A stretch of 63,414 bases of DNA from Thermomicrobium sp. (lineage in GTDB: Bacteria > Chloroflexota > Chloroflexia > Thermomicrobiales > Thermomicrobiaceae). A program made the translations under genes and the position numbers. A model generated the notes under the pieces. It saw only the letters and a program-made list of their open reading frames with translations, searched no databases and was not told the origin of the DNA. Numbering within the stretch: the stretch's first letter is position 1; each line of letters opens with the position of its first letter. The stretch is from assembly GCA_026419575.1 (NCBI GenBank), contig JANZZC010000114.1, positions 1 through 63,414 on the forward strand. Direction: 5' to 3'. Positions 1 to 63,414 of this stretch are shown piece after piece.

Positions 1-1624
1 GGCGGGTACCGCCGGCCTCGAGCCGGTAGAGCGCGTCGGTCAGGAGGTAGAGCTGGCCGTTGCCGAAGAAGAGCCGAGGCGTCACGCCGGGGGGCGCTCC
101 GGGGACGGCGCCGAGCACTTGCACGGCGCTCGCCGGGAGCCGTTCCACCCGGAGCAGCCGGTCGAGCGCACGCTCGATCGCCGCGCGCTCCTGGGCGACG
201 AGCTGGGCATCGAGCCCGAGCGCGGCCGCCCGCTCCAGACGCTGGGAGGCCGTCTGCAGGTACGCTCGGGCGATGGTCGGATCGGTCGACTGCTCGGCGA
301 GCTGCCGCTCGGCCACTGCTGACTGGTAGAGCTGGGAATACGCCTGCTGGTGCTCGGAACTCCGCTCGTTCTGGATCGAGACGACCAGGGTCGTCGTCAA
401 GGCGCCGATGAGCCCGAGCGCGATGAGCCCCGTCACGCGGCTCGCGGGCAAGCGCGGAAGCTGGCGGCGGACCGGAGTGAGATCGGGCAGCCGGATGCGA
501 TCCTCGTGGCGTTCCAGTCGGGGGAGACCGAAGGTCCCGTCGTCTTGCGGCAAGAGCAGTCTCCGCCGGCGTGCGAGGAGCTGCCAGATCCCCAGGAGTC
601 CAGTGACGCTCGCGATGGCGAGCCCGGTGATGAGCTCGATCAGCGTTCGCCCCCTACCTCCGGCATCCGCCGCCTGCGGCTCGCTCTCGTCTCCGACCGG
701 TGCGCTTCCGGGCGGGGCAAGCGGAGTTCCGATCTTGGCTCGGCCGGTCGTCTCGGCAGCGTTCGCTGCGACCTCCGCCCGCTCCTCCGATGCGCTCTTA
801 GTCTGCCGCCACGCACCTGCCCCGTCAACATCCGTTCCGTCTGGATTCGGTTCGGGACGTTCGTCCTGGGGGTTCCGTTCCGGCAAGAGCAGGCGCAAGA
901 GTTCGCTCAGGCGTCGGACCGGCTGCTGCGTGAAGCGGAGCGCCTCGGGGACGCGCACGGCGACCGCCGGTGGGCTCTGCGGATCGCCGCGATCGATGGC
1001 CATTTCCTCCAGCGCGTCGAAAATCTGTCCGGGAGTCGCGAGCGCAAGCTGGCGCCCCTGGGTCTCCAGGAGGCGCAGGCCGTATTCGGCGGTCGTGAGC
1101 ACGAGGAGGTCTCCCGGGGCGCTCCGCGTGTAGTAGAGCGCCGGCTGTAGCTGCCGAGCGCTCCCCAAGGCGTTGGCGAAGCGAGACGGCTCGGTCGCGT
1201 CCGGTGGGAAGACGAAGAGCTCGCCGTCCTGCACGACGATCGCCGTGCTCGGGGGAACTTGGGCGAGCACCAGGTCGTGACTGCTCAGGATGGCGCAGGT
1301 CGCACCGAAGCGGTGCCATTGGGAACTCGGTCGCCCGCTGTTGAGCGTCGTCAGCCAATGGTTGGCGCGCAGGAAGGCTTCGGTGAGCGCTTCGCTGAGT
1401 TCCTCGAGCGACGCGCGCGGGCCGAGTTGCCAGAGCGCGTGCTGCAAGAGGGCGAGGACGCGCCGTCCGACCTCGGGGCTGCTCGGCAGCGGCTCGAGCG
1501 GCTCGATGACGACCGCGAAGAGCCGCAGCGCGTCCAGCGGCGGATCGGCAGCGATGTGCAGTGCCGCGTAGGGCGATGCGCTCGCCCGCGCGAAACGGAC
1601 GCTTCGTTCGAGGACGTTCGCCAT
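1..1624 (-). CDS. Membrane protein with degenerate PP2C-like N-terminal domain (3' end cut by window edge)
   Basis: The reading frame starts at ATG 1624 and stays open for 541 codons to the left edge, so the C-terminus is missing. Residues about 1-200 have the layout of a PP2C-type phosphatase: GATCAILSSHDLVLAQV resembles the GTT..A.I..L.VA.VGDS strand pair, and GDLLVLTTAEYGL resembles GD.LLLCTDGL. The metal-binding aspartates of the GDS and DGL motifs are absent, so catalysis is unlikely. Two hydrophobic helices follow (about 328-350 and 397-416), separated by a basic loop, then a helical stretch (about 420-495) and the start of a probable beta domain. A promoter candidate lies at 1752-1780. 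Function unknown; a pseudo-phosphatase scaffold or sensor is an inference. The frame is very likely real because the amphipathic pattern is protein-like throughout. Confidence 0.72.
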   Translation of the reverse strand, partial: MANVLERSVRFARASASPYAALHIAADPPLDALRLFAVVIEPLEPLPSSPEVGRRVLALLQHALWQLGPRASLEELSEALTEAFLRANHWLTTLNSGRPSSQWHRFGATCAILSSHDLVLAQVPPSTAIVVQDGELFVFPPDATEPSRFANALGSARQLQPALYYTRSAPGDLLVLTTAEYGLRLLETQGRQLALATPGQIFDALEEMAIDRGDPQSPPAVAVRVPEALRFTQQPVRRLSELLRLLLPERNPQDERPEPNPDGTDVDGAGAWRQTKSASEERAEVAANAAETTGRAKIGTPLAPPGSAPVGDESEPQAADAGGRGRTLIELITGLAIASVTGLLGIWQLLARRRRLLLPQDDGTFGLPRLERHEDRIRLPDLTPVRRQLPRLPASRVTGLIALGLIGALTTTLVVSIQNERSSEHQQAYSQLYQSAVAERQLAEQSTDPTIARAYLQTASQRLERAAALGLDAQLVAQERAAIERALDRLLRVERLPASAVQVLGAVPGAPPGVTPRLFFGNGQLYLLTDALYRLEAGGTR

Positions 1625-1751
1625 CCCGGTTCGCTCCTCTCGCCGGTCGCAGACGCCTTGCCTCGGTTCCGCAGCAGGCCACGGTGCGCGACAGAGCCTC
1701 GCGGCCCCGCACGCTCGTCCGCACTGCGGTCGTGCCTGCCTGGCACCGAGC

Positions 1752-1780
1752 AGTCTAGCACAGGGGTGTACGTACGTCTA
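1752..1780 (-). promoter_or_regulatory. Candidate sigma-70-type promoter for the PP2C-like gene
   Basis: Read on the minus strand, TAGACG (1780-1775) and TAGACT (1757-1752) are separated by 17 bases, matching a -35/-10 pair at four and four of six positions. It lies about 130 bases upstream of ATG 1624. The sequence between it and the TPR gene stop (1813) also holds an 8-base GTACGTAC palindrome. Assigned by eye only. Confidence 0.35.
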
Positions 1781-1812
1781 GAGGAACACGCGTTCGTACG
1801 CGGTTGCCGCGC

Positions 1813-3942
1813 TCACGGCAGGTCGTAGGGACGTTCGGTGCGTTGCCGCGGACTGAGGGGCGACTCGCTCAGGAGCTCGTCGGCCGGTTCGGCGATCGTC
1901 GGCGTGGAACGGGTGTCGGGACCGAGGAACTCGCGGAGGCTGGCGGCCAAGGCGTCGTCGCCCAGCGCGAGCGCCAGTTCGTGGGCCAGGCGCAGGTGAT
2001 AGCGGGCCTCGCCGTCGTTCCCGCGATCGAGCAGCAGGAGCGCGGCGTTGTAGTGCAGCGCCAGCGCCGCCCGACGATCGCCGAGTTGCTCGGCGAGCGC
2101 GATCGCCTGGCGGTAGGTCGCGAGCGCCTCGTCGGGCCGACCGGAAGCGTCGAGCACCGTGGCCAAGCCGCGGAGCGCACGAGCCAGGAGCGGGAGCGAC
2201 TCGATCTCCTGCGCGATCTGCGCCGCGGCCTTATAGTGCTCTTCCGCTTCGCGGAAGTAGTGCAGCGACTGATAGAGCCGGGCGATGCGCCCGTGCAAGC
2301 GGGCGCGGAGTTCGTCGTTCCCGGTCGCCGTCGCCAGGTCGAGTGCTTGCCGGAGATAGCCGATCGCCCCGTGGGGATCGGCGTCCTGGAGCTCGAGTTC
2401 CGCCAGGAGCAAGAGCGCCCGCTCGTGTACCGCGAGATCCCGCGCCTGATCGGCCAGTTCGCAGGCCTGCAGCAGGTGCTGCTCCGCTTCCCGACGGAGC
2501 CCGCGAGTGAGCGCGATGGAGCCCGAGAGCACTGCCAGTTGCGCTTCGAGCCGAGGATCTTCCGCTTCGCGGACGAGCGACGCCGCATGCTTGGCGACCG
2601 TGATCGCGTCCTGGAGCTCGCCGAACTCGAGCAGTACTTCGCCGGTACCGATGAGCCAGCGGGCTCGCTCCCGAGGAGTACCGCGCTGTTGGGCGAGCCG
2701 GAACGCTTGGTAGAGATACTCGAGCGCCTCGCCACGATGGTCGAGCGCCGCGTGCGCGAGGCCGGAGAGGCCGAGCAAGCGCTGGCGCAGCGTCGCGTCC
2801 TCGTTCGCCTCGCTCTGCTGCTGCGCGAACTGGAGGAACTGGAGCGCACGCTCCGGTTGCTGTGCTTCGAGCGACAGTTCGGCAGCGTCGAGCAGCGCTC
2901 TGATCGCGGCCCGCCGGTTGCCCAGGCGGAGCTCGAGGTTGGCGAGCTGATGCAGGTGGTCCGCCGCGTCGCGGAACTTGCCCGCCTGCCGTTCGATCTG
3001 GGTCAATCCGGTGAGGCAGCGGCTTTCCAGCGCCAGATCGGCCGCCGCGCGCGCTCGCTCGAGCGCCGTGACGAGCGCGGCCCGGGCTTGGCTGAGCCGC
3101 CGCTGCTCGGCCAGGATCGCGGCGATCTGGATCGCGATCTCCGCCTGCAGGCGATGGTCGATCATCCGCTCCGCCGCTTCTTGGGCCTGCTGGAGGAGGG
3201 CGTACGCCGCGTCCAGGTCGCCGAGTTCGCGCAGGATCGCGACTTGGCGGAGCAACGCGTCGACCATGCCGGCATAGTGGCCGACACGCCGGGCGCTCCG
3301 GCTGGCCCGGTTGTAGAACTCGCGCGCCGCCGAGATGTTGCCCTCCTGCCGGGCCAGATCGCCGAGCATGAGCGCCGTCTCGACATCCTCCAGGGTATCG
3401 GTGTTCTCGCTGCCCGACTCGAGTTGCCGGAGGAGCAGTTCGCGAGCGCGGTCGTGCTCGCCGCGTTGCCAGGCGAGCCGGGCGAGACGCGCCAGGGCGC
3501 GGCGCTGGCCTGCGGCGTTGGCGATCCGTCGCGCCGCACGCAACGCTTCCTGGAGGTGCAGCTCCTGCTCGCGCTGGCGCTCGGCTTCTTCGCGCTCGTC
3601 GCTGCCGGGGCCCAGATACTCGGCGAGGATATCGGCGGCCCGCAGGTTGGCCTCCATGAGGACGCGATCGAACCCCTTCTGTCGTGCCGCCAGGATGACG
3701 AGCCGGCTGAGCAGCAGAGCGTGATCCGGGTGGTCGAGCGCCGAATGCCCGGCTTCGTCGAGCACTTCCCACAAGTCGCCGTCGGCCAAGCGCGCCACAG
3801 TGCTCGGGTGCTCGGCCGCGGCGTACGCTTGCTCGACCGAGATCCGTCCCTCGAACACGTCGCTGGCGATCCGGTAGAGCGGGTTCCGCTGGATCCCCTG
3901 GCGCCGACGCAGCCAGCGCCCGAACTGCTCGAAGACGCTCAT
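1813..3942 (-). CDS. TPR-repeat protein, function unknown
   Basis: This is a 709-residue, almost entirely helical protein made of many degenerate 34-40-residue tetratricopeptide repeats, for example ALMLGDLARQEGNISAAREFY and GYLRQALDLATATGNDELRA. No signal peptide, membrane helix, DNA-binding or catalytic motif is visible, so it is probably a cytoplasmic protein-protein interaction scaffold. The N-terminal 80 residues are non-repetitive and include WLRRRQGIQRNPLYRIASDVFEGRIS. The C-terminal 40 residues are low-complexity and probably disordered. I chose ATG 3942 over an upstream ATG because it overlaps the threonine dehydratase stop as ATGA, implying translational coupling. No TPR subfamily can be named. 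Confidence 0.8.
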   Translation of the reverse strand: MSVFEQFGRWLRRRQGIQRNPLYRIASDVFEGRISVEQAYAAAEHPSTVARLADGDLWEVLDEAGHSALDHPDHALLLSRLVILAARQKGFDRVLMEANLRAADILAEYLGPGSDEREEAERQREQELHLQEALRAARRIANAAGQRRALARLARLAWQRGEHDRARELLLRQLESGSENTDTLEDVETALMLGDLARQEGNISAAREFYNRASRSARRVGHYAGMVDALLRQVAILRELGDLDAAYALLQQAQEAAERMIDHRLQAEIAIQIAAILAEQRRLSQARAALVTALERARAAADLALESRCLTGLTQIERQAGKFRDAADHLHQLANLELRLGNRRAAIRALLDAAELSLEAQQPERALQFLQFAQQQSEANEDATLRQRLLGLSGLAHAALDHRGEALEYLYQAFRLAQQRGTPRERARWLIGTGEVLLEFGELQDAITVAKHAASLVREAEDPRLEAQLAVLSGSIALTRGLRREAEQHLLQACELADQARDLAVHERALLLLAELELQDADPHGAIGYLRQALDLATATGNDELRARLHGRIARLYQSLHYFREAEEHYKAAAQIAQEIESLPLLARALRGLATVLDASGRPDEALATYRQAIALAEQLGDRRAALALHYNAALLLLDRGNDGEARYHLRLAHELALALGDDALAASLREFLGPDTRSTPTIAEPADELLSESPLSPRQRTERPYDLP

Positions 3943-5000
3943 CGGCTCACCTCGGTGGCGCGGCCGGAAGCGTCGTACACGGTGAACGCCCACCGCAGCG
4001 TGTCGAGCGTCACGTTCCCGCCGCTGACGACGAGCACGACCTTCTTCCCGGCCAGGCGATCGCGCAGGCGGTACGCCGCGGCCAGCGCCGCTGCTCCGGC
4101 TCCCTCCGCGACCACGCGCGACTCGAGGAGTTCGACCATCGCGCAGGCGAGTTCCTCATCGCTGACGAGCACGATCTCGTCGACGCACTCGCGGATGATG
4201 CGGAGCGGCAACTCGAAGGCGACGCGTGTCGCGATTCCCTCGGCGAAGGTGTGTCCGTGGACGAGTTCCAGGAGCTGGCCGCGTCGCCACGACTCGTAGA
4301 CGACCGGCATGCCGGCCGCTTGCACCCCGATGACCTGGATGACGGGGTTCACCGTCTTCATGACGATCCCCGTGCCGCAGACGCCGCTCCCGGCGCCGAT
4401 CGGCACGATCACGGCCTCGACGTCCGGCAGGCTCTCCACGATCTCCAGCGCGTACGTCCCGACCCCGGCGATCAGGTCGGGTTCGTTGGCCGAATGGACG
4501 TAGCGCAAGCCCTCCGCCGCAGCTCGTGCCTCGCAGGCCAGGCGGGCCTCGTCGAAGTCGCGGCCGGTGAGGACGACCTCGGCACCCAGCCGGCGCATCG
4601 CCGCGACCTTGAGCGGATTGGCTCCCTCGGGCGCGTAGACGATCGCGCGGACGCCGAACAGCCGCGCGGCATAGGCGATCGATTGCCCGTGGTTACCGGT
4701 CGACGCGGTGACGACGCCGCGAGCGCGTTCCTCGGGCGAGAGCTTGCTCATGAGGTAGATGCCGCCACGGACCTTGAATGCCCCGATCGGCTGGAGCTGC
4801 TCGCACTTGAGGTAGACCTCGCAGCCCAATCGTTCGCTCAGGGGCGGGGCCGGCACGAGCGGCGTCGGCGCGAGATACCGCTGCACGACCGCTCGCGCAC
4901 GGAGGATCTCCTGGAACGTGGGTGGCTCCAACCGGTGGCCGTCTCCCACCCCGCGCACCGATACTCCCTCGTCGAAACCGGTCGTATCCCCCCACACCAT
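3939..5000 (-). CDS. ilvA: Threonine/serine dehydratase, PLP-dependent (fold type II)
   Basis: This 353-residue protein belongs to the threonine/serine dehydratase group of fold-type-II PLP enzymes, which deaminate L-threonine to 2-oxobutanoate (or serine to pyruvate). The PLP lysine lies in PIGAFKVRGG, the STGNHGQS loop binds the substrate carboxylate, GAGSGVCG contacts the cofactor phosphate, and SGGNV closes the fold. There is no C-terminal ACT-like regulatory domain, so it looks like the short catabolic or unregulated form rather than the isoleucine-sensitive IlvA; serine racemase is an alternative. Its stop overlaps the start of the TPR gene by four bases. The exact start is uncertain because the first 20 residues are poorly conserved in style and no strong ribosome-binding site is seen. 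Confidence 0.88.
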   Translation of the reverse strand: MVWGDTTGFDEGVSVRGVGDGHRLEPPTFQEILRARAVVQRYLAPTPLVPAPPLSERLGCEVYLKCEQLQPIGAFKVRGGIYLMSKLSPEERARGVVTASTGNHGQSIAYAARLFGVRAIVYAPEGANPLKVAAMRRLGAEVVLTGRDFDEARLACEARAAAEGLRYVHSANEPDLIAGVGTYALEIVESLPDVEAVIVPIGAGSGVCGTGIVMKTVNPVIQVIGVQAAGMPVVYESWRRGQLLELVHGHTFAEGIATRVAFELPLRIIRECVDEIVLVSDEELACAMVELLESRVVAEGAGAAALAAAYRLRDRLAGKKVVLVVSGGNVTLDTLRWAFTVYDASGRATEVSR

Positions 5001-5281
5001 TCCAGCCTACGACCTTCCGCGCGCGTTGTCCATCACCCGGGGTACTGCCCGCGCGCGGGTACCACCGGTGCTCCACAGTCTGCCACTGCGGCTCCCGCGC
5101 TGTCAGGGCCGCCGCCCAGCGCGTCAGCGAGGGTGCGCCGCGGCTACGGCACGATCTGGGGTGCGCCCCGTCCGCTGTCCGTCACCGATTCGGCACGGCT
5201 TCGTCATCGTTCCGTCATCGTTTCCCGCTAGGGTGTGGACAGGAATCGTAGGCTGCTCGCCCGACGAGAGGAGCGCGAACG
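5001..5281. other. Divergent intergenic region between threonine dehydratase and ABC operon
   Basis: This is 281 bases between two divergent genes with no credible coding frame. The right half carries the 11-bp direct-repeat array and -10 element described separately, followed by a ribosome-binding site (GAGAGGAG) before ATG 5282. The left half holds only GC-rich sequence with short palindromes (GCGCGCG, GGTAC repeats). I could not place a promoter for the minus-strand gene with confidence. Confidence 0.6.
5180..5234 (+). promoter_or_regulatory. Tandem 11-bp direct repeats (OmpR/PhoB-type regulator box) plus -10
   Basis: Four head-to-tail 11-bp units start at 5180, 5191, 5202 and 5213: CGTCACCGATT, CGGCACGGCTT, CGTCATCGTTC and CGTCATCGTTT. 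The last two are identical over ten bases. A TAGGGT element at 5229-5234 fits a -10, which puts the last two repeats over the -35 region. Winged-helix response regulators of the OmpR/PhoB family are known to bind direct repeats with an 11-bp period. The operon downstream encodes such a regulator (7183-7893), so autoregulation is a reasonable inference. Confidence 0.55.
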
Positions 5282-6304
5282 ATGCAGGCGATGCCGGAAC
5301 TTGTCCAGGAATCAGGGACCGCTGCGCCGGTCCCACCGGTCCTCGAGGTGCGCAGGCTGACCAAGCGGTACGGCGCGCTGCTCGCCGTGGCCGAACTCTC
5401 CTTCACGCTGTCGCGCGGTCAAGTGCTCGGGATGCTCGGCCCCAATGGGGCCGGCAAGACGACGGCGATCTGTGCCTTGCTCGGCCTCGTGCGCCCGGAC
5501 GCCGGGGAGATCCGCGTGCTGGGGATCGACGCCCGGCGTGCGCCACGAGCGGCGTTGCGCCACGTCGGGGCGATCGTCGAGTCACCGACCTTCTATCCCT
5601 ACCTGAGCGGGTTCGAGAATCTCGATCTGCTCGCGCGGCTGCGTGGCGTTCCTCGGCACCGCATCGCCGCGGTGCTCGAACTGGTCGGGCTCGGCGAACG
5701 CGCGCACCAGCGGGTCGGCACCTATTCGCTCGGGATGCGCCAGCGTCTGGCGATCGCCGCCGCGATCCTGCACCAGCCGGCGCTCCTCGTTCTGGACGAG
5801 CCGACGAACGGTTTGGACCCGCAAGGGATCGTCGAAGTGCGCGAACTCGTCCGCGCGCTCGCCGCGCAGGGGCAGACGATCCTCCTCTGCAGTCACGTGC
5901 TCTCGGAGGTGCAGGAGATCTGCTCGCACGTGCTGATTCTCTCCCGTGGTCGAGCGGTCGCGATGGGGTCGATCGCTGAGCTGCTCACGGCGCGGGCCAC
6001 CGTCACGCTGCGCACGAGCGAGACGGAGCGGGTCGCTGCACTGTGCCGGGAGCTCCCCTGGGTCCAGGTACTGGCGGAAGGCCCCGGTCTTCTGCGGCTG
6101 ACGTTTCCCCCCGAGCGCCAGGAAGCGTTCGCGCAGCTCCTGCTCCAGGCGAAGATCCCCGTCCTGGAGTTCTGTCGGGAAGGATCGGCCCTCGAGCAGT
6201 TCTTCCTGGCGATGACTGCCGGGTCCACCGACTCGGCGAGCCGGAAGGATCGGGGACGCTGGTGGAGTTGGTTTCGTTCGAACGGTCGGGAGGTGCGGGG
6301 ATGA
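5282..6304 (+). CDS. ABC transporter ATP-binding protein (export type)
   Basis: This 340-residue nucleotide-binding subunit of an ABC-2/bacitracin-type exporter has its Walker A motif GPNGAGKT at residues 53-60, an LSGGQ-type signature (YSLGMRQRL, about 160) and Walker B plus D-loop (LLVLDEPTNGLDPQG). A C-terminal extension of about 90 residues is typical of CcmA/DrrA/BcrA-type ATPases. The gene starts an operon whose next members are its permease (ATGA overlap) and a two-component system. This layout is common in transporter modules that sense and expel antimicrobial peptides or cell-wall-active compounds, but the substrate cannot be read from the sequence. Start ATG 5282 follows GAGAGGAG; a second in-frame ATG is at codon 4. 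Confidence 0.9.
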   Translation: MQAMPELVQESGTAAPVPPVLEVRRLTKRYGALLAVAELSFTLSRGQVLGMLGPNGAGKTTAICALLGLVRPDAGEIRVLGIDARRAPRAALRHVGAIVESPTFYPYLSGFENLDLLARLRGVPRHRIAAVLELVGLGERAHQRVGTYSLGMRQRLAIAAAILHQPALLVLDEPTNGLDPQGIVEVRELVRALAAQGQTILLCSHVLSEVQEICSHVLILSRGRAVAMGSIAELLTARATVTLRTSETERVAALCRELPWVQVLAEGPGLLRLTFPPERQEAFAQLLLQAKIPVLEFCREGSALEQFFLAMTAGSTDSASRKDRGRWWSWFRSNGREVRG

Positions 6305-7143
6305 TGCGCCAGGCCTTCTCCGTCGAGTGGTTCAAGCTGCGACGCCTGCGGCTCTTTCGCGCCGTTGTCCTCCTGGGGATCGCGTTGAGCTGCTTCTGGG
6401 TGGCCTTCGGCCTCTGGATGGCGCGACGCGGTGGGCCCGCGGTGCGCGAGGAGTTCGCGCAGCGGCTGACGTTCCCTGGAGCCTACGAGCAGGCGTTCGG
6501 GCTGGCCGCGGCCTTCGGGGAGACGTTCCTCGCTATCGTGGCAGCGACCTTCGTGGCCAACGAGTACGGCTGGGGAACCTGGCGTCTCATCCTGCTGACC
6601 GGGCTCCCGCGCTGGCAGGAGCTCGCGGCCAAGTTCCTCGCGCTCTGTACGGGGGCCGGCATCTTCGTCGTCGCGGTGGCGCTCGTTCCGCTGGTCGCGG
6701 CTCCGCTCATTGCTCGGTCGCTGGGGTACCCGGCGCTCGCGATCCCGCGGACGGACGGGTGGCTGGTGGCGGCCTTCCTCCTGCCGGTCCGGGCTGTCGG
6801 ATCGCTGGTGGCGCCGATCACGCTGGCGTTCGCCTCGACGGTGTGGACGCGCTCGCAGTCGGTCGCGGTCGGAGTGACGGTCGGGTTCGTGTTGAGCGAG
6901 GGGGTCCTGGCAGCGCTGCTCCAGGGGATCGGCGGCTGGTGGGCGAAACTGCCCCAGTTCTTCTACCTCTGGAACGCGGAGGCGATCGCCCGGGCTCCCG
7001 CTTTCTCGGAAGCGGCAGTTCCCGGCATGCCTCCGCTCGGCCATGCGATCGCGGTCGTGCTCGCGTGGACCGTCACGCTGGCAGCAGCGACGATCTGGTG
7101 GTTCGCGCGGCGGGACATCGAGGTGCGGTCGAACTCGGCGTAG
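6301..7143 (+). CDS. ABC-2 type transporter permease
   Basis: This 280-residue integral membrane protein has about six hydrophobic helices, beginning with LRLFRAVVLLGIALSCFWVAFGLW after a short basic N-terminus (FSVEWFKLRRLR). It has the FxxEWxKLRRxR start and the large loop after helix 1 seen in ABC-2 permeases of the multidrug/bacitracin export group. It overlaps the ATPase stop as ATGATG, so the pair is translationally coupled and very likely forms one exporter. No FtsX/MacB-type extracellular domain is present, which argues against a BceB-type permease. The substrate is unknown. Confidence 0.85.
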   Translation: MMRQAFSVEWFKLRRLRLFRAVVLLGIALSCFWVAFGLWMARRGGPAVREEFAQRLTFPGAYEQAFGLAAAFGETFLAIVAATFVANEYGWGTWRLILLTGLPRWQELAAKFLALCTGAGIFVVAVALVPLVAAPLIARSLGYPALAIPRTDGWLVAAFLLPVRAVGSLVAPITLAFASTVWTRSQSVAVGVTVGFVLSEGVLAALLQGIGGWWAKLPQFFYLWNAEAIARAPAFSEAAVPGMPPLGHAIAVVLAWTVTLAAATIWWFARRDIEVRSNSA

Positions 7144-7182
7144 CGCCTAGGGTATGCTTCGCTCGATCCAGGGGGCCGGACG

Positions 7183-7893
7183 GTGGCGCGTATCCTGCTG
7201 GTCGAGGACGAGCTCGAACTCGCGCGGCTGGTGCGGGCGGCGCTCGAGCAGGCCGGCCATACCGTGCTGACCGCCTACGATGGGCCGAGAGGCCTCGCTG
7301 CGGCCCGGTCCGAGCGTCCGGATCTGGTCGTTCTCGATCTCATGCTGCCCGGTATGGACGGACTCGATATCCTCCGCGCGCTCCGCCGGGAGACGCTCAC
7401 GCCGGTGCTCGTGCTGACGGCCCGCGGTGGCGAGATCGATCGCGTCCTCGGCTTGGAACTCGGTGCCGACGACTACGTGGTCAAGCCGTTCTCGTTGCGC
7501 GAGCTCGTGGCGCGCGTCCGTGCGCTCCTGCGCCGGGTCGAGGCGATGGCGGCAGCCAGCCGCGTCGAGGATCACCAGGAGCCGATCGCGTTTCCCGACC
7601 TCGTCATCGATCCGGCCACTCGTGAGGTCCGCTCGCTGGGACGGGCCGCGCAGCTGACGGCCCGCGAGTTCGCCTTGCTCTGGTTCCTCGCCGCGCACCC
7701 CGGCCGGGTGTTCAGTCGGGAGTACCTGCTCGAACGCGTGTGGGGGACGGAGACCTACGTCGGAGAGCGGACGGTCGATGCGTGCATCGCGCGCATCCGC
7801 AAGAAGCTCGGTGGCCCTGGTTCGCCCGCCGATCGCTTGGTCGCCTGTTGGGGCGTCGGCTACCGGTTCGAGCGGCGGGAGGGTGACCCGTGA
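7183..7893 (+). CDS. OmpR/PhoB-family response regulator
   Basis: The protein has 236 residues. An N-terminal receiver domain carries acidic residues in LLVEDE, phospho-acceptor Asp52 (LVVLDLMLPGMDG), a T/A switch (LTARGG) and Lys101 (DDYVVKPFSL). A C-terminal winged helix (about 125-235) follows, with TAREFALLWFLAAHPGRVFSREYLLERVWG and the recognition helix region TVDACIARIRKKL. The start is GTG 7183, and a TATGCT element at 7153-7158 could be an internal -10. The stop overlaps the kinase start as GTGA. It probably controls the preceding ABC genes through the 11-bp repeats at 5180-5223. Confidence 0.93.
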   Translation: MARILLVEDELELARLVRAALEQAGHTVLTAYDGPRGLAAARSERPDLVVLDLMLPGMDGLDILRALRRETLTPVLVLTARGGEIDRVLGLELGADDYVVKPFSLRELVARVRALLRRVEAMAAASRVEDHQEPIAFPDLVIDPATREVRSLGRAAQLTAREFALLWFLAAHPGRVFSREYLLERVWGTETYVGERTVDACIARIRKKLGGPGSPADRLVACWGVGYRFERREGDP

Positions 7894-9485
7894 AACGGCC
7901 GTGGCGACTCGTGCCGACGTGTCGCTCCGTCACGGGGAGCCTGCGCCGGCAGCTCGTCGTCTCGCATCTGGCGGTGGCTTTCCTGACGCTCGTCCTCGTC
8001 GTCGGTGCCTACGCGGCGATCGCCTTCGTCACCCGCGGTGCCGAACTCCTCAGTCAGCGCGTCACCTACGATCCTGACTTCGCGCAGGGCACGCGCCTGC
8101 TCGCCGAGCTCCTCCCCCCGCACGTGCGGGGTGCGCGCGATGACCCGCGCTCGCTGGAAACGCTCCTGTCGTCGCTCCGGGCAGATGCGGCGCCGGGGAG
8201 CGGGCCGCTGGGCGGGACGGTGAACGATGCGACGGGAATCGCCGTCGTCGCCCCTGACGGCACGATCCTCGCGGCGATCGGGACATCCGCCGGTTCGCTC
8301 CAGGAACTCGAACCGCCCGAATGGCGGGAGGCGTTCCGCGCTGCCCTCGGCGGCGTACGAGATCTTTCGGCCGGAGGGCCGCTGGTTCGGAACGCGGAGC
8401 GCGGGACGACGCTGGTCAGCGCCTATCCGATCGTCGCACCGGACGGGACGTTGCTCGGCGCGGTCGGGCTCCGGACGCAACCGATCGGCACCGTTCCCGC
8501 GTCGTGGTGGGGACGACTCGGTTCCCTCGTCGTCGGCTTGGGGCTCGTCATCGGCGATTTCCTGGTCACTGCGGCGATCCCTGCGGCGGTCGCCTCGACG
8601 GCGGCGAGCCTGATCCTGACCCGGCGCATGCGCCGGCAGCTGCGGGAACTCGAGAGCGCGACGGACGCCATCGTGCGCGGGGAGCTCGGTCGCCGCGTGG
8701 CGATCGTGGCCGACGACGAACTTGGGCGGCTGGCGGAACGCTTCAACACGCTCACGGCTGCGCTCGAACGGCTGGAGCGGCAGCGGCGCGCCCTCTTCGC
8801 CGACGTCACGCACGACCTCCGCACGCCGCTCGCCCTGATCCGAGCGCAGGCCGAAGCGCTCCTGGAACGCCGGGAGCTCGCGGACTCGGTCACGCGCGAT
8901 GGGCTGGAGCGGATCGTCGAGGAGACGGAGACGCTGGGTCGGCTCGTCGAGGACGTGTTCGCGCTCGCCCGGCTCGAGGAGCGGGGACTCCCGCTGCAGC
9001 TCGTCCCGGTCGAACTCGGGCCCTTGGTCCGGGAAGTGGTCGAAGCGGTCCGGCCGCTGGCGCGCCGGGCCGGACGGGTCACCGTGATCGACGAGATCGA
9101 CCGTGACTGCCCACCGGTCCGCGCCGATCCGTTGCGGCTCCGTCAGGTGCTCCTCAACCTTGTGCACAACGCCGTCCGCCATACGCCTGAGGGCGGCATC
9201 GTCCGCGTGTGCGTGGTTCGTGGGAGCGGAACGATCACCGTGCAGGTCTGCGATACCGGAACCGGGCTTCCGCCGGAGCTGCTCGATGAGCCGTTCCGTC
9301 GCTACCAGCGGAGCGGCGATCCGGCGAGCGGGAGCGGACTCGGCCTCGCGGTCGCGCGCCAGCTCGTCGAAGCTCAGGGGGGCACCATCTGGTTGGAGAG
9401 CGCACCCGGCCAGGGAACCACTGTCTCGTTCGCCCTGCCGGTGGCCGACCCCAGGCCCGTCAGGGGCGATCGGGGCGGTCGCTGA
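7890..9485 (+). CDS. Membrane sensor histidine kinase
   Basis: The kinase has 531 residues. Helix 1 (about 22-46) and helix 2 (about 211-243) flank an extracytoplasmic sensor of about 160 residues with a beta-rich pattern (GIAVVAPDGTILAAIG and YPIVAPDGTLLGAVG), suggestive of a Cache/PAS-like fold. A HAMP linker follows, then HisKA with phospho-acceptor His308 in FADVTHDLRTPL, and the ATPase boxes NLVHNAVRHTPEGG, DTGTGLP and GSGLGLAVARQLV. It starts at GTG 7890, overlapping the regulator. Its 3' end overlaps the convergent beta-propeller gene by 26 bases. Together with the ABC genes it forms a transporter-plus-two-component module; the signal is unknown. Confidence 0.93.
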   Translation: MKRPWRLVPTCRSVTGSLRRQLVVSHLAVAFLTLVLVVGAYAAIAFVTRGAELLSQRVTYDPDFAQGTRLLAELLPPHVRGARDDPRSLETLLSSLRADAAPGSGPLGGTVNDATGIAVVAPDGTILAAIGTSAGSLQELEPPEWREAFRAALGGVRDLSAGGPLVRNAERGTTLVSAYPIVAPDGTLLGAVGLRTQPIGTVPASWWGRLGSLVVGLGLVIGDFLVTAAIPAAVASTAASLILTRRMRRQLRELESATDAIVRGELGRRVAIVADDELGRLAERFNTLTAALERLERQRRALFADVTHDLRTPLALIRAQAEALLERRELADSVTRDGLERIVEETETLGRLVEDVFALARLEERGLPLQLVPVELGPLVREVVEAVRPLARRAGRVTVIDEIDRDCPPVRADPLRLRQVLLNLVHNAVRHTPEGGIVRVCVVRGSGTITVQVCDTGTGLPPELLDEPFRRYQRSGDPASGSGLGLAVARQLVEAQGGTIWLESAPGQGTTVSFALPVADPRPVRGDRGGR

Positions 9486-12123
9486 GCGCCCACAGGAGCA
9501 CGTGCGCCCCCTCCTCCGCCACGAGCAGCCAGAGAGTGTCCGGCGCCACCCAGGCGAGATCGGCGAGCCCGGTCACTCTCCGCTGTCGTTCCTGGCCGCT
9601 GCGCTGCCGGATCGTCACCGTCCCGCCGAGCCCGTAGGCGAGCGCGGCGCCGTCCGGTGACCAGGCCAGTCCTCGGCCGGTCGTCCCGCGACCGAGGTGC
9701 AGCGCCTCCCCGGGGGCTGCGAGCGGAACGAGGAGGATGCTGTCCTGCTCGCCGACGACGGCGCGGACGGCGAGCCAGCTGCCGCTGGGGTCGAGGGCGA
9801 GTTCGCAGGAATCGACGGAGCGGCCGGCAGCCGGACGGAGACGTGCCAGCAGCCGTTCGCTCGGCCTACCGTCGTCCGGCACGACGAGCTCGCTGAGCAG
9901 GAGACGGTCGTCCGCTGCCGGTTCGGCCAAGAGCAGGTGGCCGGCCGCTCGCCAGGTCGCGCAGGGGCGTCCGGCCAGCACCGGAGCCGCCTGCCGTGCC
10001 ACCGGCTCGAGGTCGGGGAGAAACCCGAGCCGGAGTCTCGTCGTTTCCCCCGCTGCTCCCGACCAGACAGCGAGACGGCCGTCCGGCCCGATGCTGAACG
10101 CGGTCTCGGCACGCGGTACCCTCTCCGGCGGCGCGAGCGCCGTCTCCTGCCACACGCCGTCGGGCGAGCGGGCGACGAGCACGAGCGTCCCCGCCTGCCC
10201 GGCGGCGAAGAACCCGAAGCCAGCCGGATGCCACTGGGCAGCGGCGAGCGGCCACTCGCCGCTGAGCCGGACGCCGCGGCGAGCGTCCCAGAGCGCGAGT
10301 TCGCCCTCGCGCGGCGAAGCCAGGAGCCAGCGTTTCCCGGGGTCGGGACGCAGCGGTCCCCGGGCGAGGGGGCCGGTAGGCGAGGCGAGGGCTCCGTTCG
10401 CCGAGGGGAGGTCGCGCAGGATCGTCACGAGCGGTTGCCCCCAGGCGTCGAATCCCCAGCGTCCGGGTACCGAGCCGAGGAGGAGCGCATCGCGACGGAG
10501 GTCGTACAGCTCGGTGCACTCGTTCGGCATCGGGTCGTTCGATCCGCTCGCGACCGTGCGGACGACGACCAGCAAGGGATCGTCGCCGATCCACTGCACG
10601 GCGAGCGGACCGGCGAGACGGTCGAGCGCCAGCAGGCGACGGGCGCTCCGGTCGACGAGATCCAGCTCGACGAGTTCTCCTCGCTCCGATTGTCCGAGCG
10701 CTCTCGTCACGGCGAGGAGCCGCGAGCCGTCGGGTGCGATCGCGAGCGGGCGAGCGACGCGACCGGGGTGGGCCGGCAGGAGCGTCTCGCGCGCGCCATC
10801 GGGGCGGAGGAGAACGAGCTCCGTCGGGGCCGGCAAGGTGGCCCCGGCGTCCGCTGGGCGACGGGCGACGACGAGCCCGGAGCCGTCCGGCAGCCAGAGA
10901 GGCCGGTCGGTCGCGCCACCGACGTACCCGTCGATCCAGGCGAGAGGGTGGGACGTTGCCGCTCCATCGAGGGAGCGGAGCTCGATCGTCCGGCTGGTCG
11001 CGCCGGCACCGAAGGGCTCCATCGCTCGGACGAGGGCGAGGAGCGCACCTCCGGGTGCGGGGACCGCGTCGGTGAACAGTCGCGGAACGAGCGTCCTTTC
11101 CTTCCCGTCGGGGACCGTCACGGCGAGGAGGCGCGAGGTCTCCTGCAGGCGCACCAGGTACTCCGCCTCGCGCTCGTAGGGGAGCCGGGCCGGCGTTTCG
11201 CGGACGAGGAGCGTCGAGTCGTCGAGCCAACCGAGCGGCCGACGCGTCGTCGTGCGGTCCCAACGCCAACGTGCCGAACGCGACCCGTCGAGCGCCAGGA
11301 TATCCAACCAGCGCGGCTCGCGGGGCGGATCGGGGGTCCAGGCAGCGAGCAGGCGACCGCTGGGCGCGAGGAGACGGTAACCGCCGGCATCGGCCGGGAA
11401 TTCTGCGGCGTAGGGCATCCACTGCCGGCTGTCGAGCGCGAAGACGACGCTGTAGGGGCCGGAGGAACCGAGCCAGAGGAAGGGGCCGTGGCTCTCGGGG
11501 CGGCTCGCGGGAAGGGCGGTCGGCTCCGACCCGGCCGGTGCGTAGCGGCAGAGGCCGATGGCGAGCGCACCGAGCAGCAGGAGCGGCGCCAGCCGTCGCG
11601 GCCAGCGCAGGCGAGGCGTGGGCGCGTCGCTCGCCGGCGGTCGCCGCGCCGCCAGGAACGCGCGGTCCGCCTCCTGGCAGAGTTCCAGGGCTTGGCGGCA
11701 CGTGCGGCAGCGTGCGAGATGAAGGTGCAAGGTTCTCAAGGCGTCCGGTTCGGCGAGGAGCTCGCGCCAACGTGCGACGAGCGGTGCGCCGTCGGGGCAC
11801 GGCGGTCTCCAGCGCCGGATGAGGTCGGCGCGAGCGGCAAGCAGGAGCGCGGTCACCTCTTCCGACCGGAGACCGCTGGCCGCGCCGAGCGCGTCGACCG
11901 GCGCACCAGCGAGGTGCAGGGCGTACAGGAAGTCGGCCCGGCGCTGGCCGGTGCGACCGGTACGCCGTCCGGTCAACCAGAGGGCGACCTGCCCGCGCCA
12001 CCACACGGCTGGGAGCGACTCCTCGAGAGGACGGGTCGAGGCCGGTGCGGCGACCCAACGAGCCAGTCGCGGCGGAAGGAGCTGCTCGAGTGCGGAGACG
12101 AGGACGGGGACGCTCGCGTTCAC
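9460..12123 (-). CDS. Fusion: sigma-region-4-like HTH, anti-sigma zinc motif, membrane helix, beta-propeller
   Basis: The protein has 887 residues. Residues about 60-106 (FLYALHLAGAPVDALGAA..EEVTALLLAARADLIRR) have the spacing of sigma-70 region 4 of ECF factors. Residues 135-142 (HLARCRTC) give the H-x3-C-x2-C zinc-binding anti-sigma motif. One hydrophobic helix lies at about 178-192. The rest (205-887) is a repetitive beta domain with PD40/TolB-like strands such as LAIAPDGSRLLAV and LAWSPDGAALAYG. The likely topology is a cytoplasmic N-terminus and an external propeller. GTG 12123 was chosen because GAGGTGA lies seven bases upstream; longer frames upstream lack a site. Function is an inference: a one-piece membrane sensor derived from a sigma/anti-sigma pair. 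It is the only gene on this strand here and converges on the kinase. Confidence 0.75.
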   Translation of the reverse strand: MNASVPVLVSALEQLLPPRLARWVAAPASTRPLEESLPAVWWRGQVALWLTGRRTGRTGQRRADFLYALHLAGAPVDALGAASGLRSEEVTALLLAARADLIRRWRPPCPDGAPLVARWRELLAEPDALRTLHLHLARCRTCRQALELCQEADRAFLAARRPPASDAPTPRLRWPRRLAPLLLLGALAIGLCRYAPAGSEPTALPASRPESHGPFLWLGSSGPYSVVFALDSRQWMPYAAEFPADAGGYRLLAPSGRLLAAWTPDPPREPRWLDILALDGSRSARWRWDRTTTRRPLGWLDDSTLLVRETPARLPYEREAEYLVRLQETSRLLAVTVPDGKERTLVPRLFTDAVPAPGGALLALVRAMEPFGAGATSRTIELRSLDGAATSHPLAWIDGYVGGATDRPLWLPDGSGLVVARRPADAGATLPAPTELVLLRPDGARETLLPAHPGRVARPLAIAPDGSRLLAVTRALGQSERGELVELDLVDRSARRLLALDRLAGPLAVQWIGDDPLLVVVRTVASGSNDPMPNECTELYDLRRDALLLGSVPGRWGFDAWGQPLVTILRDLPSANGALASPTGPLARGPLRPDPGKRWLLASPREGELALWDARRGVRLSGEWPLAAAQWHPAGFGFFAAGQAGTLVLVARSPDGVWQETALAPPERVPRAETAFSIGPDGRLAVWSGAAGETTRLRLGFLPDLEPVARQAAPVLAGRPCATWRAAGHLLLAEPAADDRLLLSELVVPDDGRPSERLLARLRPAAGRSVDSCELALDPSGSWLAVRAVVGEQDSILLVPLAAPGEALHLGRGTTGRGLAWSPDGAALAYGLGGTVTIRQRSGQERQRRVTGLADLAWVAPDTLWLLVAEEGAHVLLWALSDRPDRP

Positions 12124-12196
12124 CGGCGTGTCACCTCGGTAGCGGTACGCGTTCCGGATCGCTATTCTAAGGCGCGGTGACGAGAGGAGCGCTGCC

Positions 12197-13042
12197 GTGT
12201 CGTTCCGCCAGCGTTTGGAGCAGGCGATCGCCCGGCATCGGTCGCTGCTGTGCATCGGGCTCGACCCGGATCCCGCGCGGTTCCCCGAGGGGATCGCCAG
12301 CGATGCGGCTGGTATCGTGGCCTTCAACCGGGCGATCGTCGAGGCGACCGCCGACCTCGTCTGCGCCTACAAACCGAACCTAGCGTTCTATCTTTCGCTC
12401 GGTGCTGCCGGAATCGAGGCGCTCGCTCGGACGCGCGAGCTCGTTCCGCCGGAGATCCCCGTCATCCTCGACGCCAAGCTGGGCGACATCGCGAGCACCT
12501 CGGCCGCCTATGCGCGGGCGGTGTTCGAGACTCTGGGATTCGATGCGGTCACGGTGCATCCGTATCTCGGCAGCGAAGCGCTCGAACCCTTCTTCGCCTA
12601 TCGGGATCGTGGGGTCTTCGTGCTCGTGCGCACATCGAATCCTGGTGCTGTCGAGTTCCAGGACGTGCCGGTCGGCGACGCGGGCGATCCGTTGTATCTC
12701 TGGCTCGCGGATCGGGTGCGGGAGTGGAACGAGCGTTTCGGGAACGCCGGAGTCGTCGTCGGTGCGACCTACCCGGTCGACCTCGCGCTGGTTCGCCAGC
12801 GTTGCCCGGACCTCCCGCTCCTCGCTCCCGGGGTCGGGGCACAGGGTGGTGACCTCGAGGAAGCGGTCCGCGCTGGTCTCGGCGAGGGGACCGGACCGCT
12901 CCTCGTCACCGTTTCGCGCGCGGTTCTCTACGCGAGCCGCGGGAGCGATTTCGCGCTGGCGGCGCGTGCCGCTGCCCAGGAGCTGCGGGAACGGATCGAA
13001 CGGGTCCGGGCCGAACTGCGGGCGCGGGCGACCGGCGCGTGA
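12197..13042 (+). CDS. pyrF: Orotidine 5'-phosphate decarboxylase (type 2)
   Basis: This 281-residue TIM-barrel enzyme makes UMP from OMP, the last step of de novo pyrimidine synthesis. The catalytic Lys-Asp set is in LDAKLGDI (residues 91-98, with Lys94 and Asp97), and CIGLDPDP and KPNLAFY form the phosphate and uracil pockets. The length and the IGLDPDP...KPN pattern fit the longer type-2 PyrF found in actinobacteria and Chloroflexota. GTG 12197 follows GAGAGGAGCG. A TATTCT element at 12163-12168 is a possible -10. No other pyr genes lie nearby. Confidence 0.94.
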   Translation: MSFRQRLEQAIARHRSLLCIGLDPDPARFPEGIASDAAGIVAFNRAIVEATADLVCAYKPNLAFYLSLGAAGIEALARTRELVPPEIPVILDAKLGDIASTSAAYARAVFETLGFDAVTVHPYLGSEALEPFFAYRDRGVFVLVRTSNPGAVEFQDVPVGDAGDPLYLWLADRVREWNERFGNAGVVVGATYPVDLALVRQRCPDLPLLAPGVGAQGGDLEEAVRAGLGEGTGPLLVTVSRAVLYASRGSDFALAARAAAQELRERIERVRAELRARATGA

Positions 13043-13072
13043 GGAGCGGTCGGCCCGCGCCCTCCGAGCGGT

Positions 13073-13612
13073 TCAGTCACCACGGGCCGGGACGCTCGCC
13101 AAAGCCTTGGCGATCGCCTCGTCGAACAGCGGGAGATCGGCAGGGACACGCGAGGTGATCAGGTTCCCGTCGATGACGACCGGTTCGTCGACGTAGATGG
13201 CGCCGGCGTTCTTGACGTCGTCGCGGATCTTCTTGACGCAGGTCACGGTTCGCCCGCGGAGCACGTCGGCCGAGATCAGCAGCTGCGGGCCGTGGCAGAT
13301 CGCAGCGACCGGTTTCCCGCTCTCGACGAAGCGCCGGGTGAAGGCGACGGCGCGATCGTCGATCCGGAGGTTTTCCGGCGAGCCGCCGCCGGGGATCACC
13401 AGGGCGTCGAACTCCTCGACCGTCACCTCGTCGATCGTCTTGTCCGGCTGCAGCACGGTTCCCTTCTTGCCGGTGATCGGTTCCCGGTCGAGCCCGACGA
13501 TGACGACCTCGGCGCCGCGCGCCTCCAGGTACTGCTTGGGATCGGTCGCCTCGACGTCCTCGAAATCCTTGGCCAGCAGCATCGCGACCCGTTTGCCGGT
13601 CAACTCACCCAT
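13073..13612 (-). CDS. DJ-1/PfpI family protein (type 1 glutamine amidotransferase-like)
   Basis: The protein has 179 residues with the flavodoxin-like DJ-1/PfpI fold. The nucleophile elbow AAICHGPQ places Cys106 next to His107, and the conserved Glu is in DFEDVEATDP (about 18-21). It is closest in style to PfpI/YhbO/YraA proteins, reported as proteases, chaperones or protein/DNA deglycases; which activity applies cannot be told from sequence. It converges on pyrF with a 30-base gap and stands alone on its strand. The start follows a GAGAGGGGG purine run. Confidence 0.92.
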   Translation of the reverse strand: MGELTGKRVAMLLAKDFEDVEATDPKQYLEARGAEVVIVGLDREPITGKKGTVLQPDKTIDEVTVEEFDALVIPGGGSPENLRIDDRAVAFTRRFVESGKPVAAICHGPQLLISADVLRGRTVTCVKKIRDDVKNAGAIYVDEPVVIDGNLITSRVPADLPLFDEAIAKALASVPARGD

Positions 13613-13665
13613 GCGGACCCCCTCTCGCTCGAATCGCGCGACCGATGCAAGTGTGCCACGGCCTT

Positions 13666-14475
13666 TCAGGTCACGATATCCCGCCGGGCGAACGCGGAGA
13701 GCGCGGCGATGCCGGTACCCAGGCCGACCAGGAGATGGATGGCCGGCTTGTACCAGGCGAGTTCGCCCAGCATCGCGGCCTGCGGGTCGTAGGCTGTCAG
13801 CAACGAGAAGTAGCGGAGCCAGCGTGCCTCCTCGGCGAGTCCGGAGAGGATCCAGGCCAGATACATGAGGAGAATCACCCCACCGACCAGGCCGGCCGCC
13901 TTGGAGCGCTCGCTGGTCAGTGCTGAGGCGAGCGTGGCCATGCCACCAAAAGCGACGAGGAAACTGGTGAGCGCGAGCACCAGCTGCCCGAGCCCCCGAC
14001 CGGTCAGCTCCCCGCCGAACGCTGCTGCGCTCGCGGCGAGCGCGACCGCGCTGGTGAGCACGATGACGAGGATACCGGTGAGAAGTGCGAGCTGCTTGCT
14101 CGCCAGGAGACGCACGCGCGAGAGGGGGACGGAAAGCCAGAATTCGGCCGTACCGCGTTCGACCTCCTGAGCGACCACCGCGGCACCGCTCAGAACGACG
14201 AAGATGAGCGCGGTGGCCGGCCAGATGAAGCCGAAGGTCTCGGCGTGCATGAATCCGGCGAAGCTGGTGAAGAGGACGCGCTGCGGGTCGATTCCGAAGA
14301 TGCGGAAGAGGAACTCCGGATATTGCTGCAAGACACGCTCGAACTCCTCGCGCTGGCGCTCGAGGGTCGGGTAGAACGAGGCGAGCATGACGATGTAGAT
14401 GACCAGCCCGAGGGCGTACCAGAAGACCGTCCAGCTGAGGTCGCGTGCTGCCTTCCGGAACATCGGCCAGCTCAT
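13666..14475 (-). CDS. ABC-2 type transporter permease
   Basis: This 269-residue membrane protein has about six transmembrane helices, including WTVFWYALGLVIYIVMLASF and FIWPATALIFVVLSGAAVVA. The motif VAQEVERGTAEFWLSVPLSR is the cytoplasmic coupling segment typical of ABC-2 (NatB/YhaP-like) exporters. Its start overlaps the ATPase stop as ATGA. It is the last gene of a TetR-ATPase-permease operon. The substrate is unknown; drug or toxin export is the usual role for TetR-controlled ABC-2 pairs. Confidence 0.87.
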   Translation of the reverse strand: MSWPMFRKAARDLSWTVFWYALGLVIYIVMLASFYPTLERQREEFERVLQQYPEFLFRIFGIDPQRVLFTSFAGFMHAETFGFIWPATALIFVVLSGAAVVAQEVERGTAEFWLSVPLSRVRLLASKQLALLTGILVIVLTSAVALAASAAAFGGELTGRGLGQLVLALTSFLVAFGGMATLASALTSERSKAAGLVGGVILLMYLAWILSGLAEEARWLRYFSLLTAYDPQAAMLGELAWYKPAIHLLVGLGTGIAALSAFARRDIVT

Positions 14476-15398
14476 GATGCCGCCTCCTGTCGTTCGCGCT
14501 GCTCGGCCTGGTAGTAGGTGAGGAAGACGCTCTCGAGGTCCGGCGGGGCGTAGGTCAGATCGACGATGGGAAGGTCCGAGAGCCGGCGCAGGAGCCGAGG
14601 GAGATCGTCCTGCACGCCGAGTCGGAACCGGGTACTCCCGTTCTCCACGGCGAGGACGCGGACGCCCGGCAGGTCGGCGAACTCGGACGGATCGACCGGC
14701 CCCGCGAAGACGACGTCCATCGGGCGGGTGCGCCGCTGCTTCAACTCGTCGACGGTCAGGACCGCGACGAGCTGGCCTTCGCGGATGATCCCGACCCGGT
14801 CGGCGACGCGCTCGACTTCCGGAAGCTGGTGCGAGGAGAGGAAGATCGTCTTGCCGCGATCGCGTTCCTCGCGGAGGAACGTGAGGAACTCGTGCTGCAT
14901 GAGGGGATCGAGCCCGCTCGTCGGTTCGTCGAGGATCAGCAGCGGTGGATCGTGGAGCAGCGCTTGCACGAGGGCGAGCTTCTGCCGGTTCCCGCGCGAA
15001 AGGTGCTTGATGCGTTTGTCGAGTTCGACTTGGAAGCGTTCGAGCAGCATCCGACGTCGCTCGGGCGAGATGGACGGCCGGAACGCGCCCATGAAGTCGA
15101 GGAACTGCTTACCGGTCATGTTGTCCCAGAGCCGTACGTCGCCGGGAACGTACCCGACGTGCGCCTTGACCTCCGTCGACTGGCTCCAGCAGTCGAGGCC
15201 GAAGACATGGGCCGAACCGCTGGACGGGCGCAGGAAGCCCATGAGGACGCGGATCGTCGTCGTCTTGCCGGCGCCGTTCGGCCCCAGGAATCCGAAGATC
15301 TCACCGGGCTGCACCGTGAAGGTGAGGTCGACCACCCCACGCTGGGTGCCGTAGCTCCGCGTGAGCCGCTCGACGACGATCGGAGCATTGGCGGTCAT
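14472..15398 (-). CDS. ABC transporter ATP-binding protein
   Basis: The 308-residue ATPase has Walker A GPNGAGKT at residues 39-46, the signature LSRGNRQKL (a common variant of LSGGQ in ABC-2 exporters), Walker B LLILDEPTSGLDP and switch His in SSHQLPEVE. The C-terminal 90 residues form the extra domain seen in CcmA-like ATPases. ATG 15398 was chosen because GGAAGGAG lies just upstream and it overlaps the TetR stop as ATGA. It pairs with the permease at 13666-14475. Confidence 0.92.
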   Translation of the reverse strand: MTANAPIVVERLTRSYGTQRGVVDLTFTVQPGEIFGFLGPNGAGKTTTIRVLMGFLRPSSGSAHVFGLDCWSQSTEVKAHVGYVPGDVRLWDNMTGKQFLDFMGAFRPSISPERRRMLLERFQVELDKRIKHLSRGNRQKLALVQALLHDPPLLILDEPTSGLDPLMQHEFLTFLREERDRGKTIFLSSHQLPEVERVADRVGIIREGQLVAVLTVDELKQRRTRPMDVVFAGPVDPSEFADLPGVRVLAVENGSTRFRLGVQDDLPRLLRRLSDLPIVDLTYAPPDLESVFLTYYQAEQRERQEAAS

Positions 15399-16078
15399 CG
15401 TGTATCTCCTTCCGGCAGTCGCCTGGTCGCGCGCTCGAGTTCCTCGAGCCCCTCGTCGATCGCGACGATGAAGCGGCGCAGCACCTCCTTGCCGCGGGCG
15501 GAATCCCCGCCCCCCGGTGGCGCGAGGGCGCGTTGCACCGTGTCGGCCACTCCCTTCCACGGACGCTCGGCCGGTGGCGTGGACTCGGCAGCGCTGGTCG
15601 GCCCGAGCGAGACGGCCGAGCGGAGATCGGTGAGGAGTTCCGGGGCGAGATCGCTCCGGAGCACGCCGGCTTCCTGGAGTGCCTCCACGAGCGCACGGTC
15701 GAGCCGGAACTGCCAGTGGGAGAGCACGGTCCTGTGCCGCCGGAGGTAGCTGCCGAGCGTCCGGCTCTCGGTCGTCATCGAGGCGCGCAGGAACGGCCGA
15801 TCGTAGGTGGCAGCGAACGCATGGTAGACGATCGTGTCTTCCTTCGGATCCACCTCGACGCGGGCGAGGAAGGCTCGGTTCACGGCCCGGATCTCGCGGT
15901 AGAGCGACGACCCGCAGAGGGCATCCTCGCTCGGCCAGGAGCGGTAGAGCGTGGCCTCGGCGACACCCGTTTCGCGCGCGATGTCGCCCATCGAGGTCTC
16001 GTCGATCCCGTAGCGGAGGAACAGCTGGCGCGCTGCCTCCAGGATCCGTTCCTCGGTACGTCTCCGTGTGCGCTGCAT
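15395..16078 (-). CDS. TetR-family transcriptional regulator
   Basis: The regulator has 227 residues. Residues 1-60 form the TetR DNA-binding domain: RRTEERILEAARQLFLRYGIDETSMGDIARETGVAEATLYRSWPSEDAL. The C-terminal two-thirds are helical and form the ligand and dimer domain. ATG 16078 was chosen so the protein starts just before the TetR helix 1; upstream codons are unlike the family. It overlaps the ATPase start by four bases, so it is the first gene of the exporter operon and probably represses it. A candidate operator lies at 16101-16126. Confidence 0.9.
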   Translation of the reverse strand: MQRTRRRTEERILEAARQLFLRYGIDETSMGDIARETGVAEATLYRSWPSEDALCGSSLYREIRAVNRAFLARVEVDPKEDTIVYHAFAATYDRPFLRASMTTESRTLGSYLRRHRTVLSHWQFRLDRALVEALQEAGVLRSDLAPELLTDLRSAVSLGPTSAAESTPPAERPWKGVADTVQRALAPPGGGDSARGKEVLRRFIVAIDEGLEELERATRRLPEGDTR

Positions 16079-16100
16079 CGTGACTCTCGAGACGAAAGCG

Positions 16101-16126
16101 ATCGTATCGGTCTCACCGTACACGAT
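16101..16126. promoter_or_regulatory. Imperfect palindrome, candidate TetR operator
   Basis: A 26-bp interrupted palindrome with perfect five-base ends (ATCGT...ACGAT) and a GTATCGGT/ACCGTAC core lies 23 bases upstream of the TetR start. On the minus strand it includes TACGAT, which could be a -10. TetR proteins usually bind palindromes of 15-30 bp in their own promoters. Symmetry in the middle is poor, so confidence is low. Confidence 0.35.
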
Positions 16127-16226
16127 AGGCCGAGGGATGTCGATCACCGGGCGAACTCGCCCGGCTGGCTTCTCGCCGAGCCGGGACGGGCCCGCGAGCG
16201 TGCGGCACGGTACGCCGACGGTGGGT

Positions 16227-16883
16227 TCACTCGCTGGGCAGCGCGCCGCGGAGCAGTTCGTCCGGAACCGCTCGACCTTCCCGCTCCAGCCAGCGACGCA
16301 AGCGTCGCAGCCGCTCGTCCTCGTCGAGCTTCGGGCGATCGTAGTGCCCCCCGAGGCGGCGCTGGCGCAGAGCTTCGTAGAGCGAGACGGCGCAGGCGAC
16401 CGAGATGTTGAGACTGCGCACCATCCCCACCATCGGGATGACGAAGTTGCCGTCGGCCAGGGCGACCGCCTCGTCGGAAACTCCCCGCTGCTCGTTCCCG
16501 AAGACGAGCGCCACCGGTTCCGTCAGATCGAGGTCGTAGAGGTCGAGACTGCGTTCGGGATCGCCCAGGTAGGTCGCGTAGATCTTCAACCCCTGCGCGC
16601 GCAAGGCGTCGTAGCAGGCCGCGATCGTCGGGTGGAACACGAGATCGAGCCACTTGAGCGCGCTGCCCGACACGTTCTCGGAGAGTTCGGGGAACTCTTC
16701 GACCGTGTACACGAGATGGACGGTGAGGAGCCCGACCGCGTCGCAGGAGCGGAGCACCGCGCTCACGTTGTGCGGATCGTGCACGTTCTCGAGGACGACC
16801 GTGAGGTCCGGTTGCCGGCGTGCCAGGACCTCGCGCATCCGCTGCAGGCGTCGCTCGGTGATCGGCCGTGCTCGGCGTTCCAT
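16227..16883 (-). CDS. trmH: TrmH/SpoU-family RNA 2'-O-methyltransferase
   Basis: This 218-residue SPOUT methyltransferase has all three motifs: motif 1 LENVHDPHNVSAVLRSCDAVG, motif 2 LVFGNEQRGVS and motif 3 IPMVGMVRSLNISVACAVSLYEAL. The N-terminal RPITERRLQRMREVLARRQPDL and the absence of an L30e-like domain match TrmH, which methylates G18 of tRNA, rather than RlmB or TsnR. A C-terminal basic region of about 40 residues probably binds RNA. The start is ATG 16883. It is divergent from the MidA-like gene, with 94 bases between them. Confidence 0.9.
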   Translation of the reverse strand: MERRARPITERRLQRMREVLARRQPDLTVVLENVHDPHNVSAVLRSCDAVGLLTVHLVYTVEEFPELSENVSGSALKWLDLVFHPTIAACYDALRAQGLKIYATYLGDPERSLDLYDLDLTEPVALVFGNEQRGVSDEAVALADGNFVIPMVGMVRSLNISVACAVSLYEALRQRRLGGHYDRPKLDEDERLRRLRRWLEREGRAVPDELLRGALPSE

Positions 16884-16977
16884 GCGCTCACCCCTGGCGG
16901 TGATTCTACGTGTCCCTTGCACGGGGCTGGTCCGGCTGGCCGCCTTCGGTACACTGCCATCGGGAAAGCGAGCGGCC

Positions 16978-18144
16978 ATGGGGCAGGAAGCGGTCGAGCG
17001 TCTGCGCAGAGAAATCGAGCGTCATGGGCCGATCACCTTCGCGCGGTACATGGAAATCGCGCTCTACGATCCGGCGTGCGGCTACTACGCGACCGGCCTG
17101 CGCGTCGGCCGCGCCGGCGACTATCTCACCGCCCCGGAGACGCATCCGATCTTCGGCTGGGTGGTGGCTCGACAAGTCCTGGAACTGTGGGACTTCCTCG
17201 GCCGGCCGGCTCCGTTCGTCCTGATCGAGTACGGTCCGGCTGCAGGAGAGCTCGCGCTCGCGCTCTTCGGGTACCTGGCGCGTACGGCTCCCGAAGCGCT
17301 GGAACGGTTCCGCTACTGGCCGGTCGAACCGAGCCGTCCAGCCCGCGAGCGGCTCGTTGAGCGCTTGGCCGAGGCAGGGTTCGCACGGCTCCTGCTGGAC
17401 GACGCACCGGAACCGATCACCGGGGTCGTTCTGGCCAACGAGGTCGTCGATGCCCTGCCGGTGCACCGTGTCCGTCGGAAGGGGGGTCGGCTGCGGGAAC
17501 TCTACGTCGCCTGGGACGGGGAGCGGTTCGTCGAACGTCCAGGGCCGCCGTCGACGCCGGAGCTCGAACGCTGGTTGGTTCGGCTCGGTGTCCAGCTCGT
17601 CGAAGGGCAGACGACCGAGCTCTGCCTCGCGTCGCTCGCTTGGCTGGACGAGGTCGCGGCGCGTCTCCGCCGCGGCTATCTCCTGGTCTTCGACTACGGG
17701 TATCCGTCCCCGGAGCGGCACGACCCGAACCGGTTCCCTGCCGGGTCGATCCGGACCTACTCCCGGCACACGGTCGGCGACGACCCGTTCGCGGACCCGG
17801 GAGGGCAGGACATCACGGCGCACGTCGATTTCACCATGCTCGCGCTAGCGGCTCAGGATCGTGACCTCGTTCCGCTCGGTCTGACGACGCAGGCGGCGTT
17901 CCTCGCCCACGGTGGGCTCGGCGAGCTCCTGGTCGCGCTGCAGACCGAGCCGGGGATGACCGCCGAACGGTACCTGGTGGCGCGGGCCGCCGCTGTCCAC
18001 CTGCTCGATCCGGCTGGACTGGGGCGTTTCCGCGTCGCACTCTTCGGGAAAGCTGTGTCGCCGACGCTCTTGCCCAGCGGTTTCCGGGAACGGCTGCTCT
18101 CGGGCGTTCCGCTGACGCGTCCCGGGGCCGAGGGGACGCGCTGA
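16978..18144 (+). CDS. MidA/NDUFAF7-like SAM-dependent methyltransferase (COG1565)
   Basis: This 388-residue protein starts with the family signature GPITFARYMEIALYDPACGYY and continues with GDYLTAPETHPIFGWVVARQ. The SAM-binding strand FVLIEYGPAAGELA and the post-motif ANEVVDALPVHRV are clear. The mitochondrial homologue NDUFAF7 dimethylates an arginine in complex I subunit NDUFS2; bacterial members are presumed protein arginine methyltransferases. The substrate here is unknown and no complex I genes are nearby. A TACACT element at 16950-16955 is a likely -10, giving a short leader. Confidence 0.9.
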   Translation: MGQEAVERLRREIERHGPITFARYMEIALYDPACGYYATGLRVGRAGDYLTAPETHPIFGWVVARQVLELWDFLGRPAPFVLIEYGPAAGELALALFGYLARTAPEALERFRYWPVEPSRPARERLVERLAEAGFARLLLDDAPEPITGVVLANEVVDALPVHRVRRKGGRLRELYVAWDGERFVERPGPPSTPELERWLVRLGVQLVEGQTTELCLASLAWLDEVAARLRRGYLLVFDYGYPSPERHDPNRFPAGSIRTYSRHTVGDDPFADPGGQDITAHVDFTMLALAAQDRDLVPLGLTTQAAFLAHGGLGELLVALQTEPGMTAERYLVARAAAVHLLDPAGLGRFRVALFGKAVSPTLLPSGFRERLLSGVPLTRPGAEGTR

Positions 18145-18207
18145 GCGCGTCCGCTGCGACCGTCGGTTGGTCGTCCTCGGTCGTCCCTCCCCCAGCGTCG
18201 GGCGGCC

Positions 18208-19962
18208 TCAGTGCGGGTGCGGCACCGCCTCCAGCGGTGCGGGCGTCGCTGTCACGCCGAGGCGGAGCGTGAGAGCGTTCAGCGCGACGATGACGGTGCT
18301 GAGCGACTTGAGGAGCGCAGCGAGCGCCGGAGGGAGGGCGATCCCGTACGGCGCGAGCACGCCGGCGGCGAGCGGGAGCGCGACCACGTTGTAGCCGAGC
18401 GCCCAGGCGAGGTTCTCGATCATCTTCCGGTAGGTACAGCGGCTGAGCTCGAGGACGGTGACGACGTCGCGCGGATCGTTGCGGACGAGCACGACATCGG
18501 CGCTCTCGATCGCGATGTCGGTTCCGGCGCCGATGGCGATTCCGAGGTCGGCCGCGACGAGCGCCGGTGCATCGTTGATACCGTCCCCGACCATGGCGAC
18601 GACGTGTCCCTGCTGTCGGAGCTGGCGGATCACCCTTTGTTTGTCTTCCGGCAAGACCTCCGCCATGAACTGGTCGATCCCGAGTTCGCGCGCGATCCAC
18701 GAGGCGACCGCCTGCTGATCGCCGGTGAGCATGGCGGCGCTGATGCCGAGGCGGTGCAACTGCGCCACGGCCTCGCGCGATTCCGGTCGGAGTTCGTCGG
18801 CCAGCGCGAAGGCGGCTCGAGGCTCGTTCTCGACGAGCAAGACCGCGATCGTCATGCCGTGTGCTTCCCAGCGGGCGAGCGCCGGAGCGAACCAATCGGG
18901 GCGGTGGTCGAGGAGACCGAGCCTCCCGACCGTCACGCGCTGTCGGCCGATGCGTGCCATGACGCCGCGACCCGGTATGGCGCGCACCTCCGCCGCTTCC
19001 GGGAGCACGAGCGAGCGCTCCGCGGCGCGTCGGAGGATCGCGCGGGCGATCGGGTGCTCCGAGCCGTGCTCGACGGCGGCAGCCAGCGCCAGCGCGTGCT
19101 CCTCCGTGTACCCAGGCGCCAGCGCGACGTCGACGATGGCGAACTCGCCGCGCGTCAGCGTCCCGGTCTTGTCGAAGACGACGGTATCGACCGTGCGGGC
19201 CCGCTCGAATGCCTGGCGGTCGCGGATGAGGATCCCGTTGCGGGCCGAGAGTCCGGTCGCGAGTGTCACGACGAGCGGGATAGCCAGACCGAGCGCGTGG
19301 GGACACGCGACGACAAGAACGGTGACGGCTCGCGCAATGGCTGTCGTGACGCCATCGGAGATGAGCCAGGTCGCGAACGTGAGTGCGCTGACGGAACGAG
19401 CCACGACGGTGAGCCAGAAAGCGACGCGGTCGGCCAGCGCCTGCAAGCGCGTGCGTTCCGCTTGGGCACGGGCGACGAGCTGGAGGACCTGGCCGAGGAA
19501 CGATTCGCTCCCGACGCGCGTGACGCGCACGCGCAGGAGTCCCGGTCCGTTGACGGTTCCGCCGATCACCGTGCTACCGGGCTGCTTCAGTACCGGCCGG
19601 GATTCACCGGTGACCGCAGCTTCGTCGATCTCGGATTCGCCCTCGAGGGCGATCCCATCCGCTGGGATCCGGCTGCCGGGTCGGACGAGCACGACGTCGT
19701 CGGGCCGGAGTTCGGCGATGGGGACTTCGCGGAGGCTCCCGTCCGGCTCCACCCGCTCGGCCGTCGCTGGAAGCAACCGGCCGAGCGCTTCGAGCGCCCG
19801 TTGGGGGCGACCGACCGCGCGCATCTCCAGCCAATGCCCGAGCAGCATGACGACGATCAGTGTGGTCAGCTCCCAGAAGAACGGCTCTCCAGGAAAACTG
19901 AACGAGGTGGCGAGGCTGTAGACCAGAGCAACGGAGATGGCCAGCGCGACGAGCGTCATCAT
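18208..19962 (-). CDS. copB: CopB-type copper P-type ATPase, main C-terminal part (frameshifted gene)
   Basis: The 584-residue part carries everything from transmembrane helix 3 onward: the actuator loop AAVTGES, the membrane metal-site motif ACPHALG, the phosphorylation site VFDKTGTLTRG, MLTGDQQ and the hinge GDGINDAPAL. CPH (not CPC) is typical of the P1B-3 CopB group that exports copper or silver. The first two helices and the His-rich N-terminus are encoded in another frame (19959-20294). In the alternative frame just upstream, QGARDELRARRPGMMTL reads as normal family sequence, so one C has been lost in the run at 20001-20004. As written, translation could restart at ATG 19962 by overlap with the upstream stop, but the protein would lack helices 1-2. 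Confidence 0.85.
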   Translation of the reverse strand: MMTLVALAISVALVYSLATSFSFPGEPFFWELTTLIVVMLLGHWLEMRAVGRPQRALEALGRLLPATAERVEPDGSLREVPIAELRPDDVVLVRPGSRIPADGIALEGESEIDEAAVTGESRPVLKQPGSTVIGGTVNGPGLLRVRVTRVGSESFLGQVLQLVARAQAERTRLQALADRVAFWLTVVARSVSALTFATWLISDGVTTAIARAVTVLVVACPHALGLAIPLVVTLATGLSARNGILIRDRQAFERARTVDTVVFDKTGTLTRGEFAIVDVALAPGYTEEHALALAAAVEHGSEHPIARAILRRAAERSLVLPEAAEVRAIPGRGVMARIGRQRVTVGRLGLLDHRPDWFAPALARWEAHGMTIAVLLVENEPRAAFALADELRPESREAVAQLHRLGISAAMLTGDQQAVASWIARELGIDQFMAEVLPEDKQRVIRQLRQQGHVVAMVGDGINDAPALVAADLGIAIGAGTDIAIESADVVLVRNDPRDVVTVLELSRCTYRKMIENLAWALGYNVVALPLAAGVLAPYGIALPPALAALLKSLSTVIVALNALTLRLGVTATPAPLEAVPHPH

Positions 19963-20294
19963 CCCCGGACGGCGAGCACGCAGTTCGTCGCGGGCTCCCT
20001 GGGGAAGACGATGCCCCCAGCGGTGAAGACGAAGAGCGACAGTACCAGAACGACGATGTCAGCGCCGGGCACGGCCGGCAGGCCGAGCAGATCGTGCAGC
20101 GGGCTCTCGAGGAGGACGACCGGAACCGTCGCGGCGAGCGAGATCCAGAAGCGACAACGCAGGAGGCCAGGGTCGTGTCCGGCATGCGCGGGCGCTGCCG
20201 CTGCGTGGAGAGTCTCATGCCGATACGGAGGAACTCCGACCGCTGCGCGCGCGTCGTGATCGTGCTGGCGATGGTCGTGGTGGTGCTGCTGCAT
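19959..20294 (-). CDS. copB: CopB-type copper P-type ATPase, N-terminal part (frameshifted gene)
   Basis: The 111-residue fragment starts with a histidine-rich segment (MQQHHHDHRQHDHD...) like the metal-binding N-terminus of CopB ATPases. Two helices follow: FWISLAATVPVVLLESPLHDLL and IVVLVLSLFVFTAGGIVF. After that the frame shifts and ends in PREPATNCVLAVRG, which is not family-like. ATG 20294 has a purine-rich site (GGAAGGGG). An upstream ATG at 20321 lies too close to the -10 of the putative copper promoter to be used. It should be joined with 18208-19962 into one gene. Confidence 0.75.
   Translation of the reverse strand: MQQHHHDHRQHDHDARAAVGVPPYRHETLHAAAAPAHAGHDPGLLRCRFWISLAATVPVVLLESPLHDLLGLPAVPGADIVVLVLSLFVFTAGGIVFPREPATNCVLAVRG
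20001..20004 (-). other. Frameshift site in copper ATPase gene (C4 run)
   Basis: On the minus strand the run reads TTCCCCAGG. Adding one C gives TTC-CCC-CAG-GGA and restores an uninterrupted CopB frame from helix 2 into the actuator region. It could be a real mutation or an assembly or sequencing indel at a homopolymer; the sequence alone does not decide. Confidence 0.8.
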
Positions 20295-20326
20295 GTCCCC
20301 TTCCCTGTCGGCGCGATGCATGCCTC

Positions 20327-20346
20327 AGTATACCCTCATGGGGTAT
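20327..20346 (-). promoter_or_regulatory. CsoR-like copper operator overlapping the -10 of the copper ATPase
   Basis: A perfect inverted repeat ATACCC-N5-GGGTAT (20330-20346) overlaps a consensus-like -10, TATACT (minus strand, 20332-20327), 33 bases upstream of ATG 20294. CsoR-family copper repressors are known to bind G-tract palindromes of the form TACCC...GGGTA in front of copper exporter genes. Its place over the -10 of a CopB gene makes a copper-relieved repressor site likely. No csoR gene is in the window. Confidence 0.6.
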
Positions 20347-20489
20347 GAGGGCGAGCGCCGCACGGGGGACGTCTCCGCCGCCGGTACGGTCCGCGGCAGG
20401 GCTCCCGGGCGAGCGCCGTGCTGCACGCGCTTCCGATCCCTGTCATACTCGAGACCACGAGGCCAGACCGGAAGCGGAGGGAGGTCGGC

Positions 20490-21044
20490 ATGACGACGAT
20501 CCCCGATGTCGCAGCCGTGCTCGAGCGGATCCGCAAGGTCCGTCAGATCCGCCAGTATCGTCCGGACCCCGTACCGGAGCAGGCCCTCTTCCAGCTGCTC
20601 GAGATCGCCCGCTGGACCGGGAGCTCGCGGAACAGGCAACCGTGGCACTTCATCGTCGTCGACGACCGCGAGCTCCTCCGCCAGCTCAGCCAGCTGCGCC
20701 CACCGATCGCGTGGCTCGCCGGCGCGCCGCTCGGTATCGCCATCGTACTCGACGGGCACGACGAAATCAGCGAAGCCTACGACGAAGGCAGGGTCACCGA
20801 ACGGCTCCTGATCGCCGCCAAGCTGCTCGGACTCGGTGGCGGTGTCGCGTGGTACGGCGAGGCCGAGCAGCAAGCCGCCGCGAAGCGGATCCTGGGCATC
20901 CCAGCGGAACGGACCGCTCGTTCGATCGTCGCCATCGGCTACCCGCTCTCCACGCGCGACCCGCGCCCGTCACCGGTCACCGGCGGCCGCAAGCCGCTCG
21001 ACGAACTCATCAGCTTCAACCGCTACGGAGAGCGGCGCCGCTAG
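20490..21044 (+). CDS. Nitroreductase family protein
   Basis: The 184-residue protein has the FMN-dependent nitroreductase fold: a basic FMN phosphate-binding start (RKVRQIRQYRPDPVPEQALFQLLEIARWTGSSRNRQPWHFIVV), a mid segment ERLLIAAKLLGLGGGVAWY and the C-terminal GYPL...RKPLDELISFNRYG. This is the compact subgroup related to NfnB/Frp-like and BluB-like proteins; the substrate (quinone, nitroaromatic, other) is not predictable. ATG 20490 follows GGAGGGAGG. A CATACT element (20444-20449) may be the -10. It converges on nth. Confidence 0.88.
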   Translation: MTTIPDVAAVLERIRKVRQIRQYRPDPVPEQALFQLLEIARWTGSSRNRQPWHFIVVDDRELLRQLSQLRPPIAWLAGAPLGIAIVLDGHDEISEAYDEGRVTERLLIAAKLLGLGGGVAWYGEAEQQAAAKRILGIPAERTARSIVAIGYPLSTRDPRPSPVTGGRKPLDELISFNRYGERRR

Positions 21045-21080
21045 TCCGGGTGCGCCCGCGCTCGTCTGTCGGTCGCGCCC

Positions 21081-21752
21081 TCAGCGGTGACGCGCGACGC
21101 CGATCCGCGGGCAGAGGTCGGCCAGGACGCACTGCGAGCAGCGTGGGAGCGTCCCGGTACAGACGTGCTTCCCGAAGGGGACGAGCAACCGATTGAGCTC
21201 GACCCAGTACTCCCGCGGTAGCTTCCGCTCCAGTTCCCGCATCGTCTGTTCCGGTGTCCGGGTGCGGACGTATCCCCAGCGGTTGGTGATCCGGTGCACG
21301 TGGACGTCGACAGCGACGCGCGGGATGCCGCAGGCGATTCCGAGCACGAGGTTCGCGCACTTCGGTCCGACCCCGGGGAGCTGGAGCAGGAACGTTTCCT
21401 CGCAGAGGCGCTGCTCCACTCGCTCGCGCGCGAGGCGCTCGGCGATGGCGTGCAGGTTGCGCGCCTTGGTCTCGGCGAAGGTCGCCGGGCGCAGCAGCGC
21501 CAGGAGTTCCTCCGCGTCGAGCGTGGCGAGTTCGGCCGGGGTACGCACGCGCTCGAGGAGCCGCCGGGCGACCGCGACGGTGACCTCGTCGCGCGTCCTG
21601 ACCGAGACGAGGCAGGCGACCAGGAGTTCGAACGGAGAGCGGTAGCCCTCGGCAGCGAGCTGGAACAAGGCAGCCGGCGGGAACCGGCGGACCGCCTCGC
21701 GCAGCCGCCGGATCGCCTCGTCGATGTCGAACGTCGCCGACTCGCTCGTCAC
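21081..21752 (-). CDS. nth: Endonuclease III-like DNA glycosylase/AP lyase
   Basis: This 223-residue helix-hairpin-helix base-excision repair enzyme removes oxidised pyrimidines. The hairpin LPGVGPKCANLVLG supplies the catalytic Lys131, and VAVDVHVHRITNRWG supplies Asp149. The C-terminal cysteines 198, 205, 208 and 214 have the C-x6-C-x2-C-x5-C spacing of the [4Fe-4S] cluster. GTG 21752 was chosen because GAGGAG lies eight bases upstream and the length then matches the family; the longer frame from 21800 would add 16 residues without a site. Confidence 0.93.
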   Translation of the reverse strand: MTSESATFDIDEAIRRLREAVRRFPPAALFQLAAEGYRSPFELLVACLVSVRTRDEVTVAVARRLLERVRTPAELATLDAEELLALLRPATFAETKARNLHAIAERLARERVEQRLCEETFLLQLPGVGPKCANLVLGIACGIPRVAVDVHVHRITNRWGYVRTRTPEQTMRELERKLPREYWVELNRLLVPFGKHVCTGTLPRCSQCVLADLCPRIGVARHR

Positions 21753-21869
21753 CGGTGCGGCTCCTCGCCGGAACGACCGCGCACGACCGGAGCATAGCAA
21801 GCGGCGGGCCGGTTCGACGGCCGGCGGTCGAGCAGGCTAGGATGGTGGACGGTAGAGGAGCTCGGCGGC

Positions 21870-22808
21870 GTGCGCGCGTGCGAGTTGTCCGTGGTCATCG
21901 TCAGCTGGAACGTCCGTGAGTTGCTCCCTGCTTGTCTCGAGAGCCTGCGGGCCGAGATCGAGCGGAGCGAACTCGCCACCGAAGTGAGCGTCGTCGACAA
22001 CGGTTCGACCGACGGTACGGTGGAACTCGTCGCGGCGCGCTACCCGTGGGTGCAGCTCGTCGCGCTCGGCGAGAACCGCGGGTTCTCGGCCGCCAACAAC
22101 GTGGGGATCGCGCGGAGCACCGGCCAGGGGATCCTCTTGCTCAACCCGGATACCGTGGTGTTGCCGGGAGCGCTCGCCTGGCTCTGGCGAGCGCTGCATG
22201 CCGCACCGCACGTCGGGTTGGTCGGCGCGCGGCTCCTGAATCCGGACGGGACGCTCCAGTCGGCTGGGTACCGGTTCCCTGGCTACGTCCAGAATTTCTT
22301 CGATTTCTTTCCGTTGCATCCGCGGATCGTGGGCTCGCGACTCAACGGACGCTTCGGCCCGGGCGACGGGCTCTCGCCGTTCGCCATCGATCACCCGCTC
22401 GGGGCTTGCATGCTCGTCCGGCGCGAGGTCGTCGAGCAGGTCGGCGGGCTCGACGAGGGGTACTTCTACTACAGCGAGGAGATCGACTGGTGCCGCCGGA
22501 TCCGGGCCGCCGGTTGGACGATCCTGACCGCACCGGCTGCGCTCGTCATCCACCATGCCGGAGGCAGCACGCGTCAGGTCTCGGCGCGGAGTTTCCTCGA
22601 GCTGCACCGGAGTCGTGCCCGCTACTTCCGCCGCTGGCACGGACCGGTCTTCGTCCGGCGCTTGGCGCTCATGGCGTCGGCGGCTGCGGCCTGGACGACG
22701 CTGCGGGCCCGTTGGACCGGTCGCGGCGAGTTCCTCGAACGGGCGCAGCGCTTGCGGGAGGTCGCTCGCATCTATCGGCAGGCATCGTGGGACGATGAAC
22801 GAGCGTGA
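21870..22808 (+). CDS. Family 2 glycosyltransferase (rhamnosyltransferase-like)
   Basis: The 312-residue protein has a GT-A fold: VVIVSWNVRELLPACLESLR, VVDNGSTDGT, GENRGFSAANNVGI, the metal-binding NPDT in LLLNPDTVVLPG, and the acceptor/catalytic region YYSEEIDWCRRIRAAGW. The pattern is that of the WbbL/RfbF-type subgroup, which adds rhamnose or related sugars to surface polysaccharide. It starts at GTG 21870 after GAGGAG. A TAGGAT element at 21838-21843 may be the -10. Its 3' end overlaps the next glycosyltransferase by 14 bases, so the two are an operon. Confidence 0.9.
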   Translation: MRACELSVVIVSWNVRELLPACLESLRAEIERSELATEVSVVDNGSTDGTVELVAARYPWVQLVALGENRGFSAANNVGIARSTGQGILLLNPDTVVLPGALAWLWRALHAAPHVGLVGARLLNPDGTLQSAGYRFPGYVQNFFDFFPLHPRIVGSRLNGRFGPGDGLSPFAIDHPLGACMLVRREVVEQVGGLDEGYFYYSEEIDWCRRIRAAGWTILTAPAALVIHHAGGSTRQVSARSFLELHRSRARYFRRWHGPVFVRRLALMASAAAAWTTLRARWTGRGEFLERAQRLREVARIYRQASWDDERA

Positions 22809-24573
22809 ACCGTTGCCGCTGTCCGTCGTCGTCCTGACGTTGAACGAAGAGCGGCACCTACCGGGATGCCTGGAGAGCGTGCGCGGGCTCGGCCGCCAGC
22901 TCCTGGTCGTCGATTCGGGCTCGACCGATCGGACGGTGGAGCTGGCGCGGGCTGCCGGCGCGGAAGTGGTGACGCATCGCTTCGTCGACTTCCCCGCGCA
23001 GCGCAACGCTGCGCTCGCGCTCGCGCGGGAGCCGTGGGTGCTCTTCGTCGACGCCGACGAACGGGTGAGCCCGGAACTGGCAGCGGAGCTCCGTACGGCG
23101 CTGGCGAGCGTAGACGACGAGACGGCGGGCTTCTGGATCCCGACCCAAAACTGGATGTGGGGCAAGTGGATCCGCGGCGGTGGCTGGTGGCCGGACGAGC
23201 ATCTGCGGCTCCTGCGCGTCGGGCGGGCACGCTATCGCCCCGACGTCGTCGTGCACGAGATCGTCGAGCTGGACGGCCCGGCACGGCGACTCGCCGCGCC
23301 GCTCGTGCATCTGAACTACGATTCGCGTCGCGAGTTCGTCGGCAAGCAGCTGCGCTATGCTCGCCTCGCCGCGCGCTCGCTGGTGCAGCAGGGCAAGCGG
23401 CCTCGACGACGGACGTTCGTCGGGCAGCCGCTGCGCGAGTTCTGGCGACGCTTCGTGACGCTGCGGGGATACCGCGATGGCCTGGACGGATTGTTCCTCG
23501 CGACGGCGATGGCGTTCGCGACTCTCGTGACCTGGATCCTCGTGGCCCGACACTGGCGGCGCGTCGCCGCGCGACGTGCCCGTCGAGTCGTGGAGCTCGC
23601 TGAACCGGCGACGCTCGACGTCTCGGTCGTCGTCGTGAGTTACCGTAGTCGGGAGCACCTGTCGGGGTGTCTCGATTCGGTGCGGGCCAGCCTCGAGGCC
23701 AGCGGCCTCGCCGGCGAGGTGATCGTCGTGGACAACGGCTCGCCGGACGGGACCGCTGGGCTGATCGCCGAGCGGTATCCGTGGGTGCGGCTCGTCGCCA
23801 ATCCGGTCAACCGTGGCTTCGCGGCAGCAGCGAACCAAGGGATCCGGCTCGCGCGCGGTCGCGTCGTCGTGCTGCTCAATCCCGATACGCGGGTGCTCGG
23901 CGACGCACTCACCCGCCTCGTCGCGTTCCTCGACCGACATCCGACGGCGGGTGCGGTCGGACCCCGCTTGCGCTATCCGGACGGGCGCGTGCAGTCCTCG
24001 CGACGCCGCTTCCCGACGCTGCTCACCGGCTTCCTCGAGAGCACGCTCGTCCAGGACTACTGGCGCGACAATCGGGTGCTCCGCCGCTACTACGTCGCTG
24101 ACCGGAGCGACGACGAGCTCCAGGAGGTGGACTGGCTGGTCGGCGCTTGCCTGGCGATCCGGCGCGAGGCGCTGGCGACGGTCGGGTTGCTCGACGAGCG
24201 TTTCTTCCTCTACTCCGAGGAGGTCGAGTGGTTCTGGCGCGTGCGCCGCGCCGGCTGGCGGGTCTACTACCTGCCGGACGCCGAAGTGCTGCACGTCGAG
24301 GGGGCTTCGAGCGAGCCGGAGTCGCCGTTCCGGCAAGTCGCCTTCGATACGGCGAAGGTCCAGCTGTTCCGCACCCTGTACGGGCCGATCGCTGCGGAGC
24401 TCCTGCGGTCGTTCCTGCTCGCGACGTACCTTTTCCGTTTCGTGCGCGAGAGCGCCAAATGGGTCGTCGGGCACAAGCGGCCCTTGCGGTGGCGCCGGAT
24501 GGTGCGTGACTGGCGAGCCTTCTGGTCGTTCCTGCGCCCTGGTGTCGTCCGAGGCTGGGCTGAGCGGGGGTGA
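22795..24573 (+). CDS. Double glycosyltransferase: two different GT2 domains in one protein
   Basis: The protein has 592 residues. Domain 1 (about 8-230) is WaaE/KdtX-like: VVVLTLNEERHLPGCLESVRGL, VVDSGSTDRT, FPAQRNAALALA and DADE at 86-89. A hydrophobic helix (about 233-252) and a basic linker follow. Domain 2 (about 275-560) is WbbL-like: VVVVSYRSREHLSGCLDSVR, VVDNGSPDGT, NRGFAAAANQGI, NPDT and FLYSEEVEWFWRVRRAGW, closely resembling the upstream gene at 21870. It may add two sugars in sequence to a lipid-linked or surface glycan. The start ATG 22795 lies inside the preceding gene. Fusion of two GT2 subtypes is uncommon. Confidence 0.88.
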   Translation: MNEREPLPLSVVVLTLNEERHLPGCLESVRGLGRQLLVVDSGSTDRTVELARAAGAEVVTHRFVDFPAQRNAALALAREPWVLFVDADERVSPELAAELRTALASVDDETAGFWIPTQNWMWGKWIRGGGWWPDEHLRLLRVGRARYRPDVVVHEIVELDGPARRLAAPLVHLNYDSRREFVGKQLRYARLAARSLVQQGKRPRRRTFVGQPLREFWRRFVTLRGYRDGLDGLFLATAMAFATLVTWILVARHWRRVAARRARRVVELAEPATLDVSVVVVSYRSREHLSGCLDSVRASLEASGLAGEVIVVDNGSPDGTAGLIAERYPWVRLVANPVNRGFAAAANQGIRLARGRVVVLLNPDTRVLGDALTRLVAFLDRHPTAGAVGPRLRYPDGRVQSSRRRFPTLLTGFLESTLVQDYWRDNRVLRRYYVADRSDDELQEVDWLVGACLAIRREALATVGLLDERFFLYSEEVEWFWRVRRAGWRVYYLPDAEVLHVEGASSEPESPFRQVAFDTAKVQLFRTLYGPIAAELLRSFLLATYLFRFVRESAKWVVGHKRPLRWRRMVRDWRAFWSFLRPGVVRGWAERG

Positions 24574-24583
24574 GCGTCCGCAG

Positions 24584-25726
24584 ATGGAGCGATCGGTCGT
24601 CTTCGTCACGGGCGAGTATCCGCCGCTCCGGGGCGGCGTCGGAGACTGCACTGCGCGGCTGGGCGATGCACTGGCGAGCCGCGGCTGGTCGGTGCAGGTT
24701 GTGACGCGTCCGTTGCCCGCACGAACGGACGATGCGTTGCCGATCCGCGAGGTCAGCGGGTGGGGGTGGGAACTCCGGCAGGCGTTGCGAGAGCTCCGCA
24801 GCGCGGGGTGGGGCGGCGTGGTGCACCTGCAATACCAAGCCGGGGCGTTCGACTTGCAGGGACGCATCGCGCTGTTGCCGGTGCTCGCCTGGCCGATCCC
24901 GGTGGTCACGACGTTCCACGACCTCCGGGTGCCGTACCTCTTTCCGAAGGCCGGCGTGCTCCGGTGGTCGGCGCTCCGTTGGCTGGCCCGTACCAGCGCA
25001 GCGGTCGTCGTGACCAACCTCGAGGACGAGCGCGTCGTCCGGCGATGGGGAGTCCGCTCGGCGCGACTCTGGCGTATCCCGATCGGACCGAACGTGCCCG
25101 AGCCGGGCAGTCCGATCGAGACGCGAGCACGGCTCGATCTGCCGTTCGAACGGCCGCTGGTCGTCTTCTTCGGTTTCCGCCAGGCGGACAAGGGGCTGGA
25201 GACGCTCTTCGCTGCGGTCGCCCGCTTGCCCGAACCGCGACCGCTCGTCGTGCTCGTCGGTGGCGAGCAGCCGGACGCACGCGGTGCGCGGGCGGGCGGT
25301 TCGCTCGCCGAGGCCGGAGCGGAGCGCGTCCTCGCGGTCGATCTCGGGTACCGTCCGGCTCGCGAGGTCGCCGATCTCCTGGCGGCGGCCGAGGCGGTCG
25401 TGTTGCCCTTCCGCAGGGGTGCCAGCTGGCGCAACGGCACGCTCGTCGCGGCGCTCGCCTGCGGTGCGGCGGTCGTCACCACCCGTCCGGATGACCCGTC
25501 GCTGCTCCTCCCGCTGCGCGACGGCGAACACTGCCGTCTCGTCCCGCCGGACGATCCGGCCGCGCTGGCGCGGGCGCTCGCCGAGATGCTCGCGCGTCCC
25601 GAACTCCGGGACACGCTCCGTGCCGGTGCCCGGGCGGTCGCCGCTGCCTTCCGCTGGGAACGGATCGCCGCCCGGCACGAGCAGTTGTACGAGGTGGTGC
25701 TGGGCAGTCCGAAGCGACCGCGGTAA
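24584..25726 (+). CDS. Family 4 (GT-B) glycosyltransferase
   Basis: The 380-residue protein has the GT-B fold. The N-domain begins VVFVTGEYPPLRGGVGDCTARLGDALASRGW, with the GGVG nucleotide loop and later TTFHDLRVPY. The C-domain includes VVFFGFRQADKGLETLF and a terminal nucleotide-sugar region around LLAAAEAVVLPFRRGASWRNGTLVAALACGAAVVTT. The canonical E-x7-E is modified here (ASWRNGTLVAALACG). It follows the GT2 pair closely and probably works on the same glycan. ATG 24584 is preferred; an in-frame GTG at 24542 inside the previous gene is possible. Confidence 0.88.
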   Translation: MERSVVFVTGEYPPLRGGVGDCTARLGDALASRGWSVQVVTRPLPARTDDALPIREVSGWGWELRQALRELRSAGWGGVVHLQYQAGAFDLQGRIALLPVLAWPIPVVTTFHDLRVPYLFPKAGVLRWSALRWLARTSAAVVVTNLEDERVVRRWGVRSARLWRIPIGPNVPEPGSPIETRARLDLPFERPLVVFFGFRQADKGLETLFAAVARLPEPRPLVVLVGGEQPDARGARAGGSLAEAGAERVLAVDLGYRPAREVADLLAAAEAVVLPFRRGASWRNGTLVAALACGAAVVTTRPDDPSLLLPLRDGEHCRLVPPDDPAALARALAEMLARPELRDTLRAGARAVAAAFRWERIAARHEQLYEVVLGSPKRPR

Positions 25727-25733
25727 ATCACGG

Positions 25734-25739
25734 TACACT
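25734..25739 (+). promoter_or_regulatory. Possible -10 (TACACT) upstream of the 25799 gene
   Basis: TACACTTGTG lies 60 bases upstream of GTG 25799 and resembles the TATACTTGAG elements at 37590 and 49785. I see no good -35. Confidence 0.25.
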
Positions 25740-25798
25740 TGTGTTCTGCAGCGACGTGTGTTCCGCTGCGGCCTGAGCCCATGACCAGGAGGAAGACC

Positions 25799-26191
25799 GT
25801 GCGCTACTTCTTGAAGACCGACCGTGGCCAGCCGGCACGAGAGCTGGACGAGGCGACCGGTCGACAGATTCTCCACCGCGGCCGGCACGAGGGGCGGCGG
25901 GTCGTCGAGCTGTTCGTCCTCCACCCGGACGGGCGGATCGATCGCTACCAGGAGCGAGCGCGACGCAAGCTCGGCAGCAATGCGATCGTCAGCCGCACCT
26001 GGTTGGTCGAAACGTACCATCCCGAGCGCCCCGGCCAGTGGTCAGACGACCGCTACGTCCCCTCGCCCGAGGAGGCTCTCGCCGAGACCGAGCCAGCGCC
26101 GGAGGCGGTCGTGCTCGTCTTGCTCGGTGCCGAGGAAGACGACGAACCGGTCCTCGCCCAGCTGACCGCCTTGCAGGCGCAACGTTCCTGA
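25799..26191 (+). CDS. Hypothetical protein, 130 residues
   Basis: I do not recognise this protein. It is soluble, begins VRYFLKTDRGQPARELDEATGRQILHRG, has a mixed beta pattern (VVELFVLHPDGRIDRYQERARRKLG) and an acidic, probably flexible C-terminus (EEALAETEPAPEAVVLVLLGAEEDDE). GTG 25799 is preferred over ATG 25781 because AGGAGG sits six bases before it. The DUF1015 gene follows 26 bases later on the same strand, so they may be co-transcribed. Confidence 0.7.
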   Translation: MRYFLKTDRGQPARELDEATGRQILHRGRHEGRRVVELFVLHPDGRIDRYQERARRKLGSNAIVSRTWLVETYHPERPGQWSDDRYVPSPEEALAETEPAPEAVVLVLLGAEEDDEPVLAQLTALQAQRS

Positions 26192-26217
26192 ACGCCGTCG
26201 GTGGACCGGTGACCGCG

Positions 26218-27501
26218 ATGCCCCAGCCGGATCGCCTGCGGGACCGGGCAGCAGCCGAAGCGCTGCCGCTCCGGCCTTTCCGCGCGGTCCGCTACGATCC
26301 GACACGGGTCGGGGAGCTCGCGGCAGTGCTGGGACCGCCCGACGACGTTCCCAGCACCGAGCAGGCGGCCGCGTTGGCTGCCCGGCACCCGTATCACTGC
26401 CTGCATCTCGAGATCCCGGACGCGGACGGCCGGAGCTTCACGCGCGCTGCCCGGCTGTACCGTGCCTGGCGGGCCGAAGGCGTGCTCCGGCGCGACGCCG
26501 AACCGGCGGGCTACGTCTACGCCCATCGGTTCGTCCTGGACGGTACCGCTCACGATCGGCTGGGCGTCTTCCTCGCGGCGTCGCTCGACCCGAAGGCCGG
26601 CGCGCGGCTTCTCCCGCACGAAGGGACGTCGCCGGAGTTCGTCGAGCGCCGCGTGCGTCAGCTGGAAGCGGTGCAGGCGCACGCCGGAGCCGTCTACGCC
26701 GTCTGGACCGGCGACGGGACGTTGCGGCGCCTGCTCGAGAAGGTCGTCGAGCGGGAGGCACCGCTCTGGTCGCTGTCGGAAGGTGCGGAGACGCAGCGAC
26801 TCTGGGCGGTGACCGGTACCGCCGCGCGCGAACTCGCTGTGCTCGTCGCGAGTCGACCGCTCGTCATCGCCGACGGGCACCATCGCTTCGCCGCTGCCCG
26901 ACGGCTCGCCCAGGGCGCGAGCGCGGGGCGTCCGGGGCACGCGTGGGTGCCGGTGCACGTGGTCGATGCCGCCGATCCGGCGCTGCTCGTCCGACCGATC
27001 CACCGGCTCCTGACCTGGTTCCCCGGCGACTGGGACGCGCTGCGCGCGCATCTGGCGCGCCACGCCTCGATCGTCGCGGTCTCCCCGGCGCTGCCGGTCG
27101 GGGAACTGGTGCGGCTGGCGGGGGAGCTCGGCCGGTCGCCTCGTCCGCGCGTCCTGATCCTCCAGCGCGAGGAGTTCCTCGTCGCCGAATTCCCGCCCGG
27201 CGACGGGAACGAACCGGATGCGGTGCTCGTCGACTCTCTGCTCCTGCGGCATGTCTGCGCGCTCGACGGTACGGAGATCGAGCGCGTGGTGGAGTACACC
27301 CCGGATGCGGTCGAGGCCGCGCGCGCCGTCGCCTCGGGCCGTGCCGCGCTCGCCGTGCTCCTGCGGCCGACGCCGCTCGCGACCGTGCTCGCCTGGGCGC
27401 TCACCGGCCGACTGCTGCCGCCCAAGACGACCTACTTCTTTCCGAAATTGCCCCAGGGTATCCTGTTCTACGACCTGGCCGATCCTCTGACGCTCGCGTG
27501 A
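26218..27501 (+). CDS. DUF1015 family protein
   Basis: The protein has 427 residues. It starts with the family pattern LPLRPFRAVRYDPTRVGELAAVLGPPDDVPSTEQAAALAARHPY and contains YVYAHRFVLDG and the invariant IADGHHRFAAARRLA, then ends with PPKTTYFFPKLPQGILFYDL, the usual family end. DUF1015 (COG4198) proteins are widespread but have no established activity; the DGHHR motif suggests a metal- or phosphate-binding site. The start could also be GTG 26209. It converges on the SPW gene. Confidence 0.9.
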   Translation: MPQPDRLRDRAAAEALPLRPFRAVRYDPTRVGELAAVLGPPDDVPSTEQAAALAARHPYHCLHLEIPDADGRSFTRAARLYRAWRAEGVLRRDAEPAGYVYAHRFVLDGTAHDRLGVFLAASLDPKAGARLLPHEGTSPEFVERRVRQLEAVQAHAGAVYAVWTGDGTLRRLLEKVVEREAPLWSLSEGAETQRLWAVTGTAARELAVLVASRPLVIADGHHRFAAARRLAQGASAGRPGHAWVPVHVVDAADPALLVRPIHRLLTWFPGDWDALRAHLARHASIVAVSPALPVGELVRLAGELGRSPRPRVLILQREEFLVAEFPPGDGNEPDAVLVDSLLLRHVCALDGTEIERVVEYTPDAVEAARAVASGRAALAVLLRPTPLATVLAWALTGRLLPPKTTYFFPKLPQGILFYDLADPLTLA

Positions 27502-27610
27502 GCGGGTGCCCGCGTTCGGAGAACGCTGGCGCACGACGCCCGTTCGCGAACGAGAGGCCGATGGGTACGGGAGGGTACCCGTGTCGTCGGGGTTCGCTCG
27601 GAGTCGACGT

Positions 27611-27640
27611 GACGGCGGCCGCAGTTGCGCGGCCGCCGTC
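27611..27640. terminator. Strong stem-loop in convergent gap, possible bidirectional terminator
   Basis: Perfect 12-bp arms (GACGGCGGCCGC and GCGGCCGCCGTC) around a six-base loop lie between the DUF1015 stop and the SPW stop. Neither side is followed by a T-run, so termination by this hairpin alone is uncertain. A second small palindrome (GGGTAC...GTACCC) lies at about 27561-27578. Confidence 0.4.
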
Positions 27641-27669
27641 CGGGCGATCGCGAGCTGGATGGATCCGGT

Positions 27670-28032
27670 TCAGCGACGGGCGAAGATGACGCTCGCCAGG
27701 CTCAAGAGCGCGACGGCCAGGCCGGCGACGACGCAGCTTACGACCATCCCGCTCACCGCGGTCTCGCCGCTCACGAAGGGTGCCGCGGCGATCCAGATGC
27801 CGATGGGTACGTTGGCGAGCCCCACCCAGCGGAGTCCGGGCGAGAGCGCGAGCTCGGCGATCGCGAACATCACGATGCAGCCGCCGAAGAAGGTCGCGCT
27901 GAGCCGCGTCACGTCGTAGAGCCAGGCATCGGGAATGACGTACGGGGACGCGGCGATCCACAGCCCGAGCACCATCACGAGCGCGGCGACGTAGTCCCAC
28001 AAGGCCGACGACCGGCGTTGCGCAGTGGCCAT
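27670..28032 (-). CDS. SPW-repeat small membrane protein
   Basis: The 120-residue integral membrane protein has four predicted helices arranged as two similar halves: LGLWIAASPYVIPDA and IGIWIAAAPFVSGET match the SPW repeat, where the W-x-A-(S/A)-P(Y/F) segment is conserved. SPW proteins are of unknown function and are common in actinobacteria and Chloroflexota. The gene stands alone on the minus strand downstream of a hairpin (28138-28166) that ends the preceding transcription unit. Confidence 0.85.
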   Translation of the reverse strand: MATAQRRSSALWDYVAALVMVLGLWIAASPYVIPDAWLYDVTRLSATFFGGCIVMFAIAELALSPGLRWVGLANVPIGIWIAAAPFVSGETAVSGMVVSCVVAGLAVALLSLASVIFARR

Positions 28033-28126
28033 GATGCCCTCGACTCCTCTCCCTATCTCCCTTCCCGTCGGCTGGCGCGCGGCCCGGCGCGCCCAACGCT
28101 CCGCGGCGATTGTAGCGGAGGCCGCG

Positions 28127-28166
28127 CGCGAAGGGAAACCACCCCCGGGGCTCGCCCGGGGGTGGT
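28127..28166 (-). terminator. Rho-independent-type terminator of the secreted protein gene
   Basis: Perfect 12-bp arms (ACCACCCCCGGG and CCCGGGGGTGGT) with a five-base loop span 28138-28166. On the minus strand they are followed by TTTCCCTTCG. It lies 13 bases after the stop at 28179. Confidence 0.75.
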
Positions 28167-28178
28167 ACGTATTCTCGC

Positions 28179-30647
28179 TCAGCTCCCGTTCGTCACCGCG
28201 ATGGTCACGGAATCGAGCTGCGGGTCGGTGCTCTCGAGCACGCCGGTCGCACCGTAGTCGAGGTAGCAGGTGACGGTGTAGGAATCGCCATCCTCACCGT
28301 CGATTAGGATCAGGTTCGCCGTGGCGACGTTCCCCGCGACGGTCTTCACGCCGACGGTACCCGAGGTGCTCGCGGTCTGCTGGCCGCTCCAGCGTGCGGT
28401 CGCGTCGCCCGAGCTCTGGAACTCCAGGAGCACCGGGACACTGGTCGGCGTGTCGGGCGAGAGGTCGCAACGAGCCTGCGTCGTGACGGTGCTGTTCTCG
28501 GCGAGGGCGGATGCGGCGACGGTGTAGTTGGGATCCGAACCGTCCACCCCGCCCTGCAGCGTCAAGTCACCGGTCACGCTCGCGGCCCAGGTCACCTGGC
28601 TGGTGTCGACCAGCTCGTCGGCGTCCTGGATGCCGTTGCCGTCGATGTCCCACCAGGCGGTGACGGTGTTTCTGACCGCGGCGTCGTTGGTGAAAGTGAA
28701 CGAAGCGCGACCGTCGTCGTCGGTCGTCGCCACTCCGCTCGCCGGATCCGGGTTCCCTTCGTTGCTCACCTGGAAGCGGATCGTCCGCCCGGCGAGCGGC
28801 GCGCCGTTCGCGGTGAGCGTCGCGGTCAGGGTGACTTTTTGGCCGGTCTGTCCGAGCGTGACGCTCGGCTCGAGGCGCAGCGCGAAGTCCTCGAGCGTGA
28901 GCGCCGGATGGCGGGTCGGCGTCAGGACGAAGACCCCGGAGCCGTCGCCGGCGACCTGGTAGTTGACGACGTTGGAGATCCCGACGAGGAAGCCGCTACC
29001 GCTCCCGGCACCGTCGGTCACGCCGACGAGCGCCGTCCCCGTGAAGTCGCGCGGGACGCTGGCGAAGGTCGTCCCGAAGTCGGTCGGATACGGGTAGATG
29101 ACCGCGTAGCCACCGGCCGGGACGGCGACGAGCACGGGGTTCTCGCTGGTGCCGACCTGGCTCGGCGCGACGGCCGCCCCGCTCGCGCTCAGGATCTGCA
29201 CGTTGGCCAGCTGCTGCCGCCCGGTCGGGTTGAAGAGGGTGAAGCCGCTCACGTCCCCCTGGCCCGTGGCATTTCCGACCTGGAAGAGCGGGAGCGCGAG
29301 CGTGTGCGTGAACCAGGCGCGGCCGCTCACCTGCCCGGCCGTCCGCGACTGCGTCTCGGCGGCCGTCCAGCTCTGCTTGGTGCCGGAGAAGTCGGGTGCG
29401 GCCGGAGCGATGTAGCTCATCGCTTGGCCCTGGCCCGGGCCGGCCAGGTACTTGACTTCGTCGACGGCTGCCGCGAACGGGCGCTGGCCGTTGATGACGA
29501 CCGCGTTGACGCGCGCTGGATCGAGGCTCGGCACGGCGCTGACGTCCGGCCGGTAGATGAAGGCGCTCTCGCCGGGCTGGAGCGTGATGGTGGAGAGCTC
29601 CGGCGGTACCACCTGAGCGATGCCGTTCCGGTCGTAGTAGGTGAGCGTGAGCGTGTTCGCGTTCGTCCGGTCGAGGTTCACCAGCGTGATGCCGGTGTTC
29701 CAGTTGTTGAAGTCGCGGAAGACGATCGGCGCGTAGCGGGTCGTCGCCGTCACGCGCGGGACGCCTTCGTTGGTCAGCAGCATCCGCCACTCCGGCTTGT
29801 ACCGTTCGGCGACGACGGCGACACCGGTCGAGGTCGCGTCGACGAACGCCGCGCCGACCCACTCCGGCGGGACGACGCCGGCGAGGTCGATCGTCCACAT
29901 CTGCCCGGCGGCGAGCGTCTGGCTGAGGGTGTAGGTCGGCTCACCGACCGTGACGCCGCGGGCGCGCTGCAGGGTGAGCGTGACCTGGTTCTGCTGGTTG
30001 CGCAGGTTGGTCACCTTGATCACGGTGCGCCATCCGCTGTTGGTCTGGACGACCGGAAGCACCCAGCTGCGGCCGAAGTTCGCCGCTTCCCAGTCGTCGT
30101 CGCGGATGCCGGTGGCACCGGAAACGGTCTGGAAGGCGCTCGTCGTGCGGAGGTCGATGCCGAGCGCGCTCGGCCCGGCGTGCTTCGCGACGACGGCGAT
30201 CGCCGGGTAGCACGTCACCGTGCAGACACCCAGCTCGGTGAGGATCGTCCGGCTCGTCTCGGAGAACTCCGCTTCGACGACGAGCCCGGCGCTCCCGCCG
30301 CTCGGGACGAGGCCGAAACCGGCGAGTTCGGCGGCAGTGAAGGCACGCGACGTGCGCGGCGCGAGCGTGAAGAGCCCGCGGATCGTGCCGCCGGTACGCT
30401 GGTTGCGCAACCGGATCTGGACCGGCAGGGCTTCCAGGTTCTGCACGACCACGGTACTCCAGAGCGGCCCGAACCCACCGGGCAACGTCTCGCCGTTGTA
30501 GACGGCAGCGAGCGTCACCCGCGCCTGTTGCTCGCTCAGCGGTGCCGCTGCCTGCGTTCCCGGGGCAAGGATCGCCAGGCTGCTCGCGGCGAGCGCGAGC
30601 ACCACCAGGAGACGGGTCAGCCTCGACGGTCGTCGTTCGGTGCGCAT
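28179..30647 (-). CDS. Large secreted protein with C-terminal Ig-like (Big_1-type) domain
   Basis: The protein has 822 residues. ATG 30647 follows a near-perfect site (AGGAGGG). The N-terminus is a Sec signal peptide (RRPSRLTRLLVVLALAASSLAIL, probable cleavage near TQA-AA, about residue 33). The body is beta-rich with repeated modules of 100-130 residues (NGWRTVIKVTNLRNQQNQVTLTL-like and GITLVNLDRTNANTLTLTYYD-like). Residues about 620-730 look like an invasin-type Ig domain: TLTATLTANGAPLAGRTIRFQVS and TTDDDGRASFTFTND. No membrane anchor, sorting signal or S-layer motif is seen. Probable extracellular or wall-associated structural or adhesive protein; this is an inference. Confidence 0.83.
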   Translation of the reverse strand: MRTERRPSRLTRLLVVLALAASSLAILAPGTQAAAPLSEQQARVTLAAVYNGETLPGGFGPLWSTVVVQNLEALPVQIRLRNQRTGGTIRGLFTLAPRTSRAFTAAELAGFGLVPSGGSAGLVVEAEFSETSRTILTELGVCTVTCYPAIAVVAKHAGPSALGIDLRTTSAFQTVSGATGIRDDDWEAANFGRSWVLPVVQTNSGWRTVIKVTNLRNQQNQVTLTLQRARGVTVGEPTYTLSQTLAAGQMWTIDLAGVVPPEWVGAAFVDATSTGVAVVAERYKPEWRMLLTNEGVPRVTATTRYAPIVFRDFNNWNTGITLVNLDRTNANTLTLTYYDRNGIAQVVPPELSTITLQPGESAFIYRPDVSAVPSLDPARVNAVVINGQRPFAAAVDEVKYLAGPGQGQAMSYIAPAAPDFSGTKQSWTAAETQSRTAGQVSGRAWFTHTLALPLFQVGNATGQGDVSGFTLFNPTGRQQLANVQILSASGAAVAPSQVGTSENPVLVAVPAGGYAVIYPYPTDFGTTFASVPRDFTGTALVGVTDGAGSGSGFLVGISNVVNYQVAGDGSGVFVLTPTRHPALTLEDFALRLEPSVTLGQTGQKVTLTATLTANGAPLAGRTIRFQVSNEGNPDPASGVATTDDDGRASFTFTNDAAVRNTVTAWWDIDGNGIQDADELVDTSQVTWAASVTGDLTLQGGVDGSDPNYTVAASALAENSTVTTQARCDLSPDTPTSVPVLLEFQSSGDATARWSGQQTASTSGTVGVKTVAGNVATANLILIDGEDGDSYTVTCYLDYGATGVLESTDPQLDSVTIAVTNGS

Positions 30648-30964
30648 GAGAACCCTCCTTTCGTCCGACCGTTTCGGCAACGCCCAGTATAGCCACCGGC
30701 GTCCGCTCCGGCCGGTCGGCTCTCCCGTCGTGGGGAACACCGTGCGCCGGCCGACCCCTGACGAGTCGCACCTGCTCCCCATCGGTATGACGTCCCGGGG
30801 CGGCGATCGGTTTCAGCCGCTCCGCTGGAAGGGGAAAGCGGGCGGTGCCGGTGGGGGACGGCACTGCCCGCTCGTGAGGAGGAGTACGGGGCTGCGCGAG
30901 GAGTGTGCAGCGTTCGACCGCCTCGATCGTAGCGGACGGACTGCTCCGCGATGTTGCCGAACCG
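30648..30964. other. Intergenic region between two-component operon and secreted protein
   Basis: This is 317 bases without a credible gene. It holds the kinase terminator (30827-30871) and, on its left, the leader of the secreted protein gene. GC content stays high and no clear -35/-10 pair is visible by eye. Confidence 0.5.
30827..30871 (-). terminator. Rho-independent-type terminator of the 33026-30965 two-component operon
   Basis: Arms GCGGGCGGTGCC (30838-30849) and GGCACTGCCCGC (30860-30871) pair at 11 of 12 positions around a ten-base loop. On the minus strand they are followed by TTTCCCCTTCC, the same layout as the terminator at 28138-28166. Confidence 0.65.
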
Positions 30965-32248
30965 TTACGTTCGGCGTTCCGCGAGCGGCAGACTGAAACC
31001 GACGATGGCCCCGCCGCCGGGCGCGTTCTCGGCCCAGACCCGTCCGCCGTGGAGCTGGACGAGATGCTTGACGATCGCGAGGCCGAGCCCGCTCCCAGAA
31101 CTCGAGCGGGCACGGTCTCCTTTGAAGAATCGTTCGAAGACGCGGTCGATCTCGTCCGCCGGGATGCCGGGCCCGGAATCGCGGACGCGGACGATCAGTT
31201 CCCCCTCGCCGTGCGCGACCTCGACGCACACGTTTCCGCCCTCCGGCGTGAACTTGAGCGCGTTGTCCAGGAGATTGGCAAGTACCTGCACGGTACGGTC
31301 GGGATCGCACGGGACGAGCGGTAGCGCTTCGTCGGCCCGGAGTTCGAGCGCGATGCGCTTGGTGGCGGCGCGGGGCTGGAAACGCTCGAGCGTGGCGCGC
31401 GCGAGCTGGACGAGGTCGGTCGGAACCCGGGCGAGCTGGAGCTGGCCGCTCTCCGCTTTGGTGAGCTCCAGGAGCTGGTTCACCAGGCGCGTCAGGTGCT
31501 CGACCTCGGTCGCGATGCGCCGGAGGAAGTCTTCGGCGACGGAGCGGTCGGCCAGCGCCCCGTCCAGCAAGGTATCGACCAGGGCCTGCAGGGCCGCCAG
31601 CGGAGTGCGGAGGTCGTGCGAGACGTTGGCGACGAAGTCGCGGCGGATCGTTTCGGTGCGGCGCAGTTCCGTGATGTCGCGCAGGATGAGCGTCACCAGG
31701 GGACGATCGGCGCCGTGCAGCACCGACGCGTGCGCCTGGACGCTGCGGCGGGGGCGGCCGAGTTCGACGAAACGGCCAGGCGGCGGGGTCGGGCCGGCGA
31801 GCGCGCGGGCGACGAGCTCGTTCAATTCGTAGTCGCGCAGCACTTCGGGGTACGGGTGCCCGAGCGCTCCGTCGCGTGCACCAGGCAGGAGGGTGCGGGC
31901 AGCCCGGTTGAGCCCGACGACGTTTCCAGCAGCGTCGATCAGCACCACGCCGTCGCTCAGGTGGTCGAAGAGCGCCGCGAGCTGCTGCTGCCGCGCGCGG
32001 GCCTGCTCGAGTTCGCGTTCGAGCGCGCGCAAGGCGTCGTCCAGCTGGTTGGCGAGGGCGGCGAGCGGATCGTCGCCCAGGAGCGGTCGCTGGAGCGGTG
32101 CCAGGTCACCGTGCTCGCGGCGCAGCCGGGCGAGCGTCGCGGCGAGACGCTGGTGGAAGGCCCGGCGTTGCCAGAGCCACACGACTGTCACCCCAACGAC
32201 GATCCCGAGAACGGTCGCGAGCAGGAGCGTCCACATCGGCCTTTCCAT
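30965..32248 (-). CDS. PhoR-like sensor histidine kinase with PAS domain
   Basis: The kinase has 427 residues: one N-terminal membrane helix (about 6-26), a coiled linker, a PAS domain (about 85-195; LFDHLSDGVVLIDAAGNVVGLNRAARTLL), HisKA with His211 in FVANVSHDLRTPL, and ATPase boxes NLLDNALKFTPEGG, DSGPGIP and GSGLGLAIVKHLV. The single helix plus internal PAS and no extracytoplasmic sensor is the layout of PhoR/WalK-short kinases. It follows its regulator by 55 bases. An in-frame ATG at 32236 is an alternative start. No phosphate-uptake genes are in view, so a PhoR role is only a family-level guess. Confidence 0.92.
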   Translation of the reverse strand: MERPMWTLLLATVLGIVVGVTVVWLWQRRAFHQRLAATLARLRREHGDLAPLQRPLLGDDPLAALANQLDDALRALERELEQARARQQQLAALFDHLSDGVVLIDAAGNVVGLNRAARTLLPGARDGALGHPYPEVLRDYELNELVARALAGPTPPPGRFVELGRPRRSVQAHASVLHGADRPLVTLILRDITELRRTETIRRDFVANVSHDLRTPLAALQALVDTLLDGALADRSVAEDFLRRIATEVEHLTRLVNQLLELTKAESGQLQLARVPTDLVQLARATLERFQPRAATKRIALELRADEALPLVPCDPDRTVQVLANLLDNALKFTPEGGNVCVEVAHGEGELIVRVRDSGPGIPADEIDRVFERFFKGDRARSSSGSGLGLAIVKHLVQLHGGRVWAENAPGGGAIVGFSLPLAERRT

Positions 32249-32303
32249 CCTCGAGGTCAGTCTAACCGGGAAGCGCGGGCGGCGTGTGACGGATCGGTGA
32301 TCC

Positions 32304-33026
32304 TCAGCGGGAGGTCGCTTGGAGATGTCGAGCGGTCAAACGGTAGCCGATGCCGCGGACCGTCTCGATGAGCCGCGGGTGCCGCGGGTCGTCCTCGAGT
32401 TTCTCGCGCAAGCCGTGGACGTGCACGGCGAGCGTCCGGTGGTCGCCGAACGTCTCGTAGCCCCAGACGGCACGGAGGATCTCCTCGGAGCGGCACACCC
32501 GCTCGCGGTGACGCGCGAGATAGGCGAGGAGCTCGAACTCGCGCGGCTTGAGCGGCACCTCCCGCTCGTCCCGCCAGACGCGCCGCTGGGCGAGGTCGAT
32601 GCGGAGGGGGCCGACCGTCAGGTACTGGTCGGCAGCCGGTTCGCTGCCCAGTTCGCGGGCGAGGAGCTCGCGCCGGCGCAGCAGCGCCTTGACGCGGGCG
32701 ACGAGTTCGCGCATCGAGAAGGGCTTGGTGAGATAGTCGTCTGCCCCGAGTTCCAGGCCGAGCACGCGGTCGATCTCGTCGTCGCGCGCGGTGAGGATGA
32801 GGATCGGCACCGTGCTCCGCTCGCGCAAGCGGCGGCAGACTTCGAACCCGTCGAGCCCCGGGAGCATGACGTCGAGGATCACGAGGTCGGGCCGGGACGC
32901 GTGAGCGTGCTCGAGCGCGGTCTCGCCGTCGCTGACGCACGTCACCTCGTGCCCGGCGCGTTCGAGGTTGTAGCGGATCGTGAGTTGCAGCGTTTCGTCG
33001 TCCTCGACCAGCAGGATGCGGGCCAC
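32304..33026 (-). CDS. OmpR/PhoB-family response regulator
   Basis: The protein has 240 residues. The receiver domain has Asp52 (LVILDVMLPGLDG) and Lys101 (DDYLTKPFSM). The winged helix contains LKPREFELLAYLARHRERVCRSEEILRAVWG and RTLAVHVHGLREKLEDDPRHPRLIETVRGIGYRL. GTG 33026 was chosen because GGGAGGAG precedes it and the receiver then starts normally (VARILLVEDD). It is the first gene of the two-component operon and is divergent from dprA across a 106-base gap. Confidence 0.93.
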   Translation of the reverse strand: MARILLVEDDETLQLTIRYNLERAGHEVTCVSDGETALEHAHASRPDLVILDVMLPGLDGFEVCRRLRERSTVPILILTARDDEIDRVLGLELGADDYLTKPFSMRELVARVKALLRRRELLARELGSEPAADQYLTVGPLRIDLAQRRVWRDEREVPLKPREFELLAYLARHRERVCRSEEILRAVWGYETFGDHRTLAVHVHGLREKLEDDPRHPRLIETVRGIGYRLTARHLQATSR

Positions 33027-33132
33027 AGCGCTCCTCCCGCATCGAGAGTGTACCAGCGCGCGAGCAGGAGCTGGCGTCGACGCGGCGATCGGCTGGCTGG
33101 TAGGATTCCGCACACGTTCGGGGAGGCGCGAG

Positions 33133-34236
33133 GTGGACGCGCGCGTGGCCTGGGTCGGATTCCATGCGGTCGAAGGGATCAGCCTGCGCAGACTGGAGCG
33201 CCTGGTCGCGCACTACGGTTCGGTGCAGGACGCTTGGGCCGCGCCGGAGGCCGAATTGCGGGCGCTCGGTCTCCCCGAGGGGCCGCTGGAGCGCCTGGTC
33301 GCCGCGCGGCGCACCGGTCTGGCGCAGAAGGTGCTCGAGGCGGCCGAGCGGGCTGGGGCGAGCGTCCTCGTCTATCCGGACGAGGGCTATCCGCCGTTGC
33401 TGCGCGAGATCGGGAGCCCGCCGCTCGCGCTCTTCGTCAAGGGCTCGCTCGAACCGGGAGACGCGCGCGGGGTCGCGCTGGTCGGTACGCGGCAGGCGTC
33501 GAGCTACGGCGCGCAGGTCGCGCGTACGTTCGCGACGGACTTCGCGCAGGCCGGGGTCACGGTGGTGAGTGGGTTGGCGCGCGGCATCGACCGAGTGGCC
33601 CATGAGGCGGCGCTGGAGGCGGGCGGGCGGACGATCGCTGTCCTTGGGACGGGCATCGACGTCGTCTACCCGGCGGGACATCGTGCGCTCGCCGAGCGAA
33701 TCGTCGAACGCGGGGCGCTGGTGACGGAGTTCCTGCCGGGGACTCCGCCGCATGCCGGGAACTTCCCGGTGCGCAACCGGATCATCAGCGGGCTCTCGCT
33801 CGGTGTGGTCGTGGTCGAGGCGCCGCAGCGGAGCGGAGCGCTCATCACGGCGAACTTCGCGCTCGACCAGAACCGCGCGGTGTACGCGGTGCCCGGGCCG
33901 ATCTTCTCGAGCGGCACTGCGGGGATCCTCCGTCTCCTGCGCGAGGGGGCCACACCGGTCGGCTCGGCGCAGGACGTCCTGGAGGATCTCGCGCTCGAGG
34001 CACGCCAGCTGCCGCTCTTGGCCCCGCCGACCGTCCCCGAGGCGGCTCGGCCGGTCGTCGCCGCGCTCGGGAGCGAACCGAGGCATATCGACGAACTCGC
34101 GGCCGAACTCGGCATGGGGATCGCCCAGCTGAGCGCGCTCTTGCTCGAACTGCAGCTGGAAGGCCTCGTGATGCACCTCGGCGCGCAGCACTACGCGCTC
34201 GCTGTCCCGTCGGTGGCGAGGGGAGGATCGCGATGA
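33133..34236 (+). CDS. dprA: DNA-processing protein DprA/Smf
   Basis: The 367-residue protein binds incoming single-stranded DNA and loads RecA during natural transformation. The Rossmann core is clear: VGTRQASSYG, VVSGLARGIDRVAHEAAL, VLGTGIDVVYPAGHRAL, FPVRNRIISGLS and SGALITANFALDQNR. An N-terminal SAM-like region and a C-terminal winged-helix (about 305-360) flank it. GTG 33133 has GGGAGG six bases upstream; TAGGAT at 33101-33106 is a possible -10. It overlaps manC as ATGA. No com genes are in the window, so competence itself is unproven. Confidence 0.93.
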   Translation: MDARVAWVGFHAVEGISLRRLERLVAHYGSVQDAWAAPEAELRALGLPEGPLERLVAARRTGLAQKVLEAAERAGASVLVYPDEGYPPLLREIGSPPLALFVKGSLEPGDARGVALVGTRQASSYGAQVARTFATDFAQAGVTVVSGLARGIDRVAHEAALEAGGRTIAVLGTGIDVVYPAGHRALAERIVERGALVTEFLPGTPPHAGNFPVRNRIISGLSLGVVVVEAPQRSGALITANFALDQNRAVYAVPGPIFSSGTAGILRLLREGATPVGSAQDVLEDLALEARQLPLLAPPTVPEAARPVVAALGSEPRHIDELAAELGMGIAQLSALLLELQLEGLVMHLGAQHYALAVPSVARGGSR

Positions 34237-35306
34237 TGTGGGCAGTCATCCCGGCAGGGGGGAGCGGGACTCGCCTCTGGCCGGCCAGTCGCCGCAACCG
34301 TCCGAAGTTCCTGCTGCCGATTCCCGGCCCGCAGTCGATGTTGCAGGCGACCTGGGAGCGGCTGCGGCCGTTGGTGACGCCGCACCACTGTTTCGTCGTC
34401 ACCGGTGCCGCCCACGTCGCCGCGGTGCGGGATCAGCTGCCGGAACTGCCGCCGGACCGGATCGTCGCCGAGCCCTCGCCGCGCGGTACCGGGCCGGCCA
34501 TCGGCCTGGCGGCGTTCCTGATCGCCCGGCAGGCTCCGCAAGCGCTCATGGGGTCGTTCGCGGCCGATCACTACGTGGCGGACCCGGAAGGGTTCCGCCG
34601 CGCGGTGCGCGCTGGCCTGCGGGCAGCCAGCGAAGGGTTCCTCGTGACGGTCGGGGTCGCGGCCCGCTATCCGGAGACCGGATACGGGTACATCCGGGTC
34701 GGCGAGCCGCTCCTCGCCGAGGAAGGGTTGACCGTCCATCGGGTCCGCCAGTTCAAGGAGAAGCCGGACCGGGAGACGGCCGAGGAGTACGTGCGTTCCG
34801 GCGAATATTGCTGGAACGCCAGCATGTTCCTCTGGCGAGTCGACGTCTTCCTGGAGGCGCTGCGCCGGCTGCTGCCGGATGTCTACCGGCCGCTGGCGGC
34901 GATCGCTGCCTGCTGGGGGACACCGGAGGCCGAGCGGTGCTTGGCCGAAATCTGGCCGACGATACCCGAGGTGACGATCGATCACGGTATCATGGAGCGC
35001 GCCGAGGACGTGGCAGTCGTGCCGGCGGAGTTCGGGTGGGCCGATCTCGGGGATTGGCACGGGCTCGCTCAGCTCCTGGCCGACGACGCCGACGACTCGG
35101 TGGTGCTCGGCTGCGAGCACCTGGGGCTGGACACGCGTGCTACGCTCATTTACGGCGGCCGGCGACTGGTGGTGACGCTCGGCGTCGAGGACCTCGTGGT
35201 CGTCGACACCGACGACGTCCTGCTGGTCGCGCATCGCTCGCGGGCGCAAGCGGTGCGCGAGGTGGTTCGCCGGCTGGAAGAACTCGGTCGGCAGGATCTT
35301 CTGTGA
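34233..35306 (+). CDS. manC: Mannose-1-phosphate guanylyltransferase
   Basis: This 357-residue nucleotidyltransferase makes GDP-mannose from GTP and mannose-1-phosphate. The GTP loop is PAGGSGTRLWPASRRNRPK, with further motifs PRGTGPAIGLAA, FAADHYV, TGYGYIRVGE, FKEKPD, YCWNASMFLWR and FGWADLGDW. It is the single-domain form without the C-terminal cupin isomerase of ManC/AlgA fusions. It overlaps dprA by four bases and sits 47 bases before topA, so it is inserted into the common dprA-topA order. The product would feed the glycosyltransferases in this window. Confidence 0.92.
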   Translation: MMWAVIPAGGSGTRLWPASRRNRPKFLLPIPGPQSMLQATWERLRPLVTPHHCFVVTGAAHVAAVRDQLPELPPDRIVAEPSPRGTGPAIGLAAFLIARQAPQALMGSFAADHYVADPEGFRRAVRAGLRAASEGFLVTVGVAARYPETGYGYIRVGEPLLAEEGLTVHRVRQFKEKPDRETAEEYVRSGEYCWNASMFLWRVDVFLEALRRLLPDVYRPLAAIAACWGTPEAERCLAEIWPTIPEVTIDHGIMERAEDVAVVPAEFGWADLGDWHGLAQLLADDADDSVVLGCEHLGLDTRATLIYGGRRLVVTLGVEDLVVVDTDDVLLVAHRSRAQAVREVVRRLEELGRQDLL

Positions 35307-35353
35307 GCCTCTCGCGACTCGTCCTGCTTGCCGAGAGATCGTAGAGGGGGACG

Positions 35354-37582
35354 ATGGCGACGAAGAAGACGAAGACGGCGAAGACGCAAGGCGAGTCGAC
35401 GCAGAAGAAGGCGGCGCGGCGTGCCGTTGGCGTGGGAAGCGCGGACGGGAAGGCGCTCGTCATCGTCGAGTCGCCGGCGAAAGCGCGGACGATCAGTCGC
35501 TTCTTGGGACCGGCCTTCACCGTCAAGGCATCGATGGGGCACGTGCGCGACCTGCCGAAGAGCAAGCTCGGAGTCGACGTCGCGCACGACTTCCAGCCGA
35601 CCTACACGGTGCTCAAGGAGAAGCAGCCGGTCGTCAAGGAGCTGAAGGAGAGCGTGCAGAAGGCACGCGAGCTGATCCTCGCTACCGACCCGGACCGCGA
35701 GGGAGAGGCGATCGCCTGGCACCTCATCGAGGCGACCCAGGCGCACGACAAGCCGGTACGGCGGATCGTCTTCCACGAGATCACGGAGGAAGCGATCCGC
35801 GAGGCGCTCGCCCACTCGCGCGGTATCGACATGCGGCTCGTCAACGCGCAGCAGGCGCGGCGCGTCCTCGATCGGCTGGTAGGGTACGAGATCAGTCCGT
35901 TACTCTGGCGGAAGGTCAAGGGCGGGCTCTCGGCTGGCCGCGTGCAATCGGTGGCCTTGCGGCTCGTGGTCGATCGCGAGCGCGAGATCCAAGCGTTCGT
36001 GCCGCAGGAATATTGGACGATCGACGTCGACTTGGCCCCGGTGGAGAACGGCGCGCGCGAGCCGGTGCCGTTCGCTGCCGCGCTCGTGCGGGTGCGCGGC
36101 GAAAAGCCGAATCTGCCCGACGAAGCGGTCGCTCGTGCCGTCGCCCGCGAACTCGAAGCGTCCCGGTACTGGGTCGCTTCGGTCAAGGAGCGGCAGAAGC
36201 AGCGACGGCCGGCCCCGCCGTTCACGACGAGCACGCTGCAGCAGGAGGCCGGGCGCAAGCTGCGGTTCCCGGTCAGCCTGACGATGCAGATCGCGCAGCA
36301 ACTGTACGAAGGCGTGGAGCTCGGACCGGAAGGGAGCATCGGCCTCATCACCTACATGCGCACCGACTCGACGCACGTGGCGGCCTCGGCCCAGGAGCGC
36401 GCGCGCCAGGTGATCGCGGCCCGCTGGGGAGCCGACTTCCTTCCCGAGCGCCCGCCGGTCTACGCCAAGAAGGCCAAGGGAGCGCAGGAGGCGCACGAGG
36501 CGATCCGGCCGACCGACCCGGCGCGTGATCCGGAATCGGTGCGCCCCTATCTCACGCCGCGGCAGTATCAGCTCTACCGGCTCATCTGGGAGCGCTTCAT
36601 CGCGAGCCAGATGGCGCCGGCGATCTACGACACGGTGACGGTGGAGATCGCGGCCGGACCGGAGATGGGCGGTGACGCGCCGTACCTGCTGCGGGCGACC
36701 GGTTCGGTCGTCCGTTTCCCGGGCTTCCTCGTCGTGTACCGGGAAGGTCGCGACGAGGAGGAGACGGACGAACTCGATCAACGCCCGCTGCCGCCGCTGC
36801 AGCAGGGCGAGCCGTTACGTCTGCTCGCGGTGCGCCCCGAGCAGCACTTCACGCAGCCGCCACCGCGCTATACCGAGGCGACGCTCGTCAAGACGCTCGA
36901 GGAACTGGGGATCGGCCGGCCGAGCACCTATGCGCCGACGATCGAGACGCTCAAGCAGCGGCGCTACGTCGTCGTCGAGGACCGCAAGCTGGTGCCGACC
37001 GAGCTCGGCATGCTGGTCACCGATCTCCTGGTCGAACACTTTCCGGACGTCGTCGACGTCGGCTTCACCTCGCGGTTGGAGGAGGAGCTGGACGAGATCG
37101 CGGCCGGCGAGCGCGAGGGGGTGCCGGTCGTGCGGGAGTTCTACGAGCCGTTCCACCGCCAGGTCGAGGAGGCGGAGCGGAACATCGAGCGCGTGCGCCT
37201 GGCCGATCAGCCGACGGACGAGGTCTGCGAGGTCTGCGGCCGGCCGATGGTCATCAAGGAGAGCCGGTACGGCCGCTTCCTCTCCTGCTCCGGCTTCCCC
37301 GAGTGCAAGAACAAGCGGCCGCTGCTCGAGAAGCTCGGTATCTCCTGCCCGCAGTGCGGCGATGGAGAGCTCGTCGTTCGCCGGAGCAAGAAGGGGCGGA
37401 CGTTCTACGGATGCAGCCGTTATCCGGCGTGCGACTTCGTGAGCTGGGAGCGCCCGACCGGTGCCCGCTGCCCGCAGTGCGGTGGCCTGCTCGTGACGAG
37501 CGTCCGGCGTGGACAGGAGACGGTGCGCTGCGCCTCGTGCAGCTACCGGCCGGCGGAGGAAGCGACACCGGTCGAGGTGTGA
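35354..37582 (+). CDS. topA: DNA topoisomerase I (type IA)
   Basis: The 742-residue enzyme relaxes negative supercoils. A lysine-rich N-terminal tail (about 1-30) precedes the Toprim domain (LVIVESPAKARTI, TDPDREGEAIAWHL). The active-site tyrosine is Tyr334 in ITYMRTDSTH, and GRPSTYAPTIETL marks domain IV. The C-terminus carries three cysteine pairs of Topo_C zinc ribbons: CEVCGRPM..CSGFPEC, CPQCGDG..CSRYPAC and CPQCGGL..CASC. ATG 35354 follows GAGGGGGACG. It leads into hslVU. Confidence 0.96.
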   Translation: MATKKTKTAKTQGESTQKKAARRAVGVGSADGKALVIVESPAKARTISRFLGPAFTVKASMGHVRDLPKSKLGVDVAHDFQPTYTVLKEKQPVVKELKESVQKARELILATDPDREGEAIAWHLIEATQAHDKPVRRIVFHEITEEAIREALAHSRGIDMRLVNAQQARRVLDRLVGYEISPLLWRKVKGGLSAGRVQSVALRLVVDREREIQAFVPQEYWTIDVDLAPVENGAREPVPFAAALVRVRGEKPNLPDEAVARAVARELEASRYWVASVKERQKQRRPAPPFTTSTLQQEAGRKLRFPVSLTMQIAQQLYEGVELGPEGSIGLITYMRTDSTHVAASAQERARQVIAARWGADFLPERPPVYAKKAKGAQEAHEAIRPTDPARDPESVRPYLTPRQYQLYRLIWERFIASQMAPAIYDTVTVEIAAGPEMGGDAPYLLRATGSVVRFPGFLVVYREGRDEEETDELDQRPLPPLQQGEPLRLLAVRPEQHFTQPPPRYTEATLVKTLEELGIGRPSTYAPTIETLKQRRYVVVEDRKLVPTELGMLVTDLLVEHFPDVVDVGFTSRLEEELDEIAAGEREGVPVVREFYEPFHRQVEEAERNIERVRLADQPTDEVCEVCGRPMVIKESRYGRFLSCSGFPECKNKRPLLEKLGISCPQCGDGELVVRRSKKGRTFYGCSRYPACDFVSWERPTGARCPQCGGLLVTSVRRGQETVRCASCSYRPAEEATPVEV

Positions 37583-37589
37583 CCGGGGG

Positions 37590-37599
37590 TATACTTGAG
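37590..37599 (+). promoter_or_regulatory. Possible -10 (TATACTTGAG) upstream of hslV
   Basis: TATACT lies 42 bases before GTG 37637 and is followed by TTGAG; the identical ten bases occur at 49785 upstream of def. No good -35 is visible at the expected distance, so it may be an extended -10 promoter. Confidence 0.35.
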
Positions 37600-37636
37600 G
37601 GGTTGACGGCCACGCCGGCCGCAGGAGGAAGCGAGC

Positions 37637-38230
37637 GTGCGCGAGGGCACGACCTGGCATGGGACGACGATCCTCGGCGTCCTGCGGGACGGTCGAGTCG
37701 CGATCGCCGGTGACGGGCAAGTGACGGCCGGTGACGTCGTTCTCAAGCACCATGCCCGGAAGATCCGTGCCCTGGCGGGTGGTCGTGTGCTCGCCGGGTT
37801 CGCCGGCGCCGTCGCCGATGCGCTGACGCTGTTCGAGAAGTTCGAGCAGCAACTGCGTGCCGCCGATGGCGACCTGCGTCGAGCCGCGGTCGAGCTCGCC
37901 AAGGAGTGGAGAACCGACCGCTATCTTCGGCGTCTGGAAGCGCAGCTGCTCGTGGCCGATCCCGGTCAGATCCTGATGATCTCCGGCGACGGGGACGTGA
38001 TCGAGCCGGACGACGGGATCGCGGCGATCGGCACGGGCGGGCCGTATGCGGCAGCGGCGGCCCGCGCGCTGCTGCGCCATACCCGGATGAGCGCCGCGGA
38101 AATCGCGCGTGCGGCGATGGAGGTGGCCGCTGACCTCTGTGTCTATACCAATCATGCGGTGACGGTCCTCACCGCACCACCAGAGCGCGGAGAAGATGAG
38201 CACATCGATGACACTCACCGTTCGCCCTGA
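37637..38230 (+). CDS. hslV: ATP-dependent protease subunit HslV (ClpQ)
   Basis: The 197-residue N-terminal-threonine peptidase of the HslUV proteasome-like complex. The segment [23 protein letters not shown] contains the nucleophile Thr (in GTTI) and the conserved GDGQV. Then [19 protein letters not shown] and [16 protein letters not shown] match the family. The eight residues before the TTI motif would have to be removed in maturation, as in other HslV proteins. GTG 37637 has GGAGG upstream. The 3' end overlaps hslU by 35 bases, and the C-terminal 20 residues are unlike the usual HslV end. Confidence 0.94.
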
Positions 38231-39629
38231 GCGGGGCACGATTCCACTGACACCGGCCGAGATCGTCGCCGAGCTCGACCGTTATATCGTCGGTCAGCAG
38301 GAAGCCAAGCGCGCGGTCGCGATCGCGATCCGCAACCGCTGGCGCTGGCAGCAGCTGCCGGAGGAACTCCGGCGTGACATCGTGCCGAAGAACATCCTAA
38401 TGATCGGGCCGACCGGGGTCGGAAAGACCGAGATCGCCCGTCGCGTCGCCAAGCTGGTCGATGCGCCCTTCGTCAAGGTCGAAGCGACGAAGTTCACCGA
38501 AGTCGGGTACGTCGGCCGCGACGTCGAGTCGATCATCCGGGAGCTGGTCGAGGTCAGCATCAGCATGCTGCACGGCGAGCGTCTGGAGGCGGTGCGCGAG
38601 GAGGCATCGCGGGCAGCGCTGCAGCGGCTCGCCGACCTTCTGGTGGAGCAGCGCGAGCGGCGACGGGCCAAGCGGCATGGTCAGGAGGGCGAGAGCGAGG
38701 AGACGGAGCCGCCGGAGGAGCGTCGGAAGCGCGAGCGCCGGATGGCCCGCGAGCGCCGACGCCTGCTCGAACTGCTCTCCCGCGACGGCATGGAGGACGA
38801 GACGATCGAGCTCGACCTCGAGACCGAGTTCGACCTCTTCGTGACGCCGTACGCCGAGAACGGCGGGGTCGATCTCGAAGAGTTCCAGGATACCGTCGCC
38901 GACCTCCTGGAGACGTTGCAGGCTCGCCGGCGGACGCGGCGCGTCTCGATCCGCGAGGCCCGGCGCATCCTGACCCAACAGGAGGCCCAGCGCCTGGTCG
39001 ACTTCGATGCGGTCGTCGAGGCAGCGATCAAGCGAGCCGAGGAGAGCGGGATCGTCTTCATCGACGAGATCGACAAGCTGATCACCAAGGACGGCGAGTA
39101 CGGCCCGGACGTCTCCGGCGAGGGAGTGCAGCGGGACCTCCTGCCGATCGTCGAGGGATCGGTCGTGATGACCCGCTACGGCCCGGTGCGGACCGACCAT
39201 ATCTTGTTCATCGCGGCCGGGGCGTTCCATAACGCGAGCCCGTCCGACCTCATCCCCGAGCTGCAGGGACGGTTCCCGATCCGTGTCGAGTTGCACCGCT
39301 TGACCGAGGAGGATCTCTACCGCATTCTGACGGTGCCGGAGAACGCGCTGACGCGCCAGTACCGGGAGCTCCTGCGGGTGGAGGGTGTCGAGCTGGAGTT
39401 CACCGAGGACGGCCTGCGCGAGATCGCCCGCTTGGCGGCACTGGTCAACAGCCGCGCCGAGGATATCGGCGCGCGGCGGTTGGCGACGATCATGGAGAAG
39501 GTCATCGAGGAGGTCAGCTTCCGGGCACCGGAGCTGGCTGGTCAGACGGTACGGATCGATGCCGGGTACGTGCGCCAGCGCGTCGGTGAGATCGTCGCGG
39601 ACGAGGATCTGAGCAAGTTCATCCTCTGA
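38196..39629 (+). CDS. hslU: ATP-dependent unfoldase subunit HslU (ClpY)
   Basis: The 477-residue AAA+ protein has Walker [10 protein letters not shown], Walker [12 protein letters not shown], the I-domain (about 115-245, charged and arginine/glutamate rich) and sensor 2 in [21 protein letters not shown] is the pore-loop region. The C-terminus LSKFIL is the tail that docks into HslV to activate it (LSRYIL in other species). It works with HslV to unfold and degrade proteins. ATG 38196 lies inside hslV; the in-frame ATG at 38208 is an alternative start. Confidence 0.95.
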
Positions 39630-39646
39630 GCCGAACGGAGGAGCCG

Positions 39647-40357
39647 ATGAACGAGTCCCGACCGATCCGTCGCCTCTCGGTGCTGATTCCGGTCTACAAC
39701 GAGGTGCGGACGGTCGGGGAGGTGCTGCGGCGCGTGCGCGCGGTCGAACTGCCGTACGAACTCGAGCTGGTCGTCGTCGACGACGGTTCGAGCGACGGGA
39801 CGCGGGAGTTGCTCCAAGCCGAGGCAGCCCGGTCGCGCGATCTCGTCCTGATCCTGCACCCCGAGAATCGGGGCAAGGGGGCAGCGATCCGTTCGGCGCT
39901 CGCGGCTGCGACGGGGGACGTCCTGATCGTCCAGGATGCCGATCTCGAGTACGATCCGCGGGACTATCCGCGTCTCCTCCGGCCGATCGTCGAGGGCCGG
40001 AGTCAGGTCGTCTACGGCTCGCGCTTCCTCGGCGAGCACAAGGCGATGTACTTCTGGCACTGGGTCGGGAACCGCTTCCTGACGCTGGTCACCAATCTCC
40101 TCTACGACACGACGTTGACCGACATGGAGACCGGGTACAAGGTGTTCACCGCGGAGGTCGCCCGGAAGCTGCAGCTGCGCAGCGACCGCTGGGGGTTCGA
40201 TCCGGAGATCACGGCACAGATCCTCAAGCGAGGGTACCGGATCTACGAGGTGCCGATCTCCTACAACGGGCGCGAGTACTGGGAGGGGAAGAAGATCACC
40301 TGGCGGGACGGTTTGACGGTTCTCTGGACGCTCCTCCGCTGCCGCTTCTTCGGTTGA
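39647..40357 (+). CDS. Family 2 glycosyltransferase, dolichol-phosphate-mannose synthase-like
   Basis: The 236-residue single-domain enzyme has [42 protein letters not shown], the DAD metal motif in [10 protein letters not shown], and YGSRF. The pattern [22 protein letters not shown] is that of DPM1/GtrB-type polyprenyl-phosphate sugar transferases. It lacks the C-terminal membrane helices of GtrB. It lies 17 bases after hslU and 19 before the ROK kinase, so it belongs to the same transcription unit. Confidence 0.9.
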
Positions 40358-40376
40358 CGGATGGGCGGGTGCAGCG

Positions 40377-41354
40377 ATGGATGCGGTGCTCGCGGTCGAC
40401 TTCGGTGCGACGAACCTGCGCGCTGCCGTCGTCCGGCGCGACGGCACCTTGCTCCATCATCGCCAGACCGTGACCGGGGCGCGGGACGGGGTGGTCGCGG
40501 TGGTCGAGCGGATCGTTCGCCTCGTCGAGCAGGTCGCGAGCGAGGCGGGGCTCGACCGTTCCGTGCCGGTCGGTGTCGTCGCGCCCGGACCGCTGGAGCC
40601 GGCGACCGGTGTCGTCCTGTTCGCGCCCAACCTGGTCGGGTGGCAGCACGTTCCCCTGCGGCAGCTGCTCGAAGAGCGGCTGGGGCGTCGCGTCGTGCTC
40701 GGCAACGACGGGAACGGTGCCGCGCTGGGCGAAGTCCTCTTCGGTGCCGCGAAGGGATGCCGTCACCTCGTGCACGTGATGCTCGGGACCGGTGTCGGCG
40801 GTGGGGTCATCTCCCACGGGCAGCTAGTCGAAGGTCTGCGCGGGCTGGGCACCGAGGTCGGACATGTGCCGGTGGATCCGGACGGTCCGCGCTGTCACTG
40901 CGGGGGTGTCGGGTGCATCGAGGCCTACGCTGGGGGATGGGCGCTGGCGCGGGACGGCGAGGCGTTGGTCAGCTCGGGGCGCTCGGAGGTGCTCCGCGAG
41001 CTCGCGGGCGACGGCCCGGTGACGGCAGCCCACGTGGTCGAAGCGGCTCGCGCCGGCGACGCCGGTGCCCTCGCGATTCTCGAGGGAGCGGCGCGGGCGC
41101 TCGCTGCCGGCCTGGCCGGATTGGTCAACGTCTTCGATCCGGAGCTGATCGTGTTCGGCGGTGGGGTGGCCCGGGCCGGCGAGCTGTTGCTCGCGCCGTT
41201 CCGGCGCTGGCTCCCGGTCTACGCGATCCATTACATCGTGGAGCACGTCGAGGTGCGACTCTCGGCACTCGGTGACGATACCGGACTCTACGGTGCCGCT
41301 GCTCGCGCGTTCCTGGCGAACGGCGGTACCGGTGCCGAGATCCGCCTGCCGTGA
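40377..41354 (+). CDS. ROK-family sugar kinase (glucokinase-like)
   Basis: The 325-residue ROK kinase has an ATP phosphate loop (AVDFGATNLRAAVV), a sugar-binding GNDGNGAALGE with catalytic Asp, MLGTGVGGG, EVGHVPVDPDGPRCHCGGVGCIEAYAG (zinc ligands His plus C-x-C-x4-C) and FGGGVA near the end. It has no N-terminal helix-turn-helix, so it is a kinase rather than a repressor. Glucose is the most likely substrate, but N-acetylmannosamine or fructose kinases share these motifs. Confidence 0.9.
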   Translation: MDAVLAVDFGATNLRAAVVRRDGTLLHHRQTVTGARDGVVAVVERIVRLVEQVASEAGLDRSVPVGVVAPGPLEPATGVVLFAPNLVGWQHVPLRQLLEERLGRRVVLGNDGNGAALGEVLFGAAKGCRHLVHVMLGTGVGGGVISHGQLVEGLRGLGTEVGHVPVDPDGPRCHCGGVGCIEAYAGGWALARDGEALVSSGRSEVLRELAGDGPVTAAHVVEAARAGDAGALAILEGAARALAAGLAGLVNVFDPELIVFGGGVARAGELLLAPFRRWLPVYAIHYIVEHVEVRLSALGDDTGLYGAAARAFLANGGTGAEIRLP

Positions 41355-41376
41355 TCGGGCAGGGAGGATCGCCGTC

Positions 41377-43170
41377 GTGGGCAGGCTGCCCACCGTGCTG
41401 GGCTCCCCGGGTTTCCGCTGCAGTCGTCGCCGGTTGTTCCTCTTGGGGCAAGGACTCTTGCTCGCTGCCTGCCGTCGCGGCGAAGGGACACCGCAGGCTC
41501 CTGCGTCTCCGACTCCGGGGACGCTGCGTACACCGGAGCCGACCACGGTTCCCGCGGTGCTGGTGACCCCGACCCCGGTTCGTCCGACGCCGACCCCGAC
41601 GGCAGTGCCGACGCCGACCGCAGCGCAGCGCGAGCTCCGCCTCTTCGCGCGCCTGCGCTTGGACGAGCCGCGCAGCCACGACTTCAACGCCGACGTCGAG
41701 TGCGGTGGCGAGCCGGAGCTTTTCGCTGGTCTGGTGCGCCTCTCGCCGGACTACGAGGTCCGGCCGGATTGGGCCGAGCGGTGGGAAGTGTCCGCCGATG
41801 GGACGCGCTGGGTCTTCGCGCTCCGGGACGCGGGCAGCGGTTGGTCCGATGGGCAGCCGGTACGCGCGGCTGACTTCGTCTGGTCCTGGCGGCGCTCGCT
41901 CGATCCGGAGCGGCCGGCACCGCAAGCGCAGGTGTTCGACATCGTCGGCAACGCCCGCGCGGTGCTGAAGGGGGAGCTGCCGGCGGAAGCGCTCGCGGTC
42001 CGGGCTCTCGACGACCGGACGCTCGAGGTGGAACTGGAGCGTCCCGCTGGATACTTCCTGCTTATCCTGGGGACGGCTGGTCTGCTCCCGGCTTACCGTC
42101 CGGCAGTCGAGCGATGGGGCGCGAGCTGGACCGAAGCCGGCAAGTGCGTCTCCAACGGGCCGTTCCGTCTCGTCGCTTGGGAACGCGGGTCTGGGTACGT
42201 CGTGGCCCGCAATTCCTCCTACTGGAACCAAGGACTCGCGACGATCGACCGTTGTACCGTCGCCTTCGCTCGACCGGAGGATCCCCTCCTTCCCTTCTAT
42301 CGCGGCAGTGTCGATTTCGCGCCGGTCCCACCGGAGCTGTTGCCCGAGGTGACGAGCCAGGAAGGCCTGCTCGACCGGATCGTGCGCAGCATCCTGCCCG
42401 AAGTGTGGTCGCTCGTCGTGCAGCCTGACGCGCCGCCGCTCGAACGACCGGAACTCCGTGCAGCGTTGAGCCGAGCGATCGATCGCGAGCGGCTGCGGCA
42501 GCTCGCCTACGGCGCCGTCGAACCGGCCACTGCGCTCGTGCCGCCGGGCGTGCCCGGTTTCCTGCAGGAGGAGCGTCTCGTTGCCTTGCATCGCTTCGCT
42601 CCCCTGGAGGTGTACCGACAGTGGGAGTCCGTACGTCAGGAGGTTGCCGCCCCGCTTCGCCTGGTCGCTCCGGCCACGACCGATCCCGTCGAAGAGACGG
42701 TGCTCCTCGACGTGGTCGAGCAGCTCCGCTCGAACCTCGGCATCGAGATCGTTCTGGAACGGCGCGAAGGCGACGCCTGGGCGCGAGCGGTGGCGGAGGG
42801 GGAGTTCGAGCTCCTCTGGTGGCGTTGGCCCTTGCCGTTTCCCGATGGGGCCGCTGTCTACGAATGGCTGGTGAGCCGGGAGCGCAGGACGCTCCACGGA
42901 CTGCGCTGGCAGCACGACGAACTGGATCGCTTCTTGGCCTTGGCACGGAACGAAATCGAGACGGCCCGGCGTCTCGGTGCCTACCGACAGTGCGAACTCT
43001 TGCTGCAGGAGGCGTTCGTGGCCATACCGGTCGTCTATCCGGCCGCGACCTACCTGGTGCAGCCGTGGGTCGCCAGCTTGCCGCGTGCCCGCGACGGCAT
43101 GCTCGTCGCGCCGGGAACCCTCTTCAATCGCTTCCTGAGCGGTGTCGTCGTTCGTCCGCGGTCGGGATGA
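41377..43170 (+). CDS. Solute-binding lipoprotein, oligopeptide/dipeptide (SBP_bac_5) type
   Basis: The protein has 597 residues. It begins with a basic n-region and SRRRLFLLGQGLLLAAC, which combines a twin-arginine-like motif with a lipobox (LAAC), so it may be a Tat-exported lipoprotein; tatC is in the window. A Thr/Pro-rich linker (about 40-80) follows, then an SBP_bac_5 fold: LSPDYEVRPDWAERWEVSADGTRWVFALRDAG, WSDGQPVRAADFVWSWRRSLDP and SNGPFRLVAWERGSGYVVARNSSYW. GTG 41377 follows AGGGAGG. No permease or ATPase genes adjoin it, so it is an orphan binding protein. It sits in the hslVU-GT-ROK run. Confidence 0.88.
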   Translation: MGRLPTVLGSPGFRCSRRRLFLLGQGLLLAACRRGEGTPQAPASPTPGTLRTPEPTTVPAVLVTPTPVRPTPTPTAVPTPTAAQRELRLFARLRLDEPRSHDFNADVECGGEPELFAGLVRLSPDYEVRPDWAERWEVSADGTRWVFALRDAGSGWSDGQPVRAADFVWSWRRSLDPERPAPQAQVFDIVGNARAVLKGELPAEALAVRALDDRTLEVELERPAGYFLLILGTAGLLPAYRPAVERWGASWTEAGKCVSNGPFRLVAWERGSGYVVARNSSYWNQGLATIDRCTVAFARPEDPLLPFYRGSVDFAPVPPELLPEVTSQEGLLDRIVRSILPEVWSLVVQPDAPPLERPELRAALSRAIDRERLRQLAYGAVEPATALVPPGVPGFLQEERLVALHRFAPLEVYRQWESVRQEVAAPLRLVAPATTDPVEETVLLDVVEQLRSNLGIEIVLERREGDAWARAVAEGEFELLWWRWPLPFPDGAAVYEWLVSRERRTLHGLRWQHDELDRFLALARNEIETARRLGAYRQCELLLQEAFVAIPVVYPAATYLVQPWVASLPRARDGMLVAPGTLFNRFLSGVVVRPRSG

Positions 43171-43893
43171 GCCGTCCGCTCCGGTCTGCTGGCGGCGCGC
43201 CGACCGGGCCTGGTGTGGTCGCCAGGAGCGGCGAGGGCGTGGCGTCGCAGCCGCCGGGATACGCACACCGTCCACGTGCGCCCGGAGACCGGCCGTGCCG
43301 CCTCGCTGGGCGCAGCGAGCGACGGCGATGCCAGCGGGACGCTGGGAACTCCCCTGCCGGAAACGGCGCATCGAACGGTCGTCGTCCCGTGCGCGCAGAC
43401 GGATCGTGACGGATGTACCGCGTCCGCTGCCCTTCGTCCGGCCGCTGGTTTCTCCTGCGACCGGAGCGGGAGCTCGGGAGGCGGGCACCGAGGGCCCCTC
43501 TCGCCGGTCGCGCCGGCGGGAGCCGCGGTGCCGGCCGAGACTCGGATCGATCGGGCGACGCTCGGGTCGGCGGGAGCGGCGCGCGTCGCTCGAGCGAGAG
43601 GCGGCGCGAGTTCGCTGTCGTCGCCCGCCGGTGCGGTCGGGCTGGCCGCGCCGAGCGCGGCTCGAGCGTCGGGACGGAACGGTACGATGCAGGACGTCCC
43701 GGCGACCACAGCGAGCGCGGCTCCGCCGCCTGATCCGGCGGTCCAGCGACGGCGGCACGGCGACGCGTCCGGCGGACGCTTCAGCAAGCTGGTGGGCTGT
43801 GCTACGATGGTCGGCGGCCCAGCGCGGCACGAGAGGGCGGTCGCATCGAGCGGCGCGGTTTTCATGGAGAGTCGGAGGCGCAAGGTGAGCGAG
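43171..43893. other. 723-base gap without a convincing gene
   Basis: Several frames are open across this stretch, but all give arginine-, alanine- and proline-rich low-complexity translations with no family resemblance, as expected from very high GC. There is no tRNA cloverleaf, no T-box consensus (AGGGTGGTACC) and no RNase P, tmRNA or SRP RNA core by eye. A TTCAGC-N17-TACGAT pair at 43780-43808 is a weak promoter candidate for the aminotransferase. It could hold a decayed gene, a long leader or an unknown RNA. Confidence 0.5.
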
Positions 43894-44847
43894 ATGCATC
43901 CCCGCTATCTGTGGTGGAACGGACAGCAGGTTCGTTGGGAGGAAGCGACGGTCCACGTCACGGAGCTCGGCTGGTCGACGGTCGGGGCCGTGTTCGAGGG
44001 GATCCGGGCCTACTGGAACGCGGAGTCCGGGGAAGCGTTCGTTTTCCGGCTCCGCGAGCACCTGGAGAGACTGCTCCGCTCGATGCGGCTGGTGCGCCTG
44101 GCGACGCGCTGGAGCATCGGCGAGTTGACCGAGGCGATCCTGCGCCTGCTCCGCGAGAACGACTGCCGCGAAGATACCTACATCCAACCGGTCGCCTACC
44201 GTGCGGCTGGCCCGAAGACCTTGAGCGGCTTCTCGGAAGAGTCCGGGTTGTACATCGTGACGCGCCCGATGCCCTCGCATCTGCTGACCGGCCGGGTGGT
44301 GCGGGCGAAGGTCAGTTCGTGGCGGCGGATCAGCGACGACGTGATGCCGCCGCGCGTCAAGAACATCTCCAACTACCGGAACGGCCAGCTCGCGGCGATG
44401 GAGGCCCAGCTGGACGGCTACGACCAGGCGATCCTCCTGAACCAGCAAGGGAAGGTGGCCGAGGCGCCCGGTGCCTGCGTGATGCTCGTTCGGAACGGCA
44501 AGCTGATCACGCCAGACGTCACGCAGAGCATCCTCGAGAGCATCACGCGCGACGCGTTGCTGCGGTTGGCCCGGGAGGAACTCGGTCTGCAGGTCGAGGA
44601 GCGAGCGGTCGACCGGACGGAGCTCTACGTCGCCGAGGAAGTCTTCCTGTGCGGTACGGCATACGAGATCACCCCGGTCGGTGAGGTCGACCGTTACCCG
44701 ATCGGTGACGGCCGGCCTGGCCCGGTCACCCGGGCGCTCGAGCGGCTGTACCACGACATCGTGCGCGGCATCGACCCGCGGCGGCCGGAATGGCGCACAC
44801 CGGTCGGCCTGACCGAGCGCGCCGCAGTACCGGGTGGCGGAAGCTGA
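43894..44847 (+). CDS. Branched-chain aminotransferase-like class IV aminotransferase
   Basis: The 317-residue PLP fold-type-IV enzyme has WSTVGAVFEGIRAYWN, the PLP lysine in PRVKNISNYRNGQLA, QAILLNQQGKVAEAPGACVMLVRNGKLITP, ITRDALLRLA, and LYVAEEVFLCGTAYEITPV with GRPGPVT near the C-terminus. These fit IlvE. The active-site loop has EAPGAC where most BCATs (and the paralog at 60634) have EGSAAN, which may alter substrate choice. ATG 43894 has AAGGTGAG five bases upstream; the frame extends far upstream but not as family sequence. It converges on the HemL-like gene (gap 15). Confidence 0.88.
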   Translation: MHPRYLWWNGQQVRWEEATVHVTELGWSTVGAVFEGIRAYWNAESGEAFVFRLREHLERLLRSMRLVRLATRWSIGELTEAILRLLRENDCREDTYIQPVAYRAAGPKTLSGFSEESGLYIVTRPMPSHLLTGRVVRAKVSSWRRISDDVMPPRVKNISNYRNGQLAAMEAQLDGYDQAILLNQQGKVAEAPGACVMLVRNGKLITPDVTQSILESITRDALLRLAREELGLQVEERAVDRTELYVAEEVFLCGTAYEITPVGEVDRYPIGDGRPGPVTRALERLYHDIVRGIDPRRPEWRTPVGLTERAAVPGGGS

Positions 44848-44862
44848 GCGCGCGCCGAACGT

Positions 44863-46242
44863 TCACGCCGAGCGGTCGAACCATCCTTCCTCGGCCATGC
44901 GGCGCAGGGCACGCTCGAACGCTTCGATCGTCCGGTCGATGTCTTCCGGCGTGTGCGCGACGCTCAGGAGGCCGCCGCCGTGGAAGAGGTCGACGCCCTC
45001 GTTGACCATCGCCTGGTAGAGCGTCGTCGCCAGTCGCGGTGACATGCCGGTCTTGAGGACGACCGGCGAGACCCCCTCCGGCATGCGGATATCCTCGCCG
45101 CGCTGGTTCGTGCACGTATGGCCGAGCGCGATGTGGAAGACGGAACTCTCGCCCCACACGAACCCGGGGATCCCGAGGGAGACGAGGACGCGGTTCATCC
45201 CGCGACGCAGCCGTGCAGCCATCTCGTCGGCGTGCCGTTGCACCGCCGGATCGGCGACGAGCTGGAGGCAGGCGCACCCGGCCGCCGCGGAGAGCGGGTT
45301 GGCGTTGAAGGTGCCCGGGTGCGCGACGCGCCGTCGGTTCCACTCGGGATCGTCGCGGAACTCCAGGAGCGCCATGATGTCGGCGCGACCCCCGACGGCT
45401 CCGCCGGGCAACCCGCCGGCGACGATCTTGGCCAGCGTGGTGAGGTCGGGCCGGATCCCGACCAGACCTTGGACGCCACCGGGCGACCAGCGGAAGCCGG
45501 TGATCACTTCGTCGAAGATGAGCAGTGTCCCCGTCCGCTCGGTGACGGCGCGCAGCCGGTGCAGGAAGCCCTCGGGCAGCGGGATCGACGCCCAGGAGGC
45601 TCCGGAGGGTTCGAGGATGACTGCTGCGATGTCTCCCTCGGCTAGCCGGTGTTCGACGAAGTCGAGATCGTTGACCGGCGCGACCACGACCGTCTCGAGC
45701 ACGGCACGTGGGATCCCGGGAAGCGCTCGCTCTTCGAACGGCGGCTTCTCGCCGGGGAGCGCGTAGTCCTGCCAGCCATGGAAGTGCCCAGCGAACTTGA
45801 GGATCTTCTCCCGACCCGTGTACGCTCGGGCGAGCCGCATCGCAAGCAACGTCGCCTCCGTCCCGGAGGCCGTGAACTTCACCCGCTCGCAGGAGGGCTT
45901 CAGTTCGCGGATCCGCTCCGCCCACTCCAGTTCCAGGTCGTGCCCGGCACCGTAGTGCGTACCGCGCCGGATCTGCGCCTGGACGGCTTCGACGATGTGC
46001 GGGTGCGCGTGACCGAGCAGCAGCGCCCCGTGCCCCATCGTGTAGTCGATGAGTTCGTTGCCGTCGACGTCCCACTTGCGCGAACCGCTCGCCCGCTCGA
46101 CGTAGAGCGGGAACGGCTTCTGGTAGCGCACGTCGTGGGTCACTCCACTCGGGAAGTCGCGCAGGGCGCGCTCGTAGCGGGCCTGGGAAGTCGGGTGCTT
46201 GACTCGGTACTCTTCCTCGATCGTCAGCGTTCGCTGGGCCAT
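44863..46242 (-). CDS. Glutamate-1-semialdehyde aminomutase-like class III aminotransferase
   Basis: This 459-residue class III PLP enzyme is related to HemL: FPSGVTHDVRY, YTMGHGALLLGHAHPHIVEAV, VKFTASGTEATLLAMRLARAYTGREKILKFAGHFHGW, LIFDEVITGFRWSPGG, and the PLP lysine in TLAKIVAGGLPGGAVGG. It is longer and more divergent than a standard HemL (about 430) and has no heme genes beside it, so it may be one of the GSA-AM-like aminotransferases with another substrate. A promoter candidate is at 46280-46309. It is divergent from the desulfhydrase-like gene. Confidence 0.88.
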   Translation of the reverse strand: MAQRTLTIEEEYRVKHPTSQARYERALRDFPSGVTHDVRYQKPFPLYVERASGSRKWDVDGNELIDYTMGHGALLLGHAHPHIVEAVQAQIRRGTHYGAGHDLELEWAERIRELKPSCERVKFTASGTEATLLAMRLARAYTGREKILKFAGHFHGWQDYALPGEKPPFEERALPGIPRAVLETVVVAPVNDLDFVEHRLAEGDIAAVILEPSGASWASIPLPEGFLHRLRAVTERTGTLLIFDEVITGFRWSPGGVQGLVGIRPDLTTLAKIVAGGLPGGAVGGRADIMALLEFRDDPEWNRRRVAHPGTFNANPLSAAAGCACLQLVADPAVQRHADEMAARLRRGMNRVLVSLGIPGFVWGESSVFHIALGHTCTNQRGEDIRMPEGVSPVVLKTGMSPRLATTLYQAMVNEGVDLFHGGGLLSVAHTPEDIDRTIEAFERALRRMAEEGWFDRSA

Positions 46243-46279
46243 CGCCGGTTCCTCCTGTACAGTCCGTCCCCCGCAGGCG

Positions 46280-46309
46280 ATTATCGGTCACGGAGGGAGA
46301 AGCGTCCAA
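46280..46309 (-). promoter_or_regulatory. Candidate promoter of the HemL-like gene
   Basis: On the minus strand TTGGAC (46309-46304) and GATAAT (46285-46280) are 18 bases apart, with ATG 46242 about 38 bases further on and an AGGAGGA site in between. Confidence 0.4.
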
Positions 46310-46327
46310 ACGGGAGGAGAGGTCCGG

Positions 46328-47347
46328 ATGCGGCTCGTCGACCTTCCGCGGTTCCCGCTGGCGACGCTCCCGACGCCGCTCGACGAGGCCCCACGCTTGG
46401 GTGCGGAACTCGGCGGGATCCGCGTCCTCGTCAAACGCGACGATCTGACGGGGCTGGCTCTCGGGGGCAACAAGACGCGGAAGCTCGAGTATCTCCTCGG
46501 CGACGCGTTGCAGCGCGGCGCGACGACCGTCCTGACCGAGGGGCCCGTCCAGTCGAACCACTGTCGGCAGACGGCCGCGGCGGCGGCCCGCGCTGGCTTG
46601 CGCTGTGTCCTCGTGTTGAGCGGGAGCGAACTCGCTCCCCCGGTGCAGGGGAACCTGCTCCTCGACTACTTGTTCGGTGCGACCGTGCAGGTCGTCCGCA
46701 CGCGCGAGGAACGGGCGGCGCTGCTCGCAGCCGAGGCCCGGGCGTGCGCCGAGCGAGGCGAGCGTCCCTACGTGATCCCGACCGGCGGCTCGACGGCCGT
46801 CGGCGCGGCGGCGTACGTCCAGGCGACCCTCGAACTCGTCCAGCAGCTCGTCGCGCGGAACGCGCGCCCGACTGCGCTCTACGTCGCGACGTCGACGTCG
46901 GGCGGCACGCACGCTGGTCTCGTGCTCGGGGCCAGGCTCCTCGGCGACCCGTTCCGGGTGATCGGCGTCGCGGTCGAAGAGGATGGCGAGGCGATCCGGC
47001 GCCGCGTCGCGGCGCTCGCGAACGAGACGGCGGCTGTGCTCGGGCTCGCTGTGCGCATCGAAGACCGCGAGGTGGTCGTGGACGACCGCTGGGTAGGACC
47101 TGGGTACGGCAGCGCCGACGAGCGGACCGTCGAAGCGATGGTGCTCGCGGCGAGGACGGAGGGACTCGTTCTCGACCCGGTGTACACTGGCAAGGCGATG
47201 GCGGCACTCATCGGCGACGCGCGTACCGGGGCATTCCAGCCGGGCGAAACGGTCGTCTTTTGGCATACCGGCGGCGCGCCTGCCGTGTTCGCGCACGCGG
47301 AGCGACTCGCGCCGGCCTTTCGTGGCGAGAGACCAGTGGAACGGTGA
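46328..47347 (+). CDS. D-cysteine desulfhydrase / ACC deaminase family PLP enzyme
   Basis: The 339-residue fold-type-II PLP enzyme has FPLATLPTPLDEAPRLGAELGG, VKRDDLTGLALGGNKTRKLEYL (with the PLP lysine in GGNKTRK), EGPVQSNHCRQTAAAAAR, VIPTGGSTAVGAAAYV, and a Gly-rich phosphate loop TSTSGGTHAGL. These are the marks of the DcyD/ACC deaminase group, which break D-cysteine to pyruvate, sulfide and ammonia or open the ACC ring. The two activities cannot be separated confidently by eye. The start follows GGGAGGAGAGG. It overlaps priA as GTGA. Confidence 0.9.
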   Translation: MRLVDLPRFPLATLPTPLDEAPRLGAELGGIRVLVKRDDLTGLALGGNKTRKLEYLLGDALQRGATTVLTEGPVQSNHCRQTAAAAARAGLRCVLVLSGSELAPPVQGNLLLDYLFGATVQVVRTREERAALLAAEARACAERGERPYVIPTGGSTAVGAAAYVQATLELVQQLVARNARPTALYVATSTSGGTHAGLVLGARLLGDPFRVIGVAVEEDGEAIRRRVAALANETAAVLGLAVRIEDREVVVDDRWVGPGYGSADERTVEAMVLAARTEGLVLDPVYTGKAMAALIGDARTGAFQPGETVVFWHTGGAPAVFAHAERLAPAFRGERPVER

Positions 47348-49779
47348 GCGAGCATCAGTACGCCGACGTCGTGCTCGAGCTGGAGGCGAGCGAGCGGTAC
47401 CCGGTGTTGACCTACCGTGTCCCGCCGTCGCTCGTCGGGCACGTCCACGCCTATCGCGCAGTGTGGGTACCGTTGCGGGACGAGGTCCGGCTCGGCATCG
47501 TGGTTCGGCTGCACGGGGAGGCACCTGCTTTCGCGGTCCGCTCGCTGCTCGGGCTCGTCGAGCCGTCGTTCGCCTTGACGCCGATCCAATGGGAGCTCGC
47601 CGAGTGGCTCGTCCGCGAGACGCTCTGCACGCTCTGGGAGGCGGTGGCGCTCTTCCTGCCGCCGCGCCTCGCCCAGCGCGTCGAGTATCTCCTGCGGCCG
47701 ACCGGAAGCGGCGTTCCCGAGCGGCTCTCGCCGCTGCAGCGGCGCCTCCTGCAACTGCTGGAGGAACGCGGACCGCTGACGCTCGAACAGGCGCGCCGGG
47801 CGCTGGGACGGTCGCTCACGACGGTCGTGGATCGGGCGCTCGCGGCTGGGGCGATCGAGCGCGTTCCGGTCGTCCGTCCGGTGCGCCGGGTCGCCCAGGA
47901 GCAGTTCCTGAGGGTTCGTCTCGACGTTTCCCCGCCGGACGGCGCCGCGCGGGCAGCGTACGGGACGCTCGTGCGCTGGGCGCGGGAACACCAGGGCGCG
48001 TTATTCCCGCGCCGGCTCGCGCGCCGCTTGGGGATCGATGGACGCACGGTGCAGGCCTTGCTCGCAGCCGGTGCCCTGGAACTCGTCGAGCTCCCGCGGG
48101 GTGCGCTCGCGCTCCTGCCGGAGATGGTCGACCGTCCTCCGGTGCTCACGGCCGAGCAGCAGCGGGCATGGGAGACGGTCCGCGCGGCGTTCGACGAGTC
48201 GGCACCGCGACCGATTCTGGTGTACGGCGTGACCGGGAGCGGCAAGACGGAGCTCTACCTGCGCGCGCTCGGCGAGTGTCTGCGTCGGGGCCGGCAGGCG
48301 ATCGTCCTCGTGCCGGAGATCGCGCTGGCGACGCAGATCGTCCAACGGATCGCGGCCCGGTTTCCCGGGCGGACCGTGTTGCTCCACAGCGGGCTGCCGG
48401 AGAGCGAGCGGGCAGCCAGCTGGGAGGCGATCGCGGAGGGACGTGCCGATATCGTGGTGGGCCCTCGTTCGGCCTTGTTCGCCCCGCTGCGCGACATCGG
48501 CTTGATCGTGATTGACGAGGAGCACGATGCGACCTACAAGCAGCAGGAGCCGGCGCCGCGCTACCATGCGCGGGCCGTCGCCCTCCGGCTCGCGGAACTT
48601 TCCCGTGCCGTTTTCCTCATGGGCAGTGCGACGCCGGACGTCGTCACGGCCTACCGTGCGGCCACCGGTGCGTACCGCGTCGTGCGCCTCCAGGAACGGG
48701 TCGGGCCGGCCGTGGTCGGCGACCGCGGCGACCTCGAGCGGGTATCGCTCGGGCTCCCGCAGGTCGAGGTCGTGGACATGCGGCTGGAGCACCAGCTCGG
48801 GAATCCAGGTCTGTTCAGTCGTGCGTTGGTCGAGGCGATCGAGCGCGCGCTCCGGGCGGGTGAGCAAGCGCTCCTCCTCATCAACCGGCGTGGGCTGGCG
48901 ACGCTCGTGCAGTGTCGTGCCTGCGGGCACGTCGAGCGTTGTCCTTTGTGCGACGTGCCGCTGGTCTTCCATGCGGACCGACTGCAACTGATCTGCCACC
49001 GCTGCGACCTCCGCCGGCTGCCCAGTCCGAGCTGTCCGGCCTGCGGGAAACCGGCGCTGAGCTATTACGGTGCCGGTACCCAGCGCGTCGAGCGAGAGGT
49101 CCGGCTCCGCTTTCCGACAGCACGCGTCCTGCGGTGGGATCAGGACGTGGTGCGGCAAGGAGGAGACCCGCGCCGGCTGTTCCAGGCCGTGGTGCGACGC
49201 GAGGTCGACGTGGTCGTCGGCACGCAGATGGTGGCGAAGGGGTTCGATTTCCCGGCGGTGATGGTCGTCGGTATCGTGCACGCCGACAGCGGCATCTACC
49301 TTCCGGATTACCGTGCGGCCGAGCGGACGTTCCAGCTCCTGACGCAAGTAGCCGGGCGGGCCGGGCGGCACCTCCCCGGTGGTCGAGTGGTGATCCAGAC
49401 CTACACGCCGGAGCACTACGCCATTCGGGCAGCGAGCCGGCAGGACTACGAACGCTTCTATGAGGAGGAGCTCGCCTTTCGAGAGCGGCACGGCTATCCG
49501 CCGTTCCGCCGCCTCGTGCGCCTGCTCGCCCGGCACCGTGACGAGGTCGGGGGGCGTCTGGTGGCCGAGGAGATGGCCGAGCGCCTGCGAGAGCGCGCGC
49601 GGGAACTCGGCGCGCGCGATTGCGAGGTGCTGGGGCCGACCCCGGCGTTCGTGAGTCGACTCCGCGGTTACTACCAGTGGCAGCTGCTGGTCCGCGGTGC
49701 CGATGGGCCGCGCGTCGTCGCCGAGGTGCCGCTGCACGGCGGTTGGATCGTCGACGTCGATCCGGTGAGTTTGCTGTGA
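47344..49779 (+). CDS. priA: Primosomal protein N' (replication restart helicase PriA)
   Basis: The 811-residue superfamily 2 helicase restarts stalled forks. The N-terminal 3'-DNA-binding domain (VVLELEASERYPVLTYRVPPSLVGHVHAYRAVWVPL) is followed by a winged helix, Walker A GVTGSGKTE, DEEH (motif II), SATPD, and motifs V-VI (VVGTQMVAKGFDFPAV, VAGRAGR). Eight zinc-binding cysteines lie in two clusters: CRACGHVERCPLC and CHRCDLRRLPSPSCPAC. GTG 47344 overlaps the desulfhydrase stop. The frame continues far upstream on paper, but only from here does the protein match PriA. Confidence 0.95.
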   Translation: MSEHQYADVVLELEASERYPVLTYRVPPSLVGHVHAYRAVWVPLRDEVRLGIVVRLHGEAPAFAVRSLLGLVEPSFALTPIQWELAEWLVRETLCTLWEAVALFLPPRLAQRVEYLLRPTGSGVPERLSPLQRRLLQLLEERGPLTLEQARRALGRSLTTVVDRALAAGAIERVPVVRPVRRVAQEQFLRVRLDVSPPDGAARAAYGTLVRWAREHQGALFPRRLARRLGIDGRTVQALLAAGALELVELPRGALALLPEMVDRPPVLTAEQQRAWETVRAAFDESAPRPILVYGVTGSGKTELYLRALGECLRRGRQAIVLVPEIALATQIVQRIAARFPGRTVLLHSGLPESERAASWEAIAEGRADIVVGPRSALFAPLRDIGLIVIDEEHDATYKQQEPAPRYHARAVALRLAELSRAVFLMGSATPDVVTAYRAATGAYRVVRLQERVGPAVVGDRGDLERVSLGLPQVEVVDMRLEHQLGNPGLFSRALVEAIERALRAGEQALLLINRRGLATLVQCRACGHVERCPLCDVPLVFHADRLQLICHRCDLRRLPSPSCPACGKPALSYYGAGTQRVEREVRLRFPTARVLRWDQDVVRQGGDPRRLFQAVVRREVDVVVGTQMVAKGFDFPAVMVVGIVHADSGIYLPDYRAAERTFQLLTQVAGRAGRHLPGGRVVIQTYTPEHYAIRAASRQDYERFYEEELAFRERHGYPPFRRLVRLLARHRDEVGGRLVAEEMAERLRERARELGARDCEVLGPTPAFVSRLRGYYQWQLLVRGADGPRVVAEVPLHGGWIVDVDPVSLL

Positions 49780-49784
49780 CCGGC

Positions 49785-49794
49785 TATACTTGAG
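49785..49794 (+). promoter_or_regulatory. Possible -10 (TATACTTGAG) upstream of def
   Basis: TATACTTGAG lies 30 bases before ATG 49824 and is identical to the ten bases at 37590 upstream of hslV. The -35 is not clear. Confidence 0.35.
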
Positions 49795-49823
49795 AGGAAC
49801 GCGAGCGCGAGGGTTGCGGGAGC

Positions 49824-50351
49824 ATGGCAGTACGGACGATCATCACCGAGGGGGATCCACGACTCCGGCAGAAGGCGCTGCGCATCCGTGCCGTCGACGA
49901 CGAGGTACGGCGGTTGGCGCGTGACCTGTGGGACACCGTCCGAGCGGCGAGCGGACTCGGTCTGGCTGCGCCGCAGATCGGCGTGCTGCGTCGGATCATC
50001 GTCGTCTCGATCCCGCCCGATTACGTGGAAGAGGGCGATCCGGGCGTCGAGCTCACGCTGATCAACCCCGAGATCGTGCGAGCGAGCGGTCGCCAGGTCG
50101 GCCTCGAGGGGTGCCTGAGCATCCCAGGTTGGTACGGTGAAGTTCCGCGCTTCATGCACGTCACGGTCAAGGCGCTCGACCTCGACGGACGCGAGGTGCG
50201 CGTGAAGGGGAGCGGCCTCCTGGCTCGCGTCCTCCAGCACGAGATCGACCATCTCGACGGGATTCTCTTCGTCGATCGCATCGCGGATCGCTCGACGCTC
50301 CGGTACATTCCGGACGAAGAAGAGGAGCCGGCAGCCCAGGCGGCCTCCTGA
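49824..50351 (+). CDS. def: Peptide deformylase
   Basis: The 175-residue metalloenzyme removes the N-formyl group from nascent proteins. The three signatures are present: GLGLAAPQIG, EGCLS (metal ligand Cys) and QHEIDHLDG (two His ligands and catalytic Glu). The C-terminus ends in an acidic tail (DEEEEPAAQAAS). It stands alone after priA, with its own -10-like element, and converges on gmk with only three bases between the stops. Confidence 0.96.
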   Translation: MAVRTIITEGDPRLRQKALRIRAVDDEVRRLARDLWDTVRAASGLGLAAPQIGVLRRIIVVSIPPDYVEEGDPGVELTLINPEIVRASGRQVGLEGCLSIPGWYGEVPRFMHVTVKALDLDGREVRVKGSGLLARVLQHEIDHLDGILFVDRIADRSTLRYIPDEEEEPAAQAAS

Positions 50352-50354
50352 GCG

Positions 50355-51008
50355 TCAGAGGACGATCTCGGCCTGGTGCACGCGGCTCTGCTCGGCGAGG
50401 AGAATGGCGTCGATCGTGGCCAGCGTCTGATCCAACCGGTCCGTCTCGTTGAAGACGACGTAGTCGAACTCGTAGACACGGGCGAGTTCGCGCGATGCGG
50501 TCGCGATCCGCTCCATGAGCGTCGCTGGGTCGTCCGTCTTGCGGCTTCGCAGGCGCTGCATGAGTTCGGCCATCGACGGGGGCGCGAGGAAGATCAAGAT
50601 CGCTTGCGGAACCAATCGGCGGATCGAGGACGCGCCTTGCACGTCGACTTTGACCACGACCGTCTTGCCGCTGCGCAGCGCCCGCCGGACACGTTCCTTG
50701 GGAACACCGTACAGGTGCCCGTAGACTTCGGCCCACTCGAGGAACTCCCCGCGCTCGCGGGTCGCCAAGAACTCCTCGCGCGACATGAAGAGGTAATGGA
50801 CGCCGTCGATTTCGCCGGGACGACGCGGGCGCGTCGTGGCGGTGACCGCGAAGTAGAACTCCGGATGCGCCTGGCGCATCCGCTCGATCACGGTGTCCTT
50901 GCCGACACCGGAAGGGCCGGAGATGACGATCAGCTTCGGGCGGACACGCTGCCGGAGTTCCTCGAGGAGTTCGTCGGCCTGCGTATTCAACCCGAGATCG
51001 TCCGTCAC
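50355..51008 (-). CDS. gmk: Guanylate kinase
   Basis: The 217-residue enzyme phosphorylates GMP to GDP. The P-loop is GPSGVGKDT, the GMP-binding region is VTATTRPRRPGEIDGVHYLFMSREEF, and EFLEWAEVYGHLYGVPKERV is the lid region. GTG 51008 was chosen because GGGAGG lies nine bases upstream; the longer frame to 51065 adds unfamiliar residues. In many bacteria rpoZ follows gmk, but here none does. Confidence 0.94.
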   Translation of the reverse strand: MTDDLGLNTQADELLEELRQRVRPKLIVISGPSGVGKDTVIERMRQAHPEFYFAVTATTRPRRPGEIDGVHYLFMSREEFLATRERGEFLEWAEVYGHLYGVPKERVRRALRSGKTVVVKVDVQGASSIRRLVPQAILIFLAPPSMAELMQRLRSRKTDDPATLMERIATASRELARVYEFDYVVFNETDRLDQTLATIDAILLAEQSRVHQAEIVL

Positions 51009-51121
51009 CGGCGCCGACCTCCCGCTCCGTTCGCCGCTCCCGCCCTGCCGTGGCGATCCCGCCACCCAGGCTCATTGTGCCATAGTTCGCACGGTTCGAT
51101 CGCAGGGAACCCGGAGGTCCC

Positions 51122-52885
51122 GTGGTGTTCGACGTCTTGACGATCGCAGCGTTGACCGATGAATGCCGGCGCACCTTCTCGGGCGGTCGCGTGCAGAAGG
51201 TCGTGCAGACCGAGCCGCTCGCCGTCGCGCTCGAGATCTATGCCGGACAGCGGTGGGGACTCGTGATCGACGTCAGCCCGCAGCAGCCGAAACTTTCCCT
51301 CTCCCGGTCGTTGCCGGCCGGCGATCCCGATCAGGTGACCCCCTTCCTGTTGCTCCTACGGAAATACGTCCGCGGCGCACGTCTGGTCGGCGTCGAACAG
51401 GTACCGCTCGAGCGGATCGTTCGCTTCCGCTTCGCGAGCCGGCTCGTCGATGAGCGTCGCGAGGAGCACCGGCTGGTGGAGACGGAACTCATCGTCGAGC
51501 TCATGGGGCGGCACAGCAACGCGATCCTGGTCGCGGCGGACGGCCGGATCCTGGACGCGCTCAAGCGCGTCCCCCCGACGATGAGCGCGGTACGCCCGGT
51601 GTTGCCGGGTCGGCCGTACCAACCACCGCCACCGCAGCTCAAGCGCGATCCCCGCCAGCTCACGCCGAGGTCGATCGCTTCGCTGCTGCTGGAGGTGCGA
51701 CCCGACAGCGAGCTCGCGGCGGTGCTCGTCCAACATCTCGCCGGTTTCAGTCCTCAGATGGCGCGGGAGGCGCTCTTCCGGGCAGCCGGTACCGCCGGGA
51801 TCACGGTCGCCGAGGCACGGGGAAGTCAGGACTTCCCGGAACGGCTGGCCGCCGCGATCGCCGGTGTCCTCGCGCCGTTGGAGACCGGCGCGTTCGAGCC
51901 GACCGTGTACCGGAGCGACGGCGTGCCGGTAGCTTTCGCGGCGATCCGTCTGCACTACTTGCAGGGGTTCGAGGTCGAACGGTTCGCGACGATATCGGAA
52001 GCGATCGAACGCTTCTCGACCGACCGACCGGAGCCGATCGAGCCGACAGCCGATCGCTACGCGCACCGTCGGCAACGGCTCCTGGAGGCGATCGCGCGCG
52101 AGCGTGCCCGGGTCGAGGCCCGGCTCCACGCGTTGGAGCAGGAAGCGCAGCGGGCTCGGGAAGCGGAGCGCTGGCGCCGGATGGGGGAGGCGATCCTGAC
52201 GGCGATCGGGGAGATCGAACCGGGCCAGCGCGAGCTCGTCTTCGAGGAGTTGCGGATCCCGCTCGACCCGGAGCGCACGCCGGTCGAGAACGCGCAGGAG
52301 TACTTCGAGCGCTACCGGAAGGCGAAGGCCGCGCTCGAGCACGTGCCGGCACGTGCGGAGGCGACCCGACTCGAACTCGAGTACCTGCAGCAGCTGGAAG
52401 CGTTGACGGCGGTCGCGGACTCGGCGGAAACGCTGGAGGCACTGCGGCAGGAACTCGGGTTGCTCGAGGGGAGCGGGGGCGCGACTGCGCCCCGGCAGCG
52501 CGCAGGCCAACGCAAGCTGCGGGCCTGGCGCACGGAGCGTGGCGACCGCATCGTCGTCGGACGCAACGCGCGCGAGAACGACTGGGTCACCTTCTCGGTG
52601 GCCAAGCCGGACGACGTGTGGCTCCACGCTCGCGGGCTGGCGGGTGCGCACGTGATCCTGCAGTGGGCCGGCCCCGAGGATCCTCGAATCCTCGAGAAAG
52701 CTGCGTCGATCGCCGCCTGGTACAGCGAGGGGCGCGAGAGCACGCGGGTGGCGGTCGATGTCACGCGGAGGCGGGACGTCCGACGGATTCCCAGTGCGGC
52801 ACCGGGTCTCGTGCGCTACCGCAACGAGCGGACGCTCCACGTCCGTCCGCTCCCGCCGGACGAACTCGGCCTCGTCGAGGCGTGA
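51122..52885 (+). CDS. rqcH: NFACT/RqcH-family ribosome quality control protein
   Basis: The 587-residue protein belongs to the bacterial Rqc2 homologues (formerly fibronectin-binding FbpA/DUF814), which bind stalled 50S subunits and direct alanine tailing. NFACT-N is MVFDVLTIAALTDECRRTFSGGRVQKVVQTEPLAVALEI, followed by LSLSRS..P and ELMGRHSNAILV. A long coiled coil (about 310-460; RQRLLEAIARERARVEARLHALEQEAQRAREAERWRR) is typical, and NFACT-R is GRNARENDWVTF..KPDDVWLHARGLAGAHVIL. GTG 51122 (followed by a second GTG) follows GGAACCCGGAGG. It converges on tatC with a three-base gap. Confidence 0.93.
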   Translation: MVFDVLTIAALTDECRRTFSGGRVQKVVQTEPLAVALEIYAGQRWGLVIDVSPQQPKLSLSRSLPAGDPDQVTPFLLLLRKYVRGARLVGVEQVPLERIVRFRFASRLVDERREEHRLVETELIVELMGRHSNAILVAADGRILDALKRVPPTMSAVRPVLPGRPYQPPPPQLKRDPRQLTPRSIASLLLEVRPDSELAAVLVQHLAGFSPQMAREALFRAAGTAGITVAEARGSQDFPERLAAAIAGVLAPLETGAFEPTVYRSDGVPVAFAAIRLHYLQGFEVERFATISEAIERFSTDRPEPIEPTADRYAHRRQRLLEAIARERARVEARLHALEQEAQRAREAERWRRMGEAILTAIGEIEPGQRELVFEELRIPLDPERTPVENAQEYFERYRKAKAALEHVPARAEATRLELEYLQQLEALTAVADSAETLEALRQELGLLEGSGGATAPRQRAGQRKLRAWRTERGDRIVVGRNARENDWVTFSVAKPDDVWLHARGLAGAHVILQWAGPEDPRILEKAASIAAWYSEGRESTRVAVDVTRRRDVRRIPSAAPGLVRYRNERTLHVRPLPPDELGLVEA

Positions 52886-52888
52886 ATC

Positions 52889-53665
52889 TCAGACCGGCTT
52901 GGCGAAGCGGGCGAGCAGGACACCGAGTTCGTACAGCGCGTACATCGGCGCAGCGACGAGGAACATGTTGAAGGGGTCGGGCGTCGGCGTGATGATGGCG
53001 GCAGCGACGGCGATGATGAGGATGGCGAATTTCCGGAGCGACGCGAGGCGCTTGGCGGAGACGATCCCGAGTTTCGCCAGAATGAAGATGACGACCGGGA
53101 GCTCGAAGACGACGCCGACCCACAGCAGGAGCGTCATGTAGAAGGAGATGACTTCCTCGGCGCGGAACTGGGCTTCGAACACGCTCGCGCCGAAGTGCGA
53201 GAGGAAGGAGAGCGCGCGCGGCACGATGACGAAGAACGCAAAGAGCACGCCGGAGACGAACATGAAGGAGACGAAGGGGAGCGCGCGGAACAGATAGCGG
53301 CGCTCCTTGCGGGTCAGGCCAGGGGCGAGGAAGCGGATCAGCTCGTAAACGATGACCGGCATGGCGAAACCGACACCGAGGTAGAGCGCGACCTTCGTGT
53401 AGGTGATGAACGACTCGGTCGGTGTGATCGAGTAGAGCCGTTCGATCCCCGACATGCGGATGATGAGCCGCATGGTCGGAAAGGCGAGGGCGAGGCCGAT
53501 GACGAACCCGACGGCGACTGCGAGGAGCGAGACGATCAAGCGCTGCCGGAGCTCCTCGAGGTGCTCCTGGAGGGTCATTTCCTTGTAGAACTCCTCCGGT
53601 TCGGGCTCCGGCTCGTTCGGTTGCGGAGCGGATTGCCCGCGGACTCGATCGAGAAGGCTGACCAT
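52889..53665 (-). CDS. tatC: Sec-independent protein translocase TatC
   Basis: The 258-residue integral membrane protein of the twin-arginine pathway has six helices. EMTLQEHLEELRQRLIVSLLAVAVGFVIG is the conserved cytoplasmic start with the EHLEELR motif. PTESFITYTKVALYLGVGFAMPVIVYELIRFLAPGLTRKERRYL carries the family's other signature, and DPFNMFLVAAPMYALYELG is the usual end. An extra 25-residue N-terminal acidic/proline tail is present. ATG 53665 follows GAGGGAAAC. No tatA gene is nearby. It is the last gene of the minus cluster, separated from acpP by a terminator. Confidence 0.95.
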   Translation of the reverse strand: MVSLLDRVRGQSAPQPNEPEPEPEEFYKEMTLQEHLEELRQRLIVSLLAVAVGFVIGLALAFPTMRLIIRMSGIERLYSITPTESFITYTKVALYLGVGFAMPVIVYELIRFLAPGLTRKERRYLFRALPFVSFMFVSGVLFAFFVIVPRALSFLSHFGASVFEAQFRAEEVISFYMTLLLWVGVVFELPVVIFILAKLGIVSAKRLASLRKFAILIIAVAAAIITPTPDPFNMFLVAAPMYALYELGVLLARFAKPV

Positions 53666-53711
53666 GTTTCCCTCGCTGCTCGCTGATGCGCTCCTTGTCG
53701 CCGACAAGCGT

Positions 53712-53747
53712 AACAAACGGGCGCGGAGACGACGAGTCTCGCGCCCG
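53712..53747 (-). terminator. Rho-independent terminator after acpP
   Basis: A stem of about 11 bp (GGGCGCGGAGAC with one bulged G, and GTCTCGCGCCC) around a five-base loop spans 53718-53747. On the minus strand it is followed by TTTGTTACG. It lies downstream of the acpP stop (53776) and before tatC. Confidence 0.65.
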
Positions 53748-53775
53748 CTCGCCGTGCCTCCTCGGCCTCAGGAGG

Positions 53776-54021
53776 TCACTTCTTGTTGAGGTGCTCTTCG
53801 ATGAAGTTGATGGCGTCGCGCACGGTGACGATGTTGGCCGCTTCCTCGTCCGAGATCTCGATGCCGAACTCCTCCTCGAGCTGCATGATCAGCTCGACGA
53901 GATCGAGCGAATCGGCGTTGAGATCCTTGACGAACTCGGCGTCCAGCGTCACCTCGCTCGGATCCACTCCCAGCTGCTCGGCGACGACAGCCTGTACCCG
54001 CTCGAGAATCGAGGAAGACAC
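53776..54021 (-). CDS. acpP: Acyl carrier protein
   Basis: The 81-residue acidic four-helix protein carries growing fatty acyl chains on 4'-phosphopantetheine. The attachment serine is in [26 protein letters not shown] 54021 was chosen because GGGGAGGTGG lies five bases upstream; the longer frame to 54069 starts with unfamiliar residues. It lies downstream of nusB in the same direction, apart from the other fab genes but in the same cluster, and is followed by a terminator. Confidence 0.96.
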
Positions 54022-54186
54022 GCGAACCACCTCCCCAGCGTCCGAACTGCACCCCGAGGGCACCGCCAACTTTCTCCGGTAGTATGACTGAGACCGTCGC
54101 CTTCTGCAAGCAGGGTTCCCTGGACGTCCGCGCGCACCAGGTCGCTCGTGCCGGAAGCGACCGGCGCAGCGGGTATCGTGGCCTCC

Positions 54187-54612
54187 TCAGCTGCCCGAGG
54201 AGGCCAGGTTGGCTGCGATCGTTCCGAGGACGCCGTTGACGAACCGGCCGGAGCTCTCTCCGCCGTACTGCTTGGCGATCTCGACCGCCTCGTTGATCGC
54301 TGCCTTGAGGGGGACGTCCGGCTCGTGCAGGAGTTCGTAGATCGCGATGCGGAGGATGTTGCGGTCGACCAGCGGGAGTTGCTCGACCGGAAAAGCCGGC
54401 GCTGCCTCGCCGATCAACCGGTCGATCCGCGCGCGATCGGCCCACACGCCGGTCACGAGGCGTTCCGCATAGCGACGGACCGGTTGCGGGATCTGGGCAG
54501 CGGAGCGGTACCGCTCCAGCACCTCCTCGACGGGGTGTCCGGCGACGTCGACTTCGTAGAGGATCTGGAGCGCCAGGATCCGTGCCTGGCGACGCGTTCG
54601 ACTGAGCGTCAT
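54187..54612 (-). CDS. nusB: Transcription antitermination factor NusB
   Basis: The 141-residue all-helical RNA-binding protein works with NusE in rRNA antitermination. It starts RTRRQARILALQILYEVDVAGHPVEEVL and has the family end LPLVDRNILRIAIYELLHEPDVPLKAAINEAVEIAKQYGGESSGRFVNGVLGTIA. ATG 54612 is preceded by GGAACGGACG. It sits between accC and acpP with gaps of 161 and 165 bases, each holding nothing else I recognise. Confidence 0.95.
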   Translation of the reverse strand: MTLSRTRRQARILALQILYEVDVAGHPVEEVLERYRSAAQIPQPVRRYAERLVTGVWADRARIDRLIGEAAPAFPVEQLPLVDRNILRIAIYELLHEPDVPLKAAINEAVEIAKQYGGESSGRFVNGVLGTIAANLASSGS

Positions 54613-54773
54613 CGTCCGTTCCCCCCGGCCCCCGTGCCCCTCGCCGGTCGCTCGGTCGCTCGGTGCATTGGTGAGCGAGGCGATCGGAGACATCCGCGCA
54701 TCCTCCCGGCACGAGGAGCCGTCTACGACGAGCGAGCTCCTTCGGAGACTCGCACCTCGATTGTACCCCCTGG

Positions 54774-56126
54774 TCACGAACGGGTACCGGACAGGTATTC
54801 GGCCAAGAAGGTCGTGCTGTGCCGCGCGGCGCGGAAGTCGGGGTGTTGGAGGAGTTCGCGGAGCAGCGGGATGGGAGTCGGGACGCCGCGGACGATCGTC
54901 TCGCGGAGCGCGCGATCGAGCCGCTCGATCGCTTGCGCCCGGTCGATTCCCCAGGCGATCACCTTGCCGAGCAAGGAATCGTAGTGCGGCGGCACGACGT
55001 AGCCGCTGAACGCGTGCGAGTCGACGCGGATGCCAGGGCCGCCCGGCCAGATCAGTTCCTCGATCTTCCCGGCCCGCGGTGCGAAGTCCCGTTCGGGATC
55101 TTCCGCCGTGATGCGGACTTCGATGGCATGGCCGCGTGGCACGAGGTCCTGCTCGCGCAGACGGAGCGGTTCGCCAGCGGCGATCGCCAGTTGCCATTGC
55201 ACGAGATCGAGCCCGGTCACGACCTCGGTGACGGGATGCTCGACCTGGATGCGGGCGTTCGCCTCGGTGAAGTAGAAATTGCCGTCTCGGTCGAGCAGGA
55301 ACTCGAAGGTTCCGGCCCCGACGTAGCCGACGGCGCGGGCACCGCGGACCGCCGCCTCGTGCAACGCACGGCGCACCGTGGCCGGGAGTTCCGGCGCGGG
55401 TGCCTCTTCGATCAGCTTCTGGTAGCGTCGCTGGATCGAGCAGTCGCGCTCGCCGATCGCGTAGACGTTCCCGTGCTGGTCGGCGAGGACCTGCACCTCG
55501 ATGTGACGTGGTCGTTCGAGGTACCGCTCGAGATAGACCGAGGGGTCGCCGAAGGCGGCGAGCGCTTCCTGCTGCGCGACCTGCAGGGCGGTAGCGAGTT
55601 CCCGCTCCTCGCGGACGATGCGCATGCCGCGACCGCCGCCGCCGGCCGCCGCCTTGACGAGGATCGGGTAGCCGAGCCGCCGGGCGATGCGACGTGCCTC
55701 GGCCACGTCCTGCACCGGCTCCTCGCTCCCCGGCACGATGGAGAGTCCAGCTCGTCGCATGAGTTTGCGGGCTTCCGCTTTGTCCCCGAGCGCGCGGAGG
55801 GTCTCGGGCTTCGGACCGATGAAGGTGATCCCGCACTCTTCGCAGATTTCCGCGAGGAGCGCGTTTTCGGCGAGGAAACCGTAGCCGGGATGCAGCGCGT
55901 CGCAGCCGGTCACCACCGCCGCGCTGATGATGGCCGGGATATGGTTGTAGCTCCGGTCGGCTGGTGCAGGCCCGATGCAGATCGCCTGGTCGGCGAGACG
56001 TACCGGCAGTGAGTCCCGGTCGGCTTCCGAGTAGGCCACGACGGCCGGGATACCGAGTTCACGGCAAGCGCGCAGGACACGCAGCGCGATTTCACCGCGG
56101 TTGGCGATGAGGACCTTGCGGATCAT
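54774..56126 (-). CDS. accC: Biotin carboxylase subunit of acetyl-CoA carboxylase
   Basis: The 450-residue ATP-grasp enzyme carboxylates biotin on the carrier protein to start fatty-acid synthesis. The N-domain begins KVLIANRGEIALRVLRACRELGI. ATP-binding KAAAGGGGRGMRIV and the catalytic region TEANARIQVEHPVTEVV are present; metal and catalytic residues of the E-x-N-x-R-x-Q-V-E-H-P motif are kept, with Ala where most AccC have Met and Thr (EMNTRIQVEHP). It lies six bases after fabG. The carrier subunit accB is not adjacent, which is unusual. Confidence 0.94.
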   Translation of the reverse strand: MIRKVLIANRGEIALRVLRACRELGIPAVVAYSEADRDSLPVRLADQAICIGPAPADRSYNHIPAIISAAVVTGCDALHPGYGFLAENALLAEICEECGITFIGPKPETLRALGDKAEARKLMRRAGLSIVPGSEEPVQDVAEARRIARRLGYPILVKAAAGGGGRGMRIVREERELATALQVAQQEALAAFGDPSVYLERYLERPRHIEVQVLADQHGNVYAIGERDCSIQRRYQKLIEEAPAPELPATVRRALHEAAVRGARAVGYVGAGTFEFLLDRDGNFYFTEANARIQVEHPVTEVVTGLDLVQWQLAIAAGEPLRLREQDLVPRGHAIEVRITAEDPERDFAPRAGKIEELIWPGGPGIRVDSHAFSGYVVPPHYDSLLGKVIAWGIDRAQAIERLDRALRETIVRGVPTPIPLLRELLQHPDFRAARHSTTFLAEYLSGTRS

Positions 56127-56132
56127 CGGCGC

Positions 56133-56888
56133 TCACGATGCCATGAAGAGGCCACCGTCGACGGCCAGCACGACACCGGTGATGTACCGGGCGCCGGGAG
56201 AGACGAGGAAGGCGATCGCCTCGGCGACGTCCTCCGGCGTGCCGTAGTAGCCGACCGGGATCTGCTCGAGGATCCGCCGCTGGAGCTCGGCCGGCAGAAC
56301 CTCGGTCAAGCGTGTCTGGATGAAACCGGGGGCGACTACGTTCGCCGTGATGCCCCGACTGGCGACCTCCCGGGCGAGCGCCTTGGTGAACCCGATGATG
56401 CCGGCCTTGGCTGCCGCGTAGTTGGCCTGCCCGACGTTCCCGACGAGGCCGACGACGGAAGAGACGTTGACGATCCGTCCATAGCGTTGGCGGATCATCG
56501 GTCGGAGCGCGGCCCGACAGCAGTAGAACACGCTGGTGAGATTCGTTTCCAGGACGGCACGCCAGTCTTCGTCGCGCATGCGGAGGAGGAGCGTATCGCG
56601 AGTGATGCCGGCGTTGTTGACGAGCGCGTCCAGCCGCCCGAACCGATCGACGGCCGCTTCGACCATCGCGCCGACCTGCTCCGGGTCGGTCACGTCCGCC
56701 TGGAACGCCATCGCCGTTCCGCCCTGCGCGAGAATCTCGCGGACGAGTTCCTGCGCGCGTTCCTCGTCGCCGCGGTAGTTCACGACGACCTTGAAACCGT
56801 CGCGCGCCAGCCGCAGTGCCGTCGCGCGGCCGATGCCGCGGACCGCGCCGGTCACGATGGCTGCACCCCGTTCGCTCGTCGCCTCCAT
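56133..56888 (-). CDS. fabG: 3-oxoacyl-[acyl-carrier-protein] reductase
   Basis: The 251-residue short-chain dehydrogenase reduces 3-oxoacyl-ACP with NADPH. The cofactor loop is VTGAVRGIGRATAL, then NNAGITRDTLLLRM, NVSSVVGLVGNVGQANYAAAKAGIIGFTKALARE (Ser, Tyr, Lys triad) and TGVVLAVDGGLFM. ATG 56888 has GGGAGG six bases before it. It follows fabD by ten bases in the fab cluster, which supports FabG over a general SDR. Confidence 0.94.
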   Translation of the reverse strand: MEATSERGAAIVTGAVRGIGRATALRLARDGFKVVVNYRGDEERAQELVREILAQGGTAMAFQADVTDPEQVGAMVEAAVDRFGRLDALVNNAGITRDTLLLRMRDEDWRAVLETNLTSVFYCCRAALRPMIRQRYGRIVNVSSVVGLVGNVGQANYAAAKAGIIGFTKALAREVASRGITANVVAPGFIQTRLTEVLPAELQRRILEQIPVGYYGTPEDVAEAIAFLVSPGARYITGVVLAVDGGLFMAS

Positions 56889-56898
56889 GGATCCTCCC

Positions 56899-57819
56899 TC
56901 ATCCTCTCGGTTCGGACGCTGGCGCCGGTTGCTCGTGCAGGAGCTGCTCGGCCGTCCGGACGATCGCGTCCGGCGCGATCCGCCGGACGAGTCCACTCAG
57001 CACCTGACCCGGGCCGATCTCCCAGAAGCTGGTCACGCCGAGTTCGATCGCTCGGTGCACGACGTCGACCCAGCGGACCGGTGCCGCGATCTGCGCGACC
57101 AGCTCGCGGCGCAGGTCCTCCGGATCGCTGAGGAGGCGCGCATCGGAACAGGCGATGAGCGGTGCCCGTGGGGGACGGATCGGCACTTTCGCCAGGTCAC
57201 GGGCGAGTTCCTCGGCGACCGGCCGCATGAGCGAGGAATGGAAAGCGGCGTTGACGGGGAGCCGGACGACTCGCCGGGCTCCGTGGGCGCGGGCGAGCGC
57301 CGCGGCCCGTTCGAGGGCCTCCTCGCGGCCGCTCAGCGTACTCTGGTTCGGCGCGTTCTCGTTGGCCAATTCCGCACCCGTTTCGGCAGCGATCGCCGCG
57401 AGGGTCTCGCGATCGAGCCCGATCACTGCCAGCATGCCACCGAGCCCGTAACGCTCCATGAGTTCGCCGCGGCGACGCACCAGACGGATGCCGTCGGCGA
57501 GCGCGAGGCTGCCGACCGCGACGAGCGCCGTGTACTCGCCGAGCGAATGGCCGGCGACGACGGCCGGAGCAGGGAGGATGCCGCGGGCTTCCAGCACGCG
57601 GAGGTAGGCGATGCTGGTGGCGAGCAGCGCCGGTTGCTGGTTGCGCGTCGCGGCGAGCTCGTCATCCGGCCCCTCGAAGACAATGCGCGAGAGCGCGAAG
57701 CCGAGGACCGCATCGGCTTCTTCGAAGACGGCACGGGCGAGCGGCTCGCGTTCGGCGAGCTCCTTCCCCATACCGACCGCTTGGGATCCCTGTCCGGGAA
57801 AGATCCATGCGTGCTGCAC
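56899..57819 (-). CDS. fabD: Malonyl-CoA:ACP transacylase
   Basis: The 306-residue enzyme moves malonate from CoA to ACP. The start FPGQGSQAVGMGKEL, nucleophile GHSLGEYTAL, and NAAFHSSLMRPV (catalytic His) are all present. It uses GTG 57819 after GGAGG. It lies four bases downstream of fabH and ten upstream of fabG. Confidence 0.95.
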   Translation of the reverse strand: MQHAWIFPGQGSQAVGMGKELAEREPLARAVFEEADAVLGFALSRIVFEGPDDELAATRNQQPALLATSIAYLRVLEARGILPAPAVVAGHSLGEYTALVAVGSLALADGIRLVRRRGELMERYGLGGMLAVIGLDRETLAAIAAETGAELANENAPNQSTLSGREEALERAAALARAHGARRVVRLPVNAAFHSSLMRPVAEELARDLAKVPIRPPRAPLIACSDARLLSDPEDLRRELVAQIAAPVRWVDVVHRAIELGVTSFWEIGPGQVLSGLVRRIAPDAIVRTAEQLLHEQPAPASEPRG

Positions 57820-57822
57820 GCT

Positions 57823-58830
57823 TCAGCCTCCGCGACGGACACCCGACGCTCCCCAACGCACGACGCTCGCGGCCCAGGCGAGGCCGGCGCCGAAGGCGAC
57901 GAGCACGATGTTCATGCCGGGACGAAGCACGCCCTGTTCGGCGGCCTCGGCGATACCGAGCGGGATCGACGCTGCCGAGGTGTTCCCGTACCGATCGAGA
58001 TTGACCCAGACCTTCTCCCACGGCAGCCCGAGCCGCTTAACCGCCGCATCGATGATGCGCAGGTTCGCCTGGTGCGGGATCAGGAGGTCGATCTGGTCGA
58101 GCGTCAAGCCGGCACGCTCGATCGCCTCGAGCGCGGCTTCACCGATGATCCGCACCGAGAACCGGAACACCTCGCGACCGTCCATGCGCATGAAGGGTCG
58201 CTTGGGCGGAAGCGTGCCGTTCGCCAGCAGGAGCTCGGGAAAACCCTCCAGGTAGAGCGACATCGCGCCGCTGCCGTCCGAGCCGTGGACGGTGGAAAGG
58301 ACCCCCTCGTCGCCCTCGCTCGCCTCGAGCACGACCGCGCCAGCGCCGTCGCCGAACAGCACGCAGGTACTGCGGTCGGTGAAGTCGAGCCAGCGCGTCA
58401 GCGCGTCGACGCCGACGACGAGGACGGCCCGCGCCATGCCCGCCATGATGTACTGCGCTCCGACGCTGAGGGCGTAGACGAAGCCGGAGCAGGCGGCGAC
58501 GAGATCGAACGCACCGGCGCGCCGAGCGCCGATCGCCGCCTGGAGGAGCGAGGCGGTCGCCGGCATGAGATAGTCCGGTGTCGTCGTGGCGACGATCACC
58601 ATGTCGAGCGCGTCGGGATCCAGCGCGGCGGTCGCGAGCGCGCGCCGCGAGGCCTCGGTCGCCATACGGAGCGTCGTCTCGTCGGGGCCAGCGATCCGCC
58701 GCTCGCGGATGCCGGTTCGCGTGACGATCCACTCGTCGGAGGTCGCGACCATCCGCTCGAGATCGGCGTTCGTCAGGACGCGAGTCGGGACGTACGCCCC
58801 CCAGCCCGTGATCGCGGCACGCTGCGCCAT
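57823..58830 (-). CDS. fabH: 3-oxoacyl-[acyl-carrier-protein] synthase III
   Basis: The 335-residue thiolase-fold enzyme condenses acetyl-CoA (or branched acyl-CoA) with malonyl-ACP to start fatty acids. The Cys-His-Asn triad is in AACSGFVYAL, IPHQANLRIID and YGNTSAAS. TRTGIRERRIAGPDE is the usual N-terminal signature. The branched-chain aminotransferases in this window could supply branched primers, but that is an inference. ATG 58830 is used; rpmF lies 28 bases upstream. Confidence 0.95.
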   Translation of the reverse strand: MAQRAAITGWGAYVPTRVLTNADLERMVATSDEWIVTRTGIRERRIAGPDETTLRMATEASRRALATAALDPDALDMVIVATTTPDYLMPATASLLQAAIGARRAGAFDLVAACSGFVYALSVGAQYIMAGMARAVLVVGVDALTRWLDFTDRSTCVLFGDGAGAVVLEASEGDEGVLSTVHGSDGSGAMSLYLEGFPELLLANGTLPPKRPFMRMDGREVFRFSVRIIGEAALEAIERAGLTLDQIDLLIPHQANLRIIDAAVKRLGLPWEKVWVNLDRYGNTSAASIPLGIAEAAEQGVLRPGMNIVLVAFGAGLAWAASVVRWGASGVRRGG

Positions 58831-58858
58831 CGCGACGCCCCTCGCCCGTCGGCTACCG

Positions 58859-59068
58859 TCATGCCTCCGGCCGGCGCTGTCGCTTCTGCCGGTTCACGTC
58901 GATGACCAGGCGACCGCGGTAGTGCCCGCAGTGCGGGCAGACGTAATGAGTCCGGTGCTTCTGTCCGCAGGTCGGACAGGTCGTCAACGGCGGAACGTCG
59001 ATGTACTGATGCGCGGCGCGGAACCCTTGCCGGCGCTTGCTCACTTTGTGCTTCGGAACTGCGCCCAT
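58859..59068 (-). CDS. rpmF: 50S ribosomal protein L32
   Basis: The 69-residue basic protein starts GAVPKHKVSKRRQGFRAAHQY and keeps four zinc-ligand cysteines, CPTC at 31-34 and CPHC at 44-47. In many bacteria rpmF sits between yceD and plsX-fabH; here plsX is missing and fabH follows directly. It is translated from ATG 59068. Confidence 0.96.
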   Translation of the reverse strand: MGAVPKHKVSKRRQGFRAAHQYIDVPPLTTCPTCGQKHRTHYVCPHCGHYRGRLVIDVNRQKRQRRPEA

Positions 59069-59161
59069 TCTCGTCGATCCTTTCGTCCGTTCGTCAGCAG
59101 CTCGAACGTACCCTCGCCTCGCTCTGGAGGCTGACCATGCTGATGGAAAGTTGTCGCACAG

Positions 59162-59686
59162 TCACGCTCGTTCGTCAAGGAGCGCCTGGAGGGCAGCCAG
59201 GCGGGCGTCGACGACTTCTTCCTCCGGTTTCCACAGCGACTCCGGTCCCGGGCAGCTGGGGCCACAGACCGGATAGGTCGGCAGGGCGAGGATCGCGTAC
59301 TGGCGGAGCAGCTCGTGGAGGTCGAGGTGGTGGTTCTTGTCGATCGTGAAGATCTCCTCGTCCTCCGGTTCCGGCAAGGGAAGGCCGGTCAGGACATCGA
59401 CGGTCGGCCAGTATTCGGCTTCGAACGTCTCGCTGTAGCGGCTGTCGAACTCGGCCAGGCAGCGGACGCAGGTGAGGTGCGCGCTGACGCGGAGTTCGCC
59501 GGTCGCCAGGATGCCGTTCGACGTGCGGAGGAGCCGGACGGAGGCATCCACGTCGCTGCCCTCGAGGTCGCTGTCGAGAGCGAGGCGATCGAGGTGGACC
59601 GTGAAGTAGCGCTCGGTGCCGACGGGGGCCTTGAGGAGCTGGGCGACGTTGATGATCGTATCGTTCTCGAGGTGCCTGACACGCAT
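59162..59686 (-). CDS. yceD: YceD/DUF177 family protein (23S rRNA accumulation protein-like)
   Basis: The 174-residue protein has the DUF177 layout: an N-terminal beta domain (NVAQLLKAPVGTERYF), the central cysteine pair CVRCLAEFDSRYSETFEAEY, and a C-terminal CGPSCPG with an acidic helical tail. Its bacterial and plant relatives are linked to 23S rRNA or ribosome assembly. The conserved order yceD-rpmF supports the call. ATG 59686 has GGAGGACAA upstream. Confidence 0.9.
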   Translation of the reverse strand: MRVRHLENDTIINVAQLLKAPVGTERYFTVHLDRLALDSDLEGSDVDASVRLLRTSNGILATGELRVSAHLTCVRCLAEFDSRYSETFEAEYWPTVDVLTGLPLPEPEDEEIFTIDKNHHLDLHELLRQYAILALPTYPVCGPSCPGPESLWKPEEEVVDARLAALQALLDERA

Positions 59687-59790
59687 GGGATTGTCCTCCG
59701 GTTGCGCCCTCGGGGACGCGCAACTGTTCAAGTGTAACCGGTGGCGGGGTATCCGGCAATTCGCCCTATCGTCGCGCGGTTCCGGCGCGG

Positions 59791-59796
59791 TAGAAT
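59791..59796 (+). promoter_or_regulatory. Possible -10 (TAGAAT) upstream of the HpaI-type aldolase
   Basis: TAGAAT lies 37 bases before ATG 59834. No convincing -35 is seen at 16-18 bases upstream. Confidence 0.3.
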
Positions 59797-59833
59797 GCCC
59801 ACGCGGGCTGGCTGCGGTCTGGGGAGCAGAAGG

Positions 59834-60601
59834 ATGCGCGAGAATCGGGTCAAGCGGCGGCTCCAGGCGGGCGAAGCGGTCATCGGGTGCTTCATCCCGT
59901 ACCCATCTCCCGAGTTGGCGGAGATCTGCGGCCATCTCGGTTTCGACTTCGTCCTGGTCGACGCCGAGCATGGCCGCATCACCGAGGAATCAGCGTACCA
60001 CATGGTTCTGGCGGCCGAGGTGGCCGGGACCGTGCCGTTGGTGCGGGTACCCTTCGGTCACCGGCAGGTGATCCTGCGCTACCTCGATCTCGGGGCAGCC
60101 GGCGTGATGGTGCCGCAGGTCAACACGCCGGAGGAGGCGCGTGACGTCGCGGAGGCGTGCCGGTATCACCCGAGCGGACGGCGAGGCGTCGCCGGCGTAC
60201 GGGCGGCGGCCTTCGGGCTCGCCCAACCGCTCTCCGAGTACGTGCGCCAGGCGAACCAGGAAACCCTGGTGATCGTCCAGATCGAGAACATCGGTGCTGT
60301 CGAGCGACTCGAGGAGTATCTGGCGATACCGGGCATCGACGTGCTGTTCGTCGGACCGAACGACCTCGCGCAGTCGATGGGGTATCCGGGGCAGCCGTTG
60401 CATCCCGAGGTCCAGCGCGTCATCGACGAGATCGTGCGGCGAGTCGATGGTCGGGTGCCGCTCGGCACGACCGCAGCGACTCCCGAACTCGTCCGGCAGC
60501 AGCTGGGACGGGGATTCCGGATGCTCGCGGCCAACACCACCGCGCTCTTGGCTGCCGGCGCGCGGGCGCTTCTCGCGGCCGCTGGCAGCGCGGTACAGTA
60601 A
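59834..60601 (+). CDS. HpcH/HpaI-family class II aldolase
   Basis: This 255-residue TIM-barrel metal-dependent aldolase has VDAEHGRI (catalytic His), VRVPFGHRQVILRYLDLGAAGVMVPQVNTPEEA, GVAGVR, VQIEN (metal-binding Glu) and GPNDLAQSMGYPG (metal-binding Asp). The family includes 4-hydroxy-2-oxovalerate/2-keto-3-deoxy sugar aldolases and many uncharacterised members; the substrate cannot be named. ATG 59834 was chosen over an upstream in-frame ATG because GGGGAG lies seven bases before it. A branched-chain aminotransferase follows by 32 bases. Confidence 0.9.
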   Translation: MRENRVKRRLQAGEAVIGCFIPYPSPELAEICGHLGFDFVLVDAEHGRITEESAYHMVLAAEVAGTVPLVRVPFGHRQVILRYLDLGAAGVMVPQVNTPEEARDVAEACRYHPSGRRGVAGVRAAAFGLAQPLSEYVRQANQETLVIVQIENIGAVERLEEYLAIPGIDVLFVGPNDLAQSMGYPGQPLHPEVQRVIDEIVRRVDGRVPLGTTAATPELVRQQLGRGFRMLAANTTALLAAGARALLAAAGSAVQ

Positions 60602-60633
60602 GCCCGGTGAGCGACCGTAAGGAGGGCGGAGCG

Positions 60634-61584
60634 ATGGCAGGTACCGAACTGTTTCCGATCGCGTTTTTCGAAGGCCGTTTCGTGCCGATCGGAGAGGCGA
60701 AAGTCAGCATCGCGACGCACGCGCTCCAGTACGGGACCGGTGTCTTCGCCGGTATCCGCGGCTACCTCGATCGGGACGGCCAGACGATCAACATCTTCCG
60801 CTTGCCGGACCACATGCGGCGCCTGCTGCAGTCGGCGCGGCTGCTGCGCGCGGAGCTCCCCTACGATGCCGAGCAGCTCGGGGAACTGATCGTCGAGCTC
60901 GTGCGGCAGAACGCTCCGCGCACCGATGTCTACATCCGGCCGTTCGTCTACAAGGCCGACCTGGAGATCGGTCCCAAGCTCAAGGGAGTGCGGGACGAGC
61001 TCGCCATCTACATGCTGCCGATGCAGGAATACCTGCCGATCACGCACCCGATCCGGCTGATGACGAGCTCCTGGATGCGGACGGTCGACGTCGTCATCCC
61101 CAGCCGCGCGAAGGTCTGCGGCGCGTACGTCAACTCGGCGTTCGCCAAAGACCAGGCGATGGAGTGCGGCTTCGACGACGCGATCATGCTCAACCATCAC
61201 GGCAAGGTGGCCGAGGGGAGCGCGGCGAACCTGTTCATCGTGCGCAACGGGACGCTGATCACGACACCGGTGACCGCGGACATCCTCGAGGGGATCACTC
61301 GCCGGACGATCCTCGAGTTCGCCCACGATCTGGGGATCCCGGTGGAGGTCCGTGAGATCGACCGCAGCGAACTCTACATCTGCGACGAGGCGTTCCTCTG
61401 CGGGACCGGGGTCCAGATCTCGCCGATCGGGAACATCGACGGCCGGACGATCGGCACGGGCCAGATCGGACCGATCACCGCGCGCTTGCAGCAGCTGTAC
61501 CTCTCGGTCGTGCGCGGGGACGAGACGCCGTATCGGCACTACCTGACGCGCGTGCCGGTAGCGCGCGAGGCGGAGGCCCGCTGA
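60634..61584 (+). CDS. ilvE: Branched-chain amino-acid aminotransferase
   Basis: The 316-residue class IV aminotransferase interconverts valine, leucine and isoleucine with their 2-oxo acids. It has GTGVFAGIRGYLDRDGQ, RLPDHMRRLLQSARLL, YIRPFVYKADLEIGPKL, PLP lysine in SRAKVCGAYVNSAFAKDQA, EGSAANLFIVRNGTLITTPVTADILEGITRRTIL, and LYICDEAFLCGTGVQISPIG. It is close to the canonical IlvE, unlike the paralog at 43894. ATG 60634 has AAGGAGGG upstream. Confidence 0.95.
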   Translation: MAGTELFPIAFFEGRFVPIGEAKVSIATHALQYGTGVFAGIRGYLDRDGQTINIFRLPDHMRRLLQSARLLRAELPYDAEQLGELIVELVRQNAPRTDVYIRPFVYKADLEIGPKLKGVRDELAIYMLPMQEYLPITHPIRLMTSSWMRTVDVVIPSRAKVCGAYVNSAFAKDQAMECGFDDAIMLNHHGKVAEGSAANLFIVRNGTLITTPVTADILEGITRRTILEFAHDLGIPVEVREIDRSELYICDEAFLCGTGVQISPIGNIDGRTIGTGQIGPITARLQQLYLSVVRGDETPYRHYLTRVPVAREAEAR

Positions 61585-61642
61585 GCGGCATGGTACCCTT
61601 GGCCGGCTGGTCGGGGGGCCGAGCTCCGGTCTGCGGGAGGTC

Positions 61643-63385
61643 ATGAGGCGAGGGGTGCGACGGGGTTCGCTGGTCTTCCTCATCGTCGGCATGCTCGTGC
61701 TCTCGCTCGCCTGCCGGCGTACGCCCTCGGCGGGAAGCGAGACACCGGCGTACGTCGCTCCGACCGCTGGAGCGACGGTGGCTGTTCCGGCACCGGTCGC
61801 GTCCGACGCTCCGGGAACGAGCGCGACGCCGGCTCCGGTCGCGGTCCAACGCACGGCGACGCCGCTCGCCGGGCCGGGGACGAGCCGAGGGATCGTCGAG
61901 GCCGGTTTCGAGGAACCGCGGACGTTGAACCCGCTCTTCGTCGCCGATCCGCTCTCCGAGGCGCTCAGCCGTTTGCTGTTCGACGGCCTGGTCGCGCTGG
62001 ATCCGGCGACCGGTCAACCGGTGCCGGCGCTGGCCGAATCCTGGGAGGTCAGCGCCGACGGCACGGTCTACACGTTCCACCTGCGGCAAGGGGTCCGCTG
62101 GCACGATGGCCAGCCGTTCTCGGCGATCGACGTGGTGTTCACCTACCAGCGTCTCCTCGATCCCGACGTGCGCTCTCCGCGCTACTCGCGTCTCGCCGAG
62201 CGCGTCAAATCGGTCGAACTCGTCGACAGCGACACGGTGCGGATCACGCTGATCCGTCCCGATGCGTCCTTCTTGCCGACGCTGGGGACGATCGGCATCG
62301 TACCGGAGCACGTGCTGGGGACGGTCTTGCCGCAGCAGCTGGTGACCGATCCGTTCGGCCTCTCCTCGGCCGTGGGAACCGGCCCGTTCATGTTCGGGCA
62401 GTGGATGCGCGGCGTCTCGCTCACCCTGCGGACCAATCCCGACTACTACCGTGGGGCGCCCCGCGTGCCGCAGTACACCTATCGGGTGGTCAGTACGCTC
62501 GAGGAGTTGCAGCAGGGTCTGGCGGACGGGACGATCGACTGGGCGGTCGTCGATGCGGCGCAGGTCGGTCAGTTCGCGGTGCCGCGCGGGGTGGTGGTCG
62601 AGCGCTACCCGGGATACGAGCTCGTCCTCGTCGCCTTCCAGCTCGACCCGGCGAAGAGCAAGCTCTTCGCTGACCCGCGCGTGCGCCAGGCGCTGATGCT
62701 CGGAACCGACCGGGCGACGCTCGTCGACAAGGTGTGGGGAGATCGCGCGCGGGTGGCCGAAGGGCTCCAGCCGCCGGCATCCTGGGCGGCCGGCGAGCCG
62801 CCGGTCCGGTACGCCTACGATCCGGCCGAGGCCCAGCGGCTGCTCGAAGAGGCGGGATGGGTGCCGGGCGACGACGGGATCCGCGTGCGGGAGGGCCAGC
62901 GCTTGCAGTTCCGCTTGCTGGCGACGGGTACCGACTCGAGCCGCCGCGCGGTGGCTGAACTCCTCCAGCAACAGTGGCGTGCGATCGGCGTTGCTGTGGA
63001 CCTGGAGCTCGCCTCGTGGGCGGAAGTCCGGCGCCGAGCGACGCAGGAACGAGACTTCGATGCGCTGCTGATCGGCGTCCTCTGGGACGTCGATCCCGAC
63101 CAGAGTGCCGTTTGGTCGAGCGACTCGTTCTTCGACGGTTTGAACTTCGGACACTACCTGAACTCCGAGGTCGATCAGCAGTTGGTCGAGGCCGTCGCGA
63201 CGACCGATCGCGCGCAGCGGACGGAGCGCTACCGTGCGATCGAGGAACAGGTCCTGCGTGATCTGCCGGTGCTGCCGATCGCGTTTCCCGACGTCGTGGT
63301 GGTGCGGTCGGAGCGGCTCCAGGTGCCGGTGCTGAACGCGCTCGTCGTCCGAACGCGGGTCGGGATCGAGCAGTGGAACCTGGAG
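61643..63385 (+). CDS. Oligopeptide-type solute-binding lipoprotein (3' end lost at contig end)
   Basis: The first 581 codons of an SBP_bac_5 protein. The signal sequence GSLVFLIVGMLVLSLAC looks like a lipoprotein with an imperfect lipobox, followed by a Thr/Ala/Pro-rich linker. The fold is clear: GFEEPRTLNPLFVADPLSEALSRLLFDGLVALDP, LAESWEVSADGTVYTFHLRQGVRWHDGQPFSAIDVVFTYQRLLDP and VGTGPFMFGQWMRGVSLTLRTNPDYYRGAPR. ATG 61643 has GGGAGG upstream. The codons after 63385 (LSLIHISEP) come from adapter and are not part of the protein. Transporter permeases, if any, would lie beyond this end. Confidence 0.92.
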
Positions 63386-63414
63386 CTGTCTCTTATACAC
63401 ATCTCCGAGCCCAC
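63386..63414 (+). other. Illumina Nextera transposase adapter remnant (not genomic)
   Basis: The 29 bases begin with CTGTCTCTTATACACATCT, the Nextera mosaic-end adapter, and continue into the read-2 adapter arm. Its translations LSLIHISEP and, on the other strand, MCIRDS and YKRQ are known adapter-derived peptides. It should be trimmed from the assembly. Confidence 0.98.

Follow-up and report, generated by a model that had tools for sequence, protein, structure and literature searches.

Residual Nextera adapter at the end of a Thermomicrobium contig and at other contig ends of the same draft genome

Do the last 29 bases of a Thermomicrobium sp. contig, through which the reading frame of a solute-binding protein stays open, belong to the genome or to the sequencing library? 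The window analysed here (63,414 nucleotides) is the entire contig C84 of a draft genome (G000) with 2,703,387 bases, 174 contigs and 348 contig ends, and position 63414 is the final base of this contig.

Identity of the terminal bases

The window closes with 29 bases (63386-63414) that read CTGTCTCTTATACACATCTCCGAGCCCAC. The first 19 of them, CTGTCTCTTATACACATCT, correspond to the Tn5 mosaic end with no mismatch (63386-63404), and this is the sole match in the window when both strands are searched with up to three mismatches allowed. Shuffled versions of the window sequence gave no match to the mosaic end (0 of 100 shuffles). Bases 63405-63414, CCGAGCCCAC, match the start of the Nextera read-2 arm (10 bases). 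String comparison shows that the initial 29 bases of the 34-base read-2 adapter string are identical to 63386-63414; in the available parts of the two sources, PMC6460022 gives the string as a parameter for trimming, and PMC11970672 lists it as a primer alongside methods with Nextera XT index primers. We thus assign two features to this end.

63386-63404, forward strand: Tn5 mosaic end of the Nextera adapter, 19 bases, not genomic; exact match, unique in the window, 59 copies in the genome, all contig-terminal.
63405-63414, forward strand: read-2 arm of the Nextera adapter, first 10 bases, not genomic; exact prefix of the adapter as printed in the available parts of PMC6460022 and PMC11970672.

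Compared with the Illumina Nextera transposase adapter of the read-2 side (CTGTCTCTTATACACATCT followed by CCGAGCCCACGAGAC), 29 of 29 bases are the same and in the same order, and the adapter is joined to genomic DNA at its mosaic end. Unlike the full adapter, the copy in C84 stops 10 bases into the arm, at the contig end. A sequence-only reading of this DNA had named the terminal 29 bases as mosaic end plus read-2 arm, and this identification is correct to the base. The segment encodes nothing biological: it is ordinary residual Nextera adapter, an artefact of a common laboratory kind and without biological novelty.

Reading frames and the break at 63385

Four features overlap or adjoin the adapter.

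61643-63385, forward strand: solute-binding lipoprotein of family 5 with 581 genuine residues, short of only its last few residues and the stop; PF00496 (SBP_bac_5) E = 3.7e-89, with orthologues.
63386-63412, forward strand: nine false residues, LSLIHISEP, on the binding protein; from the ORF translation, with differing orthologue C-termini.
63229-63414, reverse strand: spurious antisense ORF of 61 amino acids, beginning MGSEMCIRDS; from the ORF list, no family match.
61475-63400, reverse strand: spurious ORF of 641 amino acids that starts with MYKRQ and runs antisense to the binding protein; from the ORF list, no family match.

The forward ORF (61643-63412) terminates in LSLIHISEP, and we label its product a lipoprotein from an N-terminal signal and cysteine in the translation, which we take to be the corresponding motif. 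Orthologues from five genomes of the genus (G001, G002, G004, G005 and G006) share 76-82% identity with the protein, and their alignment with it reaches residue 580-581, encoded by the final codons ahead of the adapter. Past position 581 these five carry 3-8 unrelated residues of their own and then a stop, and six family-level orthologues carry 1 to 3 residues. Because orthologues stop 1-8 residues past this position, the binding protein is nearly complete, and the false extension replaces only about 1-8 missing residues. Both antisense ORFs have their first codons in adapter sequence, the MGSEMCIRDS frame at 63414 and the MYKRQ frame at 63400. Searches of PHROGs and NCBIfam with the 61- and 641-residue products returned no match, nor did a Pfam search with the 645-residue open frame at 61475-63412, a longer form of the MYKRQ ORF. 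Two effects that had been anticipated from the letters, false residues on the binding protein and antisense ORFs with MCIRDS- or YKRQ-like starts created by the adapter, are thus found here in full.

It had also been claimed that the contig end is an artefact, which holds for the adapter bases 63386-63414 and not for base 63385. The latter is sound genomic sequence, since the orthologues align through the codons ending there. What ends C84 is an assembly gap of the ordinary kind, and the adapter does no more than decorate the break. In G001, the region downstream of the orthologue matches C85:108-3286 with 84% identity. Both C84 ends map to one strand of G001 with a spacing of about 64 kb, which agrees with the 63.4 kb of the contig. 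C84 and C85 are, by this downstream match and this spacing, chromosome neighbours with a gap between them. The trimmed end of C84 and the start of C85 share no overlap, and the gap is not closed. Bases 1-106 of C85 are G-rich (with runs of 6 and 11 G) and give no convincing alignment to G001; they could be end sequence of low quality or an intergenic stretch that is difficult to sequence. Poor coverage may have caused the gap beside this stretch.

Adapter ends across the draft genome

A k-mer screen of other contig ends had been proposed together with the adapter assignment, and we ran it on the whole draft genome. With up to two mismatches allowed, the mosaic end gives 59 matches, all of them exact, and the same pattern read backwards gives none. 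When all sites were fetched, 59 of 59 proved contig-terminal and outward-pointing (34 at right contig ends, 25 at left). The mosaic end is followed by nothing in 43 cases, by the read-1 arm in 9, by the read-2 arm in 6, which include the right end of C84, and by GACGA, a read-1 arm with one base differing, in 1. None of the 59 mosaic ends has any sequence after it other than an arm, of at most 18 bases. A 12-base adapter prefix, screened genome-wide, is found at 68 of the 348 contig ends, about a fifth, and the nine additional sites, all fetched, are likewise terminal. We refer to contig ends with at least 12 adapter bases as adapter ends (n = 68). There is no adapter at the left end of C84, and the mosaic end is absent from the genus relatives G001, G002, G004 and G006 (0 matches). 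Residual adapter measures exactly 19 bases at 43 of the 68 adapter ends and ranges from 12 to 37 bases at the others. This excess at exactly 19 bases suggests that a trimming or assembly step removed the arms and left the mosaic end.

Wild-type Tn5 has a weak target preference, A-GNTYWRANC-T, according to the available part of PMC8224930. We scored the nine genomic bases adjoining each adapter by their matches to the seven specified positions of GNTYWRANC. The mean over the 68 adapter ends is 3.56 of 7. Moving the scored window inward by 1 to 49 bases gives a mean of 2.32 and a maximum of 3.04 (49 offsets), and random sampling of the window sequence (5000 draws) never gave a mean score above 2.81. 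The bases concerned in C84 are the following.

63377-63385, forward strand: last nine genomic bases, presumed Tn5 cut side (AACCTGGAG); 3 of 7 against GNTYWRANC.

The fit of C84 itself is moderate, the motif signal being collective over the 68 ends. Because the adjoining bases carry the Tn5 target preference, the adapter ends look like real tagmentation cuts. A comparison of all 68 trimmed ends revealed no nine-base overlap of the kind expected for the two sides of one cut. Only one pair of adapter ends overlaps: after trimming, the right end of C94 and the left end of C122 have 19 bases in common (0 pairs in 50 shuffles), and these two ends are probably adjacent in the chromosome.

Origin of the adapter and its occurrence in public sequences

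We regard it as practically certain that 63386-63414 is untrimmed Illumina Nextera adapter, left by a tagmentation cut after 63385 and a read-through that the assembler kept. The exactness of the adapter, its confinement to contig ends, its outward orientation, the presence of both arms, the Tn5 preference and the differing orthologues are direct observations. The transposase would have cut the DNA directly after 63385 during tagmentation, with the adapter joined there. With a fragment shorter than the read length, sequencing would have continued past the insert, through the mosaic end and into the read-2 arm, and the assembler would have retained this read-through where coverage, presumably thin at the gap, ended.

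Three other origins can be weighed against this one. The contig end could be the first bases of a genuine Tn5/IS50 copy, or of a Tn5 insertion engineered into the cell, as the 19-base mosaic end is what we take to be a functional recognition end for Tn5 transposase. Natural IS50 ends are, however, not identical to the mosaic end, and the 59 copies lack a transposon body, are all cut off at contig ends and are followed by the read-1 arm in some cases and the read-2 arm in others. The Tn5 transposase DNA-binding domain (PF14706) is absent from the genome, whereas an E. coli control was positive, and a Tn5 insertion is thus extremely improbable. That the frame is open throughout the 29 bases would fit a genomic origin, with an unusual C-terminus or terminator resembling the adapter by chance. 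Against such a coincidence, the expectation for a 29-mer of this kind in the window is ∼4e-14 as calculated from base composition, the mosaic end recurs on 59 unrelated contig ends, and the orthologue C-termini differ from the translated adapter and stop after 1-8 residues; we consider it the least credible of the three, with a likelihood of practically nil.

The adapter could finally mark a false join whose partner was later trimmed, in which case the bases just before 63386 might be foreign as well. Internal adapter joins do occur in other records (in L117 with a run of N, and in a Paracoccus plasmid; see below), but the orthologue alignment of C84 is unbroken to residue 580-581 at 76-82% identity, and both ends of the contig map to G001 at the expected distance. 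A false join is a shade less improbable than a Tn5 insertion and still very unlikely, and we retain adapter read-through after a tagmentation cut as the origin of the terminal bases.

The same adapter is found well beyond this genome. In a sample of 400 genomes of the phylum, 9 contain the mosaic end, the present genome included. In the GTDB genome collection, at least 119 stretches contain the 29-base string, and 125 of the 128 matches listed lie within 60 bases of a stretch end, which need not be a contig end. In viral contigs the 19-base mosaic end occurs in at least 120 stretches, and 126 of the 127 matches listed lie within 150 bases of the outward stretch end, again not necessarily that of a contig. 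Phage and plasmid records contain the 29-base string in 34 of 50,697 and 9 of 72,556 cases, respectively; among complete E. coli genomes, no record contained it at the search sensitivity applied. Adapter residue in public MAGs and viral contigs resembles that described here in string, terminal position and outward orientation, whereas in the present genome 43 of 68 adapter ends break off precisely where the 19-base mosaic end is complete.

Three interior cases differ in their setting. In a Paracoccus plasmid deposited as complete (NZ_CP102357.1, 139656-139684; L346:701-729), adapter and an apparent index lie within the annotated replication initiation protein WP_263467444.1, where they are translated as CLLYTSPSPRD. 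The complete genome of Streptococcus phage D1024 (MH000603.1, 33833-33861; L347:701-729) contains the adapter in a stretch annotated without genes after the DNA primase. An archaeal MAG contig (L117; JAOAJQ010000047.1, locus 3948-3976) has an interior adapter beside a run of nine N, which looks like a scaffold join across untrimmed adapter. Our literature search for the adapter peptides returned no report of them as assembly artefacts, and we make no claim that it is new to the literature; only VYKRQ matched any papers, one of which is, in its available part, about Tn5 insertion fusions. Adaptors are counted among common contaminants in the available part of the FCS-GX paper (PMC10898089).

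It is conceivable, if rather doubtful, that the signature of removed arms and a remaining mosaic end could serve to recognise assemblies from the same pipeline and to tag false protein termini at scale. As the adapter string occurs in many public assemblies, even within an annotated plasmid protein, the value of the finding is that of a warning only: this genome has at least 68 adapter ends, which should be trimmed before terminal genes are called, repeats compared or contig overlaps searched.
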